A DNA stretch of 64,000 nucleotides from Candidatus Phycosocius spiralis (GTDB taxonomy: Bacteria > Pseudomonadota > Alphaproteobacteria > Caulobacterales > Aquidulcibacteraceae), in contig NZ_BPFZ01000001.1 in the NCBI RefSeq assembly GCF_030158815.1, forward strand, positions 1-64,000, written 5' to 3'. The stretch's first letter is position 1, and each line of letters begins with the position of its first letter. Under the pieces are notes generated by a model. The model was not told the DNA's origin. It was given only the letters and a program-made list of their open reading frames with translations, and made no database searches. The position numbers were made by a program, and so were the translations under genes. Below are positions 1 through 64,000 of this stretch, in pieces.

Positions 1-164
1 TGGCTTATAACGTCTTGTCTTGCCAGTCAGTCGGTCAAGCAGGTCAATCAATGTGAGGCACGATAGGCACCAACGGTTTCAAAGATATTTTGAGCCTTAA
101 TTTGCGCTAGGCCTGTGCCCTTTTTCCAATCCTTCGAGTTCTTTAATGGATTAAATGGGACGTT

Positions 165-1055
165 TTAAACGCCCAAGATCCAGCCTTCTTCTTGCTCAAC
201 GATGGTAATTTGCGCCGCAGTTAAGGATTTTGCCGGACCAAAACAAGCGGATAATTTGCCTGCTTCATCCAAACCTGCAAAATGCGCCCCAATAGCACGC
301 ACTTGCGCTAAATCCTTGACCTCGCCAGCTTTCCCCTGCGTTTTGAGCATGGAGGGATAGATTTCGGCCATCACAATACGGACGTCCTTTAAATCCTCAC
401 GGATCAGTGGTTTAAATCCTGTCTCAAAAGGCCAAATACGTGCATCCTCGCGCAGGTCGCGCAGCTTTTGGACAATAGGGATCCCAACCAACGCCTGCGA
501 ACCGACCGAGCCTGCGGTAAAAAGTTTCCAGACCGGACTTGCCGCTTTGACCAATTGCTCGGTCAAGCGATGTTCAGGTAGATCGGAAGCTTCATGGGGG
601 CGGGTTTTTTTGGAGTCCAAAGTGGTCAAAACGTCGCGTGGCGGGCAACCCCAAAATGGGAAAGGACCATTTGAAATCAGTCGATTCATGCGGGCTGCAA
701 CTTGAAATCGATTATTGGCATTATTTGTTTTATCTTTGATTTCCTTAGATAAAAATAAATGCATAGCCTGCCAAGCCGGCCCTTCTAGCTTCAAAGCTGC
801 TGCGGTTCCATGCGGATAGCCCATAGGAAAATCAAAGCCGATTAAGGTGCGATCACCGCGCTTATCAAATTCGGTTAACAGCGTACTTATAGTTTCAAGC
901 GCACCATGACGGGTTGGGGGATTTTGTGCTTCAAATCGCAATTGTAACCGCACATCGCGCCGCAATATGCCGATCCAGATTGAGTCTACACCCAAACTTG
1001 GCTTGGCCGCGGCAGACCAATCCACCATCACATAATTATCAAAGAGACGGCTCAT
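165..1055 (-). CDS. DUF429-like protein of unknown function
   Basis: A 296-residue soluble protein without signal peptide or membrane segment. It opens with a hydrophobic strand carrying an acidic residue (YVMVDWSAA near residue 8) and has a second strand followed by an aspartate (TLIGFDFPMGYP near residue 71). This layout resembles the RNase H-like fold of DUF429 proteins. Other conserved-looking blocks are NNANNRF (about 111-117), PFWGCP (about 132-137), GSVGSQALVGIP (about 181-192) and a C-terminal EEGWILG. I recall similar alphaproteobacterial proteins under loose names linked to cobalamin or molybdopterin synthesis, but nothing here supports a cofactor role. It lies 102 bp downstream of the oxidoreductase gene on the same strand and could be co-transcribed with it. 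The fold assignment is inference. Confidence 0.75.
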   Translation of the reverse strand: MSRLFDNYVMVDWSAAAKPSLGVDSIWIGILRRDVRLQLRFEAQNPPTRHGALETISTLLTEFDKRGDRTLIGFDFPMGYPHGTAAALKLEGPAWQAMHLFLSKEIKDKTNNANNRFQVAARMNRLISNGPFPFWGCPPRDVLTTLDSKKTRPHEASDLPEHRLTEQLVKAASPVWKLFTAGSVGSQALVGIPIVQKLRDLREDARIWPFETGFKPLIREDLKDVRIVMAEIYPSMLKTQGKAGEVKDLAQVRAIGAHFAGLDEAGKLSACFGPAKSLTAAQITIVEQEEGWILGV

Positions 1056-1157
1056 CGGTATGTTCCTAAACCAAGCTTAAATGGCAAATTTGGCTTCTAC
1101 AAGTTAGGAGCAGTTTCGTCACGCCCAAATTGTATAGCTTAGTGGTCATACAAGAGG

Positions 1158-2165
1158 CTAAGATAATTTGACCAACATTTTTCCGGCGTTGACCCCGTTA
1201 AACAGACCGATAAATGCGGCGGGCGCCTTATCAATCCCGGTCATGATGGTTTCTTCCCATTTGATATCACCCGACTTAATCCAACCCCCCATTTCTTCTA
1301 CAAACTGAGCGTGTAAATGAGCAAAGTTTGAAACGATGAAACCTTGAATTTTTAGGCTTTTTCCAATTACATTGATTAAGTTCTTAGGCCCCGATGTTGG
1401 GCGTGTTGCATTATACTGGCTGATCATACCGCATTCAGCAAAGCGAGCCCCAACGCGAGCGACTTCCAACGCGACTTCAAGATGTTCACCCCCTACATTG
1501 TCAAAATACATATCGATCCCTTGGTGGGCGCACGATTGCACGGCCTTAAGCAAGTTAGGCGCTGTTTTGTAATTGATGACTTCATCCACGCCGACTGATT
1601 TCAGCCAAGCCGCCTTAGCCTCCGATCCACATGATGCAACAACGTTACAACCCTTAAGCTTGGCGATCTGGCAAACCAAAGAGCCAACGGCACCTGCAGC
1701 CCCAGAAACAAAAACAGTTTCACCCGCTTTAGGTGTGCAGATTTCTAAAAAGCCACAATATGCGGTCATGCCCGGCATGCCCATCACGCCCAAAAACGCT
1801 TGTAGCGCAATGCCATGGGTGTCGACTTTGGTGAAAAGGGCTTTTGGGCCCTGTGCAATTTCGCGCCAACCCAGCATATGGGTCACGATGTCGCCGACAG
1901 CAAAATCGGTGTCGCCACTGGCGATGACTTCACCAATAGCGTGGCCTTGCAACGTCTCCCCTAAACCAAAGGGGGGAACATAGCTTGGCCGATCATACAT
2001 GCGACCACGCATATAGGGGTCAACGCTCATCCAATAGTTCCTGACCTGCACCATGCCGGGGCTTGGATCATCATATGTCACATGTGCCAGTTCAAAATTC
2101 TGGGGCGTTGGTTCGCCGTCGGGACGCGAAATGAGGCGAATTTCGCGCGAGGTGAGCTGTGACAT
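1158..2165 (-). CDS. Zinc-independent NADP-dependent oxidoreductase (curcumin/alkenal reductase type)
   Basis: Medium-chain dehydrogenase/reductase that would reduce the double bond of alpha,beta-unsaturated carbonyl compounds with NADPH. The sequence has the family N-terminus (SRPDGEPTPQNFEL), YMRGRM near residue 55, and the Rossmann motif VSGAAGAVGSLVCQIAK near residues 152-168 (AAGAVG nucleotide loop). The cysteine ligands of zinc alcohol dehydrogenases are absent. The frame is open to 2183, but the ATG at 2165 is chosen because GGGAG lies 7 bases before it; that gives 335 residues, usual for the family. Family membership is secure, the natural substrate unknown. The gene is divergent from nadE across 329 bp. 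Confidence 0.88.
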   Translation of the reverse strand: MSQLTSREIRLISRPDGEPTPQNFELAHVTYDDPSPGMVQVRNYWMSVDPYMRGRMYDRPSYVPPFGLGETLQGHAIGEVIASGDTDFAVGDIVTHMLGWREIAQGPKALFTKVDTHGIALQAFLGVMGMPGMTAYCGFLEICTPKAGETVFVSGAAGAVGSLVCQIAKLKGCNVVASCGSEAKAAWLKSVGVDEVINYKTAPNLLKAVQSCAHQGIDMYFDNVGGEHLEVALEVARVGARFAECGMISQYNATRPTSGPKNLINVIGKSLKIQGFIVSNFAHLHAQFVEEMGGWIKSGDIKWEETIMTGIDKAPAAFIGLFNGVNAGKMLVKLS

Positions 2166-2373
2166 TTTTTTCTCCCATATCAATTGTAAGGCGATTGACG
2201 GCCTTTTGGTGTGGGGTCAAGCCAACTTTGATGGTGATTGGTGTCGGCATTGAGTTAAAGCCATGTTGATCATGAGCGCTACATGGTATGACCATGGATC
2301 CAATCTGAGCCAAGAGCGAAAGGCAGTAGGTTTTGATAGGGTCCGTACTTCCATTCCCCTTCAGTCCAAGCGT

Positions 2374-2389
2374 GACCAATCAATTGGTC
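2374..2389. promoter_or_regulatory. Perfect 7-bp inverted repeat, possible operator
   Basis: GACCAAT-CA-ATTGGTC is a perfect dyad of two 7-bp arms with a 2-base spacer. It lies in the 329-bp region between the divergent oxidoreductase gene and nadE (2166-2494). The rest of that region shows no convincing gene. The form fits a dimeric repressor site, but no regulator gene is adjacent, so the role is a guess. Confidence 0.3.
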
Positions 2390-2494
2390 CCATGAATTGG
2401 CCGCAGATGCCCGTCCTTGGAAAAAATGCAAGCATGAATCTCTTGTGTGCTCCAGCCTTTGAAACAAGGCTCGTGTCAGGCTAGTTTGGCATGC

Positions 2495-4165
2495 ATGCAA
2501 CAGGCCAAACCAAAGCTTCGTATCGTTTCGGTCCAATTGAACCCTATTGTGGGTGATATTGTGGGCAATCGAAGAATGGCTGAACAAGCTCTTGAAATCG
2601 CTGCCCATAGCCAAGCCGATATTGTTGTGTTCTCTGAATTATTTATCATTGGCTATCCCCCCGAAGACTTGGTTTTAAAGCCTGCCGCAGTGCGAGATTG
2701 TCGTGCAGCCATTGATGTCCTTGCACACATGACTGCCGATCTGGCTTTGACTGTGGTCATTGGAACGCCGTGGCGCACAGCCGAGGGGCTCTTTAACGCA
2801 GTTGTCGTCCTCTCTCACGGTGAAATACAAGCGGTGCGCTATAAGCATGAATTGCCCAATTATGCAGTTTTTGATGAGAAGCGTGTATTTGATCCGGGTC
2901 CATTACCTAGCCCAGTTGACATATGTGGCGTGCGCATCGGAATCCCTATTTGTGAAGATATCTGGTTTGATCGGGTTACACATGCACTCCACACCCAAGG
3001 TGCGCAACTCCTCCTCGTCCCCAATGGCTCGCCCTATCGTCGTGGTGTGACGCTTGAGCGTTTGGCCTGTGCTACCGAACGTGTATATGAAACCAAAGTT
3101 CCATTATTATATGTTAATCAAGTCGGTGGGCAGGATGAATTATGTTTTGACGGTGGCAGTTTTGCTTTAAGCCACACTGGCGAGTGCGTCCAATCCTTAT
3201 CCAATTTTAGAGCTACATTGGCGATATCTGACTGGCAATGGCGTGAAGGTCATTGGATATGTGTGCAAGCGGAACAGCAAGAGACTTGTAGCAACCAGCA
3301 GGCCGATTATGCAGCTATGGTGTTGGCGTTGCGTGATTATGTCAATAAAAACGGCTTTCCAAGCGTCATTTTAGGTCTATCTGGTGGGATTGATTCTGCG
3401 TTGAGTGCGGCTGTCGCAACCGATGCTTTAGGGCCACAGCGTGTGACCTGTCTGATGATGCCTTCGCGTTTTACCAGTCAGGAGAGTTTGGCAGATGCCA
3501 AAGATAATGCAGCCCGATTGGGCACTGCCTATCACGTGTTACCGATTGAGGGTGTAGTCGCTGGTTTTACAGACATTCTGGACCCCCATTTTGAAGGTAC
3601 CCAGTCTGGAATAGCTGAAGAAAATATACAAAGCCGGGCACGCGGTGTGCTTTTGATGGCTTTATCCAACAAATTCGGTCAGATGGTCTTAACAACCGGC
3701 AATAAAAGCGAAATGGCCGTCGGCTATGCCACCCTTTATGGCGACATGTGTGGCGGCTATAACGTCCTCAAAGACCTTTATAAGATGCAGGTCTACACGC
3801 TGGCCAGATGGCGCAATGCCAACACGTGCGAAATTGGTTTGGGGCCGGCGGGGGAGGTGATCCCGCAACGCATCATCGACAAGGCCCCCTCTGCTGAGTT
3901 GCGCGACAATCAAACCGATCAAGACAGCTTACCGCCCTATCCGGTGCTGGACGACATTTTGCACGCTTTTGTCGAAGAAGAAGCTGAGATCGAGGAGGTG
4001 ATCGCACGAGGTCACGCGCCAGAGCTGGTGCACCGTATTCAAAACCTGCTTTATCTGGCCGAATATAAGCGTCGCCAAGCGCCTCCAGGGGTGAAACTAG
4101 GTTCGCGCAACTTTGGGCGGGATCGACGTTATCCCATCACCAATCGATATCGGGATCGTAACTGA
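2495..4165 (+). CDS. nadE: Glutamine-dependent NAD+ synthetase
   Basis: Last step of NAD synthesis: amidation of nicotinic acid adenine dinucleotide using ammonia from glutamine and ATP. The N-terminal nitrilase-type glutaminase domain has its triad in VFSELFIIGYPPEDL (Glu), KHELPNYAVFDEKRVF (Lys) and GIPICEDIWF (Cys). The C-terminal synthetase domain carries the ATP-loop motif LGLSGGIDSALS, and the protein ends in the usual NLLYLAEYKRRQAPPG...RRYPITNRYR tail. The frame is open from 2447, but the ATG at 2495 is preferred because homology to the glutaminase domain begins just after it (LRIVSVQLNPIVGD). Length about 556 residues, normal for the two-domain bacterial enzyme. It appears to be a single-gene unit. 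Confidence 0.96.
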   Translation: MQQAKPKLRIVSVQLNPIVGDIVGNRRMAEQALEIAAHSQADIVVFSELFIIGYPPEDLVLKPAAVRDCRAAIDVLAHMTADLALTVVIGTPWRTAEGLFNAVVVLSHGEIQAVRYKHELPNYAVFDEKRVFDPGPLPSPVDICGVRIGIPICEDIWFDRVTHALHTQGAQLLLVPNGSPYRRGVTLERLACATERVYETKVPLLYVNQVGGQDELCFDGGSFALSHTGECVQSLSNFRATLAISDWQWREGHWICVQAEQQETCSNQQADYAAMVLALRDYVNKNGFPSVILGLSGGIDSALSAAVATDALGPQRVTCLMMPSRFTSQESLADAKDNAARLGTAYHVLPIEGVVAGFTDILDPHFEGTQSGIAEENIQSRARGVLLMALSNKFGQMVLTTGNKSEMAVGYATLYGDMCGGYNVLKDLYKMQVYTLARWRNANTCEIGLGPAGEVIPQRIIDKAPSAELRDNQTDQDSLPPYPVLDDILHAFVEEEAEIEEVIARGHAPELVHRIQNLLYLAEYKRRQAPPGVKLGSRNFGRDRRYPITNRYRDRN

Positions 4166-4430
4166 TCGAAGCTTAGTGCCTGTCTTGGAGGAAGACACTA
4201 ATTGAACTCAAAGATCCGATCTCAATCTCTCAATGCGTTACTTCATTTGAGCATTACTCAGCGCTTCTATGGAATAAAGCCCTTGATACACTTTAAGCCT
4301 ATGTCATTGTTAACGATGTGACGGATTAACAATATAGGGTGTGTATGGGTCATGCGGGTCTGATCATGATACAAGTCCCGCTCACGATCCATAATCGATG
4401 TCATTGAGGCTTCAATTTAAATAGTCGAGG
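4166..4430. other. Intergenic region with imperfect hairpin
   Basis: No gene is visible in this 265-bp gap between convergent nadE and the crystallin-fold gene. Around 4173-4203 there is an imperfect stem (TTAGT...GTCTT / AAGAC ACTAA, with a 4-base bulge) that could help end nadE transcription. It lacks a T tract, so it is not a canonical intrinsic terminator. Confidence 0.3.
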
Positions 4431-5024
4431 CTAATACTTGCATAAGACATCCTCAAGTTCGCCTGTTTGGCTTCGCCCTGCATAAAGTGCGCGACTTAGG
4501 TTGTGAGATGCACAAAATCGGTCGGCATCCAATTGTTGACGATCACGACCGTCTACAACCAAACCTGGAAAGAACACAGTTCCTCGACCTGCGACAAAGC
4601 GTCCAGAATAGGTTGTTGGGCGGTCCTCATTTTTATGACCGAGATTGCCACCAGAGCCTAGATCATTGAAATCGGTATAGCCATTCGGAGCACGGCCTCC
4701 GACATAGCGTGCAGATGAAATGCGGCCCCGAAAGGAACGCAAATCAGGCACTCTATCGTTGTAAATACGACAGCGCGTGCCATAAAAAGGGTCGAGACAA
4801 ACCTGCCACTCACCACGGGCCAGAAGGCTCCCGGCTGCTTCATCAAACCCGTGCTCTCTAAGGTCGGGGCTATCTGTGCTTAAGGTTAAGGTCTGTCCGG
4901 TATAATTGAGGCCCGTAAATAAGGTCAAAGAAGGTCGACCCCGATCAAAGTGCTGTGCGTAGGCTGGTGCCATGCCAGCTTGAACCAAAAAAGTGATCAT
5001 CATAACCGTCAACAACTTATTCAT
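4431..5024 (-). CDS. Secreted beta/gamma-crystallin-fold protein
   Basis: The ATG at 5024 is chosen although the frame is open to 5123: GAGG lies just upstream, and the protein then starts with a clean signal peptide (MNKLLTVMMITFLVQAG...AYA, about 23 residues, AxA cleavage). The mature protein of about 174 residues has a Greek-key-like pair: LTLFTGLNYTGQTLTLS and, after LREHGFDEAAGS, WQVCLDPFYGTRCRIY followed by LRSFRGRISSARYV. This looks like one beta/gamma-crystallin domain, as in secreted calcium-binding or protease-inhibitor-like proteins. Four cysteines in the mature part could form disulphides in the periplasm. The C-terminal region, after a Gly/Asn-rich linker, is unassigned. The fold call is by pattern; function is unknown. 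Confidence 0.7.
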   Translation of the reverse strand: MNKLLTVMMITFLVQAGMAPAYAQHFDRGRPSLTLFTGLNYTGQTLTLSTDSPDLREHGFDEAAGSLLARGEWQVCLDPFYGTRCRIYNDRVPDLRSFRGRISSARYVGGRAPNGYTDFNDLGSGGNLGHKNEDRPTTYSGRFVAGRGTVFFPGLVVDGRDRQQLDADRFCASHNLSRALYAGRSQTGELEDVLCKY

Positions 5025-5253
5025 GTCCAACCTCACCAAAACATGACGACCGATGGATAGTTGGCACGAAGATAAGCAAAATATCTGAACCCGTGGTGAG
5101 GCACCCATTAGGCGTGTGTTCATTTAATAGGCCACAAAATTGGCACTATGGCTCTCAATCTGGGTAGAGGGCATAAGCACGATCAATCATATGTTCATAA
5201 AGTTTATTGTGAGCCACCCTTGGCAAGAGGGTAGAGTTGTGGTTCGTTAAACT

Positions 5254-8187
5254 ATGATAACAACATTTAGATCGTCTGTTTTGTTCTGGAGTGCTGCCCT
5301 CTTCAGCTTGGTTGTAGCCTTTGTACCACAGCTGTGCCACAGCCAAGGACTCCCGATTGCGTCAACCCCGAAAGACGCCGTTTGGCCATGGGACGGTTCT
5401 GACCTTAAGCCTGATCCAACCATTGTGTACGGGGTTTTGCCCAATGGTATGCGATATGCAATCCGCGTGAATAAATTACCTGAAAAGCAAGTCGCACTGC
5501 GGTTGCGCTTAGACGCAGGCTCCAAATATGAGCGCGACGATCAGCGCGGCTTCGCCCATATGATCGAGCATATGGCCTTTAATGGATCAACCAATATTCC
5601 CGAAGGCGAATTGACTAAGACAATGGAACGGTTGGGCTCAAGCTTTGGCAGCCACGTCAATGCCCACGTCAATTATAATGAAACCATGTATAAACTCGAT
5701 TTACCAAGCGCCGATGGCGGACGCTTAGATAAAGCCTTATCGATTTTTCGCGAGACCGCTGATCGGCTCTTGCTCAAGGAAGAAGCAATCAAACGCGAAA
5801 TTGGCGTGGTGATCTCAGAGCTCAATGACGGGGAGGGACCTGCGCGAAGGATCAGCCGCCAGATCAACGCCTTTTACTTCCCCAATGACCGCGAAACCCT
5901 GCGTGAACCCATTGGGTTGCGAGCAAGTGTGGAAGGGGCAAATTCTACGAAGCTGCGCGAGTTCTATGAGACATGGTATCGCCCAGAACGCGCGATTTTG
6001 GTGATCAGTGGCGACGTGGATGTCGAAGCAACCAAGGCGATGATTGCGGCGAAATTTTCGGATTGGAAAGCCAAGACCAAGACCGCTCCTCCTGCTCCAG
6101 ATAATGGTAGCTGGACCGTCACGCCGGCACGCGCGCTTGTTTTGGTGGAACCAGAACAGCCCGTTGTTGCGATCGTCAATCTCGTGCGACCGGATGAGAC
6201 CGACTATGGTGAGTTGGATACATCCGAAAGACGGGCTTGGTGGCGGTTGCAAAGCGTTGCAGAGAACGTGTTTTCGCGCCGTCTAGCGAGTTTGCAATTG
6301 GTGGATAATCCACCCACGACAGCCGTATTTTTTAACACGACCAAACGCAAGAATGGTTGGGTAGCAACCCTTGCGGTGGTGCCGCGCGATGGCGATTGGA
6401 AGGCGGGGCTGAAGGCTGTTTCACAAGAATTGCGCCAAGCCCTTGCCACTGGCTTTACCGCTGAAGAAATTGCTGAAGCCATTAAGGATCGGCGTTTGGG
6501 TTTAGAGCGGGCGATCATTCAAGAACCAACCAGACGAACCACGGGGTTAGTCTCGTCCATTGTCTCTGATCTTGGTACCGATGATGTGCCCACAAGTCCC
6601 GTGGATGAGAAAGCCTTATTTGATTTGGCGATACCAGACATCACACCCCAAGCAGTTCATGAGGCGTTTTCTTGGTGGTGGCGCGGGGTGGAGCCTGGGA
6701 TCACTTTGATCACAAAACAGCCGATTGCCGAAGGTGAAACCGCTGTTCTTTCTGCTTGGCAATCGGCGATGTCGGGGGCTTTGGAGAAACGCGAAGTCAA
6801 GCAAAAAGTTGAATTTAAACCTTTGATTCCAGGGCCACCTGGAAAAATGGCTAAGGTTGAAGACTTAATTCACCCAAAAGCTAAGATTGTTACATTTGAA
6901 AATGGGGTGAGGCTCATTTTCCATAAGACCAATTATACCAAAGACCGTGCCTTTGTTCGGGTGATCATCAATGCTGGATTTCTGGTGTTTCCTTATAGGG
7001 ATGTAGCTTGGCCAATGTTCGCGGGTGCTTCTTGGAGCGGGGATGGTATTAAAGATTTGACCCTTGATCAGGCAATCAGTGTGTTCGCTGGCCGCTCCAC
7101 CAGCTTGGCCGGGGTGAGCTTGGGAAGTACCACCCTAGATATCACAGCTTCCCCTGCGGCCGCCGACCTGCCCGAACAAGTACAATTGATGCTGTCGCAA
7201 TTGATTGAGCCTAGAATGGGACCGCGACCTGCTTTGTTGATCCGCGAAATGCTCAGCTCAACTTGGGACTCAGCACGATTAACTGCGGGCGATTGGTTTT
7301 CTTTTAATTCAGCAACATTTTTTGAAACGGGTCATCCTATGTATGATGCCCCTAACTTAGCGCGCATTTTGGCCAGCGATGATGCGCAAGGCAAATCTTG
7401 GCTCACTCGGTTGCAACGAGAAGGGACCATTCATATCGTGGTCGTAGGGGACGTCGATTTTGATCCGGTGGTGGACGCCGTCGCCAAGACATTTGGTGCA
7501 TTGCCTACCAGACCTGGCCTCAAGCTGGATGTTGCTCAACTAAGCACCATTCGATCAGTACCGACTGGTCAAGCTGCACGCGTATTGACACACAAGGGCC
7601 CAGCCGAACAAGCGATTGTGCATATATCGTGGCGCACCCCTGGATATGTTGATCGTGATCGTGCCGAAAAAATGGGGGCGCTAGCTGCAATCATGCAATT
7701 GCGTTTAACCGATAAGGTGCGCGAAGCATCCGGTAAATCCTATTCGCCAGATGGCGGCTGGGTCGCAACCCTTTATGCGGATCTGGGCCGTTTTTATGCC
7801 CAAGCCAACGTAGAACCCGATCAAGTCAAACCGATTGCGGCTGTTATTGATCGCATTGCCGCCGATTTGGTTCGTGATGGCGTAAGCGCCGATGAGCTGA
7901 ACCGGGTAATCGCTCCGGCGGTTGAAGCCCAAGGTCGTGCACGACAAAATAATGGCTATTGGAGTTCGATGTTGAGCGAGCTTAATACACCCAAATTGCC
8001 AGGCAGCCCGTCCGGTTATGGCCTAGATCGGGAAGCAAGTACAGAAACCAGATTAAAGGCCATTACGCTAAAGCAACTTCATGAGATTGCCAAACGTTAT
8101 CTGGTGCCGCAAAACTCAATCCGGATAGAAGTCTTACCAGAAAAAGCGCTACCACCCAAAGCCAATGCACCAAAGCCTAAGCCCTAG
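5254..8187 (+). CDS. M16 family zinc metallopeptidase (insulinase/pitrilysin type), exported
   Basis: A 977-residue peptidase with a signal peptide (about residues 1-31, ending near CHSQG), so it should act in the periplasm. The inverted zinc motif HMIEH is at residues 102-106, inside RGFAHMIEHMAFNG; the third ligand is expected among the glutamates of the REIGVVISELNDG segment near residue 190. The first M16 domain is followed by an M16 C-terminal domain (NSTKLREFYETWYRPERAILVISGDVD), then a second, catalytically empty copy after about residue 545 (PKAKIVTFENGVRLIF) with its own C-terminal partner. That is the layout of the roughly 900-980-residue PqqL-like bacterial M16 proteins. The tail is Lys/Pro-rich. 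Substrate cannot be told. Confidence 0.93.
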   Translation: MITTFRSSVLFWSAALFSLVVAFVPQLCHSQGLPIASTPKDAVWPWDGSDLKPDPTIVYGVLPNGMRYAIRVNKLPEKQVALRLRLDAGSKYERDDQRGFAHMIEHMAFNGSTNIPEGELTKTMERLGSSFGSHVNAHVNYNETMYKLDLPSADGGRLDKALSIFRETADRLLLKEEAIKREIGVVISELNDGEGPARRISRQINAFYFPNDRETLREPIGLRASVEGANSTKLREFYETWYRPERAILVISGDVDVEATKAMIAAKFSDWKAKTKTAPPAPDNGSWTVTPARALVLVEPEQPVVAIVNLVRPDETDYGELDTSERRAWWRLQSVAENVFSRRLASLQLVDNPPTTAVFFNTTKRKNGWVATLAVVPRDGDWKAGLKAVSQELRQALATGFTAEEIAEAIKDRRLGLERAIIQEPTRRTTGLVSSIVSDLGTDDVPTSPVDEKALFDLAIPDITPQAVHEAFSWWWRGVEPGITLITKQPIAEGETAVLSAWQSAMSGALEKREVKQKVEFKPLIPGPPGKMAKVEDLIHPKAKIVTFENGVRLIFHKTNYTKDRAFVRVIINAGFLVFPYRDVAWPMFAGASWSGDGIKDLTLDQAISVFAGRSTSLAGVSLGSTTLDITASPAAADLPEQVQLMLSQLIEPRMGPRPALLIREMLSSTWDSARLTAGDWFSFNSATFFETGHPMYDAPNLARILASDDAQGKSWLTRLQREGTIHIVVVGDVDFDPVVDAVAKTFGALPTRPGLKLDVAQLSTIRSVPTGQAARVLTHKGPAEQAIVHISWRTPGYVDRDRAEKMGALAAIMQLRLTDKVREASGKSYSPDGGWVATLYADLGRFYAQANVEPDQVKPIAAVIDRIAADLVRDGVSADELNRVIAPAVEAQGRARQNNGYWSSMLSELNTPKLPGSPSGYGLDREASTETRLKAITLKQLHEIAKRYLVPQNSIRIEVLPEKALPPKANAPKPKP

Positions 8188-8200
8188 GGTTTAGGGGCTT
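8173..8200 (+). terminator. Hairpin across the M16 gene stop codon
   Basis: AAGCC-TAAGCCC and GGGTTTA-GG-GGCTT can pair into a long stem with a CTAG-like tip spanning the stop codon. Only a short T run follows, so it may be a weak intrinsic terminator or simply an RNA 3' end structure. Confidence 0.35.
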
Positions 8201-8415
8201 CTCATGGATAGGATTAGTCCACAATCTTTATGGTGTGAAGGCTCTCTCATTCATCATGGATTGTAAATCCAGTAAGAACGGTGGGTTCTTGGTAGAAGGT
8301 TTCAGAAGAACTGGCTTAATTGGTTGCAATTAGGGGCGCTCACGCGTATGGACGCGCTTCAGTTTTGAGGGTGATCCAGATTTGGTCACCTTACTTTTGA
8401 AATGGAACCTGCATC

Positions 8416-8598
8416 ATGGCAGTGCCTAAGCGTAAAACCACTCCATCTCGCCGCGGAATGCGACGTTCTCACGATGCATTGGGTGGCAATTCCTATGTTG
8501 AAGACAAGGATTCAGGCGAATTGCGTCGCCCCCATCATATTGACCTGAAGACTGGTATGTATCGCGGTCGTCAGGTTATCACACCCAAAGAAGACTGA
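8416..8598 (+). CDS. rpmF: 50S ribosomal protein L32
   Basis: A 60-residue basic protein of the large ribosomal subunit. It starts with the classic [20 protein letters not shown] and ends in the alphaproteobacterial tail [15 protein letters not shown]. The alphaproteobacterial form lacks the zinc-ribbon cysteines of some L32 proteins, as here. The 5' untranslated region holds a short stem (GGTGATCC at 8370-8377 with GGTCACC at 8384-8390) that might affect translation. A strong terminator follows, so this is likely a monocistronic gene; the common plsX neighbour is absent. Confidence 0.98.
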
Positions 8599-8618
8599 AT
8601 CTGAGCTTTCATAAGAGG

Positions 8619-8646
8619 AAAAAACCCTGTTCTTGCGGGGTTTTTT
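8619..8646 (+). terminator. Intrinsic terminator of rpmF
   Basis: AAAAAACCC, a 10-base loop, then GGG followed by TTTTTT form an A/T-flanked stem 21 bp after the rpmF stop codon. Because of the flanking A and T runs it can work in both directions and may also end the leftward glycosylase transcript. Confidence 0.8.
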
Positions 8647-8669
8647 GAGTTGAGTTTGGACCCTAAATC

Positions 8670-9305
8670 TTAGGAAGCCTCTTGCTCCACAAGTCTTGTA
8701 AACACGCCTTCAAACATCGCCACGGTCAGACGACCCGTATTGGTGTTGTAGCGGCTACAATGATAGGAATCATGGAGGCATAATGATCCCAATTGATGAC
8801 GGGCCCCATGCTTGAACCGGTGCCTAGCCAATTGGCCTCCAAGCTGTTTGACTGTTGATTCATGGCTGATCTGACCCAGACAAATGATGTGTTTTAGGTT
8901 AGGAAGGGCTTGGATTTGTCGCTTTAAGAACGGCGCGCAATTGGCAATTTCAGATGGGATTGGCTTGTTTTCTGGTGGAGCGCATTGAACTGCATTCGTG
9001 ATCATGACACCGTGTAACTTCAAATCATCCGCGCCGTTTGGATCATAGGTTCCCGTGGAGAGCTTAAACTTAGCTAGCGTTTGATATAATAGATCACCCG
9101 CCCAATCACCGGTGAAAGGCCGACCGGTCCTGTTCGCCCCCCCGCGTCCTGGTGCCAAACCTACAATCAATAACCAGGCCAACCTATCGCCAAAAGCTGG
9201 GGCAGGGCCGTTAAACCAATGCGGGTTTTCAGCTTGATTGCGCGCCCGATAGGCGGTTAGTCGTGGGCAAAGCGCGCAATCTCGCTTTGGGCTGATCAAT
9301 TCCAT
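8670..9305 (-). CDS. Type-5 uracil-DNA glycosylase (UdgB family)
   Basis: Removes uracil and other deaminated bases from DNA to start base-excision repair. The 211-residue protein has the family A-motif GLAPGRGGANRTGRPFTGD (about residues 50-68) and the C-terminal loop HCSRYNTNTGRLT (about 182-194), which matches the histidine motif of family 5. Cysteines at 10 and 13 (CALC), plus QCAPP and NCAPF near residues 108 and 123, can ligate the usual 4Fe-4S cluster. The motif A of this family lacks the catalytic Asp of family 1 enzymes, consistent with what is seen. It lies 47 bp after the NYN gene on the same strand and may share its transcript. Confidence 0.9.
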   Translation of the reverse strand: MELISPKRDCALCPRLTAYRARNQAENPHWFNGPAPAFGDRLAWLLIVGLAPGRGGANRTGRPFTGDWAGDLLYQTLAKFKLSTGTYDPNGADDLKLHGVMITNAVQCAPPENKPIPSEIANCAPFLKRQIQALPNLKHIICLGQISHESTVKQLGGQLARHRFKHGARHQLGSLCLHDSYHCSRYNTNTGRLTVAMFEGVFTRLVEQEAS

Positions 9306-9352
9306 CTACCTATAACTTGCCGCATTTCAGCAATTAGGCCAAGCAATTGGCC

Positions 9353-10009
9353 CTAGGCCTCACCTTCAAATTCATCTTCAATAACTTCAAAATCATCTTC
9401 GAGATCATCGAGAAATTCATCCCCATCACCGATTGAGTCTGCGCGATAGCCTCCACGGGGATTCTCATACCCATCTGGGCGAGGTGGACGACCAATCAAG
9501 CTTGCTAAATCTGCTAAATCGATGAAAGTGTCGGCTTGACGGCGTAATTCATCCGCTATCATCGGTGGCTGAGTTTTGATTGAGGACACCACAGAAACCC
9601 TTGGACCACGGCGTTGGACCGCTTCGATCAGTTGACGAAAATCACCATCTCCTGAAAATAAGACGATGTGATCAATATGGGGGGCGAGTTCCATCATATC
9701 TACTGCAATCTCAATATCCATATCTCCTTTGACGCGCCGGCGACCTAGGGTATCGGTGAATTCTTTGGCAGGTTTTGTTATAACATTAAAACCATTGTAA
9801 TCCAACCAATCCGCCAGTGGTCGCACTGGACTATATTCAACTTCTTCAAGAATAGCTGTATAATAACTAGCACGAACGAGACGACCACGCTTCTTAAACT
9901 CTTCAAGAAGTTTGCGATAATCAACGTCAAAGCCAAGTGTACGAGCTGCTGCGTAGAAATTAGCACCATCGATGAAAAGCGCGATTCGTTCATTGGGATA
10001 AAAAGTCAT
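9353..10009 (-). CDS. NYN domain protein, LabA/DUF88 family
   Basis: A putative nuclease with PIN-like fold. The N-terminus ERIALFIDGANFYAAARTLG holds the first acidic residue of the NYN active site, KGDMDIEIAVDMM the second group and HIVLFSGDGDFRQLIEAV the third; these aspartates would bind metal for RNA cleavage. The catalytic domain ends near residue 165. The C-terminal 50 residues are very acidic (DEFLDDLEDDFEVIEDEFEGEA) and probably disordered. Length 218. The start at 10009 fits the family N-terminus (MTFYPNERIA). Its start codon overlaps that of the divergent folK by two bases, so promoters for each must lie inside the other gene. RNA target unknown. Confidence 0.88.
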   Translation of the reverse strand: MTFYPNERIALFIDGANFYAAARTLGFDVDYRKLLEEFKKRGRLVRASYYTAILEEVEYSPVRPLADWLDYNGFNVITKPAKEFTDTLGRRRVKGDMDIEIAVDMMELAPHIDHIVLFSGDGDFRQLIEAVQRRGPRVSVVSSIKTQPPMIADELRRQADTFIDLADLASLIGRPPRPDGYENPRGGYRADSIGDGDEFLDDLEDDFEVIEDEFEGEA

Positions 10010-10619
10010 GGTTTTTCTTAAGTCCTCTCAACAATACCTACCAAAAGCTTCAACAAATGCATCCGGAGTCTATGTTAGCCTTGGCTCAAACCTCAGCGTA
10101 CAAAATTTAGTTCCTCAAGAAATTATTCTTGAAGCACTAGGATTAATGACACAAAATGGTGAATGTGTCATTAGGTGTTCGTCATTATGGATCACAAAAG
10201 CTTGGCCACAACATTGTTCAAATCCTGATTATACTAACGCTGTGTGCAAAATTATGCCAATGGATAGTGATCCCGTAGCTTTGTTACGACGATTGCATTG
10301 GATTGAGGCAATTTTAGGTCGCACCCGCGATGTCAACAATCAATGGGCAAACCGGACTTTGGATCTAGACCTACTTGATTATAATGGCATGATTAAGGAT
10401 GAATCGGATTGTTTGAATTTGCCCCACCCACGACTGCAAGAGCGTGACTTTGTGTTACGCCCCTTGTTAGAAATAGCACCTGATTGGCGTGATCCCCGTA
10501 CAGGGGAAAGGGGTAAGTTACTGTTGAAGCGCCTAGAAAAGACTGGCAAACTCAATGGCTGTATCAAATTAGCAAACCCGAACCCAAGAACGCTTGCACA
10601 GATAGCTGCCCAATTATAG
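10008..10619 (+). CDS. folK: 2-amino-4-hydroxy-6-hydroxymethyldihydropteridine pyrophosphokinase
   Basis: Folate synthesis: transfers pyrophosphate from ATP to 6-hydroxymethyl-7,8-dihydropterin. The pattern VYVSLGSNLS near residue 21, then LLRRLHWIEAILGRTRD...WANRTLDLDLLDYNG (signature RxxDxDxxxY-like) and LPHPRLQERDFVLRPLLEIAPDW are diagnostic. Length 203, slightly long because of a 20-residue N-terminal lead. No other ATG, GTG or TTG lies in frame before the core motif and a stop codon sits at 9999-10001, so the ATG at 10008 is the only normal start even though it shares CATG with the divergent NYN gene. No obvious Shine-Dalgarno is visible. Confidence 0.94.
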   Translation: MVFLKSSQQYLPKASTNASGVYVSLGSNLSVQNLVPQEIILEALGLMTQNGECVIRCSSLWITKAWPQHCSNPDYTNAVCKIMPMDSDPVALLRRLHWIEAILGRTRDVNNQWANRTLDLDLLDYNGMIKDESDCLNLPHPRLQERDFVLRPLLEIAPDWRDPRTGERGKLLLKRLEKTGKLNGCIKLANPNPRTLAQIAAQL

Positions 10620-10667
10620 CCCAGTTATAGCCCAAATATAACTTTGTGATCCATATGCGTGCGGTGG

Positions 10668-10696
10668 TTGAGAAGCCTCACTTTATAGACTAGAAT
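10668..10696 (+). promoter_or_regulatory. Sigma70-type promoter of rpoZ-rsh
   Basis: TTGAGA at 10668-10673 and TAGAAT at 10691-10696 are separated by exactly 17 bp, 30 bp upstream of the rpoZ start codon. This is a good match to a housekeeping promoter. Just upstream, TTATAGCCCA is repeated twice in tandem (about 10613-10635), of unknown meaning. Confidence 0.55.
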
Positions 10697-10726
10697 GATA
10701 AATCGAATTCCGAACAGGATAACAAT

Positions 10727-11080
10727 ATGGCCCGCGTGACGGTAGAGGATTGCGTTGAACGCGTCCCAAATAGATTTTCTCTTGTTTTATATGCAGCGCA
10801 CCGCGCCCGCCAAATTTCAGGTGGAGCCTCCCTGACCCTTGAACGTGATCGCGATAAGGATCCAGTAGTTGCGCTACGTGAGATTGCCGAAGTTACCGTT
10901 GATACGGAAGAATTGCGCGATGGTTTGGTGGCCTCTTTACGTGAAGTGCGTCCACATGCTGTTCGTGAAGAAGAAGAGAGTGATTTGTTGGCACTCGAGG
11001 CACCCGTGATAGCAACTGAAGACGAAGTTCTTCGTGCCTTGCAGCAAGAGCAAGAGGCCGTACGCGAAGACCCCTATTAA
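10727..11080 (+). CDS. rpoZ: RNA polymerase omega subunit
   Basis: A 117-residue omega subunit that helps assemble RNA polymerase by binding the beta' C-terminus. The hallmark [29 protein letters not shown] covers residues 2-30, followed by [13 protein letters not shown]. The C-terminal half is acidic and rich in Glu, as in other alphaproteobacteria. It precedes the (p)ppGpp synthetase gene by 15 bp, the usual pairing, which couples a ppGpp-responsive polymerase subunit to the alarmone enzyme. Confidence 0.97.
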
Positions 11081-11095
11081 TCCTTAAGCTTTAAG

Positions 11096-13336
11096 ATGGG
11101 CGATGACACATCCACTCCGACCATAGATCAATCAAGGGAATTACCATTCCCAGAACATATAGTGCGCCCACCCAGTCGCGGACGCATCCTGCGGCAATAT
11201 GAATTGGTTGATCGTATCCGGGCCTATGATCCAGATGTGGATGAAGATGCCATCAATCGCGCTTATGTCTTTGCGATGCAACGCCATGGTAGTCAACTGC
11301 GTGCATCGGGAGATCCTTATTTCGCCCACCCTATAGAAGTTGCAGGGATTTTAACTGAATTAAGGCTGGATAGCGCGTCAATCATCACGGGTTTATTGCA
11401 CGATACAATTGAAGATACCACCGCTACCAGCTCTGAAATTGAGCATTTATTCGGCCATGAAGTCGCTCAATTGGTGGATGGGGTTACCAAATTATCTCAG
11501 CTTGAGCTTAATTCTAATCGCACCAAGCAGGCTGAGAATCTGCAGAAATTCATTCTGGCGCTCTCAAAAGATGTGCGGGTATTATTGGTCAAATTAGCCG
11601 ACCGGTTGCACAACATGCGAACGCTTAATTATATCAAAAAGCGTGAAAAAAGGGAGCGCATAGCCCGCGAGACCGCAGATATTTATGCCCCCCTTGCGCG
11701 GCGTATGGGTATACAGCGGTTTTCAGGAGAGCTTGAAGAACTTGCTTTTGAACATCTTCACCCACAAGCCGCTAAAACCATCCATGAGCAACTGACCAAT
11801 TTGCGCGTGCAAAGGGCAGACGCGGTCGCAACTGTCACCCAAAAAATTAGCGCTGCACTTGAAGCGTCAGGGATTGAAGCCATGGTGGTTGGGCGCGAAA
11901 AAAGAGCTTATTCAATCTGGAAAAAGCTCGAGAGAAAATCAATTTCTTTTTCTGAAGTCACAGATCTTTATGGCTTTCGGGTTGTGGTTGATCGTGTAAG
12001 TGATTGTTACGCCGCCCTTGGGGTTATTCATGAGGCATGGTCGTGTGTTCCAAATCGCTTTAAGGACTTTATTTCAGTTCCCAAGCCAAATGGTTACCGC
12101 TCAATTCATACTGGTATTGTAGGACCCAATGCGACTTCGGTCGATATTCAAATACGCACGCACGACATGAACCGTATTGCAGAAGATGGGGTTGCTGCTC
12201 ATTGGCGTTACAAGAACAGTAGCTATGGCTATCACCCGCTTGAAGAAAATGGCAGCGACCCTTTAGCACCTCTACGCAGTTTGGTTGAGATACTTGAGCA
12301 TGGTGGCGATCCTGAGGAATTTCTGGAAAATGCCAAGCTCGAAATGTTTCAAGATCAAGTGTTTGCCTTTACCCCAAAGGGTGACTTGATCGTGCTACCC
12401 TATGGTGCGACCCCCTTGGATTTTGCTTATGCCGTCCATACCCGCATAGGTGATACCACAGTGGGTGCACGGATCAATGGTGAAGAGCGACCCTTACGTA
12501 CGGCATTAACCAATGGTGACGTGGTTGAGATTTTGCGCTCGGACCGCCGTCGCCCTGTCGCGGACTGGGAATCGGTTGCGGTCACGGGTAAAGCGCGTTC
12601 TGCCATACGTCGTTTGGTTCGCGAAAGTGAGCGCGAAGAGTTTACAACCCTTGGTAAACGTTTAGCCGGGCACGCTTTGCGCCGTGTTGGGGTCAATCCC
12701 GATGAGGTGAATTTAGAAGACGCGCTTCAACGCCTAAAATATGAAAGCTTGGACGAACTTTATGCTGCGATTGGTCGGGGGCGTTTAACCGGGGCCGTAT
12801 TGGCGGAAGCGGCTGTTCCAGGATTTGTCCACAAAAGTGTATTAGGGGAACCACGCTTGATGATTGATGATGATCATGCGGGTGATTTTGTGCGTGGATC
12901 TGATCTGCGACCAGGTGTTGGCTTGCATTTCATGGCGTGTTGCTCCCCCTTGCCAGGGGATCGCATCGTTGGGGTGCATATGCCAGATCGGGGCGTGGAG
13001 GTACATACCATCGATTGTGAGCATCTGGCCGAACATGAGACCAACGAGGATCAATGGATCGATCTGGCTTGGTCCGATGAAGCCAAGCGCAACGGATTGG
13101 CTTTAGGTCGTTTGATCCTCAGTTGTGAGAATAGCAAGGGTGTGTTCGCCCAAGTAGGTAAAATAATCTCAGAATGTGATGGCAATATCACCAATGTTCG
13201 CGCCCAAAATCGGCGTGAAGACTTTATAGACCTGCTTGTCGATGTAGAAGTAGCTGATTCTAAACATTTAAATATAATTGCAGCTTCTTTAAGGGCTTTG
13301 CCAGTGGTTATTGATGTCAAACGATTACGTGGCTAG
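11096..13336 (+). CDS. rsh: Bifunctional (p)ppGpp synthetase/hydrolase (RelA/SpoT homologue)
   Basis: Makes and degrades the alarmone (p)ppGpp in the stringent response. Domain order over 746 residues: HD hydrolase (HGSQLRASGDPYFAHP and the HD motif LLHDTIEDT near residue 103), synthetase (YGFRVVVD, then RFKDFISVPKPNGYRSIHTG), TGS domain (VFAFTPKGDLIVLPYGATPLDFAYAVH), a helical/zinc-finger-like segment with HFMACCSPLPGDRIVG, and a C-terminal ACT domain (ISECDGNITNVRAQNRREDF). The RFKD motif is the one found in hydrolase-competent bifunctional enzymes, and the HD residues are present, so both activities are expected. It lies 15 bp after rpoZ, as usual in this class. Confidence 0.97.
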   Translation: MGDDTSTPTIDQSRELPFPEHIVRPPSRGRILRQYELVDRIRAYDPDVDEDAINRAYVFAMQRHGSQLRASGDPYFAHPIEVAGILTELRLDSASIITGLLHDTIEDTTATSSEIEHLFGHEVAQLVDGVTKLSQLELNSNRTKQAENLQKFILALSKDVRVLLVKLADRLHNMRTLNYIKKREKRERIARETADIYAPLARRMGIQRFSGELEELAFEHLHPQAAKTIHEQLTNLRVQRADAVATVTQKISAALEASGIEAMVVGREKRAYSIWKKLERKSISFSEVTDLYGFRVVVDRVSDCYAALGVIHEAWSCVPNRFKDFISVPKPNGYRSIHTGIVGPNATSVDIQIRTHDMNRIAEDGVAAHWRYKNSSYGYHPLEENGSDPLAPLRSLVEILEHGGDPEEFLENAKLEMFQDQVFAFTPKGDLIVLPYGATPLDFAYAVHTRIGDTTVGARINGEERPLRTALTNGDVVEILRSDRRRPVADWESVAVTGKARSAIRRLVRESEREEFTTLGKRLAGHALRRVGVNPDEVNLEDALQRLKYESLDELYAAIGRGRLTGAVLAEAAVPGFVHKSVLGEPRLMIDDDHAGDFVRGSDLRPGVGLHFMACCSPLPGDRIVGVHMPDRGVEVHTIDCEHLAEHETNEDQWIDLAWSDEAKRNGLALGRLILSCENSKGVFAQVGKIISECDGNITNVRAQNRREDFIDLLVDVEVADSKHLNIIAASLRALPVVIDVKRLRG

Positions 13337-13446
13337 TCTCGTAGTCCATTACTTATATGGTCCAGAAGCAAGCGCATTTGGATTAACCCCAAAGTGCAAG
13401 TGTGTCAGCACCAGACTGGCAAAATCAACCATTAAAGTGGTAAGAA

Positions 13447-14049
13447 ATGAGCATGACCAATGATGAAGTTCTGACTATCTTTCAATCGGCAGGGGCTCTG
13501 TTAGAGGGCCATTTCGTGTTAACTTCGGGTCGTCATAGTCGAACCTTCTTGCAAAAAGCCTTTGTTTTTATGAACCCTCAAGCTACAGAAGTTCTCTGTA
13601 AAGGCTTGGCCGCGCTGATTACCCAACGCTGGGGCCAAATCGATTATGTTGTCTCCCCAGCCGTAGGGGGAATTATCCCTGGTTATGAGACAGCCCGTCA
13701 ATTAGGGGCTAAAGCGGTGTATGTTGAGCGTGAAGATGGTCAATTCAGGCTACGACGTGGCTTTTCTTTGCCGGCTGAAGCACGGGTAGTTATCGTTGAA
13801 GATATTGTTACAACTGGTATTTCTGTGCGAGAAACCTTAGAGGCCATCAAGAATGAACCTTTCGTAATCCTAGGGGCGGCCGTTATCATCGACCGCTCAG
13901 CTGGACGTGCCGATGTGGGGTGTGAGCTGGTGGCGCTTGCTTCCATTGAGATTGAAAGCTTTGCACCCGACGACATTCCTGCGGATTTACGTTCTATCCC
14001 AGCGATCAAGCCCGGAAGCCGTGCCCTGACACATGGACTTCATACATGA
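13447..14049 (+). CDS. pyrE: Orotate phosphoribosyltransferase
   Basis: Converts orotate and PRPP to OMP in pyrimidine synthesis. The 200-residue protein has [16 protein letters not shown] near residue 23, the PRPP-binding motif [14 protein letters not shown] (about 114-127) and the catalytic-loop segment [17 protein letters not shown]. It begins a tightly overlapping run with pdxJ, acpS, lepB, rnc and era. The 110 bp before it may hold the promoter of this run, as no terminator separates it from rsh. Confidence 0.96.
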
Positions 14050-14795
14050 AGGCGGGCTCATATCAACGCTTGGGGGTCAATATTGATCATGTTGCAACCA
14101 TTAGAAACGCTAGAGGTGGCTCTCATCCAGATCCTTTAAGGGCGGCTTTTATGGCCGCACAAGCAGGTGCCGACGGTATAACTTTGCATCTACGCGAAGA
14201 CCGCCGCCATATTCGCGATGAGGATTTAGAGGGCTTAATTGCGCGAGTCAGTTTGCCCATCAATCTGGAACTTGCCGCCACCGAAGAAATGGTAGAAATA
14301 GCACTGCGCCACAAAACCCATGCGGTGTGTATAGTTCCAGAAAAGCGAGAAGAGCGCACAACTGAAGGTGGTCTTGATGTGGCTAGGCTACATCATTCCA
14401 TTGCGCCGTTGGTTCAAACCCTCAGTGCCGCAGGGCGTCGGGTGTCTTTATTCGTTGAGCCTGACCCCATTCAATTGGCGGTTGCAGAAGCTATGGGCGC
14501 TCATGTGGTTGAGTTGCATACCGGTGCCTATGCGGAAGCGGCCTTGAACGGCGATAAGCAGCTTGCTGATTATTTGGCTGTACAATTAGCTGATGCGGCG
14601 CGATTGGGTACTAAGCGCGGCCTTGAAATCCATGCTGGGCACGGTCTCACTTTTGAGAATGTGAAGCCTATTGCCGCCATTCACGAAGTGGTGGAGCTCA
14701 ATATTGGTCATTTTCTCATAGGTGAAGCCATTTTCACGGGATTGGATGGGGCCATCAAACGTATGCGCGCTTTGATGGATGAAGCACGCTCATGA
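14046..14795 (+). CDS. pdxJ: Pyridoxine 5'-phosphate synthase
   Basis: Forms pyridoxine 5'-phosphate from 3-amino-2-oxopropyl phosphate and 1-deoxyxylulose 5-phosphate in the DXP-dependent vitamin B6 pathway. The TIM-barrel motifs [17 protein letters not shown] (residues about 8-24), [15 protein letters not shown] and [19 protein letters not shown] are all present; length 249 is standard. The start overlaps pyrE by ATGA and the end overlaps acpS by ATGA, which suggests translational coupling. Confidence 0.98.
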
Positions 14796-15226
14796 TTGTT
14801 GGTATTGGTAGTGATCTTTGTCGGATTGATCGCATTGAGCAAACCTTGGCCCGATTTGGGACACGGTTTGAGAGTCGATGTTTCACACCGTTTGAGCAGG
14901 CACGGGCGAACCTAAGGCCGATGCAAAAATCCAACACCTATGCTAAACGATTTGCAGCCAAAGAAGCTTGCTCAAAAGCCTTGGGAACAGGCATGCGGGC
15001 AGGGGTAGCTTGGCGCGATATAGGTGTGGTAAATACCCCAATTGGTAAACCAAGCTTGAGTTTGACCGGAGGCGCGCTGAAACGTTTGCAAGAACTGGTA
15101 CCACAAGGCTTTAGAGCTGATATACACTTAAGTCTCACCGATGATCATCCTTATGCACTTGCGTTTGTGGTGATTGGACTTTTGCCCCACCCCATATCTC
15201 AAAATGAAATGATTTTATATGCTTGA
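14792..15226 (+). CDS. acpS: Holo-[acyl-carrier-protein] synthase
   Basis: Attaches the 4'-phosphopantetheine arm of CoA to acyl carrier protein. The N-terminus [15 protein letters not shown] holds the metal-binding Asp at residue 8, and [17 protein letters not shown] near residues 50-66 holds the catalytic glutamate. Length 144. It overlaps pdxJ by 4 bp and lepB by 8 bp in the conserved pdxJ-acpS-lepB-rnc-era order. Confidence 0.97.
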
Positions 15227-16016
15227 CGCGACGACACCTGATCCAAAATCGCCCAAATCATTAGCTCCAGCACCTAAGGGCGAGAGCATAAAAGACAATA
15301 TCAAGACCGTGTTTTTTGCTTTGAGCATTGCTTTTGTCCTCCGGGTCTTTTTATTTCAACCCTTTAATATTCCTTCAGAATCCATGCGTCCTGGCCTTGT
15401 CGTAGGGGATTATTTATGGACCTCGAAGTGGGATTATGGCTTTAGCCATGTCTCCATTCCTTTTGAGCCTAAACTATTTAAGGGTCGGATTTTCGGCCAT
15501 GAACCCACGCGTGGTGATGTGGTTGTGTTTAAATTACCCGCCGATGGTAAAACCGATTATATCAAGCGCCTCATTGGATTACCAGGTGATCGGATTCAAG
15601 TTGTTGGCGGACAATTGATTATCAATGGCACCCCGGTTCCCCATGAATTATTGCAACCAGAAACCATCAAGGATCAAAGCGGAAATGTGTTGAGCGTCAA
15701 TCGTTACAAGGAAACATTACCCAACGGTCGCTCCTATATTACCTATGACATGCAAACCAATGGCATGTTTGATGACACACAAGTGTTTGTTGTACCCGAA
15801 GGCCATTATTTTATGATGGGTGACAATCGCGATAATTCAACAGACAGCCGTGCTGACCCGATCCTTCAATCGGGAGTTGGCTTTGTACCAGCTGAAAACT
15901 TGGTTGGGCGCGGGCGAATTGTTCTTTTGTCTTTTGATGAAACAACGCGTTTTTATCTGCCTTGGACTTGGTTCACAGGCATGCGGTGGGATCGACTTGC
16001 CGTACCAATTCGATGA
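15219..16016 (+). CDS. lepB: Signal peptidase I
   Basis: Cleaves signal peptides of exported proteins at the periplasmic face of the inner membrane. One N-terminal transmembrane segment (about residues 25-45, [20 protein letters not shown]) is followed by the catalytic serine motif [10 protein letters not shown] and by the lysine motif [14 protein letters not shown]; the conserved box E motif [11 protein letters not shown] lies near residue 200. Length 265, normal for alphaproteobacteria. The 8-bp overlap with acpS and ATGA overlap with rnc show tight coupling. Confidence 0.97.
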
Positions 16017-16699
16017 CACGACAAGCTCAGATGCGGGCGCTCCAAGCCAGACTTGGTTACGAATTCAAGGATAAGGCATTGTTAGAGCGCGCATTGACTC
16101 ACAAGTCACGTGGGGATGGGCAGCCAGGTTTTATGCATAATGAGCGGCTGGAATGGCTTGGAGACCGGGTGTTGGGTCTTATGGCGGCGGAGCGCTTGTT
16201 CCACATGTACGCACGAGCCGAAGAAGGGGAACTAACCCGCCAGTTCAATGCCATCGTATCGGGTAAAAATTGTGCACAAGCCGCGCGCGAGCTCGATTTA
16301 ACACATTTGGTCGAAGTATCTCGCGGATTAAGTGCGGACGCCGTTGCAGAGAGTGATTCAATTTTAGGCGATGCTTTTGAAGCCTTGATGGCCGCTCTCT
16401 GGCTGGATGGCGGCAGACATGCGGTTGAAGGTTTGTTTGAACTTGTTTGGGTCAGTGGCCAAACACCATCATCTGGCAGCCGTAATCCTAAAAGCGCATT
16501 GCAGGAATGGGCTCAAAAACGCGGTCTTTCAACCCCTTTCTATAAGGTTGTCGAGCGTGATGGCCCAGACCATGCACCAAGATTTGTCGTAGAGGTCAAG
16601 CTAGGCACGCTGGTTGCCCGCGCCCAAGGGTCATCCAAGCAAAATGCAGAACGTGCAGCGGCCCTTGCCCTCCTGAAACAAGGCGGATTAGGTGTCTGA
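16013..16699 (+). CDS. rnc: Ribonuclease III
   Basis: Double-strand-specific endoribonuclease for rRNA and mRNA processing. The signature ERLEWLGDRVLGL (first acidic cluster) and GDAFEALMAALWLDGG (second cluster) bind the catalytic metals; a C-terminal double-stranded RNA-binding domain begins at NPKSALQEWAQKRG and ends in SSKQNAERAAALALL. The frame is open from 15962, inside lepB, but the ATG at 16013 overlaps the lepB stop as ATGA and puts the start directly before RQAQMRALQARLGY. Length about 228. Confidence 0.97.
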   Translation: MTRQAQMRALQARLGYEFKDKALLERALTHKSRGDGQPGFMHNERLEWLGDRVLGLMAAERLFHMYARAEEGELTRQFNAIVSGKNCAQAARELDLTHLVEVSRGLSADAVAESDSILGDAFEALMAALWLDGGRHAVEGLFELVWVSGQTPSSGSRNPKSALQEWAQKRGLSTPFYKVVERDGPDHAPRFVVEVKLGTLVARAQGSSKQNAERAAALALLKQGGLGV

Positions 16700-17690
16700 T
16701 CATAGAGAAAATGTGTCGATAAAAGATGCTTCAGTCCCGCTGGCTCCGGAAGGGCAAGCGACCAGATGCGGTTTTGCGGCTATCCTCGGTGCGCCAAATG
16801 CTGGAAAATCGACACTGGTGAATGGCTTGGTAGGGCAAAAGGTCTCGATCGTTACCCAAAAGGTGCAAACAACCCGGTTCCCGGTGAGAGGGGTAATGAT
16901 TGAACAGAGAGCTCAAATTGTATTGGTTGATACTCCAGGCGTATTTGTACCCAAGCGCCGTTTAGACCGCGCCATGGTTGCGTCAGCTTGGGGCGGGGCG
17001 GCGGACGCAGATGCACTTGTTCATGTTGTGGATGCACTTGCGGCTTCACGCATGCGCGAAGGGCGTGGCGATGGGGCGGATAAAAAAACCCATGAGGATG
17101 TCCAGTATGTTTTTGAAGGGCTCCAGAAACATGGTGGTAAGGCCATATTAGCTCTCAACAAAGTCGATGTCCTTGAAAGGGCTAAATTGCTTGAACTTTC
17201 TAAGTCATTTTTTGAAATTGGGATCTATGATGAGGTGGTGATGATTTCAGCTTTGAAATTGTCCGGGCTCAAGAGGTTGAAAGAATTGCTTGCGTCGCGA
17301 ATGCCTGTGGGTCCATGGCTTTATCCAGAAGAGCAGGCTGCCGATACGCCGATGCGCGTCATGGCAGCCGAAATCACGCGGGAAAAAGTGTTTCTGCGCC
17401 TTCATGAGGAATTGCCCTATCAGGCCACGGTAGAGACCGATATCTGGACTGAGAAAACAGATGGCTCGGTCCGGATTGAACAAACCCTTTATGTGATGCG
17501 CGAAGGCCACAAGGGTATTGCTATTGGTAAGGGTGGGGAAACGCTTAAATGGATATCCCAACAAGCCCGTAAAGAGATAGCTGAAGCTATTGAACGTAGG
17601 GTGCACTTATTCTTGCACGTCAAAGTCCGTAAGAACTGGATTGAGGATCGCTCCCTCTATTCAGCGATGGGCTTAGACTTTGATGTTTAG
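16692..17690 (+). CDS. era: GTPase Era
   Basis: GTP-binding protein needed for 30S ribosome maturation through 16S rRNA 3' end binding. GTPase motifs: G1 GAPNAGKS near residue 33, G3 DTPG, G4 NKVD; the C-terminal KH RNA-binding domain has GHKGIAIGKGGETLKWI. The start is GTG at 16692, overlapping rnc by 8 bp. Length 332, with about 25 extra residues before the G1 region. An RNase III/Era pair is typical and links rRNA processing with subunit assembly. Confidence 0.97.
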   Translation: MSDHRENVSIKDASVPLAPEGQATRCGFAAILGAPNAGKSTLVNGLVGQKVSIVTQKVQTTRFPVRGVMIEQRAQIVLVDTPGVFVPKRRLDRAMVASAWGGAADADALVHVVDALAASRMREGRGDGADKKTHEDVQYVFEGLQKHGGKAILALNKVDVLERAKLLELSKSFFEIGIYDEVVMISALKLSGLKRLKELLASRMPVGPWLYPEEQAADTPMRVMAAEITREKVFLRLHEELPYQATVETDIWTEKTDGSVRIEQTLYVMREGHKGIAIGKGGETLKWISQQARKEIAEAIERRVHLFLHVKVRKNWIEDRSLYSAMGLDFDV

Positions 17691-17699
17691 GCCCATGCC

Positions 17700-18437
17700 A
17701 TGAGCGAATGGGAAGGACGCGCCATCGCACTGGCTGCGCGACGGTTTGGTGAGAATGACGCTATTCTAGAAGTCCTTAGTGATGCCAAGGGTAGGGCTTC
17801 TGGCCTAGTTTATGGCGGTTCTGGCAAACGAAAGCGCGCGTATTTAGAGCCCGGAACAAGGCTGCATGTGACTTGGAAAGCCCGCAGCGACGATCAACTT
17901 GGATTTTTTGATCCCATTGAGGCACGCGGGGGTGGTCCTAGTGATGTGATGGATGATCGGGCAGCTTTAGCGGCTTTAGCCAGCGTTGCGTCACTATTGC
18001 TAGACGCTACGCCAGATCGGCAGGCCTGTTTAGGGCTATTTGAAGCTACAGAAATTTTACTGGACAGTTTAAGCGATAGCCAATCCTGGCCTGCCCTCTA
18101 TGTCCGATGGGAAATGGGCTTGTTAGCAGAGATGGGCTATGGACTGGATTTATCACAATGCGCCTTAACAGGTACGCAGGATGATCTGGCATGGGTCAGT
18201 CCCAAAACTGGGCGTGCGGCCTCAAGGCAAGCAGGGGAACCATATCAGGATCGTTTATTGGCTCTGCCACCATTTCTGTTGGGTGGTCAAAACCGGCCAC
18301 AAAGCGGCGATATTGCAGACGGATTTGCATTATTGGGACATTTCATTGCGCAAGCGCTGCTAGATCCCCTGCGCAAGCCAATGCCAGAGACCAGAGCTCG
18401 GCTCATTTTTGCGTTGGGAAAGTCAGGAAGATTATAG
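17700..18437 (+). CDS. recO: DNA repair protein RecO
   Basis: Mediator of RecF-pathway recombination that helps load RecA onto SSB-covered DNA. The N-terminal OB fold is seen as GRAIALAARRFGENDAILEVLSD followed by GRASGLVYGG (about residues 5-42), then an all-helical part with LFEATEILLDSL and WEMGLLAEMGYGLDLSQCALTG. Length 245. It starts 9 bp after era and closes the housekeeping run. The zinc-finger cysteines of some RecO proteins are not complete here. Confidence 0.95.
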   Translation: MSEWEGRAIALAARRFGENDAILEVLSDAKGRASGLVYGGSGKRKRAYLEPGTRLHVTWKARSDDQLGFFDPIEARGGGPSDVMDDRAALAALASVASLLLDATPDRQACLGLFEATEILLDSLSDSQSWPALYVRWEMGLLAEMGYGLDLSQCALTGTQDDLAWVSPKTGRAASRQAGEPYQDRLLALPPFLLGGQNRPQSGDIADGFALLGHFIAQALLDPLRKPMPETRARLIFALGKSGRL

Positions 18438-18496
18438 GGCTCAATTTCAGTATCAACACAACCTCTTTCTATGCTGAGTGCTATCGATCATGATCC

Positions 18497-18544
18497 ATCG
18501 AAAGCTTAAGCAGAACCATTATGCAGCTTTCGATCCCTGTGCCC
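18497..18544. repeat. 10-bp inverted repeat between convergent recO and diguanylate cyclase genes
   Basis: ATCGAAAGCT (18497-18506) and AGCTTTCGAT (18535-18544) are perfect complements around a 28-base loop. The repeat overlaps the end of the leftward cyclase gene. No T tract follows either arm, so it may be a factor-dependent terminator structure or a processing site. Confidence 0.4.
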
Positions 18545-19577
18545 CATCATGGCTAACCTGGTTTCGACCATTGCGTTTGGATGCATAGAGCGCCGCATCG
18601 GCGCGCTCAATCAAATCTTGCGGTTTTTCCCCTGTTCTTCGCTGGGAAACGCCCAAGGAAACGGTTATTTTACCTAAATCCTCATTCGATGACCTACGAA
18701 CCAAACGCTTACTCTCTACCGCTAATCGTATATTTTCAGCTATTTCAATTGCGGCCTTGCGATCGGCCATCGGCGCGATTAGGGCAAATTCTTCGCCACC
18801 CAAGCGCGCCACGAGGCCACTATCGGGCTTCACGCGCTCCATGACTGTAGCAACAAATTTAATCACCTGGTCGCCTGTTTGATGGCCGAATGTGTCATTG
18901 ACCCGTTTAAACAAATCAATATCAGCCATGATCAAGGTGATGGGCCCCCCCCCTCGATCAGATGCTGCGAACATATCCGACATGCGCGCCTCAAACTCTT
19001 TGCGATTGGCTAGACCTGTCAGTGGATCGGTGGCAGCCTCGATACGAACTCTCTCAAGTTCACCGCGCAGCATCTCAATTTCAGCATCGGATGCGGCAAG
19101 TTTTTCTTCCAAATGCCGCGATTGGTTTGCCATTTCCTGGGTTGCATCAACCAAACCATCGACGACATCACGCGTGATGATAGCATGATCGGTTTTGGCC
19201 AATTCCTGTTTAGCAAATTCCAGTTTTTTGCTATAAGCCCTCGTTTCAAGGCCCGCTGTCTGCAAGTCTTTGCGTACCCCTGCCATTTCAGCAGCAATCC
19301 TGCCGCTAGCCTTAACCATTCTTGAGCCAATGGAAATGTCTTCAAAATAGGTAATATAAACTTGATCGCATACTTGATCATCAATCACGCGCTTTGCTTG
19401 GATCATCATTTCCATATCGGCGCGGAGTTGTTGGGGAAAAGAGCCGTGATAGGCTAACCACACGGCATAATTTTCAGGGGAAGGGGTGATGGACCGCTCC
19501 TTCATGGATTGAAGGGCTGCGTCGGCTAAGCTTATGCCTTGTTTACCATTCAAGCCTAAGGCCACACAATTCACCAT
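18519..19577 (-). CDS. GGDEF diguanylate cyclase
   Basis: Should make the second messenger cyclic di-GMP from two GTP. The 352-residue soluble protein has an N-terminal helical region, a predicted coiled coil (about residues 120-175, ending MLRGELERVRIEAATDPLTG), then the GGDEF domain with LIMADIDLFKRVNDTFGH and the active-site loop RLGGEEFALI. The allosteric RxxD I-site expected just before the active site is replaced by KPDSG, so product inhibition is unlikely. The layout resembles Caulobacter DgcB. No membrane segments or sensory domain are recognised. It faces recO convergently. Confidence 0.93.
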   Translation of the reverse strand: MVNCVALGLNGKQGISLADAALQSMKERSITPSPENYAVWLAYHGSFPQQLRADMEMMIQAKRVIDDQVCDQVYITYFEDISIGSRMVKASGRIAAEMAGVRKDLQTAGLETRAYSKKLEFAKQELAKTDHAIITRDVVDGLVDATQEMANQSRHLEEKLAASDAEIEMLRGELERVRIEAATDPLTGLANRKEFEARMSDMFAASDRGGGPITLIMADIDLFKRVNDTFGHQTGDQVIKFVATVMERVKPDSGLVARLGGEEFALIAPMADRKAAIEIAENIRLAVESKRLVRRSSNEDLGKITVSLGVSQRRTGEKPQDLIERADAALYASKRNGRNQVSHDGAQGSKAA

Positions 19578-19738
19578 CTAACCGAATTGAACGAACGATA
19601 TAGTCACTTGAATATGGAGATTGCGTAAATGCACGCCCCAAGATTGACGGTGACCAATAATATTCATAAGTCCATGCGAATAAGAGGTAAAGTAGAATAA
19701 AAGTTTAAATGCACAAACTTGCTTCTGGAGTTGTCTTC

Positions 19739-21202
19739 ATGGATGAAATGACACGTAAGATTAGCCAAGAAGCTGACATAATAGAACATATGCACCACAT
19801 TCTAGCAGCCCAAAAAGCCGCACACTCACGTGATGGCGTAGCCTCAAGGGCGGTTCGTGAAGATCGCTTAGATCGCTGTATCGCTTTGTTGGTTGATCAT
19901 GCAAAGCAAATTACTGATGCTTTGTCGGAGGATTTCTCGTGTCGGGCCCGAGAAACCAGTTTGATTACTGAAATTGCTAGCTCCTTAGGGCCGCTCAAGT
20001 ATGCAAAGGCTCATTTGGCTAAATGGATGCGCCCAGAAAAACGCAAAACTTCACCCCTGCTTTTGGGATTGTTTGGTGCTAGGGCTGAGATTCACTACCT
20101 GCCTAAGGGTGTCGTTGGTATTATCGCTCCGTGGAATTTCCCAGTGAACCTGATTTTTGCACCATTGGCGCAGGTGTTGGCGGCGGGTAATCGCGCCATG
20201 ATCAAGCCTTCAGAGTTAACGCCTAACACATCAGAGCTAATTAAATTTTTAATTTCTAAAACCTTTTCTCCAGAAGAAATCGCGGTCATCCCAGGTGGGC
20301 CTGATGTCGGACAGGCATTCTCACGCTTGGCATTTGATCATTTGGTCTTTACGGGCGGCACTGGGATTGGGCGTCATATCATGCGGGCCGCAGCGGATCA
20401 TTTAGTCCCCCTTACTTTAGAGCTTGGAGGGAAGAGCCCTGTTGTTGTCTCCCGTTCCGCTGATTTGCCAACCAGTGCAGACCGAATCATGGCCGGCAAA
20501 ACCCTCAATGCAGGACAAATCTGTTTGGCACCGGACTATCTGTTGGTCCCAAAGGAAAAACTGGATAGTTTGATGTCTCATTTGGTGGCCTCGGTGAATC
20601 GCATGTATCCAAGCATGCACGATAATCCTGATTATACAGCGATTATTTCGCAAGGACATTATGATCGGATAATGGCTTTGCTTTCAGATGCCCGTGCGAA
20701 GGGTGCAAAAATTGTGGAAATTAATCCGGCGGGTGAAGTTTTTTCAAGCCAAAGTGACCGTAAAATACCACCCATTTTGGTCCTTGATGTCACCGATGAT
20801 ATGAGCATTATGCAAGAAGAAATCTTTGGCCCACTCTTGCCAATCAAGACTTACTCAGAGCTGCGAGACGCAGTATCTTACATCAAAGCGAAACCGCGAC
20901 CCTTGGGCCTTTATTATTTTGGGACCGATCCTGTCGAGCAGGATTTCGTTTTGTCCTCTACAATTTCGGGCGGCGTGACGGTCAATGATGTCATCTTCCA
21001 TATTGCCATGGAGGACCTGCCGTTCGGCGGTATAGGCCCATCTGGTATGGGCTCGTATCATGGTCAGGACGGCTTTAAGGAATTTAGTCACGCGCGGGCT
21101 ATCTATCACCAAATCAATAAGGATATTGGCCCATTGAAAGCACTACGACCTCCGTATGGTTCTGCCGTCAAAACCTTTTTAGCGCAGCACATAAACAAAT
21201 AG
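19739..21202 (+). CDS. Coniferyl-aldehyde-dehydrogenase-type aldehyde dehydrogenase
   Basis: NAD(P)-dependent oxidation of an aldehyde to the acid. About 487 residues with VVGIIAPWNFPVNLI (cofactor site), VFTGGTGIGRHIM, LELGGKSPVVV (catalytic Glu) and NAGQICLAPDYLLVP, where the Cys is the nucleophile. The APDY segment and C-terminal PYGSAVKTFL resemble the coniferyl aldehyde dehydrogenase subgroup, which also takes medium-chain aldehydes. The frame is open from 19709; the ATG at 19739 is chosen because GGAG lies 9 bases upstream. No aromatic catabolic genes are nearby, so the substrate is undetermined. Confidence 0.88.
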   Translation: MDEMTRKISQEADIIEHMHHILAAQKAAHSRDGVASRAVREDRLDRCIALLVDHAKQITDALSEDFSCRARETSLITEIASSLGPLKYAKAHLAKWMRPEKRKTSPLLLGLFGARAEIHYLPKGVVGIIAPWNFPVNLIFAPLAQVLAAGNRAMIKPSELTPNTSELIKFLISKTFSPEEIAVIPGGPDVGQAFSRLAFDHLVFTGGTGIGRHIMRAAADHLVPLTLELGGKSPVVVSRSADLPTSADRIMAGKTLNAGQICLAPDYLLVPKEKLDSLMSHLVASVNRMYPSMHDNPDYTAIISQGHYDRIMALLSDARAKGAKIVEINPAGEVFSSQSDRKIPPILVLDVTDDMSIMQEEIFGPLLPIKTYSELRDAVSYIKAKPRPLGLYYFGTDPVEQDFVLSSTISGGVTVNDVIFHIAMEDLPFGGIGPSGMGSYHGQDGFKEFSHARAIYHQINKDIGPLKALRPPYGSAVKTFLAQHINK

Positions 21203-21219
21203 GGCAGGGTCTAAATGGC

Positions 21220-22464
21220 TCAAGTGGGTTTGACCATCGAAAAATGGCCAACATCTATGCGACCGGTTCTAAAACCTGCTTCACAATAAGCGAGGTAAAA
21301 ACGCCACAATTGGCGAAACCTCTCATCAAAGCCTAAGTCTTTAATCTGGATCCATTCTGCCAAGAATGACCGCGCCCATGCAGCCAAAGTATCAGCATAT
21401 GAAATGCCGAATGCAGCTGTGCTTTGCCAAACCAAACCTGCGCGGGCAATTTCTTGTTTGAGGCGCGGGACGGTCGGCAACATTCCGCCCGGGAAAACAT
21501 ATCTTTGAATGAAGTCCGCACGGGTACGATAGACATCAAACAAACTTTCATCGATGGTGATGATCTGCAGGCCCGCTTTGCCGCCCGGTTTTAGAACTGA
21601 ATTGACCTTGTCAAAATAGGTGGGCCAATATTCCTCACCCACCGCTTCAAACATTTCAATGGACACCACCGCGTCAAACTCGCCTTGAATATCGCGATAG
21701 TCCGTCAACTGAATATCGGTGAGATGACTAAGCCCAGCCCGATCCAGGCGCTCAACAGCATAATTGTGCTGTTCTTTGGAGATCGTTAACCCTGTGACAT
21801 GCGCGCCATATTCGCGGGCAGCAAATTCTGCAAAACCGCCCCAGCCACAGCCAATCTCCAACACCTTATGGCCTGGCTTGAGGTTAACTTGTTCGGCTAG
21901 GGCGCGGTATTTATTCATTTGCGCGCTGGTGAGATCCTCACCCGCATCCTTATAGACCGCTGACGAATAAGTCATGCTGGGGTCTAGCCAGCGCGCGTAA
22001 AAGCTGTTGCCAAGGTCATAATGGGCGAGAATATTCCGCTTAGAGCCCGATTTAGTGTTTCTTTTAAGAAATTTATGCCGGAACTTATTGATCACCATCC
22101 ATAAAGGCCCACCCAGAAGCAATTTGGGCATTAAATCCAAATTGCTTGAGAAGACTTCCAGCAGCACGGCCAGATCGGGCGTATCCCATTCGCCAGCCAT
22201 TAATCCTTCCGCGAACCCAATGTCGCCTTGCGCCGCGACACGACGGATAAATCCAAAGTCCTTAATATGGAGTGTCGCACTTTTTCCAGGCTTATAGCCT
22301 TGAAATAGGAGGATGCGGCCATCAGGGAGTGTGACCAAAATTTGACCTTCCACGATTTTAGTCATGGCCATCGCAGCCATTTTAAAGGCCAAGGGCACGC
22401 CTCGCAGCCTGCGGGCAATAGCATGGGTTACTGGAATGGTATCAGGTAAGATTTGGTCACTCAT
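21220..22464 (-). CDS. Cyclopropane-fatty-acyl-phospholipid synthase family methyltransferase
   Basis: SAM-dependent methyltransferase acting on double bonds of phospholipid acyl chains. The SAM site VLEIGCGWGGFAEFAAREYG lies near residues 198-217, with YDLGNSFYARWLDPSMTYSSAVY before it and the typical SIEMFEAVGEEYWPTYF after it. Length 414, with an N-terminal cap domain. It is the last gene of a tightly overlapping block with a DUF1365 gene (8-bp overlap), an FAD oxidoreductase and a photolyase, an arrangement found in sigma-E/ChrR-type photooxidative stress loci. The product could be a cyclopropane or a methylated fatty acid; the sequence alone does not decide. Confidence 0.9.
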   Translation of the reverse strand: MSDQILPDTIPVTHAIARRLRGVPLAFKMAAMAMTKIVEGQILVTLPDGRILLFQGYKPGKSATLHIKDFGFIRRVAAQGDIGFAEGLMAGEWDTPDLAVLLEVFSSNLDLMPKLLLGGPLWMVINKFRHKFLKRNTKSGSKRNILAHYDLGNSFYARWLDPSMTYSSAVYKDAGEDLTSAQMNKYRALAEQVNLKPGHKVLEIGCGWGGFAEFAAREYGAHVTGLTISKEQHNYAVERLDRAGLSHLTDIQLTDYRDIQGEFDAVVSIEMFEAVGEEYWPTYFDKVNSVLKPGGKAGLQIITIDESLFDVYRTRADFIQRYVFPGGMLPTVPRLKQEIARAGLVWQSTAAFGISYADTLAAWARSFLAEWIQIKDLGFDERFRQLWRFYLAYCEAGFRTGRIDVGHFSMVKPT

Positions 22465-23251
22465 GTGGAGATGGGATCCTACTTAGTCGCGCGAAACTGG
22501 TTGGATGAGGTGGAAGGGGTTTTTGATAATAGCGAGCACCTTTTAGTAATAGTTTCAAGGCCTCCCAATGAATGCCAACCATCACTTTAACAGTCATAAA
22601 GGGGATGGAGAAAAATGCACGCTTCAAATTCTGATCCGTCAATTCTTCTCGACGCAGTTTGAGGGTAGCGAGATGATCACGCGTCGCTGCAGCCATTTTT
22701 TCGATGACCAAAGAGAAGGTCTCAGATGTTCTGTGTAAGGCAAAGGCATAGCGCCCTGATACATCAAAAAAGGGCGAGACATGAAAAACCTTGTCTGCTT
22801 CATGGCGCTGGGTAGGCGCTTCAACGCCTGGGGCGACATAGGCATGCGTCTCACCAAACGTATTATTGACTTCATAGATCACGCCAGCAAGATCGCCGCC
22901 TCGTTGATAGGCCATAAAAACCGAAACAGGATTAAACACAAAACCCAACACACGCGGGAAGGTTAAGAGCTCTATAGGTCCGCCATCATAAGGTATATGA
23001 GCTTCCTTGAGTTTGGCTTCAACCCATGGCCGCAACGGCGCGCCATCGCGATCCCCATGATCCTTGTCATAAAAGGAAAGCGGCGCAAACCGATTATAGG
23101 CAAGCCATCGCAGATGCTTAAACTGGTGGTCAAGCCGATCCACATCCACCAAGAGCTGGTAGAGATCATAGGAGAGGCGATGTTCAAACGGCAAAAACCG
23201 TACATGCAATGTGCGGCCACGCATTAAGCCTAAACCCCGGCTATGCTTCAT
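22457..23251 (-). CDS. DUF1365 domain protein
   Basis: A 264-residue protein of the DUF1365 family, which is nearly always next to a cyclopropane synthase-like methyltransferase and an FAD-dependent oxidoreductase, as here. Recognisable segments are RGRTLHVRFLPFEHRLSYDL near residue 11, LLTFPRVLGFVFNPVSVFM near residues 100-118 and VIYEVNNTFGETHAYV. The biochemical role is not known to me; the context points to modification of unsaturated membrane fatty acids. It overlaps the upstream gene by 4 bp and the downstream gene by 8 bp, so the three proteins are probably made together. Confidence 0.88.
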   Translation of the reverse strand: MKHSRGLGLMRGRTLHVRFLPFEHRLSYDLYQLLVDVDRLDHQFKHLRWLAYNRFAPLSFYDKDHGDRDGAPLRPWVEAKLKEAHIPYDGGPIELLTFPRVLGFVFNPVSVFMAYQRGGDLAGVIYEVNNTFGETHAYVAPGVEAPTQRHEADKVFHVSPFFDVSGRYAFALHRTSETFSLVIEKMAAATRDHLATLKLRREELTDQNLKRAFFSIPFMTVKVMVGIHWEALKLLLKGARYYQKPLPPHPTSFARLSRIPSPHE

Positions 23252-24585
23252 GACACCAATCCAAGTTCAGGGGCTAAAACGCCCAAAGCGGGTCCCGTCA
23301 TGGGCGAAACTTCATCGCGTACAATATCATCATCGATAAAGTTCCAAGGGACTTTCCCACCCAGCTTTAAAGCAACCCGAAGCCCTGCGCGAAGACCATC
23401 TTCATGAAATCCGTAACCTTGCCAAGCTCCAGCAAACCAAGTTTTTTGAACGCCTTGAATATAGGCCAAGCCCTTCTGCGCGCGCGCGGCTTGGTGATCA
23501 AATTGTGGGTGCGCATAAGGAATAGTGGCAAAGACCAGATCGCTGTTAACTTCGCGGGCTGGATTTAAGGTCACAAACAAGGGGAAGTTGGGGTCAATGC
23601 CCTGCAATCTATTCATCCAATAGGTCAGTTCGATTGGGGCTTTACGATTACCACGCGCAACATTCCAACTCGCCCAAGCGGCTTTACGCTGAGGCATAAA
23701 GCTTGGATCACGATGCAGGACTGCGACATTGGGGGCATAGCGGATCGCACCCAAAATGGCTGTTTCTGCCTCTGTAGGGTCAGACAAAAGGGCTAACGCC
23801 TCATCTGAGTGGCAGGCCAAAATCACTTGATCAAACTTTTGCGTGGTGCCTTCGGCTTCAATTTCAACACCATTTTCTGTGCGCCTAATAGCGGTTACGC
23901 TACATTGCAGTTTGACGCGGGCACCCAATTCCTTGCCAATCGCTTGAACATAGGATTGCGAGCCACCCGTGACGGTACGCCAGTTTGGACGTTCAAAGTG
24001 GACTAAGCGGTGGTTATTGAAGAATTTGATAAAGCTGGCCGCGGGATAATCCAGCATGCCTTGTTCAGGTGTTGACCAGATCGCAGCCCCCATCGGCACC
24101 AGATAGCGCTCCAAAAAATGAGTAGATAGTCCAAGCTTGGCGCAATATGAACCAAGGGTGAGCTCATTCAGCAGGGGGTTATCAGCATCCTTTTGAGCTT
24201 TAGCATTGAACTGGATCATTTCGCCCAAAAGGGCCCAATGGCTCCAAGCGAATATGTTGCGCTTCCACGCAAAAAAACCCGGCACGCCATCTGAGCCCCA
24301 CTCACTGCCAGGCTGCCCATCGCGTACTGAAAAGCTCATGTCTGATGGCTTGGTTTGCACCTGCAAGGCTTCAAAAAGCGCGATCAAATTGGGGTAATTG
24401 AGCGCATTATAGACAATAAAGCCAGTATCGACGGGAATGCTGGTGCCCTCATAATCGACCGTGACCGTATTGGAGTGGCCGCCTAAACGATCGGCTTTTT
24501 CAAAGACAGTGACCTCATGGACATCGCGCAATGCCCAAGCCGCAGAAAGACCACTTATACCTGTACCAATGACGGCTAGTTTCAC
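23248..24585 (-). CDS. FAD-dependent oxidoreductase (amine oxidase/desaturase-like)
   Basis: A 445-residue flavoprotein. The Rossmann start KLAVIGTGISGLSAAWAL (residues 2-19) and VFEKADRLGGHSNTV (about 32-46) form the dinucleotide-binding fold of the amine oxidase/phytoene desaturase group. The C-terminal WFAGAWQGYGFHEDGLRAGL matches the second FAD-contact region of this group. With the neighbouring DUF1365 protein and methyltransferase it forms a conserved trio; in Rhodobacter a comparable set takes part in methyl- and furan fatty acid formation, as I recall, so oxidation of a modified acyl chain is plausible. That substrate is inference. Start overlaps the photolyase stop by 4 bp. Confidence 0.88.
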   Translation of the reverse strand: MKLAVIGTGISGLSAAWALRDVHEVTVFEKADRLGGHSNTVTVDYEGTSIPVDTGFIVYNALNYPNLIALFEALQVQTKPSDMSFSVRDGQPGSEWGSDGVPGFFAWKRNIFAWSHWALLGEMIQFNAKAQKDADNPLLNELTLGSYCAKLGLSTHFLERYLVPMGAAIWSTPEQGMLDYPAASFIKFFNNHRLVHFERPNWRTVTGGSQSYVQAIGKELGARVKLQCSVTAIRRTENGVEIEAEGTTQKFDQVILACHSDEALALLSDPTEAETAILGAIRYAPNVAVLHRDPSFMPQRKAAWASWNVARGNRKAPIELTYWMNRLQGIDPNFPLFVTLNPAREVNSDLVFATIPYAHPQFDHQAARAQKGLAYIQGVQKTWFAGAWQGYGFHEDGLRAGLRVALKLGGKVPWNFIDDDIVRDEVSPMTGPALGVLAPELGLVS

Positions 24586-26069
24586 GCCTCTTCTCCATTG
24601 TGTTGTTCTTTCAAACTTGCCAATGCAGCCAGTGCCCTTTTGCGACCCGTATCATGATCCACGATAGGATGGGGATAGGTTTGACCAAGGGTAACACCAT
24701 AATGCTGCAATAGCTCTTTTGGCGCATCAAAGGGGCGGTGAATGAAGGCGTCGGGCAATTTGGTCAGCTCTGGCACGAAACGTCTCACATAATCGCCTTT
24801 TGGATCAAATTTTTCGCCTTGGGTCATGGGGTTGAAGATCCGAAAGAACGGCGAAGCATCTGCGCCACTGCCTGCCACCCACTGCCATCCAGCGGCATTA
24901 TTGGCGATGTCAGCATCGACCAGCGTATCCCAAAACCATTCTTCACCTAAGCGCCAGTCTTGTAAAAGGTGCTTGATCAGGAAGGACGCAACGATCATGC
25001 GCACGCGGTTATGCATCCATCCAGTTTGATACAATTGGCGCATACCCGCATCCACAATCGGATAGCCTGTCTGCCCGCGCTGCCAAGCTCGTAAAGTGAT
25101 AGGATCATGCCTCCACGGAAAAGTCCGATAAGGTGTTTTCCAGCTTTCGTCTGGAAAACTCTCGAAATGATAGATTAAATGGGTAGAGAATTCTCGCCAA
25201 CCTAATTCAGATAGAAAATGCTGTCCGTCTTTAGTCAGCGTAGAATCGATGGCCATCGCATTTCGCGCGGCCAGCCAAACCCGCCTGATCGAAATCTCGC
25301 CAAAGCGTAGATGCGGCGATAACAGCGATGTCCCGTCAATGCCCGGTACGTTTCGATCGCTTTGATAGGTTTTAATTGGACCATCTAAGAATGCTTCTAA
25401 TCTCTTCTGGGCGCCGACTTCACCAGGTTGCCACATGTGGGCAAGCCCTCCCGACCAATCTGGTTTGGAAGGGTGTAAAGCCCAATCCTGAAGCCGCTCA
25501 CTTGGATAATCAAACGCGTCAAAGCCGAACAGTTTTGGCGTTGAGATCGCCTCTTGCGCCCAAGTATCGCACAAGGGTTGGGCTGCCTTAAAAAAAGGTG
25601 TGAAAACCTTAAAGGGCCCACCTGCCCCGGTTTTAACTTCCCATGGTTCAGAAAGTACGTTAGCTTTATAACTTATTGCATTGATTTCAATTGTATTAAG
25701 CTTAGATTTGATTGCGCTATCTAATAGTTTAGACCACGCGTAATAACGCCGGTTCCAATGCACAGTTTTAGCACCAATGGCTTGCGCCAATTGTGGAATG
25801 ATCGTTTTTGGATCTCCTCGTCGCAATAAGAGCTTGAGGTCGCACGCCTCCAAATCAGATGCCAAGCTTTTTAGGCTTTGGTGCAACCACCATTTGAGTG
25901 CACCTCCTAATGGCCGCCCGGTTCCTGCACCCTCTTCAAGGATATAGATGATAACGACGGGCCCTTCCTTGGCAGCTGCATTAAGGGCAGGATTATCATC
26001 TAAGCGGAGGTCATCGCGTAACCATACCAAGGAAGGGCGTGGGGATTGGTTCAGGGGGATGGCTTGCAT
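24582..26069 (-). CDS. phrB: Deoxyribodipyrimidine photolyase (class I CPD type)
   Basis: Light-driven repair of cyclobutane pyrimidine dimers. The N-terminal antenna-binding domain begins LVWLRDDLRLDDNPALNAA (residues about 14-32); the C-terminal FAD domain has LSELGWREFSTHLIYHF, AGMRQLYQTGWMHNRVRM and WFWDTLVDADIANNAAGWQWVAGSG, with the tryptophan relay segment. Length 495. It leads the four-gene block down to the methyltransferase and lies 68 bp after phaC on the same strand. AAGG precedes the ATG. In the gap, CAATCC-16 bp-CGTAAG faintly recalls an RpoE/ChrR promoter, but it is very close to the start codon. Confidence 0.94.
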   Translation of the reverse strand: MQAIPLNQSPRPSLVWLRDDLRLDDNPALNAAAKEGPVVIIYILEEGAGTGRPLGGALKWWLHQSLKSLASDLEACDLKLLLRRGDPKTIIPQLAQAIGAKTVHWNRRYYAWSKLLDSAIKSKLNTIEINAISYKANVLSEPWEVKTGAGGPFKVFTPFFKAAQPLCDTWAQEAISTPKLFGFDAFDYPSERLQDWALHPSKPDWSGGLAHMWQPGEVGAQKRLEAFLDGPIKTYQSDRNVPGIDGTSLLSPHLRFGEISIRRVWLAARNAMAIDSTLTKDGQHFLSELGWREFSTHLIYHFESFPDESWKTPYRTFPWRHDPITLRAWQRGQTGYPIVDAGMRQLYQTGWMHNRVRMIVASFLIKHLLQDWRLGEEWFWDTLVDADIANNAAGWQWVAGSGADASPFFRIFNPMTQGEKFDPKGDYVRRFVPELTKLPDAFIHRPFDAPKELLQHYGVTLGQTYPHPIVDHDTGRKRALAALASLKEQHNGEEA

Positions 26070-26137
26070 GCTTGCCTTACGTGGTGGGCCTGAAATTGGA
26101 TTGAAGCGCGCTGTCGATAGCTTACAGAAATGAAATT

Positions 26138-28033
26138 CTAAGAGGCTGATTTAACCAAAACATAGGTGCCTGGCGCATCGCCCAGCACGGCACATTCCCC
26201 GTCACCTGGCACACGAGCCGGGATTTGGTTGCCTGAGCGCTCCGCAAGCCAAATCGCCCAATCTGGCCACCAAGAGCCTTTAAATTCTTCTAGGCTCTGC
26301 TGCCATTGATCCGCTGTAGCGGGCAGGTCTGTCATGGACTTGGAGGGCAACCAATGCTGGTATTTTTGTGCAGCTGGATGATTGATAACCCCGGCGATAT
26401 GACCAGAGCCCGCCAAAATCATCCGTACTGGCCCGCCAAATAACTTTGCCCCACGAAAAATGGAGCGCCAAGGCGCGATATGGTCTTCTTTGGAAGATTG
26501 CATATAGACTGGGGTGGTGACGTCTTTCATTGCAAGTTTGTGACCCATTAAGCTCATCTCGCCCTTGCTTAAACGATTGTGTCGATAAAAATTATCCAGA
26601 TAAAAAAGATGCAAGGCTTTAGGCATGCGCGTTTGGTCTGCGTTCCAGAAAAGTAAATCAAAGGGCTTAGGATCCTTGCCCATGAGATAATTATTGACCA
26701 CAAACGACCAGACAAGGTCATTGGCGCGCAAGAAGTTAAAGGTTTCACCCATAACGGTGGCATCCAACACCCCACCTGCATGCTCAATCTCGTCCTTGAT
26801 GTATTGGATCGCTGCATCATCGGTGAAGACTTTAAGGTCACCGGCTTCTTCAAAATCCGATTGAGAAGCAAAAAAAGTCGCAGAATTAATCCGATCATCG
26901 CCCGTCTTGGCCATAAAAGCCATGGTAGCTGCTAAAAGTGTTCCTCCGATGCAATAGCCCACCGTATTGATTTTGCTTTGACCCGTTGCCTTGATGACCG
27001 CGTCGAGAGCTTCAAATATGCCCAAGCGCGCATAATCCTCAAAGGTTTTTTCGGTATGTTCAACGCCGGGGTTCACCCAAGACACGACAAAGACGCTGTG
27101 GCCTTGTTCGGTCAGCCATTTCACCATGGAATTGTCTTGCCGAAGATCCAAGATGTAGAATTTGTTGATCCAAGGCGGAAAGAACAGGATCGGGATTTCA
27201 AATACGGTCTTTGTCGTGGGATTATATTGTATGATTTCAATAATTTCGCCGCGATGAATGATTTTTCCTGGGCTGATCGCGATGTTTTCGCCAATTTTAA
27301 AAGGACGCTCATCAACTTGGTTGGGTGTGAGGCGTCCATGACCACGTTTTAGGTCTTGTTCTAGATTGGATATACCTTTGACAATACTCATTCCACCTGT
27401 GCGTAACGCTTCACGAAGGGCGACTGGATTGGTCATTAAGAAATTGGACGGGGCGAAAGCGTCGGCAAGCTGTTTATGAAAGAAGCTTGCCTTTCGGCGT
27501 GTCATGTCATCAATGCCATCAACATGGTCGATCAGCCCAGTAAACCAATTGGCAGTATGCAGATAGGTTTTTTGAATCAAGTTGAACATGGGCAAGGTTT
27601 GCCAATCGGCGTCAACGAAACGCTTGTCTTTTGGCTCTTGATCGACCTCTTCGCCAAGACTGATTTTGACCGTCTCTGTCCATAAATCCGAAAAGCCGCG
27701 CCATAAATCCTGATGCGCGGCAAGCATTTTTTCCGGATTACCGACCAGACGTGTTGTTACTTCGGCAGCATAGGGCGCCAAGCCATAGGGATCAGCCCGC
27801 AAGGGGCGGGCGTCATCGGCCATGACTTCATCGACGGCTTGAACACCCAACATACCCACTTTGGACAGCGCATGACCCAGATTACGGGTCAAACTTTCTA
27901 TACTCTCTAAGTTTTGCGCTTGAAGTGCCTCTAACAAGGTGGTGGCAGTAGCGGGATCGGTCGGGGGCAATTGTTCAAAGGCTGCTTGATCACCTTTAGG
28001 GTCACTAGCGGCCCTGGATATTTTCTCTGCCAT
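26138..28033 (-). CDS. phaC: Class I poly(3-hydroxyalkanoate) synthase
   Basis: Polymerises (R)-3-hydroxyacyl-CoA to storage polyester. The lipase-like box GYCIGGTLLA contains the catalytic cysteine; the Asp is in SSKEDHIAPWRSIF and the His in SGHIAGVINHP, giving the full triad. N-terminal LAPYAAEVTTRLVGNPEKML and QKTYLHTANWFTGL are typical. The frame is open to 28066, but the ATG at 28033 (MAEKISRAA) is chosen because a GGGA stretch lies upstream and the extension has no ribosome site; length then 631. No phaAB or phasin genes are adjacent; the only close neighbour is the photolyase block downstream. Confidence 0.94.
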   Translation of the reverse strand: MAEKISRAASDPKGDQAAFEQLPPTDPATATTLLEALQAQNLESIESLTRNLGHALSKVGMLGVQAVDEVMADDARPLRADPYGLAPYAAEVTTRLVGNPEKMLAAHQDLWRGFSDLWTETVKISLGEEVDQEPKDKRFVDADWQTLPMFNLIQKTYLHTANWFTGLIDHVDGIDDMTRRKASFFHKQLADAFAPSNFLMTNPVALREALRTGGMSIVKGISNLEQDLKRGHGRLTPNQVDERPFKIGENIAISPGKIIHRGEIIEIIQYNPTTKTVFEIPILFFPPWINKFYILDLRQDNSMVKWLTEQGHSVFVVSWVNPGVEHTEKTFEDYARLGIFEALDAVIKATGQSKINTVGYCIGGTLLAATMAFMAKTGDDRINSATFFASQSDFEEAGDLKVFTDDAAIQYIKDEIEHAGGVLDATVMGETFNFLRANDLVWSFVVNNYLMGKDPKPFDLLFWNADQTRMPKALHLFYLDNFYRHNRLSKGEMSLMGHKLAMKDVTTPVYMQSSKEDHIAPWRSIFRGAKLFGGPVRMILAGSGHIAGVINHPAAQKYQHWLPSKSMTDLPATADQWQQSLEEFKGSWWPDWAIWLAERSGNQIPARVPGDGECAVLGDAPGTYVLVKSAS

Positions 28034-28092
28034 AGTCTTTGTCCCAAATGCTTTGCCAAATCGCATTGATTGACATCTTTATGCACTGTTTG

Positions 28093-28105
28093 CCTTGCGG
28101 CAAGG
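28093..28105. promoter_or_regulatory. Short palindrome upstream of phaC
   Basis: CCTTGC-G-GCAAGG is a perfect dyad about 60 bp before the phaC start. PhaR-type regulators of polyester genes favour TGC/GCA half sites, so an operator is possible. The evidence is only the dyad and its position. Confidence 0.25.
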
Positions 28106-28230
28106 TACGCAGCGGCGCATTAAAAGCTTATAGCGCTTTGTGGTACTTTCTGTCACCCTTGTTGAATTTCTAGACGTGGGCATTCCCATGTGACTATACC
28201 TTTGACAAGCAAACGCCGGGACGATCTAGT

Positions 28231-28734
28231 ATGACCATGTCGAATGTGGATGAATGCCAAAGTGGACCAAGCAAGCAAGAAGGTTTTGCCCTTGGCCTAC
28301 GCAAACTTGTGCTTCAGTTTTTGCGTAGATTGGGTTTAATGGGCATGATTCCAGCCGTAGCATGCCAATCCATTGGGACTGTTGAGGGTGCTTTGCCTGA
28401 TGCCATTCGTTCAACAAGGGCTGTAGTCGTTGCAGCAGGTTATCCTGATTTATCAAAAATTCCCACAGTTCCAGTTAACCTGCCAAGTGAGAAAGACTGG
28501 ATAGATTTTGAGTCTGACCTGTTAAGGGATGTCCGTCGCCTTTCATTTAAAGCGGGTGCACCGCCGCTCAGTCAGCTCGAAAGCACTCAAGCATGGGCCA
28601 GCCAAGTCAGATCAACATTGGAGGCTTCGCATATGTCTGCTCCCATCGATCCTTCTCCCTCAGACGCGACGAGTTGGGCGGCCAAAGCACGAGCGAGCAT
28701 AGAGGCAGGTATCGCACGCCTGCAACCTAATTGA
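28231..28734 (+). CDS. Hypothetical protein, possible lipoprotein
   Basis: I do not recognise this 167-residue protein. A basic patch and hydrophobic stretch (LRKLVLQFLRRLGLMGMIPAVAC, about residues 23-45) end in AVAC, which could be a lipobox with Cys 45; the lead is unusually long and broken by charges, so secretion is uncertain. The rest has a Pro/Ser-rich linker and a repeated motif: QAWASQVRSTLEASH and TSWAAKARASIEAGIARL near the C-terminus, each a short amphipathic helix. It lies 61 bp before the aminotransferase gene and is divergent from phaC. Confidence 0.65.
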   Translation: MTMSNVDECQSGPSKQEGFALGLRKLVLQFLRRLGLMGMIPAVACQSIGTVEGALPDAIRSTRAVVVAAGYPDLSKIPTVPVNLPSEKDWIDFESDLLRDVRRLSFKAGAPPLSQLESTQAWASQVRSTLEASHMSAPIDPSPSDATSWAAKARASIEAGIARLQPN

Positions 28735-28795
28735 TTGACTTTATATATCTTAATTTTTGGGACTTGCGCTTCTTGCTCAATAAAGGTCTAGCGCC

Positions 28796-29989
28796 ATGAT
28801 CGGCGAATTTTATAAGATAAAGCGTTTGCCACCTTATGTTTTTGAGGAGGTCAATAAACTTAAGGCGCGTCTGCGGGCTGAAGGCACCGATATAATTGAT
28901 TTTGGCATGGGCAATCCTGATCTGCCTGTCCCTGAACATATTGTGGACAAGCTGGTGGAGACAGCACGCAAACCGCGCACCAATCGCTACTCGGCATCAA
29001 GGGGTATCGCGGGTTTGCGCCGCGCCATGGCTGGCTATTACGAACGCCGCTTTGGGGTGCATTTAAATCCCGAAACCCAAATTGTTGCCACGCTGGGATC
29101 TAAAGAAGGCTTCGCAAATCTGGCTCAAGCAATTTGCGCCCCTGGTGATGTCGTGATTGCCCCTAATCCGTCTTATCCGATACATGCCTTTGGTTTTATC
29201 ATGGCAGGCGGGGTGATCCGGTCGATTGAAGCCCATAGCCCAGAACATTATTTGGCCGGGATCAGCCGCGCTGTACGCCATTCGGTTCCCCCGCCGATTG
29301 CCATGATTGTATGCTATCCAGCCAATCCGACGGCCCAAGTCGTGGAGCTTGACTTCTATAAAGAAGTGGTCGCCTTGGCGAAAAAGCACGCCATGTTGGT
29401 CATTTCAGACATGGCCTATTCGGAGATTTACTTCGATGAGAACAAGCCACCGCCCAGTATCTTGCAAATTGCAGGTGCTACGGATGTGGTTGTGGAGGTC
29501 AACACGCTTTCTAAAACCTATTCGATGGCAGGCTTTAGGGTTGGTTTCGCCTTGGGGAATGAAAGGGTAATTGCAGCTCTCGCGCGGGTGAAATCTTATT
29601 TGGATTATGGGGCCTATACGCCCGTACAAGTTGCAGCAGCGGAAGCTTTGAATGGTCCCCAGGCCTGTGTCTCAGAGATGCGCGCCATTTATAAAGCGCG
29701 CCGTGATGCCCTGATTGATTCTTTTTCCCGCGCCGGGTGGGAAGTGCCCGAACCGCAAGCCTCCATGTTTGCTTGGTCGCTTATACCAGAGAAGTTTCGA
29801 TCCCTTGGCTCGGTTGAGTTTTCTAAACGCTTGGTGAAGCAGGCAGGGGTTGCGGTTGCCCCAGGAGCGGGCTTTGGTGAGTATGGCGATGACTATGTGC
29901 GCATTGCCTTGGTTGAAAATGAGCAGCGCATCCGCCAAGCAGCGCGGTCGGTTCGCAAATTTCTCTCCCAAGACAGTGGGGTGCTTTAG
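28796..29989 (+). CDS. alaC: Class I/II aminotransferase (AlaC / LL-DAP aminotransferase-like)
   Basis: Pyridoxal-phosphate aminotransferase of about 397 residues. It has the family N-terminus FYKIKRLPPYVFEEVNKLK, IDFGMGNPDLPVP near residue 36, the PLP lysine motif VNTLSKTYSMAGFRVGFA (about residues 231-248) and the C-terminal substrate arginine in YVRIALVEN. In alphaproteobacteria this gene stands directly before homoserine dehydrogenase, as here (60 bp), and is often annotated as LL-diaminopimelate aminotransferase; glutamate-pyruvate (alanine) transamination is the better supported activity for close E. coli AlaC-like enzymes. The exact substrate is uncertain. Confidence 0.9.
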   Translation: MIGEFYKIKRLPPYVFEEVNKLKARLRAEGTDIIDFGMGNPDLPVPEHIVDKLVETARKPRTNRYSASRGIAGLRRAMAGYYERRFGVHLNPETQIVATLGSKEGFANLAQAICAPGDVVIAPNPSYPIHAFGFIMAGGVIRSIEAHSPEHYLAGISRAVRHSVPPPIAMIVCYPANPTAQVVELDFYKEVVALAKKHAMLVISDMAYSEIYFDENKPPPSILQIAGATDVVVEVNTLSKTYSMAGFRVGFALGNERVIAALARVKSYLDYGAYTPVQVAAAEALNGPQACVSEMRAIYKARRDALIDSFSRAGWEVPEPQASMFAWSLIPEKFRSLGSVEFSKRLVKQAGVAVAPGAGFGEYGDDYVRIALVENEQRIRQAARSVRKFLSQDSGVL

Positions 29990-30049
29990 CGCATAAGCTA
30001 GGCATTGATCCCAATGATGAATGGCCCTTTGAGCTATAAGTGAGTGATC

Positions 30050-31321
30050 ATGAGCATGTTGAAGATTGGCGTTGCAGGTTTAGGTACGGTCGGAATGGGC
30101 CTGTTAAAGCTAGCGTTTGGGCAAGGGCCTTTGGCTTCGGTTGTCCAAGTTGTTGGGGTATCGGCACGCACTTTGGGTCGCGTACGGGACGTGGACATTA
30201 CTCACCTCACTTGGTTTGACGATCCTGTCGAACTGGCCAAAAGCCCAAATATTGATGTGTTTGTCGAATTGATAGGTGGTGCTGACGGCAGCGCCAAGGA
30301 CGCGGTTGAAGCGGCTTTGATGGCTGGCAAGCATGTGGTTACAGCCAATAAAGCATTGTTGGCAGCTCACGGAGCTCATTTGGCTACATTAGCAGCAAAG
30401 CATGGCAGTGAAATCCGGTATGAAGCGGCAGTGGCAGGGGGTATCCCAGTTATCAAGGCCCTTCGCGAAGGATTGGCGGCTAATTATATCACCTCGGTTA
30501 GTGGTGTTCTAAATGGTACGTGCAATTTTATACTAACCGAAATGGATGAGTCCGGGCGTAGTTTTGCAGAAGTGTTGGCTGAAGCCCAGCGTTTGGGTTA
30601 TGCTGAAGCGGACCCAAGCTTAGACGTGTCGGGTGCTGACGCGGGGCATAAATTATCGATCCTTTCTGCAATTGCCTTTGGTGGCCCTCCCGATTTTTCA
30701 TCCTTGCGTCTTGAAGGCATTGAAGCCATTGAGCCGATTGATTTGGAAAGTGCCAAATTTTTGGGGCGAAGGGTAAAGCTTTTGGCCAAGGCGGCGCGGG
30801 TTGGATCCTTCATTGTACAATCTGTACGCCCAACTTTATTGGGACAAGACCATCCAATTGCGCGTGTTAATGGCGCGCTCAATGCAGTGGTCATTGATGC
30901 GGATCCAGTAGGCCGCTTGTCCTTAGTGGGCGCTGGGGCAGGGGCTGGGCCAACGGCTTCGGCCGTAGCGGGTGATTTGATCGATTTGTCGCATCAGGAC
31001 ACGCGGCCTGTGTTCTCTGGCCCCGGCCAAGCAAACTCAAGGTTTTTGCCTAACCAGCAAGGGTCAGCCATCTCTAAATTTTATGTACGACTTCGGGTAG
31101 CTGATCGCGCCGGAACCATTGCCAAAATCACCGATACACTGGCAAAACACCTTGTTTCTATCGAAAGCTTCCTGCAGAAGCCACCCGAAGATGCCGCCCG
31201 GGTGCCCATTGTTCTGACGACGCAACCCATGGCGGAAGGGGATTTGTTTAAAGCCATGGCCGAATTGTCGCGCTTGGAAATTATGGTTGAACCCCCAATT
31301 CTGATGCCCTTGGAAGATTAA
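30050..31321 (+). CDS. hom: Homoserine dehydrogenase
   Basis: Reduces aspartate semialdehyde to homoserine on the route to threonine and methionine. The NAD(P)-binding motif IGVAGLGTVGMGLLKLA is at the N-terminus, followed by VELIGGADGSAKDAVEAAL, HVVTANKALLAAHG and the catalytic region GGIPVIKALREGL with NGTCNFILTEM and ADPSLDVSGADAGHKL. A C-terminal ACT domain (RVADRAGTIAKITDTLAKH) suggests feedback control by threonine. The frame opens with GTG at 30044; ATG at 30050 is preferred. Length about 423, standard for this class. Confidence 0.96.
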   Translation: MSMLKIGVAGLGTVGMGLLKLAFGQGPLASVVQVVGVSARTLGRVRDVDITHLTWFDDPVELAKSPNIDVFVELIGGADGSAKDAVEAALMAGKHVVTANKALLAAHGAHLATLAAKHGSEIRYEAAVAGGIPVIKALREGLAANYITSVSGVLNGTCNFILTEMDESGRSFAEVLAEAQRLGYAEADPSLDVSGADAGHKLSILSAIAFGGPPDFSSLRLEGIEAIEPIDLESAKFLGRRVKLLAKAARVGSFIVQSVRPTLLGQDHPIARVNGALNAVVIDADPVGRLSLVGAGAGAGPTASAVAGDLIDLSHQDTRPVFSGPGQANSRFLPNQQGSAISKFYVRLRVADRAGTIAKITDTLAKHLVSIESFLQKPPEDAARVPIVLTTQPMAEGDLFKAMAELSRLEIMVEPPILMPLED

Positions 31322-31366
31322 TGATCGCGATTGATACGCTCGCCCTCTAACAAAGTTGGACCAGTA

Positions 31367-32317
31367 ATGACCATAACTTTACCCCTTGAAATCGCTGCTG
31401 GCGCGCTTGTGGCGACCGAAGCTGCTGCCATCGCCTCCTATCAAGGTATTGGGCGTGGTGATGAGAAGGCTGCCGATCAGATGGCCGTTGACGCCATGCG
31501 CAGGGGCCTCAATGCCATGGCTATGAAGGGCCGGGTTGTCATTGGCGAGGGGGAACGTGATGAGGCCCCAATGCTGTATATTGGCGAAGAGGTTGGAACC
31601 GGGCAGGGGGGCGAATATGATATAGCGCTCGACCCCCTTGAAGGGACCACATTGACTGCCAAAGCCATGCCCAATGCATTAGCTGTGCTGGCCATTGCGC
31701 CTAAGGATGGGCTTTTACACGCGCCAGACACTTATATGGATAAGATCGCGGTCGGCCCGGGTTATCCTGCGGGCGTTGTTGATATAGATAGATCACCGAT
31801 TGATAATGTTATGGCTTTGGCAAATGCCAAGGGTGTGGCGCCCCATCAGATCGGAGTTTGTGTGCTGGATCGGCCACGACATAGCTCGATCATTGAAAGT
31901 TTGCGCGCAGTTGGTGCACGCATTCATTTGATCACAGATGGCGATGTCGCTGGGGTCATATATACGACTGACCCAGATACTGGGATTGATCTCTATCTTG
32001 GTCAGGGTGGTGCGCCTGAGGGGGTTTTAGCTGCGGCAGCTCTAAAATGCGTCGGCGGGCAATTCCAAGGCCGCTTGGTATTCCGCAATGAAGATGAAAA
32101 AGCTCGTGCGCGCCGCATCGGCATCACTGATTTAGGTCGCACCTATCTTTTGAATGAATTGGTCTCAACCGATGTTATATTCTCAGCAACCGGGGTCACG
32201 AATGGCGCTTTGGTGGCTGGGGTCAAGTCCACGCCAAAGGGGTTTGTAACGGAGACTTTGGTCTTGGATTCGGCTAGGAAGACCGAGCGAATCGTGCGGA
32301 CCATTCATCTTGCATAA
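31367..32317 (+). CDS. glpX: Class II fructose-1,6-bisphosphatase
   Basis: Gluconeogenic phosphatase converting fructose 1,6-bisphosphate to fructose 6-phosphate. Motifs: GRGDEKAADQMAVDAMR, VIGEGERDEAPMLYIGEEVG (metal ligands), DPLEGTTLTAKAMPNAL and the GDVAGVIY/GQGGAPEGVLAAAALKC region typical of GlpX. The frame is open from TTG at 31331, but the ATG at 31367 (MTITLPLEIAAGAL) gives the normal 316-residue length. It lies between hom and recJ, an order common in alphaproteobacteria. Confidence 0.95.
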   Translation: MTITLPLEIAAGALVATEAAAIASYQGIGRGDEKAADQMAVDAMRRGLNAMAMKGRVVIGEGERDEAPMLYIGEEVGTGQGGEYDIALDPLEGTTLTAKAMPNALAVLAIAPKDGLLHAPDTYMDKIAVGPGYPAGVVDIDRSPIDNVMALANAKGVAPHQIGVCVLDRPRHSSIIESLRAVGARIHLITDGDVAGVIYTTDPDTGIDLYLGQGGAPEGVLAAAALKCVGGQFQGRLVFRNEDEKARARRIGITDLGRTYLLNELVSTDVIFSATGVTNGALVAGVKSTPKGFVTETLVLDSARKTERIVRTIHLA

Positions 32318-32321
32318 TAAG

Positions 32322-34118
32322 ATGCCCAGCGCATTTTTGGGTATTGAGTTAAGCTTAACTGGCAAGCGGTGGAACCAACGTTGCCCGCCATCACGCCTTC
32401 ATCATGATCTTGGTCCCTTAGAAGAGGGGGTCAGACGGTTAGGAATCGCTCCGCTGCAAGCCAAATTGCTTGTCGCCCGTGGTGCTACCCCAGAGACTGC
32501 CTATCGCATTTTGTCGCCGCGCTTAAAGCATGAGTTGCCGGAGCCATTCTCGCTCATTGACATGGAAAAGGCAGTCACCGCGATCTTAAATGCCGTGCGG
32601 TCCAAGCAAACCATCACAATCTTGGCTGATTATGACGTGGATGGCGGAACCTCAGGTGCGCTATTGCTGGGTTGGTTCCAAGCCTTAGGGGCAAATGCCA
32701 ATGTGTTCGTGCCTGATCGCGTTGTGGATGGGTATGGCCCTAGCCCAAAGATCGTCAATAAAATCAAACACTCTGGCACCGATTTGCTGATCACCGTTGA
32801 TTGTGGTGCCGCCGCGTACGCGGCTTTGGAAGAAGCCGCTCGAATTGGACTGGAAGTGGTGGTGTTTGATCATCATTTGATGCACGATAAGCCCCCGCCC
32901 GCTTTGGCTGTGGTCAATCCCAATCGCAGCGATGATGGTTCCGGGCTAGGCCATCTGACAGCTGCTGGGGTGGTGTTTGTGGCACTGGTTGCCCTTAACC
33001 GCGCGGCCCGTGCACAGGGCTTAATGGACGGCTTACCACCCTTTGACCTATTGGCTCGGCTGGATTTAGCTGCACTTGGCACTATTTGTGACGTCGCCCC
33101 CTTAATCGGCTTAAACCGTGCTTTGGTGGCGCAAGGCCTTAAAGTACAAGCGCAATTGAGCAATGTTGGCTTAGCCGCTCTTGCGCAGGCGGCCAAGCTT
33201 AAGGATCCCGGCAGTGTTTATGCATCAGCTTGGGTGTTTGGTCCTAGGCTGAATGCCGGGGGGCGGGTGGGGGATTCCTCCCTTGCTGTGCGTCTTTTGT
33301 CCACCACGAACAAGAATGAAGCTCAACAATTGGCTGAGGAATTAGAAGTCCTCAATGCAGAACGTCGCGCGATTGAAGCCAATGTTCTTGATGAAGCTAT
33401 TGCCCGGGTTGAACGTGGTGAAGCAGGTGCCTTAGACGGTCCACTATTGATGCTGGGGGCTCCTGGCTGGCATCCGGGCGTCATAGGCATTGTTGCAGGA
33501 CGGCTTAAGGATAAGTTTCACCGCCCAGTGATTGTGATTGGGTCTGCTGATCTGGATGATCCGTTGGCCAAGGGATCTGGACGTTCTATTCCAGGTGTCA
33601 ATTTGGGTGCCGCGATTGCAGGTGCTGCACAAGCCGGAACGATTATTGCGGGTGGTGGCCATGCGATGGCTGCAGGCCTCACCATGGCCTTTAGTGACAT
33701 AGAAGCTGTTCATAGTGACCTTTCAAAGCGACTGAGTGCTGAGGCAACCGCGGTAGGTGATCGGCGGGATTTGGATATAGACGCTTTGCTTAGCTTGGAT
33801 GCGGCGACATTAGAGCTTTTGGAAGCTTTGGTGGATGTTGGCCCATATGGGGCTGGATGGCCAGAACCGGTATTCGCCGTAGCCAATGTTCGCCCCTTCG
33901 CGGCAGCTCAGGTTGGCACAAACCATGTTCGCTTGATGATGGAAGATCAAAGCGGTGCCAAAATCAAAGCGATTGCGTTTCGAGCTCTTCATACTCCCCT
34001 TGGAGATGCCTTAATGGGGCGAGCACCTTTGCATGTCGTGGTTCGTTTTAAAAAAGATGACTGGCATGGCGCTAATCGGGTTGATTGTGAAATCATGGAT
34101 GCAAGCCCTGCATCTTAA
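32322..34118 (+). CDS. recJ: Single-stranded-DNA-specific exonuclease RecJ
   Basis: A 5'-3' exonuclease in recombination and mismatch repair. DHH-family motifs ILADYDVDGGTSGALLL, LLITVDCGAAAY and VVFDHHLMHDKPPPALAVVNPNR bind the catalytic metals; GHAMAAGLTM near residue 445 is the DHHA1 GGH motif (IIAGGGHAMAAG), followed by a C-terminal OB-fold region. The N-terminus FLGIELSLTGKRW is typical. ATG at 32322 is used rather than the overlapping TTG at 32310. Length about 598. It starts 4 bp after glpX. Confidence 0.96.
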   Translation: MPSAFLGIELSLTGKRWNQRCPPSRLHHDLGPLEEGVRRLGIAPLQAKLLVARGATPETAYRILSPRLKHELPEPFSLIDMEKAVTAILNAVRSKQTITILADYDVDGGTSGALLLGWFQALGANANVFVPDRVVDGYGPSPKIVNKIKHSGTDLLITVDCGAAAYAALEEAARIGLEVVVFDHHLMHDKPPPALAVVNPNRSDDGSGLGHLTAAGVVFVALVALNRAARAQGLMDGLPPFDLLARLDLAALGTICDVAPLIGLNRALVAQGLKVQAQLSNVGLAALAQAAKLKDPGSVYASAWVFGPRLNAGGRVGDSSLAVRLLSTTNKNEAQQLAEELEVLNAERRAIEANVLDEAIARVERGEAGALDGPLLMLGAPGWHPGVIGIVAGRLKDKFHRPVIVIGSADLDDPLAKGSGRSIPGVNLGAAIAGAAQAGTIIAGGGHAMAAGLTMAFSDIEAVHSDLSKRLSAEATAVGDRRDLDIDALLSLDAATLELLEALVDVGPYGAGWPEPVFAVANVRPFAAAQVGTNHVRLMMEDQSGAKIKAIAFRALHTPLGDALMGRAPLHVVVRFKKDDWHGANRVDCEIMDASPAS

Positions 34119-34131
34119 CAGCATCCAGCGC

Positions 34132-34160
34132 TTGCTTGTAATAAGTGACCTTTGTATAGA
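34132..34160 (+). promoter_or_regulatory. Sigma70-type promoter of tRNA-Glu
   Basis: TTGCTT (34132-34137) and TATAGA (34155-34160) are spaced by 17 bp and lie about 31 bp before the mature tRNA 5' end. The spacing and the position make this a convincing promoter for the tRNA gene. Confidence 0.55.
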
Positions 34161-34191
34161 GCGCGGCTTGCACTCAAGATTGGTGCATTAT

Positions 34192-34266
34192 GGCCCCTTC
34201 GTCTATCGGTTAGGACGCCTGATTTTCAATCAGGAAAGACGGGTTCGACTCCCGTAGGGGCTGCCA
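34192..34266 (+). tRNA. tRNA-Glu (anticodon UUC)
   Basis: A complete cloverleaf: acceptor GGCCCCT pairs with AGGGGCT (one G-U at the first pair), anticodon stem CCTGA/TCAGG encloses loop TTTTCAA with anticodon TTC, and the T arm GACGGGTTCGACTCCCGT contains TTCGA. The 3' CCA (34264-34266) is encoded. It stands alone between recJ and parC. Confidence 0.97.
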
Positions 34267-34419
34267 GCCATTTATACCACCCTCGCATTTTTGTGTCATC
34301 CACTCCTGTTTGCAGCCAAACAGCATCTTGGGCTGCCCGATGGCGTCGCATCATAGCACTGGCCCTGTCATGATAGGAGCCTCATTCGAGCTAAGATTTG
34401 ATTCGCAAGGCATGGACTG

Positions 34420-36669
34420 ATGGGTGATATGTTGGAGTTGGATGGCAGCGGCGGGGATAGTGGCAACATTATCAACGAGCCGTTCGATCGGGCTTTAGAA
34501 AGCCGTTATTTGGTCTATGCGCTTTCCACGATCACAAGCCGCGCACTTCCCGACGTGCGCGATGGCCTAAAGCCCGTTCAGCGCCGCATCATCCATGCCA
34601 TGGGTGAACTTGGCCTTGATCCCGCCAGTAATTTCAAGAAGTGCGCCAAGATTGTTGGCGATGTGATGGGCAAATATCACCCCCATGGCGATAGCGCGAT
34701 TTATGATGCTTTGGTTCGCCTTGCCCAAGACTTCTCGGTACGCTACCCCTTGGTCGATGGCCAAGGTAATTTTGGCAATATTGATGGCGATTCTGCGGCT
34801 GCGTATCGCTATACCGAGGCACGACTAACCGCCATTGGCGCTTTATTGAACGAAGGGGTTGAGGAAGATGCGGTTGTCTTTCGTGAAACCTATTCCCAAG
34901 AAGATGAAGAGCCTGCAGTTCTGCCCGCTGGCTACCCCAACCTCCTTGCCAATGGGTCGATGGGTATTGCGGTTGGCATGGCTACTTCCATCCCGCCCCA
35001 TAATGCGGCTGAATTAATCGATGCGTGTTTGTTATTGATTGAGAAGCCAGAGGCCGATTTGGATGAGATAGTGGCCTTGGTCCCTGGCCCAGATTTTCCA
35101 ACCGGGGGCATTTGTGTGGAAACGCGCGAGGCGATCCGCGAAGCCTATGCCACCGGTAAAGGGGGATTTCGCACCCGCGCACGCTGGCACGTAGAAGATA
35201 CAGGGCGGGGTACGTGGCGTGTCATCGTCACACAGACACCCTATCAAGTCCAAAAGTCCAAAATTGTGGAGCATTTGGCCGAGCTGATCGACAACAAAAG
35301 GGCTCCTCTTTTAGGGGATGTCCGCGATGAGAGCGCAGAAGACATTCGTTTAGTGCTTGAACCTAGGTCGCGCACGGTAGAGCCTGAGCATTTGATGGAA
35401 AGTTTGTTCAAGCTGACGGATCTTGAAAGTCGGTTCTCTATGAACCTTAACGTGCTTGATGCCCGCGGTGCCCCCCGGGTCATGACTTTGGTGGAGTGCC
35501 TGAAAGCGTTTTTGGAACATAAGCGCGAAGTGATTGTAGCGCGGGCCAATTGGCGTTTACGTAAAATCGACGCAAGGCTTGAAATCCTAGAAGGCTTGTT
35601 GGTTGCCTATCTCAATTTGGACAAGGTCATTCACATCATCCGCAACGAGGAAGATCCAAAAGCCGTTTTGATCACGACATATTCTATAAGCGATATCCAA
35701 GCTAATGCTATTTTAGACACCCGATTGCGTAATTTGCGTAAGCTTGAAGAAATGGAAATCCGCCAAGAAAATAAGCAGCTAAAGGCAGAACGCGTGGGTC
35801 TTGTTGCCCGCATCGAGTCAGAGCGTTTGCAGTGGGAACAGGCTGGAAAAGAATTGCAACAGATCCGCGCGATTTTCTCAAAAGATACCCCATTGGGAGC
35901 AAGGCGAACGACTTTTGCTGATGCTCCTGCCAGCTTGTCTTTAAGCGCTGAAGCCTTTGTCACGCGGGAGCCGATTACGGTTATCTTGTCGCAGAAAGGC
36001 TGGATCCGCGCGCTTAAGGGCAAAGTCGATGATCTCTCCACAGTCAAATACAAGGATGGCGACAGCTATTGTCTCTCCGTTCAAGCCGAAACCACCGATC
36101 GTATTGTGTTATTTGCGACTGACGGGCGTGCCTTTGCATTAGCTGGTGATAAATTACCTAGCGGTCGTGGTCTGGGAGAGCCCGTTCGATTGTCCATCGA
36201 TTTGGGCGAAGAGCATGATATTGTTGCTATGTTTGTGCCACAACCAGAAGGTGAGCGTTTGGTGGCAGCTAGCTCTGGTTACGGCTTTGTCGTCAGCGAT
36301 GAGGAATGTGCGGCGATGCGGCGTTCCGGCAAGCAAGTCTTAAACTTAGATGGGCGAGCAAAAACCGCTGTAGTGCTACCTATTGAAGGTGACATGCTGG
36401 CTGTGGTCGGCGAAAATCGCAAGCTACTGGTTTTCAACAGCGATGAGTTACCACGTATGGGTCGTGGAAAGGGCGTTAAACTTCAGAGTTATAAGGATGG
36501 CGGTTTACTTGACGCTCTCACCTTTCACTCAGCCGACGGGCTTGCATGGTTTGATACGTCAGGGCGTCGTCACGATGTACCCGATTGGCGCGACTATGTG
36601 GCTAAGCGCGCGGCAGCTGGACGAATGGTCCCCCGTGGGTTTTCCAAAACAGGCAAATTTAACGGCTGA
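34420..36669 (+). CDS. parC: DNA topoisomerase IV subunit A
   Basis: Catalytic breakage-reunion subunit that unlinks daughter chromosomes. The 749-residue protein has the N-terminal [28 protein letters not shown] region, the catalytic tyrosine in [11 protein letters not shown] (Tyr 131), and [15 protein letters not shown], with Ser 92 and Asp 96 at the usual quinolone-determining positions. The C-terminal beta-pinwheel contains repeated blade motifs such as [13 protein letters not shown] and [15 protein letters not shown], the latter resembling the GyrA-box-like blade; the shape of the tail and length favour ParC over GyrA. The parE gene is not in the window. Confidence 0.94.
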
Positions 36670-36765
36670 GAAGAATGGCCAAGTTAAACGGCAACTTGAC
36701 CAAATTGTCCTTCAAATAGCCCAATACCTACTATATCGTAGTCTTGGCGATTGAGGCTAATCTCA

Positions 36766-37533
36766 TTAAATCTTGGCAAGCAAATCATCCAAATTGGACC
36801 AGCCTGAAGATCCAAGAGCCTCGATCGGACGAAAATCGGTTTTATAGGCCATTTTTTGCGATCCACGAACCCAATATCCAAGATAGACATAAGCCAGCCC
36901 GATGTTTCGGGCTTGACGCAAATGATCTAGGATCATGAAGCTGCCTAAGCTACGGTTTGCCTCACGCGGGTCAAAAAAGGCATAGACCATTGATAGGCCG
37001 TCAGCCAAAGTATCAATGAGTGCGCACCCGATCAAACGATCTCCTTCATTGGTCACACGATATTCGATCATATGGGTGCGCACCGAAGTTTCTTCGACCA
37101 TGGCTGCATAATCAAAAACAGACATATCGGACATGCCAGCCCCAAAATGACGATGTTGGAGATAAGTTTGCAGCAAGGAAAATTGCTCATAAGTTGCATG
37201 AGAATGAGCGATATTGGAAATCACATCTCGATTACGATTGAGCACGCGCCGCCAACGCTTAGTAAATACAAATTGCTCAGCAGGGACACGAACAGAAACA
37301 CATGCAGCACACATATCGCAAGCTGGGCGGTAAGCAATATTTTGAGAGCGCCGAAAACCTGCGTGGGTGAGGCTATCATTTAACTCAGTTGCGTCTTGCC
37401 CGTCTAAGGCTGCAAACACTTTACGTTCTCTGCGCCCGTCCAAATAGGGGCATGGTTGGGCAGCAGTCAAATAGAACCTGATATTTTTAGAGGCGGCAAT
37501 TCTGCCTGCAGGTGATGTCGGGTCTGTGGTCAT
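36766..37533 (-). CDS. bpt: Aspartate/glutamate leucyl-tRNA-protein transferase
   Basis: Transfers leucine from leucyl-tRNA to N-terminal Asp or Glu of proteins, marking them for the bacterial N-degron pathway. The family motif PCPYLDGRRERKVFA near residue 29, the cysteine pair YRPACDMCAACVSVRV near residues 68-83, and the C-terminal YVYLGYWVRGSQKMAYK are diagnostic. Length 255. It converges with parC across 96 bp that hold only a weak CAAGTT/AACTTG stem. Confidence 0.95.
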   Translation of the reverse strand: MTTDPTSPAGRIAASKNIRFYLTAAQPCPYLDGRRERKVFAALDGQDATELNDSLTHAGFRRSQNIAYRPACDMCAACVSVRVPAEQFVFTKRWRRVLNRNRDVISNIAHSHATYEQFSLLQTYLQHRHFGAGMSDMSVFDYAAMVEETSVRTHMIEYRVTNEGDRLIGCALIDTLADGLSMVYAFFDPREANRSLGSFMILDHLRQARNIGLAYVYLGYWVRGSQKMAYKTDFRPIEALGSSGWSNLDDLLAKI

Positions 37534-37703
37534 GATATTTTACCATAATCATCTAATGATGATTTGGCCAAGCACTTAATTCTTTGATACTGTAGCTGAG
37601 CGAGCCAGATCACATGAGTTTTTATACAATAAAACGGCTGTCAAATGAAGCTAAGATAAGATCAGATCACCGAAATATTCCGCAATGTGGCTTGAACTTG
37701 ACT

Positions 37704-38594
37704 TTACAGTCCATCTCCCTCCGGTAAAGGCGAGGAAGCGCGTTGAAGGACAATGGCAATACGGCGGTTGGCAGCTTGGTACGGATCGTCTGGAAATAAT
37801 GGGTCTGAGCCAGCCCTGCCGCTGACTTCAGCAATTCTGTCTTCGCCAACCCCGGCACCAAGAAGGATCCGGCGCGCTGCATTGGCACGAGCCGCTGACA
37901 ACTCCCAGTTAGAATTGCGTGGATCGGGGTTGGGGGTTGCATCGGTATGCCCCGAAATGGCAATTCGATTAGGTAAGGCTTGAATGATACGCGCCGCAGC
38001 TTGCAAGATTAGGCGGGCGCGATCATTTGGGACTGATGAGCCGGGTTCAAACATCGGGCGGCCTTCTTGATCAACCAATTGAATGCGTAACCCTTCGGGA
38101 GTTTGGTCCACGATGATGTTGCGCGAAAGCTCAGCCAGCTCTGGCATATCTTGTAAAGCTTGGCGCAAACTAATCTCAGCTTGGGCAAATTCTGCATCTT
38201 TGCGTTGGGCTAATGCTTCATTGGATGGATTATCCATACTTGTTGAAGCACCGCGCCCGGATTGGTCCCCTGCTGCGGATGGCGGACTTGTTGCAGAAGC
38301 GGTTGTTTCAAAAATCGGGGTAGCACCTTTTTGCAAAGCCCCTTCTTCGCCCAGCGCAGTCCCTCCCAAAATCCCGCCAGCCCCCGAGGTTGAGGGTGAT
38401 ACACTGGCTGGGGCAAAATAATCGGCGATCCCGCGTTTTTGATCTGGGGATGTAGTATTGATCAACCACATCAGCAGAAAAAAAGCCATCATAGCAGTTA
38501 CAAAATCAGCGTAAGCGACTTTCCATGCCCCACCATGGTGTCCGCCTGCTACCTTTTTGACTTTTTTAATGATTATGGGTCGATTAGACGACAT
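37704..38594 (-). CDS. motB: Flagellar motor stator protein MotB
   Basis: Proton-channel and peptidoglycan-anchoring half of the flagellar stator. The N-terminal basic stretch is followed by WKVAYADFVTAMMAFFLLMW, a single transmembrane helix with the proton-binding Asp at residue 30. A Gly/Ser-rich linker (about residues 80-130) leads to an OmpA-type peptidoglycan domain (ISGHTDATPNPDPRNSNWELSAARANAARRIL split by the HTD motif, then GRAGSDPLFP and NRRIAIVLQR). Length 296. No motA partner is next to it, which is unusual relative to enteric motAB but common in alphaproteobacteria such as Caulobacter. Confidence 0.94.
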   Translation of the reverse strand: MSSNRPIIIKKVKKVAGGHHGGAWKVAYADFVTAMMAFFLLMWLINTTSPDQKRGIADYFAPASVSPSTSGAGGILGGTALGEEGALQKGATPIFETTASATSPPSAAGDQSGRGASTSMDNPSNEALAQRKDAEFAQAEISLRQALQDMPELAELSRNIIVDQTPEGLRIQLVDQEGRPMFEPGSSVPNDRARLILQAAARIIQALPNRIAISGHTDATPNPDPRNSNWELSAARANAARRILLGAGVGEDRIAEVSGRAGSDPLFPDDPYQAANRRIAIVLQRASSPLPEGDGL

Positions 38595-38669
38595 AGGATC
38601 GATCTCTCACCTTTGGAGTTGAGGTTTATCTCTCATCAGGGTTAAGAGGAGGTTTGCAGGAATAAACAA

Positions 38670-39158
38670 ATGACATTTGATCTTGAACTTTATCGACGCG
38701 CCCTTGGAAGCTTCGCAACCGGTGTTACCATCGTCACCACTCTTGATGAAGCCGGCAATGGCCATGGTTTGACAGTGAATAGTTTTACTTCCGTTTCTCT
38801 TGATCCGCCTTTGGTTCTTTGGTGTTTGGGTAATAAATCGGACTCTTACGAGTTATTTTCAAATTGTGCGAACTATGCCATCAATATTCTTGCCGATCAA
38901 CAAGGTGATTTAGCGCTGCGATTTGCTGGCAAAGGCAAGCAATCTCTGAAAGGGGATGAATTTTCGAGGATGCAGACCGGAAGCCCAATGTTGCCGGGTA
39001 TGTGCGCTGTCATTGATACCAAGGTCGTGCAAAAGGTTGTGGCAGGCGATCACTTGATCCTCATTGGTCAAACCCAAGACTATTGGGTGGGGCATGGCCA
39101 TGGATTGACATATCATCGCGGTCATTTTGGTTCCACCACAGCATGGTTTCGACCATGA
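38670..39158 (+). CDS. Flavin reductase-like FMN-binding protein
   Basis: A 162-residue split-barrel flavin reductase of the type that supplies reduced flavin to a monooxygenase. Motifs: FATGVTIVTTLDEAGNGHG near residue 14, GLTVNSFTSVSLDPPLVLWCL (flavin-binding part) and GRGHFGSTTAW-like ending (TYHRGHFGSTTAW). No monooxygenase gene is adjacent; instead the gene overlaps a beta-hydroxyacid-dehydrogenase gene by ATGA. It is divergent from motB. The partner enzyme cannot be told. Confidence 0.9.
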   Translation: MTFDLELYRRALGSFATGVTIVTTLDEAGNGHGLTVNSFTSVSLDPPLVLWCLGNKSDSYELFSNCANYAINILADQQGDLALRFAGKGKQSLKGDEFSRMQTGSPMLPGMCAVIDTKVVQKVVAGDHLILIGQTQDYWVGHGHGLTYHRGHFGSTTAWFRP

Positions 39159-40033
39159 CGGCCCATGACATTGCCTTTTTGGGACTAGGGATCATGGGCG
39201 GACCGATGGCAGGTTGGCTATCTAAGCATGGCCATCGTGTGAAGGTATGGAACCGCACCAACTCTAAAGCCCAAGCTTGGGGGCAAAAGCATCAGGGCAT
39301 CGTTGCAACTACGATTGCTGATGCGGTCAAAAAGGCTGATATCGTTATCGCCTGCGTCGGTGATGATCCCGACGCTAGGGCGGTAGCTGAAGCGGCCTAT
39401 ACAAACATGGCACCGGGCAGTCTCTACATTGATCACACCACAACCTCAGCTCATCTGGCCTACTCTCTCTCACAAGCGACACAAGCGCGTGGCATTGATT
39501 GGATGGATGCCCCAGTTTCAGGTGGACAGGCTGGTGCTATGAACGGCCGGCTAACGGCGATGTGCGGGGCAAGTAATGCGGTATTCACGCGTGCCGAGCC
39601 TATAATTTCGTCATATTGCGCCACGCGGGTCCGTATCGGGGAGGCGGGCACGGGCCAATTGGCCAAAATGGTCAATCAGATCGCTATTGCAGGTGTGGTC
39701 CAGGGTTTGGCAGAAGCTCTGGCATTTGCCCAAGCCCAAATGCTTGATACCGCTGCCGTTTTAGCAGCAATCTCAAAAGGCGCTGCTGGGTCTTGGCAAA
39801 TGGATAATCGGTGGTCCACCATGGCCGAAGGCAAGTTTGACTTTGGCTTTGCGGTGGACTGGATGCGCAAGGATTTGCGCATTGCTCTGGAGGCGGCAAG
39901 TGCTTGTGGCCTTGATCTTGCGCTGACCAAATTAGTGGATAGCTACTATGCGCAGATTCAAGCTGAAGGTGGTGGTCGTTTGGATACATCGAGCTTGGTT
40001 AAACGTTTCACCGTAGGAGTTGCCAAGCCATGA
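39155..40033 (+). CDS. NAD(P)-dependent beta-hydroxyacid dehydrogenase (GarR-like)
   Basis: Oxidoreductase of the 3-hydroxyisobutyrate/tartronate semialdehyde reductase family, about 292 residues. The Rossmann motif IAFLGLGIMGGPMAGWLSK opens the protein, the substrate motif DAPVSGGQAGAMNG lies near residue 120, and the catalytic lysine is in GQLAKMVNQI. The frame is open from 39083, but ATG at 39155 overlaps the flavin reductase stop as ATGA. It is paralogous to the MmsB-type gene at 45122. Tartronate semialdehyde or a similar substrate is possible; nothing local decides it. Confidence 0.88.
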   Translation: MTAHDIAFLGLGIMGGPMAGWLSKHGHRVKVWNRTNSKAQAWGQKHQGIVATTIADAVKKADIVIACVGDDPDARAVAEAAYTNMAPGSLYIDHTTTSAHLAYSLSQATQARGIDWMDAPVSGGQAGAMNGRLTAMCGASNAVFTRAEPIISSYCATRVRIGEAGTGQLAKMVNQIAIAGVVQGLAEALAFAQAQMLDTAAVLAAISKGAAGSWQMDNRWSTMAEGKFDFGFAVDWMRKDLRIALEAASACGLDLALTKLVDSYYAQIQAEGGGRLDTSSLVKRFTVGVAKP

Positions 40034-40623
40034 TCGAATTGTTGTTGTTGGTGAGCCTTCCAGAAGCTCCAAGCCAAGCCAGGAAGCCGCCATTATGTGA
40101 TGGCATCGCATTAATCGAAAAATCGACATTAGATCGCCCGCTAGCATTTAAGTCGCTGGTGGTTCGCGAGATGGTGCCACAGCAAGTTCGTGACAAACAA
40201 GGCAAGCGTGTCACCCAGAAGGTTGAAGTTGTCAAAGTCAGGCCGTTACCGGGGCTCTTTGATTGTCGGTTTGTCTATAATTACACGATTTCCTTGGCTT
40301 GCTATGGCCCTGCGGAGATTGCGGAAGGCGATATGGATGCCCGTGAGGCGGGGCTAAGCGGGTTTGCTAAAGAGATACGAGATTGCCTCACCAATGATAA
40401 GCTAACCCAGTCATCAAGCGATCCAGACTCGACACCTTTTATCGCGTTTTCTGGCGGCGCGAAACAGCCCTTCTATCAGATATCAATGGTGCCGTTTCCC
40501 GCAAAAGACGCAATGCTACGCCCTGAACTGTTGGTTCTTGGGCCCGTTATTGATCCAATCCCACCCAAATCGCGTTCATCTACTGCAAAACCAGAAAAGG
40601 TTCGTGCGAAGTCTAAAAAATGA
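40030..40623 (+). CDS. Hypothetical protein
   Basis: A 197-residue protein I do not recognise. It starts with a short hydrophobic stretch (MIELLLLVSL) that is too short for a clear signal peptide, has a central region with FDCRFVYNYTISLACYG, and a hydrophilic Ser/Lys-rich tail (KSRSSTAKPEKVRAKSKK) typical of a disordered basic end. It overlaps the dehydrogenase by ATGA, so it is the third gene of the flavin reductase operon, yet the sequence offers no functional clue. It faces hemB convergently. Confidence 0.72.
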   Translation: MIELLLLVSLPEAPSQARKPPLCDGIALIEKSTLDRPLAFKSLVVREMVPQQVRDKQGKRVTQKVEVVKVRPLPGLFDCRFVYNYTISLACYGPAEIAEGDMDAREAGLSGFAKEIRDCLTNDKLTQSSSDPDSTPFIAFSGGAKQPFYQISMVPFPAKDAMLRPELLVLGPVIDPIPPKSRSSTAKPEKVRAKSKK

Positions 40624-40655
40624 CCTGCGGCAACCAAGCCATTTTAAGATTTCGA

Positions 40656-41660
40656 TTACGCTAGCCGTTTGGCCGCTTCGAGCGCCCAATAGGTGATGAT
40701 GCCATCTGCACCGGCGCGTTTAAAGCAAGTGAGCGTTTCCATCCGCACACGCTCGCCATCCAGCCAGCCATTGGCAATGGCCGCCTCCATCATCGCATAT
40801 TCGCCTGAAACCTGAAACGCATAGGTTGGGACACCGAACGCGTCTTTCACGCGCCTGACAATATCGAGGTACGCCAAGCCGGGTTTCACCATGACCATGT
40901 CAGCGCCTTCATGAAGATCAAGGGCTACTTCGTGCAACGCCTCATCGCTGTTGCCGGGGTCCATTTGATAGGTCTTTTTATCGCCCTTGAGTGCCCTTTG
41001 TGAGCCGATGGCATCCCGGTAGGGGCCATAGAAGGCTGACGCATATTTAGCCGCGTAAGACATGATGGCTACGTCCTGAAACCCAGCACCGTCTAACCCA
41101 GCACGGATAGCCCCAACTCGCCCGTCCGTCATATCCGAGGGGGCAACCACATCCGCGCCGGCGCGCGCCTCAAGAATGGCTTGAGCAACTAAAGCCTCAA
41201 TGGTTGGGTCGTTTAGCATCATGCCATTATCATCGATCAAACCGTCATGACCATGGTTGGTAAAGGGGTCTAAAGCCACATCGGTCATCAAGCCAAGATT
41301 GGGTGCGGCACGCTTCATGGCGGCAATTACTTCGGGAACTAAGCCATTGGCGTTAAAGGCTTCTGAGCCTTTGGCATCTTTAAGTGCTGGGTCAATAAAG
41401 GGAAAGACAGCGATCATGGGAATGCCCAGCGATTCTGCTTCTTGTGCTACCGCCACCGCTTCGGTGTGGCTGTAGCGAAATGTAGCAGGCATGGAATCCA
41501 CCGGAATGCGCGCTTCTTGGCCGTCATGCACAACCATCGCCAAGATCAAGTCATCGGTGGAAAGCTTGGTTTCACGGGTCAGGCGGCGGCGCCAATCATG
41601 TAACCGATTGCGGCGCATACGGGTGGCGGGGTAGGCGGCGTAAGGCAGATGTTGGGTCAT
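40656..41660 (-). CDS. hemB: Delta-aminolevulinic acid dehydratase (porphobilinogen synthase)
   Basis: Condenses two 5-aminolevulinate molecules to porphobilinogen in haem synthesis. The Schiff-base lysines are in SYAAKYASAFYGPYRDA and MVKPGLAYLDIV. The metal segment reads DVALDPFTNHGHDG, with aspartates where zinc enzymes have cysteines, so this is the magnesium-dependent type common in alphaproteobacteria. Length 334. Divergent from the valine-degradation operon. Confidence 0.97.
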   Translation of the reverse strand: MTQHLPYAAYPATRMRRNRLHDWRRRLTRETKLSTDDLILAMVVHDGQEARIPVDSMPATFRYSHTEAVAVAQEAESLGIPMIAVFPFIDPALKDAKGSEAFNANGLVPEVIAAMKRAAPNLGLMTDVALDPFTNHGHDGLIDDNGMMLNDPTIEALVAQAILEARAGADVVAPSDMTDGRVGAIRAGLDGAGFQDVAIMSYAAKYASAFYGPYRDAIGSQRALKGDKKTYQMDPGNSDEALHEVALDLHEGADMVMVKPGLAYLDIVRRVKDAFGVPTYAFQVSGEYAMMEAAIANGWLDGERVRMETLTCFKRAGADGIITYWALEAAKRLA

Positions 41661-41726
41661 GGAACTAGCTGTAGCGCCATTATTTCAGAACGGCTAGGTT
41701 GGCCCGCATACAGCATAGGTGCAGAA

Positions 41727-42869
41727 ATGGCGTTTGATATAACCGAAGACCAGACCCTCATCCTTCAAACCGCTCGACGGTTCGCACAAGACAAATTAGC
41801 TCCCCATGCCATGGCGTGGGAAGAGGCCGGCACGCTAGATAAATCTATCCTTAAAGCGATGGCTGGGCTTGGTTTTGCTGGCATTTATGTAAGCGAAGAT
41901 GTGGGCGGATCTGGGTTGACGCGGTTGGACGCCACTTTGATTTTTGAAGAATTATCTCGCGGAGATATCTCCCACGCAGCCTTTCTATCGATACATAATA
42001 TGGCTAGCTGGATGATTGATAGCTTTGGGACACTAGCGCAAAGGCAGAAGTTTTTACCTGCACTCACCTGCATGGATTTAGTCGCCAGCTATTGCCTAAC
42101 AGAGCCCGATTCCGGATCAGATGCCGCCTCACTTTCTACCACAGCGCGCCTTGATGGCGACGTCTATGTGGTCAATGGCACCAAGGCCTTCATTTCAGGA
42201 GCGGGGTTTTCTGATCTTTACGTTGTTATGGTGCGTACGGGGCAAGCTGGCCCTCAAGGCATTTCTACCTTGATTATTCCCAAGGATACACCGGGGCTGT
42301 CCTTTGGCAAAGCCGAAAAAAAGATGGGCTGGCAGGCCCAACCAACCGCACAAGTGATGTTTGAGGATTGCCGCATTCCTGTTACCAATCGATTGGGCGA
42401 AGAAGGCCATGGTTTTCGCTTTGCGATGCTGGGGCTCGATGGTGGACGGTTGAATATTGCTGCATGCTCTTTGGGTGGGGCAGGGGAGGCCTTAGATCGG
42501 GCTATGGCCTATGCAAAGGACCGTAAGCAATTTGGCAAATCGCTATGGGATTTTCAGGCCACCCAGTTCAAGCTCGCGGATATGGCCACAGAATTGGAGG
42601 TTGCACGTGTTTTTTTACGCTACAGTGCCGCCGCTTTGGATGCCAAAAGTTCAAATGCCACAAAATTATGCGCCATGGCGAAACGATTTGTCACAGATGT
42701 CGGCTTTAATGTCGCTAACCAAGCGCTGCAGATCCATGGCGGCTATGGCTATCTCAAAGACTATGAAATTGAACGTATTGTCCGCGACTTACGGGTGCAT
42801 CAGATTTTGGAAGGCACCAATGAGATTATGCGGGTGATCATTGCAAGGGAATTAGATCGTGGCACCTAA
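41727..42869 (+). CDS. Isobutyryl-CoA dehydrogenase-type acyl-CoA dehydrogenase
   Basis: FAD enzyme introducing a double bond into a short branched acyl-CoA, probably isobutyryl-CoA in valine breakdown. Motifs: YCLTEPDSGSDAASLSTTA (flavin site), GRLNIAACSLGGAGEALDRA, YAKDRKQFGKSLWDFQATQF, and QILEGTNEIMRVIIAREL, where the Glu of EGTNEIM is the catalytic base position. The frame is open from 41649; ATG at 41727 (MAFDITEDQ) gives the normal 380 residues. The downstream hydroxyisobutyryl-CoA hydrolase and hydroxyisobutyrate dehydrogenase support the valine assignment. Confidence 0.9.
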   Translation: MAFDITEDQTLILQTARRFAQDKLAPHAMAWEEAGTLDKSILKAMAGLGFAGIYVSEDVGGSGLTRLDATLIFEELSRGDISHAAFLSIHNMASWMIDSFGTLAQRQKFLPALTCMDLVASYCLTEPDSGSDAASLSTTARLDGDVYVVNGTKAFISGAGFSDLYVVMVRTGQAGPQGISTLIIPKDTPGLSFGKAEKKMGWQAQPTAQVMFEDCRIPVTNRLGEEGHGFRFAMLGLDGGRLNIAACSLGGAGEALDRAMAYAKDRKQFGKSLWDFQATQFKLADMATELEVARVFLRYSAAALDAKSSNATKLCAMAKRFVTDVGFNVANQALQIHGGYGYLKDYEIERIVRDLRVHQILEGTNEIMRVIIARELDRGT

Positions 42870-44040
42870 AACCACAGTTAACCCCCCGTATGAAAACAAA
42901 TTTAAATCTATTAGGGCCCGTCGCCAAGTACTAACTGGGCTTGGCGCTGCTGTCACCTTCCCTATGGTCTCCCATCAAAGCGCACATTCAGCTGAATTAA
43001 CCCATCGTGAAAGGCAAAGGGGAAAACCCATGCAGCCTAAACCCATTATTATCGCCCATCGTGGGGCATCGGGTCAGCGTCCAGAGCACACATTGGCGGC
43101 CTATCAATTGGCGATTGACCAAGGTGCAGACTATATTGAGCCAGATTTGGTCATGACTAAGGATGGTCACTTAATTTGCCGACATGAAAACGAAATCAGC
43201 GGCACAACAGACGTCGCAACCAAGCCAGAATTTGCCGACCGCAAGAAGGTCCAGATCATTGATGGCATGAAGGTTGAAGGCTGGTTTACCGAAGACTTTA
43301 CGTTGGCCGAAATCAAAACCCTGCGTTGCAAGGAACGCCTGCCACAATTGCGGCCCGCGAATATGGCCTATGACGGCCTTTATTTTATCCCCACCTTTGA
43401 AGAAGTAGTAGAGCTTGCGGCAGCGCAAAGTAAAATCGTGGGGCGTCTGATTGGCGTTTATCCAGAAACCAAGCACCCAAGCTGGTTTGAAAGCTTGAAT
43501 TTATCCTTTGATGAGCCACTGATCTCATTGATCAAAAAATACAGCATGGATGACCCAAGGGCACCAATTTTTATACAAAGTTTTGAGGTGTCCAACCTCA
43601 AACGTCTCAAGACCAAAACCCGCGTACGCCTGATTCAATTGATGGCGCGTGAAGGTGGCCCGTTTGATGGGGCAGGCCAAGGACTAACCTATGCCCAAAT
43701 GTCGTTACCAGAAGGCCTCGCCGCGATTTCTGCCTATGCCAGTGGGGTGGGGCCAGAAAAAACAATGATCCTGCCACGTAACGTCGGTAATGAGGCTTTG
43801 GCACCGACCAGTTTCGTTCAAAATGCCCATAAAGTTGGGCTGCAGGTTCACCCATGGACATTTCGGGCCGAAAATTACTTCCTATCCAATAGGGATCGCC
43901 GCGGAAATCCTGCTGAGGTCACCTATCTGATGCAGCAGGGCGATTTAGTGGGCGAGATTCAAGCCTTTTTAGCCTTGGGAGTCGATGGCGTATTCTCTGA
44001 TTTCCCAGGGATTGCTTTTGAGGCCCGCGAAACACTATGA
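42859..44040 (+). CDS. glpQ: Exported glycerophosphodiester phosphodiesterase
   Basis: Hydrolyses glycerophosphodiesters to glycerol 3-phosphate and an alcohol. The N-terminus has a twin-arginine-like segment (RARRQVLTGLGAAVTF, about residues 20-35), suggesting Tat export; the catalytic motif IIAHRGASGQRPEHTLAAYQ follows near residue 68, with DYIEPDLVMTKDGHLICRHE. Length 393 fits the periplasmic GlpQ subgroup. The start is GTG at 42859, overlapping the acyl-CoA dehydrogenase by 11 bp; the stop overlaps the next gene by ATGA. A lipid-headgroup enzyme inside a valine catabolic operon is unexpected, yet the overlaps indicate co-expression. Confidence 0.9.
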   Translation: MAPKTTVNPPYENKFKSIRARRQVLTGLGAAVTFPMVSHQSAHSAELTHRERQRGKPMQPKPIIIAHRGASGQRPEHTLAAYQLAIDQGADYIEPDLVMTKDGHLICRHENEISGTTDVATKPEFADRKKVQIIDGMKVEGWFTEDFTLAEIKTLRCKERLPQLRPANMAYDGLYFIPTFEEVVELAAAQSKIVGRLIGVYPETKHPSWFESLNLSFDEPLISLIKKYSMDDPRAPIFIQSFEVSNLKRLKTKTRVRLIQLMAREGGPFDGAGQGLTYAQMSLPEGLAAISAYASGVGPEKTMILPRNVGNEALAPTSFVQNAHKVGLQVHPWTFRAENYFLSNRDRRGNPAEVTYLMQQGDLVGEIQAFLALGVDGVFSDFPGIAFEARETL

Positions 44041-45128
44041 ATCCAGTTGAAGGTCACGTGGTCTTGGTCTCACAAACTGGGCCTTTAGCTATTCTTACCC
44101 TCAATAGGCCTGAGGCACTCCATGCCCTTAATGCAGATATGGTCGCGATCATGACCCAAGCCTTATTGGCTTGGGACAAGGATCCTACGGTAACCGGGGT
44201 ATTGATTGATCATGCCGGCCCACGCGGATTTTGTGCCGGTGGTGATATTAAAATGCTAGCTGAAAGTGGGGCGACTGACGGCAAGCAAGCGTGCGCCTTT
44301 TTTCGTAGTGAGTATCAACTCAATCATCTTTTGGCCCATTTTGAAAAGCCAGTTATCGCGGTAATGGACGGCATAAGTATGGGCGGTGGTGTTGGCATCA
44401 GTGTTCATGGGCCGATACGTATCTGTACTGAAAAGACCTTATTTGCCATGCCTGAAACCGGGATCGGGCTTTTCCCAGATGTCGGGGGTGGTTGGTTTCT
44501 GCCTCGTTTACCCGGTGAGATCGGCATGTGGCTTGCTCTGACAGGCGCGCGACTTAAAGCAGCGGATTGTATGCTAGCTGGCATCACCACCCATTATGTC
44601 CCAAGCGATGTGTTAGCTTCCCTTAAAGTCGAAATCACCCAAGCATTAACAGCGCCAGAGCCCGTAACCGCTCTGAAAGCCTGCTTAAAGCGCAATACGC
44701 AGGATCCAGGCTCGCCCCAACTTTTAACCCCAAACGTTGTCGATCAAATCAATCAGTGTTTTGGTGCCCAAAGTGTCGAGGACATTGTAAGCGCTCTTGA
44801 GGCGCATAAAACGCCTTGGGCCGATCAACAATTGGCAATTCTGCAAACTAAGTCGCCGCAGACCTTAAAGATCGCATTGCGCCAATTGCGCGAAGGCCGT
44901 CTCGCCACCGATTTCGCGCAAGCCATGGCGCAGGAATTTAGAATTGGCGCGCGCGTAGTTCGTCGGCATGATTTCCAAGAAGGGGTACGGGCGGTTCTTG
45001 TTGATAAGGACCATTTGCCGCAATGGCATCCTCCCACATTGGCAGAGGTTACATCATTGATTATAGATGAAATATTTGCACCATTTGGTGTGGATGAAGA
45101 ACAAGAATGGGAACCCCTAACATGGTAG
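44037..45128 (+). CDS. 3-hydroxyisobutyryl-CoA hydrolase
   Basis: Enoyl-CoA hydratase-fold thioesterase that releases 3-hydroxyisobutyrate in valine degradation. Motifs: AILTLNRPEALHALNADM near residue 19, HAGPRGFCAGGDIKMLAES (oxyanion site), VIAVMDGISMGGGVGISVHGPIRI and FAMPETGIGLFPDVGGGWFL, where the Glu/Asp pair distinguishes HIBCH enzymes from simple hydratases. Length 363 also fits HIBCH. It overlaps the phosphodiesterase by ATGA and the next gene by about 7 bp. Confidence 0.92.
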   Translation: MNPVEGHVVLVSQTGPLAILTLNRPEALHALNADMVAIMTQALLAWDKDPTVTGVLIDHAGPRGFCAGGDIKMLAESGATDGKQACAFFRSEYQLNHLLAHFEKPVIAVMDGISMGGGVGISVHGPIRICTEKTLFAMPETGIGLFPDVGGGWFLPRLPGEIGMWLALTGARLKAADCMLAGITTHYVPSDVLASLKVEITQALTAPEPVTALKACLKRNTQDPGSPQLLTPNVVDQINQCFGAQSVEDIVSALEAHKTPWADQQLAILQTKSPQTLKIALRQLREGRLATDFAQAMAQEFRIGARVVRRHDFQEGVRAVLVDKDHLPQWHPPTLAEVTSLIIDEIFAPFGVDEEQEWEPLTW

Positions 45129-46009
45129 ATATCGCCTTCATTGGTTTGGGCGCTATGGGTGGCGGCATGGCTGCAAACCTAGCTAAGGCGGGACACCGGG
45201 TTATTGCCTTTGACCTTTCCGAACCAGCCGTGACACGTGCGACCCAAGCAGGGTGTCAGCGTGCAAGGTCGATAGCCGAAGCGGTTTGCCAAGCAAGGGT
45301 GATCGTGACCATGCTACCAAGTGGGGCCCATGTACTTGACGTGTATCGAAGTAGCGACGGCGTTATGGCACACGCACCTTCTGGCGCTTTATTCCTCGAT
45401 TGCTCAACAATTTCGGTGCAAGATGCCCGAACTTTGGCACATGAAGCAACCAAAGCTGGCTTTAGGGTCTGTGATGCACCCGTTTCGGGCGGCGTTGGTG
45501 CCGCACAGGCTGGAACTTTGACCTTTATGGTTGGCGGTACAGACGCCGAATATAAGGCTGCTAAGCCTATTTTGGCGGCCATGGGCAAAGCAATTATTCA
45601 TGCAGGGGCTCATGGTGCTGGGCAATCGGCAAAAATTTGTAACAATATGCTGCTAGCGGTCACCATGATAGGGACATGTGAGGCCTTTGTGTTGGCAGAG
45701 CGCTTGGGCTTAGATCCGAAAGCCTTTTTTGAGATAGCGTCACAATCCTCCGGTCAAAGCTGGTCGATGACATCTTATGCGCCTGTGCCTGGATTAGTAG
45801 AAAATGCACCTTCCAACCGAAATTTCACGAACGGCTTCGCAATTACCCTCATGTTAAAGGACCTGCGATTGGCTTTAGCTGCAAATAGTGAGTGTGGGCT
45901 CAAAGCTACTTTAGCCTTAAAAGCAGAAGAGATTTATAGTGAATATTTAGTTAAGTTTGGACCAAATCGTGATTTTTCTGGTGTTATTGATCTGATGAAG
46001 GAAGAGTAA
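45122..46009 (+). CDS. mmsB: 3-hydroxyisobutyrate dehydrogenase
   Basis: Oxidises 3-hydroxyisobutyrate to methylmalonate semialdehyde with NAD+. Rossmann motif IAFIGLGAMGGGMAANLAKAG at the N-terminus, DAPVSGGVGAAQAGTLTFMVGG near residue 120 and catalytic lysine in GAGQSAKICNNMLL; YAPVPGLVENAPSNRNFTNGF is typical for MmsB. The frame is open from 45107; the ATG at 45122 is preferred. Length about 295. It closes the operon; mmsA and the enoyl-CoA hydratase step are not in this window. Confidence 0.93.
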   Translation: MVDIAFIGLGAMGGGMAANLAKAGHRVIAFDLSEPAVTRATQAGCQRARSIAEAVCQARVIVTMLPSGAHVLDVYRSSDGVMAHAPSGALFLDCSTISVQDARTLAHEATKAGFRVCDAPVSGGVGAAQAGTLTFMVGGTDAEYKAAKPILAAMGKAIIHAGAHGAGQSAKICNNMLLAVTMIGTCEAFVLAERLGLDPKAFFEIASQSSGQSWSMTSYAPVPGLVENAPSNRNFTNGFAITLMLKDLRLALAANSECGLKATLALKAEEIYSEYLVKFGPNRDFSGVIDLMKEE

Positions 46010-46087
46010 CCATCATTTTAACAAGATATTAGACCTTTTGCCTTAACTTAACACTAAACGTCGAAGAATACGGCGGGAGAAAAAGAT

Positions 46088-46594
46088 ATGGCGGGTCAAA
46101 CACAAGAAATTTCGCTCCTAGAAGCGTCAGAAACATCCAGTTTAGGTGAATATCGTCGGGCTTTGTCCTTGGTTGAGCGTTTGCATCGTCAATTGCTTGA
46201 TGTGGTCAAAGATGATTTGGACCGTGCAGGCCACGATGATCTAACCCCAGTGCAGGCACTATTAATCTTCAATATTGGTGATGCTGAATGGTCTGCAGGC
46301 GAGCTAAAGTCGCGCGGCTTTTATCTGGGTTCCAATGTGTCCTACAATTTAAAGAAGTTGCACGAATTGGGCTATGTCGAAAGCGGCAAGTCACAGCATG
46401 ACAAACGCCAAATTCGTCTGCGTCTAACCAAACTTGGCAATACGTTACGTAACCAGCTGGACGCCATGTTCCAGCGGCATGCGGCGACCTTAAGCCCAGT
46501 TGGTGGGGTTGAAAGCCCAGAACTGACCGCCTCCAATAAAACTTTGACGCGGCTAGAGCGCTTCTGGGCTGATCAAATTCGCTTCAGGCTCTAG
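46088..46594 (+). CDS. ldtR: MarR-family winged-helix regulator, LdtR-like
   Basis: A 168-residue winged-helix DNA-binding protein. LHRQLLDVVKDDLDRAG and LTPVQALLIFNIGDAEWSAGELKSRGF set up the helix-turn-helix, YLGSNVSYNLKKLHELGYV is the recognition helix region and SQHDKRQIRLRLTKLG the wing. This matches the alphaproteobacterial LdtR group, which in Rhizobiales controls an L,D-transpeptidase and osmotic stress genes. No transpeptidase is adjacent, so targets are elsewhere. A strong ribosome site (GGGAG) precedes the ATG, and a terminator follows directly. Confidence 0.9.
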   Translation: MAGQTQEISLLEASETSSLGEYRRALSLVERLHRQLLDVVKDDLDRAGHDDLTPVQALLIFNIGDAEWSAGELKSRGFYLGSNVSYNLKKLHELGYVESGKSQHDKRQIRLRLTKLGNTLRNQLDAMFQRHAATLSPVGGVESPELTASNKTLTRLERFWADQIRFRL

Positions 46595-46620
46595 GTTAAA
46601 CTTCACAATATCTATTAAAA

Positions 46621-46652
46621 CTACTGCTGAGTTTCAGCAGTAGCTTTTTTTT
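46621..46652 (+). terminator. Intrinsic terminator after the LdtR-like gene
   Basis: CTACTGCTGA and TCAGCAGTAG form a perfect 10-bp stem with a GTT loop, followed by C and eight T residues. It is the strongest intrinsic terminator in the window. Confidence 0.95.
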
Positions 46653-47649
46653 ATGTTCACATGCTTGAGTAAGTCTGATTGCATAAGACTATTTAGTGCA
46701 TATGTCGCATGATCACTAGGAACCATGTGTGAACTGCTATGATAATGAGTAGCAAACCCTGTAAGGTCACCTCATGATGAAGAGGTATTCTCCATACCTT
46801 TGGCGAAGTTAGATGAGAGAGTGCGATCAAGTCTTTGCTGATTGGTAGTACTCCCAAGACAGCTTAGTCATGCCCGTATTCTACATCGGCCCCTAGTTCC
46901 AAGGATATGACATTTTCTGCATGGTTAGGCTACATGTGGGTGTCGCTAAACTAATTGACTTTGTTAGCATTTGTTATGGCTAAGGGCAATGCACTCATCC
47001 TTTATGATCTGGTGGACCTTCAAGGGGCTGGGCCAGAGCTAGACTGTTCTCGATAAAGCAGATGCATCCGGCCATTGGCGTACGTGGTAATGGCTTTGGG
47101 GACGCCATGTGGCACCCAATTGCATGAACAAGATTGAAGCATGCTTGGGTTAAGAGTTTCACTCTATTGGCGCGGGCATTGTTGGCAGATATGCGGTGAA
47201 TTGTGCTCTAAGTTCTGGTGCGCTTGTCTTTATCCATAAGTCAACATGAGCTACGATTTTCGCTATGAAGCACTGGAAATGGAGAGAGAAGAGAGTTCTA
47301 CAAGACAGCAAAGCCATTACACCCCCTAAGTACCCTCCATAACAAGCAAATTTCCCCCAATATGTGTTTTACAAACCAGGTCTTCCTGCTATGTCGTGTC
47401 GGGTTGTTCTTTTTCCCATTTCATTGTGGAGGCAACATTGGTTATGGCCTATTTCGAGCGAATGTTGGATGGGTTTTGCCACGAAGGGCAATCGATCATT
47501 TTTCCGACGGTAGCATGGGGTTTGCAAAGACAGCACCTTATCCCAAGCGCCTTGCACTTCGACACGCTAGACCACCCATTTGACGATTCCTGTTCACAGT
47601 TTTGGCAGCCACAGATTCTATCTCTGTTTCAGCGGTCGTTGGCAGGAGC
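46653..47649. other. About 1 kb without a convincing gene
   Basis: Both strands are broken by frequent stops. Open stretches are short and use codons unlike the neighbours (AGA, ATA, GTA). On the minus strand there are three such stretches: 47159-47317 (52 codons, ATG preceded by GGGGG), 46995-47162 (55 codons, joined to the first by a GTGA overlap) and 46693-46863 (57 codons without a clear start, holding a hydrophobic segment LLLIIIAVHTWFLVIM). On the plus strand, 47141-47239 would give a Cys-rich 32-residue peptide. This may be the remains of decayed genes, or a region encoding small RNAs or small proteins; I cannot decide. Confidence 0.5.
47159..47317 (-). other. Candidate small ORF, 52 residues
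   Basis: ATG with a GGGGG purine stretch 5 bases upstream, reading MALLSCRTLFSLHFQCFIAK and ending with FTAYLPTMPAPIE. Its stop overlaps the GTG of a second 55-residue open frame (46995-47162). Codon use differs from the surrounding genes and no family is recognised. It may well be chance. Confidence 0.18.
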
Positions 47650-47979
47650 ATGACTTCAGATACGTCACATGAACGTCTCTTCGCGCTGCTTTCAGCACGT
47701 GAAATCTATATCGAGCGGTATTTTCGCGCTGGCTATGCACAGGTTCGCGCGATTGATGCGTTGACAGGGATTGAAGTTGCAGTGACTACCCCTGCCAATG
47801 CTGCACAGCATGACCAAAATCGGCTGGTTTTGCGCAAACTCGGACAGGCCTTGATCGCGCAGGGGCATTTAGCTGATGCAGCTCGTGAAACCCCAGATGA
47901 TTTGAACACACCACCACAGAAGGGTGACAATCCAAAAGAAGCGTCACCCTTTTTACCCAAAGGCGGAATTTATACATGA
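47650..47979 (+). CDS. DUF6898-like small protein
   Basis: The core EIYIERYFRAGYAQVRAIDA (about residues 17-36) followed by LTGIEVAVTTPANAAQHDQN and LVLRKLGQALIAQG matches the small alphaproteobacterial family I know as DUF6898 (usual length about 60-65 residues). ATG at 47650 is chosen, preceded by AGGAG, although the frame is open from 47602. The product is 109 residues: it has an extra N-terminal segment and a C-terminal hydrophilic tail of about 35 residues. A terminator-like hairpin lies inside the tail-coding part. Function unknown. It converges with mucR. Confidence 0.72.
   Translation: MTSDTSHERLFALLSAREIYIERYFRAGYAQVRAIDALTGIEVAVTTPANAAQHDQNRLVLRKLGQALIAQGHLADAARETPDDLNTPPQKGDNPKEASPFLPKGGIYT
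47920..47954 (+). terminator. Terminator-like hairpin inside the DUF6898 gene tail
   Basis: AAGGGTGAC (47920-47928) and GTCACCCTT (47943-47951) form a perfect 9-bp stem around a 14-base loop, followed by a TTT run. It lies 25-60 bp before the stop codon at 47977, so transcription may often end before the full tail is encoded. Confidence 0.6.
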
Positions 47980-48070
47980 AACTAATCTAGACGAACCGAT
48001 TATCTTAACGTGTACTACGCATATCTGACCATACTTAATGATTTTGCTCAAGGATGTTGTTTAGTACAAC

Positions 48071-48490
48071 TTAACGCCCACGAACACCGCGCCCCAGCCC
48101 GATATGTTTGGCAAATTCGCTGCGACGTTTGGCATAATTGGGCGCAACCATTGGATAGTCTGCAGGCAAGTTCCAACGACGACGATATTCCTCGGGTGAT
48201 AAATTATATTTAGAACGCAAGTAACGTTTGAGCATTTTCAAGCGTTTCCCATCTTCCAGACAAACGATATAATCATCCGTAATTGATTTCCCAAGACTAA
48301 CTGCCGCTTTGGGTTTTTCGACAGGCTTTTCGAAATCATCATTTGAAAGATTGATGAGACTTTTATGGATACTCCTAATTAAATCGCTTAAGTTTTCCGC
48401 ACGAATTTCGTTTGCAGCAACATAAGATGAAACTATTTCGGTCGTCCTTTCGAGTAAATCCGTGTTTTGATATTCTCTTTGATTTCGCAT
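48071..48490 (-). CDS. mucR: MucR/Ros-family transcriptional regulator with altered zinc site
   Basis: Global regulator of alphaproteobacteria that binds AT-rich DNA. ATG at 48490 is chosen: AAGGA lies 9 bases upstream and the protein then has 139 residues, normal for MucR. The N-terminal oligomerisation region (LLERTTEIVSSYVAANEI) precedes the DNA-binding fold DDYIVCLEDGKRLKMLKRYL, then LSPEEYRRRWNLPADYPMVAPNYAKRR. The usual ligand set Cys-x2-Asp/Cys-x9-His-x4-His reads Cys 77, Asp 80, Tyr 90, Tyr 95: both histidines are tyrosine. Zinc-free Ros-fold proteins are known from Mesorhizobium, so the fold may survive without metal. Divergent from glyA across an AT-rich 341 bp. Confidence 0.92.
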   Translation of the reverse strand: MRNQREYQNTDLLERTTEIVSSYVAANEIRAENLSDLIRSIHKSLINLSNDDFEKPVEKPKAAVSLGKSITDDYIVCLEDGKRLKMLKRYLRSKYNLSPEEYRRRWNLPADYPMVAPNYAKRRSEFAKHIGLGRGVRGR

Positions 48491-48831
48491 TTGGGATAAT
48501 CCTTCTTTTCTAGATTTCGCCGCGGATAGATACCTGATTTGCATGACTTGTGAGGGACGTCCTGCAACGATCTGTGCGTTTCACGTGGTTTAGAGCAAAT
48601 AGATTGAGTAATTTACAGGGTTTTTTTCATTAATATTCTGTTTTATTAGCATATTTTTTTGTATTCTTGATTAATCTTGTTCTGTAAGTCTCGAAAATAA
48701 AAATTTTCGATCAAGTTAACCTTAAGAAATAACAAAGTGTAGTTACTTACTTATAGGTATGATTAGATGCAAGAAATGTTGCGTTTGGGACGGCTCCTCC
48801 TCTAAGAGTAGGAAAATGGAGACATACGACC
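48491..48831. promoter_or_regulatory. AT-rich mucR-glyA intergenic region with dyad
   Basis: This 341-bp divergent region is markedly A+T-rich (many T and A runs between 48600 and 48760), unlike the rest of the window. It holds a perfect dyad TCGAAAAT-AAAA-ATTTTCGA at 48691-48710. MucR proteins bind AT-rich promoters, often their own, so autoregulation and control of glyA are plausible. I see no known riboswitch motif. No gene is present. Confidence 0.45.
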
Positions 48832-50130
48832 ATGTCAATGACCTTAGCACCCCAACTATATGATAATATTAATTTTTTTGGGGGTAGTGTTCAAAATCAG
48901 GATCCAGACTTAGCTAAAGCTCTTGCAGGTGAGCTGCATCGGCAACAGACCCAAATTGAACTTATTGCTTCAGAGAATATCGTTTCTAAAGCAGTACTTG
49001 AAGTTCAGGGTTCGGTTTTGACCAATAAATACGCTGAAGGTTATCCTGGGCGTCGATATTATGGTGGTTGTGAATATGTGGATGTTGCAGAAAACTTGGC
49101 AATCACACGTGCAAAAGCTTTGTTTGATTGTGCCTATGCCAATGTCCAACCCCATTCAGGGGCACAAGCCAATCAAGCTGTGTTTTTTGCGCTTTTAAAG
49201 CCAGGCGATACTTTTCTTGGGCTTGATTTGGCCAGCGGTGGGCATTTAACCCATGGCTCACCAGCCAACCAATCGGGTAAGTGGTTTAACGCGATTTCTT
49301 ATGGGGTTAATCGCGAAGATCAATTGATTGATTATGATGGCGTTGAAGCATTAGCTCGCCAGCATAGACCAAAACTGATCATTGCTGGCGGATCGGCCTA
49401 CCCCCGGCATATAGATTTTGCCCGTTTTCGTGAGATTGCAGACCGTTTTGATGCTTATTTTATGGTTGATATGGCCCATTTTTCTGGTTTGGTTGCGGGT
49501 AGAGCTCATCCAAACCCTTTGGGCCATGCACATGTTGTTACGACAACGACGCATAAGACACTGCGTGGGCCGCGGGGTGGGATGATTTTGTCCAATGATC
49601 TTGAACTTGGAAAAAAATTCGATTCAGCCGTGTTTCCAGGGTTACAAGGTGGGCCGTTGATGCATGTGATTGCTGCGAAAGCCGTGGCCTTTGGTGAAGC
49701 TTTGACACCAGCTTTTCAGGCTTATGCACGGCACGTGGTTGAAAATGCCCAAGCTATGGCAGCAGCCGTGAAAGCAGGCGGCTTTGATCTGGTATCGGGT
49801 GGTACCGATACCCATGTTGTTTTGGTTGATTTGCAGCCTAAAGACCTTACTGGTAAAGCCAGTGAAGCCGCGTTGGAGCGGGCTGGCTTAACGTGTAATA
49901 AAAATGGTGTGCCGTTTGATCCAAGGCCGCCATCCACCACATCGGGGATTCGACTGGGATCCCCCGCAGGCACCACGCGTGGGTTTGGCGTATCTGAATT
50001 CACTTGGATTGGCCATAAGATTGTTGAAGTACTTGATTCCCTTGTCGGCACGCCCGAAGGGAACCCAGAAGTTGAGCAGCGCGTTCGCCGTGAAGTTGAA
50101 GCCTTGTGTGCGCGCTTTCCCATTTATTAG
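48832..50130 (+). CDS. glyA: Serine hydroxymethyltransferase
   Basis: PLP enzyme that interconverts serine and glycine while charging tetrahydrofolate with a one-carbon unit. Motifs: [20 protein letters not shown] near residue 40, [36 protein letters not shown] and the PLP lysine in [15 protein letters not shown]. Length 432. It heads the glyA-nrdR order common in alphaproteobacteria. Confidence 0.98.
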
Positions 50131-50184
50131 ATTTGCGGCTTTACAGGGGGTAAAGAAGCCCTAACCGTCGTCAAAGGTTGTTCT

Positions 50185-50679
50185 ATGCGCTGTCCTTATT
50201 GTGGATTTGCTGATACCCAAGTCAAAGATTCCCGACCTGCAGAGGATGGTGCATCCATTCGCCGTCGTAGGCAATGCCCGGCGTGCGAGGGGCGCTTTAC
50301 AACCTTTGAGCGCGTACAATTGCGCGAACTAAAAGTGATTAAGCGTGATGGTGTGCGTGAATTATTTGATCGCGATAAGCTTCAAAGGTCAGTCACGATC
50401 GCTTTGCGTAAACGGGATGTCCCTGAAGAGCGGATTGACCATCTTGTTTCTGGCATCGTGCGGCGGTTGGAAACCTCTGGGGAGAACGAAATATCGACCA
50501 GCACGGTGGGTCAATATGTGTTAGATGCTTTGGGGGAGACCGATCCAGTCGCCTTTGTTCGCTATGCCTCTGTCTATCGTGATTTTAGAGAGGCAGAAGA
50601 CTTTAACCGATTTGTGGATGATGAATTAACAGCCTTAAAAACCAATCTACACAATCGGCCATCCTTGAAAGATGAATAA
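50185..50679 (+). CDS. nrdR: Ribonucleotide reductase transcriptional repressor NrdR
   Basis: ATP/dATP-sensing repressor of nrd genes. The N-terminal zinc ribbon [18 protein letters not shown]...[16 protein letters not shown] has two CxxC pairs (Cys 3, 6 and about 31, 34); the ATP-cone begins at [16 protein letters not shown]. Length 164. The stop overlaps the next gene by 8 bp. Confidence 0.98.
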
Positions 50680-51385
50680 GCCTAATCCACGCCAAGTGAA
50701 TGTAACACTGAAGCTTGCAACCAGTTTAGATGCTCGCATCGCCACGGTTATCGGGGCCAGCCAATGGATTACGGGATCTTTGGCGCGTCAAGAAGTTCAT
50801 CGCATGCGCGCAAGCTATGATTGCATAATAACAGGCATTGGAACCGTGTTAGCGGACGATCCACTTCTAACGGCCCGCTATGGCCAAGATAAGGTGTCTC
50901 AGCCCTTGCGGGCATTATTAGATACACATGCACGTTTGCCCGCAACCGCCAAGTTGGTAACGAGTTCAGATCAAGGCCAAGTGGTTTGGTTTACCAAGGA
51001 GGGGGGGGTAATCCCTGCTTGGGCAAGTTCCTTGGGTATTAAGCATCATAATGTTCCTATTGCAGGTTCGTATTCTGATGCAAGTAAGCATACTGGTGCA
51101 GTTCACTTGGATCTGGCCGCAACTTTGACAATCTTGGAAAGAAGCTATGGGGTCAGATCGCTCATGATTGAAGCGGGCCCAAGTCTTGCCTCATCTTTTC
51201 TGCGGGCAGGATTAGTTAACACCATTGCATGGTTCCGCGCCCCAATATTACTTGGAGGCGATGGCCGTTCGGTGTTTGAAAGTCTGGGGGTGGTCGAGCT
51301 GGCACAGGCATGGAGATTGCATAAAATCGACACCCAATCTTTTGGCCCGGATCTCTTAGAAACCTATAAGATTGAAAAGCAATAG
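50672..51385 (+). CDS. ribD: RibD reductase domain only (deaminase domain missing)
   Basis: Riboflavin synthesis: NADPH reduction of 5-amino-6-ribosylamino-pyrimidinedione phosphate. The 237 residues match only the C-terminal RibD reductase: [70 protein letters not shown]. The N-terminal zinc deaminase (HAE and PCxxxG motifs, about 145 residues) is absent and there is no room for it, since the ATG at 50672 overlaps nrdR. The deaminase step must be encoded elsewhere. No frameshift remnant is seen, so this looks like a clean standalone reductase. Confidence 0.92.
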
Positions 51386-51395
51386 AAGGCTCGTC

Positions 51396-52004
51396 ATGTT
51401 TACCGGGATCATTACCGATATTGGAACTGTGATAGGTTATGATCATCGCCTAGGCACGGATGCGATTTTTACCATTGCAAGCCAGTATGAGGTCAACACC
51501 CTTACCCTTGGGGCATCAATTGCCCATCAAGGTGTTTGCTTGACCCTGATCGAATTAAATCCAGGCCCTACTGGGTCTGTTTGGCGGGTACAAGTATCGC
51601 AAGAGACCTTGGATGTTACTTGCGCTCATGACTGGCGTCTTGCAACAAAGCTTAACTTAGAGCGTGCTCTTAAGGTGGGTGATGAATTGGGTGGTCATAT
51701 GGTTTCAGGCCATGTTGATGGTATCGGTGAGGTGGTGCAGGTACGCCAAGAAAACGACAGCCATCGCGTTTTGATCCGTATTGATGAGGCGATAGCAAAG
51801 TTTATTGCCCCTAAAGGCTCTATTGCAATCGATGGGGTCTCGTTAACAATCAATGAAGTGGATGATGCTATATTCGGAGTTAATATCATCCCGCATACGT
51901 GGGCAGTCACAACTTTAGGAAGATTGAAAGCTGGCACACGTGTAAATGTTGAAGCAGATCAGGTTGCGCGTTATGTTGAACGCATACTATCCAGAAAAAA
52001 CTAG
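51396..52004 (+). CDS. ribE: Riboflavin synthase alpha subunit
   Basis: Dismutates two 6,7-dimethyl-8-ribityllumazine molecules to riboflavin. MFTGIITDIGTV opens the protein; two lumazine-binding repeats follow, each with a GxxxxxxGVCLT- or GSIAIDGVSLTI-like motif (GASIAHQGVCLTLIE and GSIAIDGVSLTINEV), plus NLERALKVGDELGGHMVSGHVDGIGEV. ATG at 51396 is chosen over an open frame from 51372. Length 202. It starts 10 bp after ribD. Confidence 0.96.
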   Translation: MFTGIITDIGTVIGYDHRLGTDAIFTIASQYEVNTLTLGASIAHQGVCLTLIELNPGPTGSVWRVQVSQETLDVTCAHDWRLATKLNLERALKVGDELGGHMVSGHVDGIGEVVQVRQENDSHRVLIRIDEAIAKFIAPKGSIAIDGVSLTINEVDDAIFGVNIIPHTWAVTTLGRLKAGTRVNVEADQVARYVERILSRKN

Positions 52005-52039
52005 ATTGATGCTTCTTTCCCTCTGACTTGGATCGTACC

Positions 52040-52507
52040 ATGACTTTAAACTTTAACCCACCTCATCTTTTATTTGTGGTAGGCAATTATTATCCCCATA
52101 TTGCCGACGAACTTGTTGCTGGTGCTACCCAAGCGATTGAAGACGTTCGTGGTAGCTTTGACGTGGTTAAAGTGCCTGGGGTTTTTGAAATTCCTGCTGT
52201 GATTGCGCATGCAGATCGTTCCTCCCATCGGCCGACTGGCAAATCCTATGATGGCTATGTTGCCTTGGGATGCGTCATTCGCGGCGAGACCAGTCATTAT
52301 GATTATGTGTGCAGCGAAAGTGCGCGCGCATTGATGGATTTGTCCGTTGAGGGTTTACCAATCGGCTATGGCATTCTTACCGTTGAAAATGAAAGCCAAG
52401 CCCTCGTGCGGGCAAAGCGCGATCAAAAGAACAAAGGCAAGGATGCAGTGGAAGCTTGCTTGACATTGCTGGCCACCAAGCGGCGTCTGAATTTGGGCGG
52501 CGTATGA
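52040..52507 (+). CDS. ribH: 6,7-dimethyl-8-ribityllumazine synthase
   Basis: Condenses the aminopyrimidine with dihydroxybutanone phosphate to form lumazine. Motifs: FVVGNYYPHIADELVAGATQ, FDVVKVPGVFEIPAVIAHA, YDGYVALGCVIRGETSHYDYVCSESA (catalytic His). About 155 residues from the ATG at 52040; a TTG at 52028 is in frame but less likely. The usual ribBA gene between ribE and ribH is missing here. Confidence 0.96.
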   Translation: MTLNFNPPHLLFVVGNYYPHIADELVAGATQAIEDVRGSFDVVKVPGVFEIPAVIAHADRSSHRPTGKSYDGYVALGCVIRGETSHYDYVCSESARALMDLSVEGLPIGYGILTVENESQALVRAKRDQKNKGKDAVEACLTLLATKRRLNLGGV

Positions 52508-52989
52508 GCCGGACTAACCCACAGGTACAATCCGATGCACGCCGTGGTGCGCGCTTGGCGGCCGTTCAAGCCTTGTATCAAATGGAAATGTCAGGAGGCG
52601 GCGTGACCAGCACGGTTCTCGAGTATCTGAATTTTCGTCTCGGCGAGGATAGTGAGGTTGGTCCATTAGAAACTGCGGATGCCGATTTTTTTCGCTGTGT
52701 CGTGGAGGGTGTTGTTGCAGAGCAGGCTCTAATCGACGCTTCGATCAAGGAACGCCTAGCTGAAGGTTGGCGGTTGGAGCGGATTGATTCGATCGTTCGC
52801 GCTGCAGTCCGGGCAGCCACTTATGAGTTGTTGCGGCGCGTTGACGTCCCCGTCGCGGTGGTGATTGATGAATATGTTGGCATAGTCAACGCATTTTTCG
52901 ATGGGCCGGAAAGCGGATTTACCAATGGCCTACTTGATCGGTTAGCGCGTGAATTGAACGCGAACGATTTGCGCCAACTTGCCTGTTGA
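52504..52989 (+). CDS. nusB: Transcription antitermination factor NusB
   Basis: Binds boxA of rRNA leader transcripts with NusE to prevent premature termination. The helical fold is seen as ARRGARLAAVQALYQMEMSG near the start and VRAAVRAATYELLRRVDVPVAVVIDEYVGIVNAFF near residues 95-130. ATG at 52504 overlaps the ribH stop as ATGA; the frame upstream is open but inside ribH. Length 161. The ribH-nusB-thiL order is standard. Confidence 0.96.
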   Translation: MSRTNPQVQSDARRGARLAAVQALYQMEMSGGGVTSTVLEYLNFRLGEDSEVGPLETADADFFRCVVEGVVAEQALIDASIKERLAEGWRLERIDSIVRAAVRAATYELLRRVDVPVAVVIDEYVGIVNAFFDGPESGFTNGLLDRLARELNANDLRQLAC

Positions 52990-53001
52990 TGGCATAAAGA
53001 C

Positions 53002-54003
53002 ATGACACAAAAATCACTCCATGAGTTTGGAATGATCAAGCGATTGCTTGCTCCACTAACATTGGGAGTGCCCGGTGCATTTGAACTTAAGGATGATGTG
53101 GCGCAACTACCCCATAGCGCATATGGTCAAGTTGTGACTTGCGATCAAATTATTGAAGGAACTCATTTTTTTCCTGACGACCCTCTAGATTTAGTCGCCA
53201 AACATTTAGTCAGGCGGAATTTGTCCGATTTAATTGCCAAAGGTTGTCGACCGCGTGGAGCTCTTTTGACCTTGGCCTGGCCCAAAGCGTGGTCTTTACC
53301 GCGTTTAGCCCTTTTCATAAAGGGGCTTGGTGAGGATTTGGCTGAATTGGGTGATCATTGCCCGCTTTATGGCGGCGACACCAGTCAAACATCCGGCCCG
53401 CTTGTTGCAAGCTTAACCTTAATTGGGGAACCACTGGCAGCTTCACACGCTCCAATATTGAGGTCTGGGGCCAAGCCTGGCGACCATGTGTATGTGACCG
53501 GGGTGATTGGGGATGCTTATCTAGGCTTAGAGGGACGCCTTGGCAAGCAAAGCGTAAACGATTTGAAGGCCTGTCAAGGTTTTGCGTTGGCACCTCTCCC
53601 GACGCCTTTAGCCATGTCAGCGCCGATTGCGCATTATGCCCATGCCAGTATTGATATCTCGGATGGTCTTTTGGCAGATGCAGCTCACCTTGCAACCAAT
53701 TCCAGGGTAAGGATTGAATTGGCACTTGATTGTATACCCCTTTCCAGTGAGGCTAGCCAATGGGTAGAAAAATCAGATAACAGGGTTGATGCCTTATTGA
53801 ACTTGGCAACAGGTGGTGAGGATTATCAGGCTTTGATGTGCGTTTCTGCTGAGCAGTCGGAAGATTTTATCAACCAAGCACAAAGAAATGGTACGCGCTT
53901 GAGCAAGGTGGGCCAATGTTGGCCAGGACAAGGCCTGACTATATCTTATTTAGGGCAAGTAATTCGGCTACCAAAAAAAATGGGTTGGAGTGTGTCATTC
54001 TGA
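53002..54003 (+). CDS. thiL: Thiamine-monophosphate kinase
   Basis: Phosphorylates thiamine monophosphate to the active diphosphate. Motifs: DDVAQLPHSAYGQVVTCDQI (metal Asp residues), HLVRRNLSDLIAKGCRPRGAL, YGGDTSQTSGPLVASLTLIG, SIDISDGLLADAAHLA and LATGGEDYQALM. Length 333. It starts 12 bp after nusB and converges with the secreted hypothetical protein 19 bp away. Confidence 0.96.
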   Translation: MTQKSLHEFGMIKRLLAPLTLGVPGAFELKDDVAQLPHSAYGQVVTCDQIIEGTHFFPDDPLDLVAKHLVRRNLSDLIAKGCRPRGALLTLAWPKAWSLPRLALFIKGLGEDLAELGDHCPLYGGDTSQTSGPLVASLTLIGEPLAASHAPILRSGAKPGDHVYVTGVIGDAYLGLEGRLGKQSVNDLKACQGFALAPLPTPLAMSAPIAHYAHASIDISDGLLADAAHLATNSRVRIELALDCIPLSSEASQWVEKSDNRVDALLNLATGGEDYQALMCVSAEQSEDFINQAQRNGTRLSKVGQCWPGQGLTISYLGQVIRLPKKMGWSVSF

Positions 54004-54022
54004 GATCAAGCGATCCATTGGT

Positions 54023-54454
54023 TTAGCGACCCATGAATTCCACTTTGGTAAGCTGCACTTTCACAACCTTTAATCCTGGTTTAATGCTGGTAATAGCTGT
54101 GGTAATCGCACGGCTAATAGCGCCGGTATCATAAGAATTGCGGGTTTTTCCTGCAGGAATTGGGTTACGGGAAGTTTGTTTAGTTATCGCATCTCGCACT
54201 AGGAAATGTTTTTCACGCACAAAATCAGCTTGTGAAACGTCCTGCATGCGAACATTACACAAGACAAAAATATAATTTTCTAAAACACCATCTCGGACAA
54301 TTGGCATCACGATAAAATTCAATTCCAAATTGCTACGATCTGCAGCCTCCAGTTTTTTTTCTTGCGCAAGAGCCGAGTTACCAAATGCGGGAGCGGTTAA
54401 GGCCACGATTGAAAGGCCAAACCGCATCATGTTTCTTCGAGAGGGCGACATCAT
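54023..54454 (-). CDS. Conserved secreted protein of unknown function
   Basis: A 143-residue protein with a signal peptide that begins SRRNMMRFGLSIVALTAPAF (about residues 5-24), cleaved after NSALA near residue 30; the Arg pair hints at Tat export. The mature part, LELNFIVMPIVRDGVLENYI then VLCNVRMQDVSQADFVREKH, ends in ITTAITSIKPGLKVVKVQLT. I recall a similar small secreted protein between thiL and hppA in Caulobacter relatives, and the distribution of secondary-structure blocks slightly resembles FliL, but no function can be assigned. Confidence 0.75.
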   Translation of the reverse strand: MMSPSRRNMMRFGLSIVALTAPAFGNSALAQEKKLEAADRSNLELNFIVMPIVRDGVLENYIFVLCNVRMQDVSQADFVREKHFLVRDAITKQTSRNPIPAGKTRNSYDTGAISRAITTAITSIKPGLKVVKVQLTKVEFMGR

Positions 54455-54658
54455 GATTTATCCGACCTTCCTGTTCTTTGCATGAATGTTAAGGTTTTGC
54501 GTGATGGACCAATTACCCAAAGGCTTCAACAAGCCAGTGGCCGTTGCAACTCGCATGGTAGCGCCCTAAAGAGGTCGCATCAATAGTTGGGGGTTTCTTT
54601 CAGGTGTTAAGGATGCACTTTAACCTTGTAGAAGCCGGGAAACGAAAAGAGGAAGAAC

Positions 54659-56803
54659 ATGGACGTTAGCGTCTTGAGTGTAATTGCAGCCATTGGAGCG
54701 GGTTTTATTGCTCTCATTTACGGCTTTTTCACCGTACAACAGGTCCTAAAGGCAAGCCCAGGTAACGCGCGGATGCAAGAAATTGCGGCCGCTATTCAAG
54801 AAGGTGCCAATGCCTACCTTAACCGCCAATATACCACCATCGGGATTGTTGGTTTTGTTATTGCCTGCCTTTTGACAGTCTTGTTTAAGATTGAAACCTC
54901 CTTGGCGTTTGTGGTCGGTGCGGTTTTGTCGGGCTTGGCTGGTTATGTCGGCATGTTGGTGTCGGTTCGGGCCAATGTCCGCACGACAGAGGCTTCGCGG
55001 GGCAGTTTGGCCCTTGGGCTATCCATGGCATTTCGCTCTGGTGCTGTAACTGGCATGTTGGTAGCTGGCCTCGCGCTAATCGGTGTCGCTGGCTATTTTT
55101 ATTTGTTGACCCAAATCTTAGGCCATGATCCAACCAGCCGCTCAGTAATTGACCCCTTGGTTGCTTTTGGCTTTGGTGCTTCGTTGATTTCTATCTTCGC
55201 CCGTCTGGGTGGGGGTATATTCACCAAAGGGGCCGACGTAGGTGGTGATATGGTTGGTAAGGTTGAAGCGGGCATTCCAGAGGATGATCCACGCAACCCT
55301 GCCACGATTGCAGATAATGTAGGCGACAATGTTGGCGACTGTGCTGGTATGGCTGCTGACTTGTTTGAAACCTATGCCGTGACTTTGGTGGCAACCATGG
55401 TGTTGGCTTCGATCTTCTTCAGGGATACGGGTGCGCAAATCATGATGTCCTTGCCATTAGCTATCGGTGCTATGGCCATCATCACTTCGATCATCGGTAC
55501 CTTTTTCGTCCGTTTGGGTAAAGATAACAACATCATGAATGCCCTTTATAAGGGCTTGATTGCTGCTGGCCTTTTGTCGGTTGCAGGCCTTTATTGGGTT
55601 GTTCAAACCCTGATCACGCAAACTTATGTCACAACTGCCGGTGTATCAATCACGGCGATGAATTTGTTTTTATCAGGTCTTATGGGTCTTCTTGTCACCG
55701 CAGCCATCGTATGGGTGACAGAATATTACACAGGCACAGATTACCGCCCTGTCCGATCGGTCGCGCAGGCGTCAGTCTCAGGCCATGGTACCAATGTGAT
55801 CCAAGGCTTGGCTGTCTCCATGGAAGCAACCGCATTACCGGCCTTGATTATTGTTGGTGGTATTTTGACGACCTTTAACCTTGCCGGACTTTTTGGCATT
55901 GCCATTGCCACCACCACCATGTTGTCGGTTGCTGGCATTATCGTAGCACTCGATGCGTTTGGTCCGGTTACCGATAATGCAGGCGGGATAGCTGAAATGG
56001 CTAATCTTCCACCTGAAGTTCGTAGAACTACCGATGCGCTTGACGCTGTGGGTAATACAACCAAGGCCGTCACCAAGGGTTATGCCATCGGTTCAGCTGG
56101 TTTGGGCGCGCTTGTTTTATTTGCTGCCTATACCGAAGATCTCAAATATTTCTCAACCAACCCCATACAATATCCTTATTTTGCCGGGGTTAATGTCAGT
56201 TTTGATCTCTCAAACCCATATGTGGTGGTAGGTCTCCTCATTGGCGGCTTGTTGCCTTATTTATTTGGTGGCTGGTCGATGACTGCGGTGGGTCGTGCCG
56301 CTGAAGCAGTGGTGCAAGAAGTTCGCCGCCAATTTCGGGATATTTCTGGCATTATGGAAGGAACGGGTAAGCCTGATTATGGTCGCGCCGTTGACATTCT
56401 AACCAAAGCGGCGATCCGAGAGATGATTGTGCCGTCGCTTTTGCCAGTGTTGTCGCCAATCGTCTTGTTCTTCGCGATCGATGCTATAGCGGGCAAGGCG
56501 CAAGCTTTGGCTGCTGTTGGGGCGATGTTGCTTGGGGTTATTGTTACTGGCTTATTCGTGGCTATATCGATGACTTCAGGTGGCGGCGCTTGGGATAATG
56601 CCAAAAAATCCTTTGAGGATGGCTTTGTTGATCGTGATGGCGTCAAGCATTTGAAGGGCTCTGATGCCCACAAAGCCTCTGTCACTGGCGATACGGTTGG
56701 CGATCCTTACAAGGATACGTCGGGTCCAGCGGTCAATCCAATGATCAAGATCACCAATATTGTGGCTTTGTTGTTGTTGGCTTTATTGGCCCATCAAGCC
56801 TAA
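54659..56803 (+). CDS. hppA: K+-independent membrane proton-pumping pyrophosphatase
   Basis: Couples pyrophosphate hydrolysis to proton export across the inner membrane. A 714-residue protein with about 16 membrane segments; the substrate site is [20 protein letters not shown] followed by [20 protein letters not shown] near residues 198-240, and a second cluster lies at [12 protein letters not shown]. The segment [16 protein letters not shown] has Lys where K+-dependent enzymes have Ala, so it should not need potassium. A good ribosome site (AGAGGAAG) precedes the ATG; the 204 bp upstream hold its promoter. A terminator follows. Confidence 0.97.
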
Positions 56804-56826
56804 CGACTTGACCTTTTATCCGGATT

Positions 56827-56857
56827 AAAAGCCCTAGCTAGCAGCTAGGGCTTTTTT
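56827..56857 (+). terminator. Intrinsic terminator of hppA
   Basis: AAAAGCCCTAGCT and AGCTAGGGCTTTTTT enclose an AGC loop: a 9-bp G+C-containing stem extended by A/T pairs and followed by Ts, 23 bp after the hppA stop codon. Confidence 0.93.
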
Positions 56858-56965
56858 ATGATGGCCATGTGCGCGTTTGGTTTAGAGGCTTGGCTAAATC
56901 CCATGGTTTAGATAGGCTTATGAAAATTGGCTTTGTAGAAACAAGTCAGTCTTGGAGTAGCAGAC

Positions 56966-58120
56966 GTGCTCAAAGGGCAATGTTTGAACGATCCTTCCTT
57001 ATGTCATTTTGCCGCCCAGGGAATTGATTTGCCCTATGCAGGCTTCGACAGTGTCTGCCCAGCCTGTAATAGCCCGCTTGCACTTCTAGGCCATTTAGTT
57101 CCTGCAGACTACGAGCATGAAGAGATAGACACCCCTTCAAACATGGCCATTTCTAATAGCCAAGCCTTGCTAAAAGTGTCAGACCACCGAAAAGATCTAA
57201 AAGGACAATTTCAGCCGTTTTTTGTGCCCAGCAAAGGGGTAATTCAATTTTCACGCTTGGTCGCTTTAGGGTCAGGTTTGGCCCTTTTAGGCATTATTAG
57301 CGCGCGGATCTTTGCACCCTCACCCCCAGTTGATAACCCTGCAACCCAAGAAAGTCAGAATTCACACCTAAATGATTCTGGCCTTACGGCCCGGACGGAT
57401 GGCTTAAATCTGACCCAAATTTCACCCCCAGCTGTCAGGCAATTAAGTCAAGATGCACAAGCCTTTGTCTCGCCCGATCCCGACAGTGCAGTTATCGTTA
57501 ATTTGGCCAAGGGGGTTGTATTGGATATGACGGGTCGACTTCATGTGAGGGGAAGGGATTGGGCCCGCATCACTTTACCCCATGATCGCTCGCGCTCTGG
57601 CTTTGTGCGCGAAACCTTATTGGCAACTTTAGGCGACGGGGAGGGGGATTTTTCAAATATTGACCCTACAGCCGTAAACACAATCCAAGCCGTCAATGGA
57701 CCAATTATGCCAGTGCAGATCGGGCCATGGATGCATAATCAAAGTATAACCTATCAGATCATCGGTCCCCCTGCTGCTTTACGGCTGCAACCTGGGTATG
57801 AAAGCGTGCAAATTGGTCAAGTGCAAACTGGGCTAATGGTTAGCGTGATTGGTCAATTAACCAATGCAACAGGAACTTGGTTTCAAATATCCCTCACCGA
57901 TGGCCGGACGGGTTGGATTGCTTTTGCATCTATGGCCCCGATTGCGATGCCTACCACTTCAACATCTTCTGGTGAACCCGATACTTCTCATAGTGCAGCA
58001 GGGTCACAAACGATCGTCTCACCACCTGGTCAAGCCGTTTCCCAACCTGCCACCACCCCAGCCAATCTGCCAAGCCTTGCTGCACCAACAGATACAAATC
58101 CAGAAGCTGGCAGACCTTGA
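56966..58120 (+). CDS. Single-pass membrane protein with zinc-ribbon-like N-terminus and SH3 domains
   Basis: A 384-residue protein starting at GTG 56966 (GGAG 12 bases before). Residues 1-40 have four cysteines (6, 13, 31, 34; CPAC last) arranged like a small zinc ribbon, presumably cytoplasmic. One transmembrane helix lies near residues 93-115 (VALGSGLALLGIISARIF). The rest should be periplasmic and carries two bacterial SH3-like domains: AFVSPDPDSAVIVNLAKG...GRDWARIT...SGFVRETLL and LRLQPGYESVQIGQVQTG...TGTWFQISL...GRTGWIAF. The last 55 residues are a Ser/Pro/Thr-rich tail. SH3b domains often bind peptidoglycan peptides. Function is unknown; a paralogue-like gene lies 740 bp downstream. 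Confidence 0.75.
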   Translation: MLKGQCLNDPSLCHFAAQGIDLPYAGFDSVCPACNSPLALLGHLVPADYEHEEIDTPSNMAISNSQALLKVSDHRKDLKGQFQPFFVPSKGVIQFSRLVALGSGLALLGIISARIFAPSPPVDNPATQESQNSHLNDSGLTARTDGLNLTQISPPAVRQLSQDAQAFVSPDPDSAVIVNLAKGVVLDMTGRLHVRGRDWARITLPHDRSRSGFVRETLLATLGDGEGDFSNIDPTAVNTIQAVNGPIMPVQIGPWMHNQSITYQIIGPPAALRLQPGYESVQIGQVQTGLMVSVIGQLTNATGTWFQISLTDGRTGWIAFASMAPIAMPTTSTSSGEPDTSHSAAGSQTIVSPPGQAVSQPATTPANLPSLAAPTDTNPEAGRP

Positions 58121-58863
58121 AACAGGCAAAAAGGCTTAACTTTAGCCCTTTTTGGTAATTGTCTTCATAGCCATAGGATTGGAGTTGGTTCCAATTCGCT
58201 AAGATAAAAAGGCCTTGTGATCACCTAGGCTGCATGAAGGTGGTGAATGTTTTGAAGGGGGTCTCGATCAGGAGAGCCTTCACCTTGCAAATCCTTATTG
58301 CATGGGGTTTACATCTGTATGAACGGCTGGAAGGAAGAGGTGACATGCCTTGCGCTTCCAGTTTCCCATTGATTCAGCGATTTTATGCTTGATTAACGCA
58401 GCGATTGAGGATGTCAACAAGGGCTTTGTTAAGCACGATGTCATCAGCTGATCGGCATAAAAGTAAATGGCAGCTTGCTCCAAACACGATCAAGTACCAA
58501 ACCTGCGATGAGCCGGTTACCTATGCCCGACATTGATAGTTCGGCTGTTTAAGTAGCTAGAGAAGAACGACCCTTTGAGACGTTGAGCATTTGGGCTATT
58601 AAGTGCAAGCCCAGCGTTGAGGTTGTCTACCCTCCTTAATGGAACCAAACGAACAGTTTGACCCGTTTTGGCTATCAAGAACTATAGGTTGAAATTCAGT
58701 TTTCCATTTTATAAAGCTAAGGTGTGGAGATCTATGGTGTATGGTAAGACTATCGCAATGGGATAAGCCGACATGTGATTGGTTTAGATTACACATGTGT
58801 TCTACAATAAGCCAAAGCGGCCATGAAATGATTTCATTGGGATCTCTAACGGAGACATAGGTT
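58121..58863. other. Gene-free 743-bp gap
   Basis: Between the two SH3-protein genes neither strand has a convincing gene. Short minus-strand stretches exist (58444-58533 starting at an ATG, reading MSGIGNRLIAGLVLD; a different frame continues open to 58383), which could be remnants of a frameshifted gene, but they match nothing I know. No T-tract terminator or known RNA motif is evident. It could hold a small RNA or the regulatory region of the second SH3 gene. Confidence 0.45.
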
Positions 58864-59958
58864 ATGTATTCGCATGATTTTGATTCAAACTTAGAAGTCG
58901 ACGAGACTAAATCAGGCTTAGGATCCCGTATTTTTCTCACCCTGGTGGCTATTGGTGTGACGTGTTTGATTGGTTATGGCGCTGTTTTTGGTTTTACCAG
59001 CCTTTTTGACCATCACCATCACGAAGAGGAGGTTTTAGAAGCTCCTAGGTCCTATAGCGCTCTTGGACGGATAGCAGTGCGCCGAGAGCCTGATATTGAT
59101 GCACCAATCGCTCTTAACCTTAAGGAAGGAACAATTGTTTCAGGTCAGGTGGTTGGCATGAAGTCTGGCATTGAGTGGTTGTCCTTGACTGCAGTTGATG
59201 GTGCAAAAGGGTTTGCGCCAAAGGCCTTGTTTCGCGAATTGATAGCAGGAAAATCTGCGAGTAAAATCAATGGCGGGGTTCGTAATATCGTCACGTCTGC
59301 CCTCTTAAATCTCCGCGAAACACCTTCTATGTCAGGTAAAATCGTTGGCACAGTAGATGGTGGAACACGACTGGTCTCCGATGGCGTTGTTGAAGCCGAG
59401 GGTGAGTTGTGGATGCGCGTACCTTTAGGTGCCAATAGCACAGTTTTTTTGCTTCAACGTTTTACAACTGTTGATGATGATTCAGCTGTAGATGAGCTGA
59501 ATGTCTCAGATTATTCAAATGTTGGGGTTCTTGGCCGAGCTATGAGAGTAGCCAATGTACAAGCGACACCGTTTGAAAATTCTCGGACCATTCGCGCGCT
59601 ACAAATCGGGGAAATGGTACGTGTCATCGGGCAAACCAATTCCAGTATTGCATGGTACATTTTGCGACTAAATGATGGCTCGCAAGGGTTTGCTCCGAGA
59701 AGTTCGATCAGCATCGATAGTCGTGCGTCACGATGGGTCTATCCAGATGGTACAGACGCGCCAGGTCCCAACATTCCCCAAGGGCAAAGTGCACCCATCG
59801 ACCCCGCAAAACTTTTGCAAGATCAGATCACTGGTGATGTTTCAAATGGGACGCCCACCAGTGTCAAAGGTAAATCCACACAAAGTGATACTATCAGTGG
59901 CGTGGCTTCAACCACGCCAAACTCGGCCCAGTCTTCGTCTCAACCTCCTTCACAATAA
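58864..59958 (+). CDS. Single-pass membrane protein with three SH3-like repeats
   Basis: A 364-residue protein. A short acidic cytoplasmic N-terminus (residues 1-22) precedes a transmembrane helix (about 23-48, IFLTLVAIGVTCLIGYGAVF), then the cluster DHHHHEEE at 49-56, which could bind metal. The periplasmic part has three SH3b-like repeats, each with a RT-loop LR/VR/VQ motif and a W: IAVRREPDIDAPIALNLKEG..IEWLSLT..GFAPKA; LLNLRETPSMSGKIVGTVDG..LWMRVP; MRVANVQATPFENSRTIRAL..AWYILRL..GFAPRS. The tail (from about 300) is Ser/Thr/Gln-rich. Architecture resembles the protein encoded at 56966. Role unknown; envelope sensing or wall binding is an inference from SH3b domains. Confidence 0.75.
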   Translation: MYSHDFDSNLEVDETKSGLGSRIFLTLVAIGVTCLIGYGAVFGFTSLFDHHHHEEEVLEAPRSYSALGRIAVRREPDIDAPIALNLKEGTIVSGQVVGMKSGIEWLSLTAVDGAKGFAPKALFRELIAGKSASKINGGVRNIVTSALLNLRETPSMSGKIVGTVDGGTRLVSDGVVEAEGELWMRVPLGANSTVFLLQRFTTVDDDSAVDELNVSDYSNVGVLGRAMRVANVQATPFENSRTIRALQIGEMVRVIGQTNSSIAWYILRLNDGSQGFAPRSSISIDSRASRWVYPDGTDAPGPNIPQGQSAPIDPAKLLQDQITGDVSNGTPTSVKGKSTQSDTISGVASTTPNSAQSSSQPPSQ

Positions 59959-59987
59959 GGGTAAAATCAACACATAGAGAGCCCCGA

Positions 59988-60941
59988 TTAGCCTTCGTGG
60001 ATCCAATGTTGAATTAAGTGATGTGCTATAGCAAGAGGTGGTGGCGCGCGCAGTGTGACACCATCACGCCTACAGCCGCCTTCTGATAGCAAGGCGCGCG
60101 CCTCCTCTCGGGTAAACCAGATCGCTTCAGAGATTTCGTGCAGATCAATGGTCAATTCAAGGTTCTTGACTGAAGCAATCAAGCCGATCATCAATTGCGA
60201 GGGAAAAGGCCAAGGTTGATTGGCCACAATACGGGCATGGGTCATGGTCACACCTGCTTCCTCATGTAATTCCCGTGCGCAACCCTCCTCTATAGTTTCA
60301 CCAGGTTCTATAAATCCGGCTAAAGCAGAAACATAGCCAGCCCTAAACCCTGGCCCCCGACCTAGTAAGCATCGATTACCATGGACGGCCAACATGATCG
60401 CAACAGGGTCTGTGCGCGGAAAATGTTCGCTATCGCAATTCGTGCAATGGCGCTTCCAGCCTGCTTCTGCCACCTGAGACGGTACGCCGCAATTAGCACA
60501 GAAACGATGACGACTGTGCCAATCGAGAATAGATTTGGCGGTTCCAGCAATGGCCAGGTCGCCGACATCCATTACACCTGCCGCCATTCTCATGTCTTCA
60601 ATCTCACCTAAACCCTGTAATGGGCCGTCATCCCAATCAAAACTGGAGGGTAAAGACGCGGCAAACGTCGCGCGCCCATGCGTATTTTGCCCCATAAAGA
60701 TGAGTGTGTCGTTGTGCTCTTGCAAAAAACCAGCCCGGCTGGCGGCGGCGAGTCGTAACAATTTTCTAGGTGCTGATGGCTGCCCACCGACTTTTAAAAC
60801 CGGCTTGCCGTCTTGGATTAAGACTAAATCTGTATCGCGAAGACGCAATAGGTCGAAGATAAAATCCTGATCACGCCGTCTTGCTCCGGCACGATCAAGG
60901 GGAAAAGCACTAAAAGGAATTGGTGAAGATAGGGTGACCAT
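59988..60941 (-). CDS. nudC: NAD(+) diphosphatase (NADH pyrophosphatase)
   Basis: Nudix hydrolase that cleaves NADH/NAD+ and may remove NAD caps from RNA. The zinc ribbon is FCANCGVPSQVAEAGWKRHC followed by TNCDSEHFPR (two CxxC pairs), the Nudix box is GFIEPGETIEEGCARELHEE plus AGV, and the NudC signature reads NQPWPFPSQLMIG, where the canonical motif is SQPWPFPxS; the first Ser is Asn here. Length 317. Divergent from the 4.5S RNA/dnaX unit. Confidence 0.94.
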   Translation of the reverse strand: MVTLSSPIPFSAFPLDRAGARRRDQDFIFDLLRLRDTDLVLIQDGKPVLKVGGQPSAPRKLLRLAAASRAGFLQEHNDTLIFMGQNTHGRATFAASLPSSFDWDDGPLQGLGEIEDMRMAAGVMDVGDLAIAGTAKSILDWHSRHRFCANCGVPSQVAEAGWKRHCTNCDSEHFPRTDPVAIMLAVHGNRCLLGRGPGFRAGYVSALAGFIEPGETIEEGCARELHEEAGVTMTHARIVANQPWPFPSQLMIGLIASVKNLELTIDLHEISEAIWFTREEARALLSEGGCRRDGVTLRAPPPLAIAHHLIQHWIHEG

Positions 60942-61036
60942 TGAAGCATCTGAACTGGCTGCTATGTGTTGGTCAAGCGGAGATTTTCCGCATGGGTGCA
61001 GTCTTTAAAGCTTGAATCTCTATCGCCGAATTGCGA

Positions 61037-61148
61037 TAGAGAAGGAGGAGATCGGCGGTGGACATAGTCCTCGCCAATTCGGTCAGGTCCGGAAGGAAGC
61101 AGCCGCAACGAGTTTTGCTGTGGGTCGCCGTTCGGTCTCCACCCTCAC
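61037..61148 (+). ncRNA. ffs: 4.5S signal recognition particle RNA
   Basis: The invariant SRP core GGTCAGGTCCGGAAGGAAGC begins at 61081, followed by AGCCGCAACGAG and the returning strand GTGGGTCGCCG, and GGAGGAGATCGGCGG (from about 61045) can pair with CGCCGTTCGGTCTCC near 61127-61141. Ends are approximate. The gene stands directly upstream of dnaX, its usual place in alphaproteobacteria. It binds Ffh for membrane protein targeting. Confidence 0.93.
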
Positions 61149-61235
61149 TAGGAAAGCTGGGCTTGTTATCAAAAGTAAAGCCACATGGTGATCCGCCCTT
61201 TGCCTAGGATGGATTGATGGTTTTGGAACCCCGCT

Positions 61236-63155
61236 ATGGATGAGATGGATCTGCTTGATAGAGGTGAACATCCAATTCTTGGGGTGCACAATGCAGCTAT
61301 GGATGCACAATCTGACCCGGATATGTTGACCATTTCGATTTTTGATCAAGAGGGTGCCCTACCTATTGCGCCAACCCAGCCTTATTTGGTGCTCGCCAGA
61401 AAATATCGCCCGCAGCGGTTTGAAGATTTGATTGGCCAAGAAGCCATGGTGCGGACTTTAACCCATGCCTTTGGCGCGAACCGTATCGCACATGCTTTTA
61501 TGCTGACAGGGGTGCGTGGGGTTGGTAAAACGACTACAGCGCGGCTGATTGCTAGGGCTCTAAACTACCAGTCGCCCTCCATCGATCACCCCTCTATGGT
61601 GCTTGACCCGCTTGGTAGCCAATGTGAAGCGATCACGCGTGGTAATCATCCTGATGTGTTTGAGCTTGATGCCGCCTCGCGTACCGGGGTTGGGGACATG
61701 CGCGAATTGCTCGATGGGGTGCGCTATGGACCCATCGCTGCGCGCTATAAGGTCTATATCATCGACGAAGTGCACATGCTGTCCAAAAGCGCGTTCAACG
61801 CCTTGTTGAAAACGCTGGAAGAACCCCCGCCGCACGTCAAATTCATCTTTGCGACAACCGAAATTCGTCAAGTTCCTGTAACCATATTGTCGCGCTGCCA
61901 GCGCTTTGATTTGCGCCGCATTGAGCCTGCAATCCTTGCTGATTATCTCGAAAGGATCGCACAGAAGGAAGGCACCATGATTGCCCGAGACGGGCTTGAC
62001 CTCATTGCGCGTGCCGCAGAAGGTTCCGCCCGCGATGGTCTTTCGCTTTTAGATCAAGCCATCGTGCAAGACCGTGGCAATGGTGTTTCAGGCGCCGATA
62101 TCCGTGATATGCTGGGTCTCGCGGACCGCTCACGCACCTTGGACCTCATTGGTTCCATCCTAAAGGGTGACGCCAAATCTGCTTTAGAGCAATTTCGTGA
62201 GCAATTTGATATAGGGGCCGATCCCAGCCTGATTTTGCGTGACCTCATGGACCTAACCCATGAAATCACCCGCGCTGAAGTGCTGGGTAGCGATTGGCAT
62301 CCTGCTGGTGCGAGCGATCAGATTGCACGCTTGCGGGCCTTTGCCCAATCGACGTCGCCTGCGGCTTTGGCACGCTTATGGCAGATGTTGTTGCGCGGGT
62401 TTGAAGAAGTAACGCGCGCGCCAGACCCCGTTCAAGCCGCTGAAATGTGTTTGTTACGGCTGTGTGCTGCCTTGAGCTTGCCACCGCCCGAGGACTTAGC
62501 CCGCCTGTTGCAGGGGCAATCTGTCTCAACTCCAGCTGCGCCAGTACAGTCAAATGCGTCCTCTGCCTTGCCTCATACGCCAGAATCTGCCGCTACAGCG
62601 GCTACCAACATGGCACCCGACCCAGTTATCGAACCCATTGAAGTAGCCGCCCAAGTCATAGCGGCCTTTGGGCCAAGTAGCTTTGAGATGGCTCTCGAAA
62701 TGCTCGAAGAAGCCCGTGAAATCGTGCTGGTAACAGAGTTAGAGCGCTTTGTGCGACTGATCGGGTTTAAACCTGGAGAGCTGGTGATTGAGCTTCTGCC
62801 CAATGCCCCCGCAGATCTTCTAAAGCGTACGGCTGAGGCCTTAACAGCGCTTACCCAATCCCAATGGCGTGTGGAATTGGGAAAAGGCGGGCGCGAAAGT
62901 ATTGTTGAGCGCACCAAACGTTTGGCGCAAGAGCGTTTAGACGCCGCAACAGCCGCACCAGAAATTCAAGCGGCACTGGAAGCCTTCCCCGGCGCACGTA
63001 TTGTTGAAATTAGACCGGCACCGGTGCCCAGTGCGATCCAGCATGAGACCTCTCCAATTGATCTCGATGCAATGGAAGTGGAAGTCGATGAGGATAGCAT
63101 TGCGCCAGACAATGTTTTATCGGTGGACTTTACCCGCAAACGGGTAGGGGATTAA
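61236..63155 (+). CDS. dnaX: DNA polymerase III subunits gamma/tau
   Basis: Clamp-loader ATPase of the replicase. After an N-terminal extension of about 50 residues the AAA+ core begins at YLVLARKYRPQRFEDLIGQ; Walker A is GVRGVGKTTTARLIARALNY, Walker B IIDEVHMLS, sensor and SRC motifs TILSRCQRFDLRR. In the zinc-module position (between ALNY and DVFELDAASRTG) only one cysteine remains (GSQCEAI), where most bacteria have four. The C-terminal tau part is Ala/Pro-rich then acidic (VEVDEDSIAPDN). Length 639. The lost zinc module also occurs, as I recall, in Caulobacter-type DnaX. Confidence 0.95.
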   Translation: MDEMDLLDRGEHPILGVHNAAMDAQSDPDMLTISIFDQEGALPIAPTQPYLVLARKYRPQRFEDLIGQEAMVRTLTHAFGANRIAHAFMLTGVRGVGKTTTARLIARALNYQSPSIDHPSMVLDPLGSQCEAITRGNHPDVFELDAASRTGVGDMRELLDGVRYGPIAARYKVYIIDEVHMLSKSAFNALLKTLEEPPPHVKFIFATTEIRQVPVTILSRCQRFDLRRIEPAILADYLERIAQKEGTMIARDGLDLIARAAEGSARDGLSLLDQAIVQDRGNGVSGADIRDMLGLADRSRTLDLIGSILKGDAKSALEQFREQFDIGADPSLILRDLMDLTHEITRAEVLGSDWHPAGASDQIARLRAFAQSTSPAALARLWQMLLRGFEEVTRAPDPVQAAEMCLLRLCAALSLPPPEDLARLLQGQSVSTPAAPVQSNASSALPHTPESAATAATNMAPDPVIEPIEVAAQVIAAFGPSSFEMALEMLEEAREIVLVTELERFVRLIGFKPGELVIELLPNAPADLLKRTAEALTALTQSQWRVELGKGGRESIVERTKRLAQERLDAATAAPEIQAALEAFPGARIVEIRPAPVPSAIQHETSPIDLDAMEVEVDEDSIAPDNVLSVDFTRKRVGD

Positions 63156-63199
63156 GCTGTTTACCCCAATCGATCATGGTCAAAGGGACTGGAATAGAC

Positions 63200-63526
63200 A
63201 TGATGAAAGACCTCAGCGGGTTGATGAAAACCATGCAGCAGATGCAGACAAAGGTCGCAGATGCACAAAAGAAGATGGAAAAAATTGAAGCCGAAGGCCA
63301 ATCGGGTGGCGGCTTGGTCAAAGTAACCACCAATGGCGAGGGTAAATTGATCGCACTATCCATTGACCCAAGTTTATGTGTCCCAGAAGATGTTGAAATT
63401 CTTGAAGATTTGATCAAGGCGGCCTTTGAAGATGCCCGCAAAAAGGTAGAAGTAAGCCGTGGTGCTATGGAAAAGGATCTGATGGGGGGCTTGCCCCTAC
63501 CGCCCGGCTTTAAGATGCCATTTTAG
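63200..63526 (+). CDS. ybaB: YbaB/EbfC nucleoid-associated protein
   Basis: Small DNA-binding protein that forms a tweezer-like dimer. [20 protein letters not shown] begins a long helix, followed by [20 protein letters not shown] and [21 protein letters not shown]; the end LPPGFKMPF is characteristic. ATG at 63200 gives 108 residues, the normal size. It is sandwiched between dnaX and recR, with recR starting 1 bp after its stop. Confidence 0.96.
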
Positions 63527-63527
63527 G

Positions 63528-64000
63528 ATGGGTGAGCCAGTTTCACGCACCAAGCGGGCGGTAGCGAGCCCAGAGATTGAGCGCTTAGTATCGCTTCTGG
63601 CAAAATTGCCGGGCATGGGGCCTCGCTCTGCCCGTCGCGCCGCGTTACATCTGTTGCGAAAGCGTGAAACGCTGATGCAGCCACTGGGCGAAGCGCTTGG
63701 CGATGCGGCGCTCAAGATTAAGCAGTGTAGCCAATGCGGTAATTTGGATACGATGGATCCTTGTGCCATTTGTATCGACCCGTCGCGCGATCCCACGATC
63801 CTGTGTGTGGTTGTCGATGTCAGCGATGTATGGGCGCTGGAGCGCTCGGGCGCTTTTTCGGGTCACTATCATATCTTGGGCGGCGTGTTATCCGCCCTCG
63901 ATGGGATTAGGCCGGAGGATTTGCGTATTGGAGGCCTTTTGGCGCGCGTTGGCTTGGGCCAGATACGCGAAGTGGTCTTAGCGCTCGCCGCCACAGTAGA
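63528..64000 (+). CDS. recR: Recombination protein RecR (cut by the window end)
   Basis: Partial gene, 157 codons visible. [30 protein letters not shown] is the helix-hairpin-helix region (residues about 14-43), [16 protein letters not shown] (four cysteines) the zinc finger, and [20 protein letters not shown] starts the Toprim domain. In Toprim the acidic residue expected in CVVE is Val here (codon GTC). The dnaX-ybaB-recR order is conserved. RecR acts with RecO (present at 17.7 kb) in gap repair. Confidence 0.95.

Follow-up and report, generated by a model that had tools for sequence, protein, structure and literature searches.

The locus raises the question of what two neighbouring membrane proteins with SH3 repeats do in Candidatus Phycosocius spiralis, a small, alga-associated bacterium. 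Both genes lie in the window that we analysed, i.e. the first 64,000 nucleotides of contig NZ_BPFZ01000001.1, and the original prediction had described them as two neighbouring genes for proteins with one transmembrane helix, SH3b-like repeats and a low-complexity tail each, separated by 743 bp. The exact coordinates, the intact frames, the single predicted helices, the tails and the gap were all confirmed. We find that the two genes, here called A and B, are a real, clade-restricted gene pair, conserved and co-occurring, and that two of the odd details of the locus, i.e. a DHHHHEEE cluster in B and the unequal numbers of repeats together with the wide gap, are local to P. spiralis. A wall-linked scaffold, which had already been suggested, is our best guess for the interpretation of the pair. 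Among the titles and abstract beginnings that literature searches of open-licence PubMed Central papers listed, none described it.

Gene A (56966..58120, plus strand, as are all features given below unless stated otherwise) starts with GTG preceded by GGAG, is intact and encodes a predicted bitopic membrane protein of 384 amino acids. It opens with a four-cysteine module of the form C-x6-C-x17-C-x2-C (56969..57088; residues 2-41), with cysteines at positions 6, 13, 31 and 34. This module had been predicted, and its spacing is exact in 15 of the 16 orthologues, the remaining one being truncated by a contig end, so that the four cysteines are present in all 15 uncut sequences. Pfam matches to the module are weak and occur in relatives only (best E 0.011), with none above cut-off for P. 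spiralis; among solved structures its best E was 0.34, the module being barely probed in the fold lists because these were filled by SH3 matches. We infer that it binds zinc. The predicted transmembrane helix (57239..57310; residues 92-115 in the AF2 model, hydropathy peak 98-116) precedes SH3-1 (57413..57628; residues 150-221, repeat HMM 157-220) and SH3-2 (57746..57940; residues 261-325, repeat HMM 262-325), both of which are also found by Pfam, AF2 and structure matches. The two domains are modelled with high confidence (mean pLDDT per ten residues of 87-96 over 151-220 and of 89-94 over 261-320), and confidence is low in the linker between the four-cysteine module and the helix and in the low-complexity tail (57950..58117; residues 329-384), which replaces the linker and third SH3 domain of all 14 tested orthologues. 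The balance of K/R around the helix agrees with a cytoplasmic N-terminus in nine of the 16 orthologues, is equal in one and opposite in six; with seven of 16 not favouring it, an N-in topology of A is tentative.

Gene B (58864..59958; ATG start preceded by GGAG) is likewise intact and encodes a predicted bitopic membrane protein of 364 amino acids with three SH3 domains. Its predicted helix (58918..59004; residues 19-47 in the AF2 model, hydropathy peak 23-41) corresponds, as in A, to the single hydropathy peak of the protein, and K/R residues are more numerous before than after it in 13 of 16 orthologues and equal in three, as for an N-in topology. SH3-1 (59047..59238; residues 62-125, repeat HMM 62-124), SH3-2 (59281..59472; residues 140-203, repeat HMM 141-202) and SH3-3 (59527..59715; residues 222-284, repeat HMM 223-283) were all found by AF2 and structure matches, SH3-2 by Pfam as well. 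Directly after SH3-3 stands the motif W-x-Y-x-D-G-T-x-A-P-G-P-x-x-P (59734..59778; residues 291-305), which fits exactly in 14 of the 16 orthologues and is off by one or two positions in the other two. The AF2 model of B gives SH3 domains of moderate confidence and a low-confidence tail (mean pLDDT 62.7), with a pTM of about 0.3 for A and B alike. The DHHHHEEE cluster (59008..59031; residues 49-56), which had been read as a meaningful end of B, does not hold up: it is present in one of 16 orthologues and in none of the 15 relatives, and since a run of at least three histidines likewise occurs in one of 16, it is no family feature.

That both proteins carry SH3 folds, as predicted, is borne out by profile and structure comparisons. 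Pfam cut-offs were passed by SH3_3 and SH3_4 in A and by SH3_3 in B, with SH3_3 (PF08239) scoring 31.2 bits in A and 41.1 bits in B against a curated cut-off of 27, and all 16 members of either family match SH3_3 at E 0.1 or better. Our repeat HMM found two domains in A and three in B of P. spiralis, all at E <= 1e-18; these scores are not independent, because the HMM was trained on these very repeats (repeats 1-2 of A and all repeats of B, the third repeats of A being left out). Compared by Foldseek and VIA-align, the AF2 models of both proteins match SH3b cell-wall domains. The best Foldseek match of either model is 9a7d_A (YRVJ-YACD, an integrative model), and the solved-structure lists are headed by SH3b parts of wall hydrolases, including the lysostaphin SH3b-peptidoglycan complex 5leo_A (Z 9.3, rmsd 2.3, 75 aligned for A; Z 9.9, rmsd 2.3, 76 aligned for B), with eukaryotic SH3 domains further down the same lists. 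A fold that the models share with wall-hydrolase SH3b domains is no proof of function; proteins and peptides, too, are ligands of SH3 folds. An hhalign comparison of the A and B profiles gave a probability of 98.3 (E 2.2e-14) across the helix and SH3 region, which may reflect shared repeats and not one duplication. Profile scans detected no hydrolase, kinase, sigma, anti-sigma or DNA-binding domain in either protein.

The availability of related genomes allowed us to assess how far the pair extends. Scoring A by its four-cysteine module and B by a full-length or near full-length match, we found both genes in the identical 16 of 60 family genomes (4 of 14 genera), and in all 16 they are adjacent, A first, on one strand. 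The opposite pattern, one gene alone at unrelated loci, which the original prediction had named as evidence against a pair, was not seen in these genomes. Among the relatives with names are Aquidulcibacter paucihalophilus, ‘Ca. P. bacilliformis’ and Pseudaquidulcibacter saccharophilus; a 2025 paper groups Aquidulcibacter, Pseudaquidulcibacter, Terricaulis and Vitreimonas in a clade for which it proposes the family Aquidulcibacteraceae (PMC12700997). B has 23 matches in the family, seven of them partial and all in genus g11, where three of the seven are TIR-SH3 proteins. A pattern-based scan with B of contigs from 84,980 species returned 14 loci, corresponding to 14 of the 15 known relatives (G011 was absent), and at class level, with at most the best five candidates considered per genome, two of 385 genomes matched at 1e-8, namely P. 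spiralis and G392, the latter with a partial SH3 match.

The four-cysteine module was found in 17 of 378 genomes at order level (E 0.001), i.e. the 16 pair-bearing ones and G560 (partial, 4e-4), in nine of 385 at class level (E 0.01), among them P. spiralis, and in 12 of 398 at phylum level, of which three are pair-bearing. These samples overlap, and since scoring was limited to 18 or 19 candidates in each genome, absence of the module outside pair-bearing genomes is unproven by these counts. The matches outside such genomes are all partial and weak: of six loci from the class-level scans with the module and with B, none showed an A-like protein among its longest ORFs near the middle, and the match in L065/L066 is, judged by eye, probably a ferredoxin-like cysteine stretch. 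The identity of hppA, the gene upstream of A, to that of P. spiralis is 80-92% in eight congeners, G013 and five g13 genomes, and 76% or less in all other matching genomes. Because hppA is thus most similar in the same genera, the pair looks, judged by these identities, inherited within one clade.

Conservation of the pair next to hppA and nudC had been named as a point to check in related genomes; the pair itself is conserved, and a fixed neighbourhood is not supported. Upstream of A, hppA is found in nine of nine genomes of the P. spiralis genus and in three of five of g13, and not at this place in g6. Directly after B, nudC is found in seven of the nine genomes of the P. spiralis genus, other ORFs intervening in G003 and G004. 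Downstream of B, a convergent bamE is found in 5/5 genomes of g13 and 1/1 of g4, and lpxB followed by lpxI in g6, with an Omp85 (BamA-type) gene further along. A tie of the pair to hppA was rejected, as G020, G032 and G013 have hppA on a different contig and other genes 5' of A; of the three relatives with the pair away from hppA, two adjoin bamE and one lpxB/lpxI. In G011, a 63% complete assembly whose contig begins inside A, hppA gave no match. Since both flanks are present in three g13 genomes, the most economical account starts from an ancestral order hppA-A-B-bamE that was later broken on one side or the other, the pair having relocated separately in g6.

With respect to transcription, a terminator-like hairpin lies after hppA and upstream of A (56827..56855, part of a fold of -21.6 kcal/mol, z -4.5), and hairpins after hppA are also listed in L026 and L037. 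Because of this strong hairpin, A and B are probably a separate transcription unit. The terminator scan of the P. spiralis region did not list the hairpin, and when the pair region was scanned for promoters and terminators, fewer sites came up than in shuffled sequence (1 vs 4.2 and 1 vs 3.5). A candidate terminator directly after A was discarded, its hairpin (-9.6 kcal/mol, z -0.8) not being above chance.

Two repeats in A against three in B, and a long gap between them, hold for P. spiralis and not for the system, as the relatives have three and three domains and short gaps. By the repeat HMM, 14 of 14 tested orthologues of A carry a third SH3 domain and A of P. spiralis, alone among the 15 tested, does not, and all 15 B sequences have three domains; G011 was outside the third-SH3 test, and its aligned A sequence extends through the region. 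The gap (58121..58863, unstranded) of 743 bp compares with about 8-131 bp in the 15 relatives, lengths which depend on the B starts picked by alignment (the nominal 108 of G011 uses a position that is no start codon); with longest-ORF starts it is 77-121 in the eight congeners. It has no Rfam match, and an origin as repeated DNA was dismissed, since it is single copy within the P. spiralis genome. A minus-strand ORF lies at 58599-58940 in the gap region. When 58000-58900 was compared with eight congener C-terminal queries of 130 residues, nothing was better than E 0.75, and 56900-58900 gave no match at E <= 1e-3 to the last 75 residues of the eight congener A proteins. The same eight 75-residue queries matched five control loci in 40 of 40 pairs (E 1e-46 to 1.8e-4); for one of these loci the row is trivial, since a query had been taken from it. 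A frameshift or assembly slip hiding the third domain is thus unsupported, no remnant being found with queries that match the controls. On these sequence comparisons, A of P. spiralis is a protein that has lost its third SH3 domain.

Our assembly has 2,502,038 bases in 48 contigs, with 351,315 bases in the contig carrying the pair; the published BOTRYCO-1 assembly is given as 46 contigs and 2.5 Mb, the longest contig being 351,315 bp (PMC10008586). Genomes in the rest of the genus measure 3.1-3.7 Mb. The mean identity of A to seven congeners is 42.0% for P. spiralis and 55.7% for P. bacilliformis, that of B 60.6% and 66.4%; for the neighbour 54023-54454 the same comparison gives 44.7% vs 68.2%, a larger drop than in A. 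With a branch that is long throughout and a neighbour that loses even more identity, the drop in A is weak evidence for relaxed constraint on this protein in P. spiralis.

The pair probably forms a link between the wall and some component of the cell interior. We tentatively favour, by analogy with Csd5 of Helicobacter pylori, A and B being inner-membrane proteins of similar build, each crossing the membrane once, that together make up one wall-contact scaffold. The N-termini of both would lie in the cytoplasm, and their SH3 arrays would touch peptidoglycan on the periplasmic side; the cysteine module of A would bind zinc and dock a cytoplasmic partner, and the two proteins would work together, the SH3 end holding or reading the wall and the cytoplasmic end bringing a cytoplasmic factor to the same place. 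Of the two, B, which carries the conserved motif behind SH3-3, would be the subunit on the wall side and under the stronger constraint, and A the adaptor. This explanation is favoured by the shared 16 genomes, the adjacent A-B order, the three SH3 domains in all tested orthologues of A and all B sequences tested, the wall-hydrolase SH3b parts, 5leo_A included, that lead the structure matches, the Csd5 precedent, the K/R bias of B and the A-B profile alignment. Against it count the divided charge bias of A, the binding of proteins and peptides by other SH3 folds, and the modest model scores (the mean pLDDT of B and the pTM of both). A bactofilin gene occurs in P. spiralis and in every one of the 37 genomes searched for it and so does not discriminate.

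Other explanations deserve weighing against this scaffold. In one, A would be a ZitP-like factor for polarity or pili, its zinc module docking a PopZ-like scaffold and its periplasmic part recruiting envelope machinery, with B as partner. The layout is that of ZitP (PMC5182063), the order is that of Caulobacter, and P. spiralis, with its altered A, also lost the tad pilus genes (PMC10008586); the cysteine spacing differs, however, the ZitP-type zinc ribbon is not matched, and a separate PF13717 zinc-ribbon gene exists elsewhere in the genome in 16/16 pair-bearing genomes, which makes this explanation unlikely. An accessory role in outer-membrane or envelope assembly, in which the pair helps to couple Bam or LPS assembly to the wall and the inner membrane, would fit the envelope gene that comes next after B in seven of seven pair-bearing genomes outside the P. 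spiralis genus (bamE in six, lpxB then lpxI in one, the Omp85 gene further on). We consider it improbable, as these neighbours lie on the other strand, convergent with B, and so form no operon with it, the bamE adjacency may be one inherited arrangement, and the nine genomes of the P. spiralis genus have no such neighbour there.

An envelope stress or metal sensor, in which SH3 arrays read the wall and the cysteine module signals inside, fits the anatomy, with a ligand-type domain outside and a metal-type module inside. It strikes us as a poor bet, given the lack of detected signalling or DNA-binding domains and of any regulatory gene recognised by eye beside the pair, where a minority of the neighbours was scanned. 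The last explanation concerns P. spiralis alone, where A might be decaying after the loss of its third SH3 domain, as part of genome reduction and without a working role. The smaller genome, the lost 3' end of A and the stronger fall of identity in A than in B point that way, but an open frame of 384 codons, the four cysteines, the helix and two well-modelled SH3 domains have been kept, and the branch is long in general, with the neighbour 54023-54454 falling more than A; we doubt that A is decaying.

Returning to the scaffold, one could extend it to cell shape. P. spiralis is reported to have a spiral shape, which sets it apart from the other Caulobacterales described, and to lack tad pilus genes (PMC10008586). 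The loss of SH3-3 falls in the one species of the order that has been described as spiral, so that a role in shape is a testable speculation: the pair would be an Aquidulcibacter/Phycosocius cell-shape module convergent with Csd5, and the loss of SH3-3 from A would have contributed to the spiral shape, perhaps with an added contribution from the widened gap uncoupling A and B. We regard this as a long shot, for it is one species and one coincidence amid many gene losses. UKL13-1 (L052), perhaps spiral too (PMC10008586), counts against it, as its A keeps all three SH3 domains by the repeat HMM. If the scaffold reading is true, the pair is another lineage-specific membrane bridge from wall to cytoplasm, present in cultured freshwater relatives within Caulobacter's order, and it offers a definite candidate for the way in which a member of the Caulobacterales turned spiral; should the mechanism be wrong, there is still a clade-specific gene pair with conserved motifs suited to mutagenesis.

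Among known systems, the wall hydrolase YrvJ and other SH3b-repeat wall hydrolases differ from A and B by their hydrolase domain. Judged by its name, the TIGR04211 family (SH3_and_anchor) resembles them in joining SH3 to a membrane anchor, and A and B score 13.3 and 18.3 bits against its cut-off of 65. The g11 TIR-SH3 proteins share SH3_3 domains with the pair and are among the partial B matches, but have an N-terminal TIR domain, and g11 genomes gave no match to the four-cysteine module.

ZitP of Caulobacter, with a cytoplasmic zinc module, one helix and a periplasmic domain (PMC5182063), is like A as predicted in having an N-terminal zinc-type module, a single helix and a C-terminal periplasmic region, but combines CXXC-x19-CXXC with DUF3426 where A has C-x6-C-x17-C-x2-C and an SH3 array. 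The PF13717/PF13719 zinc ribbon gave no match in A (Pfam at E 1; the 16 members at E 0.1), and every Pfam match at E 1 there is to an SH3-type or GW domain, none to DUF3426. Judged by its sequence, A is not a ZitP; the separate PF13717 gene of P. spiralis is unproven as one, since DUF3426 is not listed for it (Pfam, E 0.01).

For SH3 domains at the wall of Gram-negative bacteria there are precedents in TagV, a lipoprotein with SH3b for which wall binding has been proposed (PMC7614798), and in Csd5, whose SH3 domain binds peptidoglycan and whose cytoplasmic N-terminus binds the bactofilin CcmA (PMC9507126). Csd5 works with MurF and this bactofilin; it is described with one SH3 domain, where A and B have arrays of two or three, and the description drawn on here mentions no zinc module. 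Confined to one genus (PMC9507126, PMC3310797), Csd5 resembles A and B, by layout and with no claim of kinship, as a lineage-restricted transmembrane protein with a cytoplasmic N-terminal region and periplasmic SH3, and its order of one helix followed by SH3 is predicted for both A and B.

C-terminal to the last SH3 domain of B, the second of the two neighbouring bitopic membrane proteins, lies the motif W-x-Y-x-D-G-T-x-A-P-G-P-x-x-P (59734-59778, + strand), which is strongly conserved, being exact in 14 of the 16 genomes carrying the pair. The PF13717-type zinc ribbon was found in 55 of the 60 family genomes, and elsewhere in the window's genome (G000) it occurs in a protein with a hydrophobic stretch, recognised by eye (contig C4, locus L105, 772-1605, - strand). 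The gene adjoins that of an ABC-transporter ATPase, whose resemblance to FtsE was likewise judged by eye. Another genus of the same family, g11, encodes proteins joining a TIR domain to SH3_3 (L040, 5499-7850, -, also with a TonB C-terminal domain; L041, 5545-6708, -; L043, 5160-6419, +).

Next to hppA, a gene on the - strand (54023-54454) encodes a small protein with a signal-like start, as judged by eye, for which searches of Pfam and NCBIfam returned no matches. This gene adjoins hppA in all nine genomes of the window's genus, as well as in three genomes of genus g13, where it lies on the opposite strand. The protein is unusually divergent in the window's species: its mean identity to seven congeners is 44.7%, whereas the P. 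bacilliformis protein reaches 68.2%.

A bacterial small SRP RNA gene (61046-61144, +), scoring 58 bits where the gathering threshold is 40, lies immediately upstream of the dnaX-like gene.
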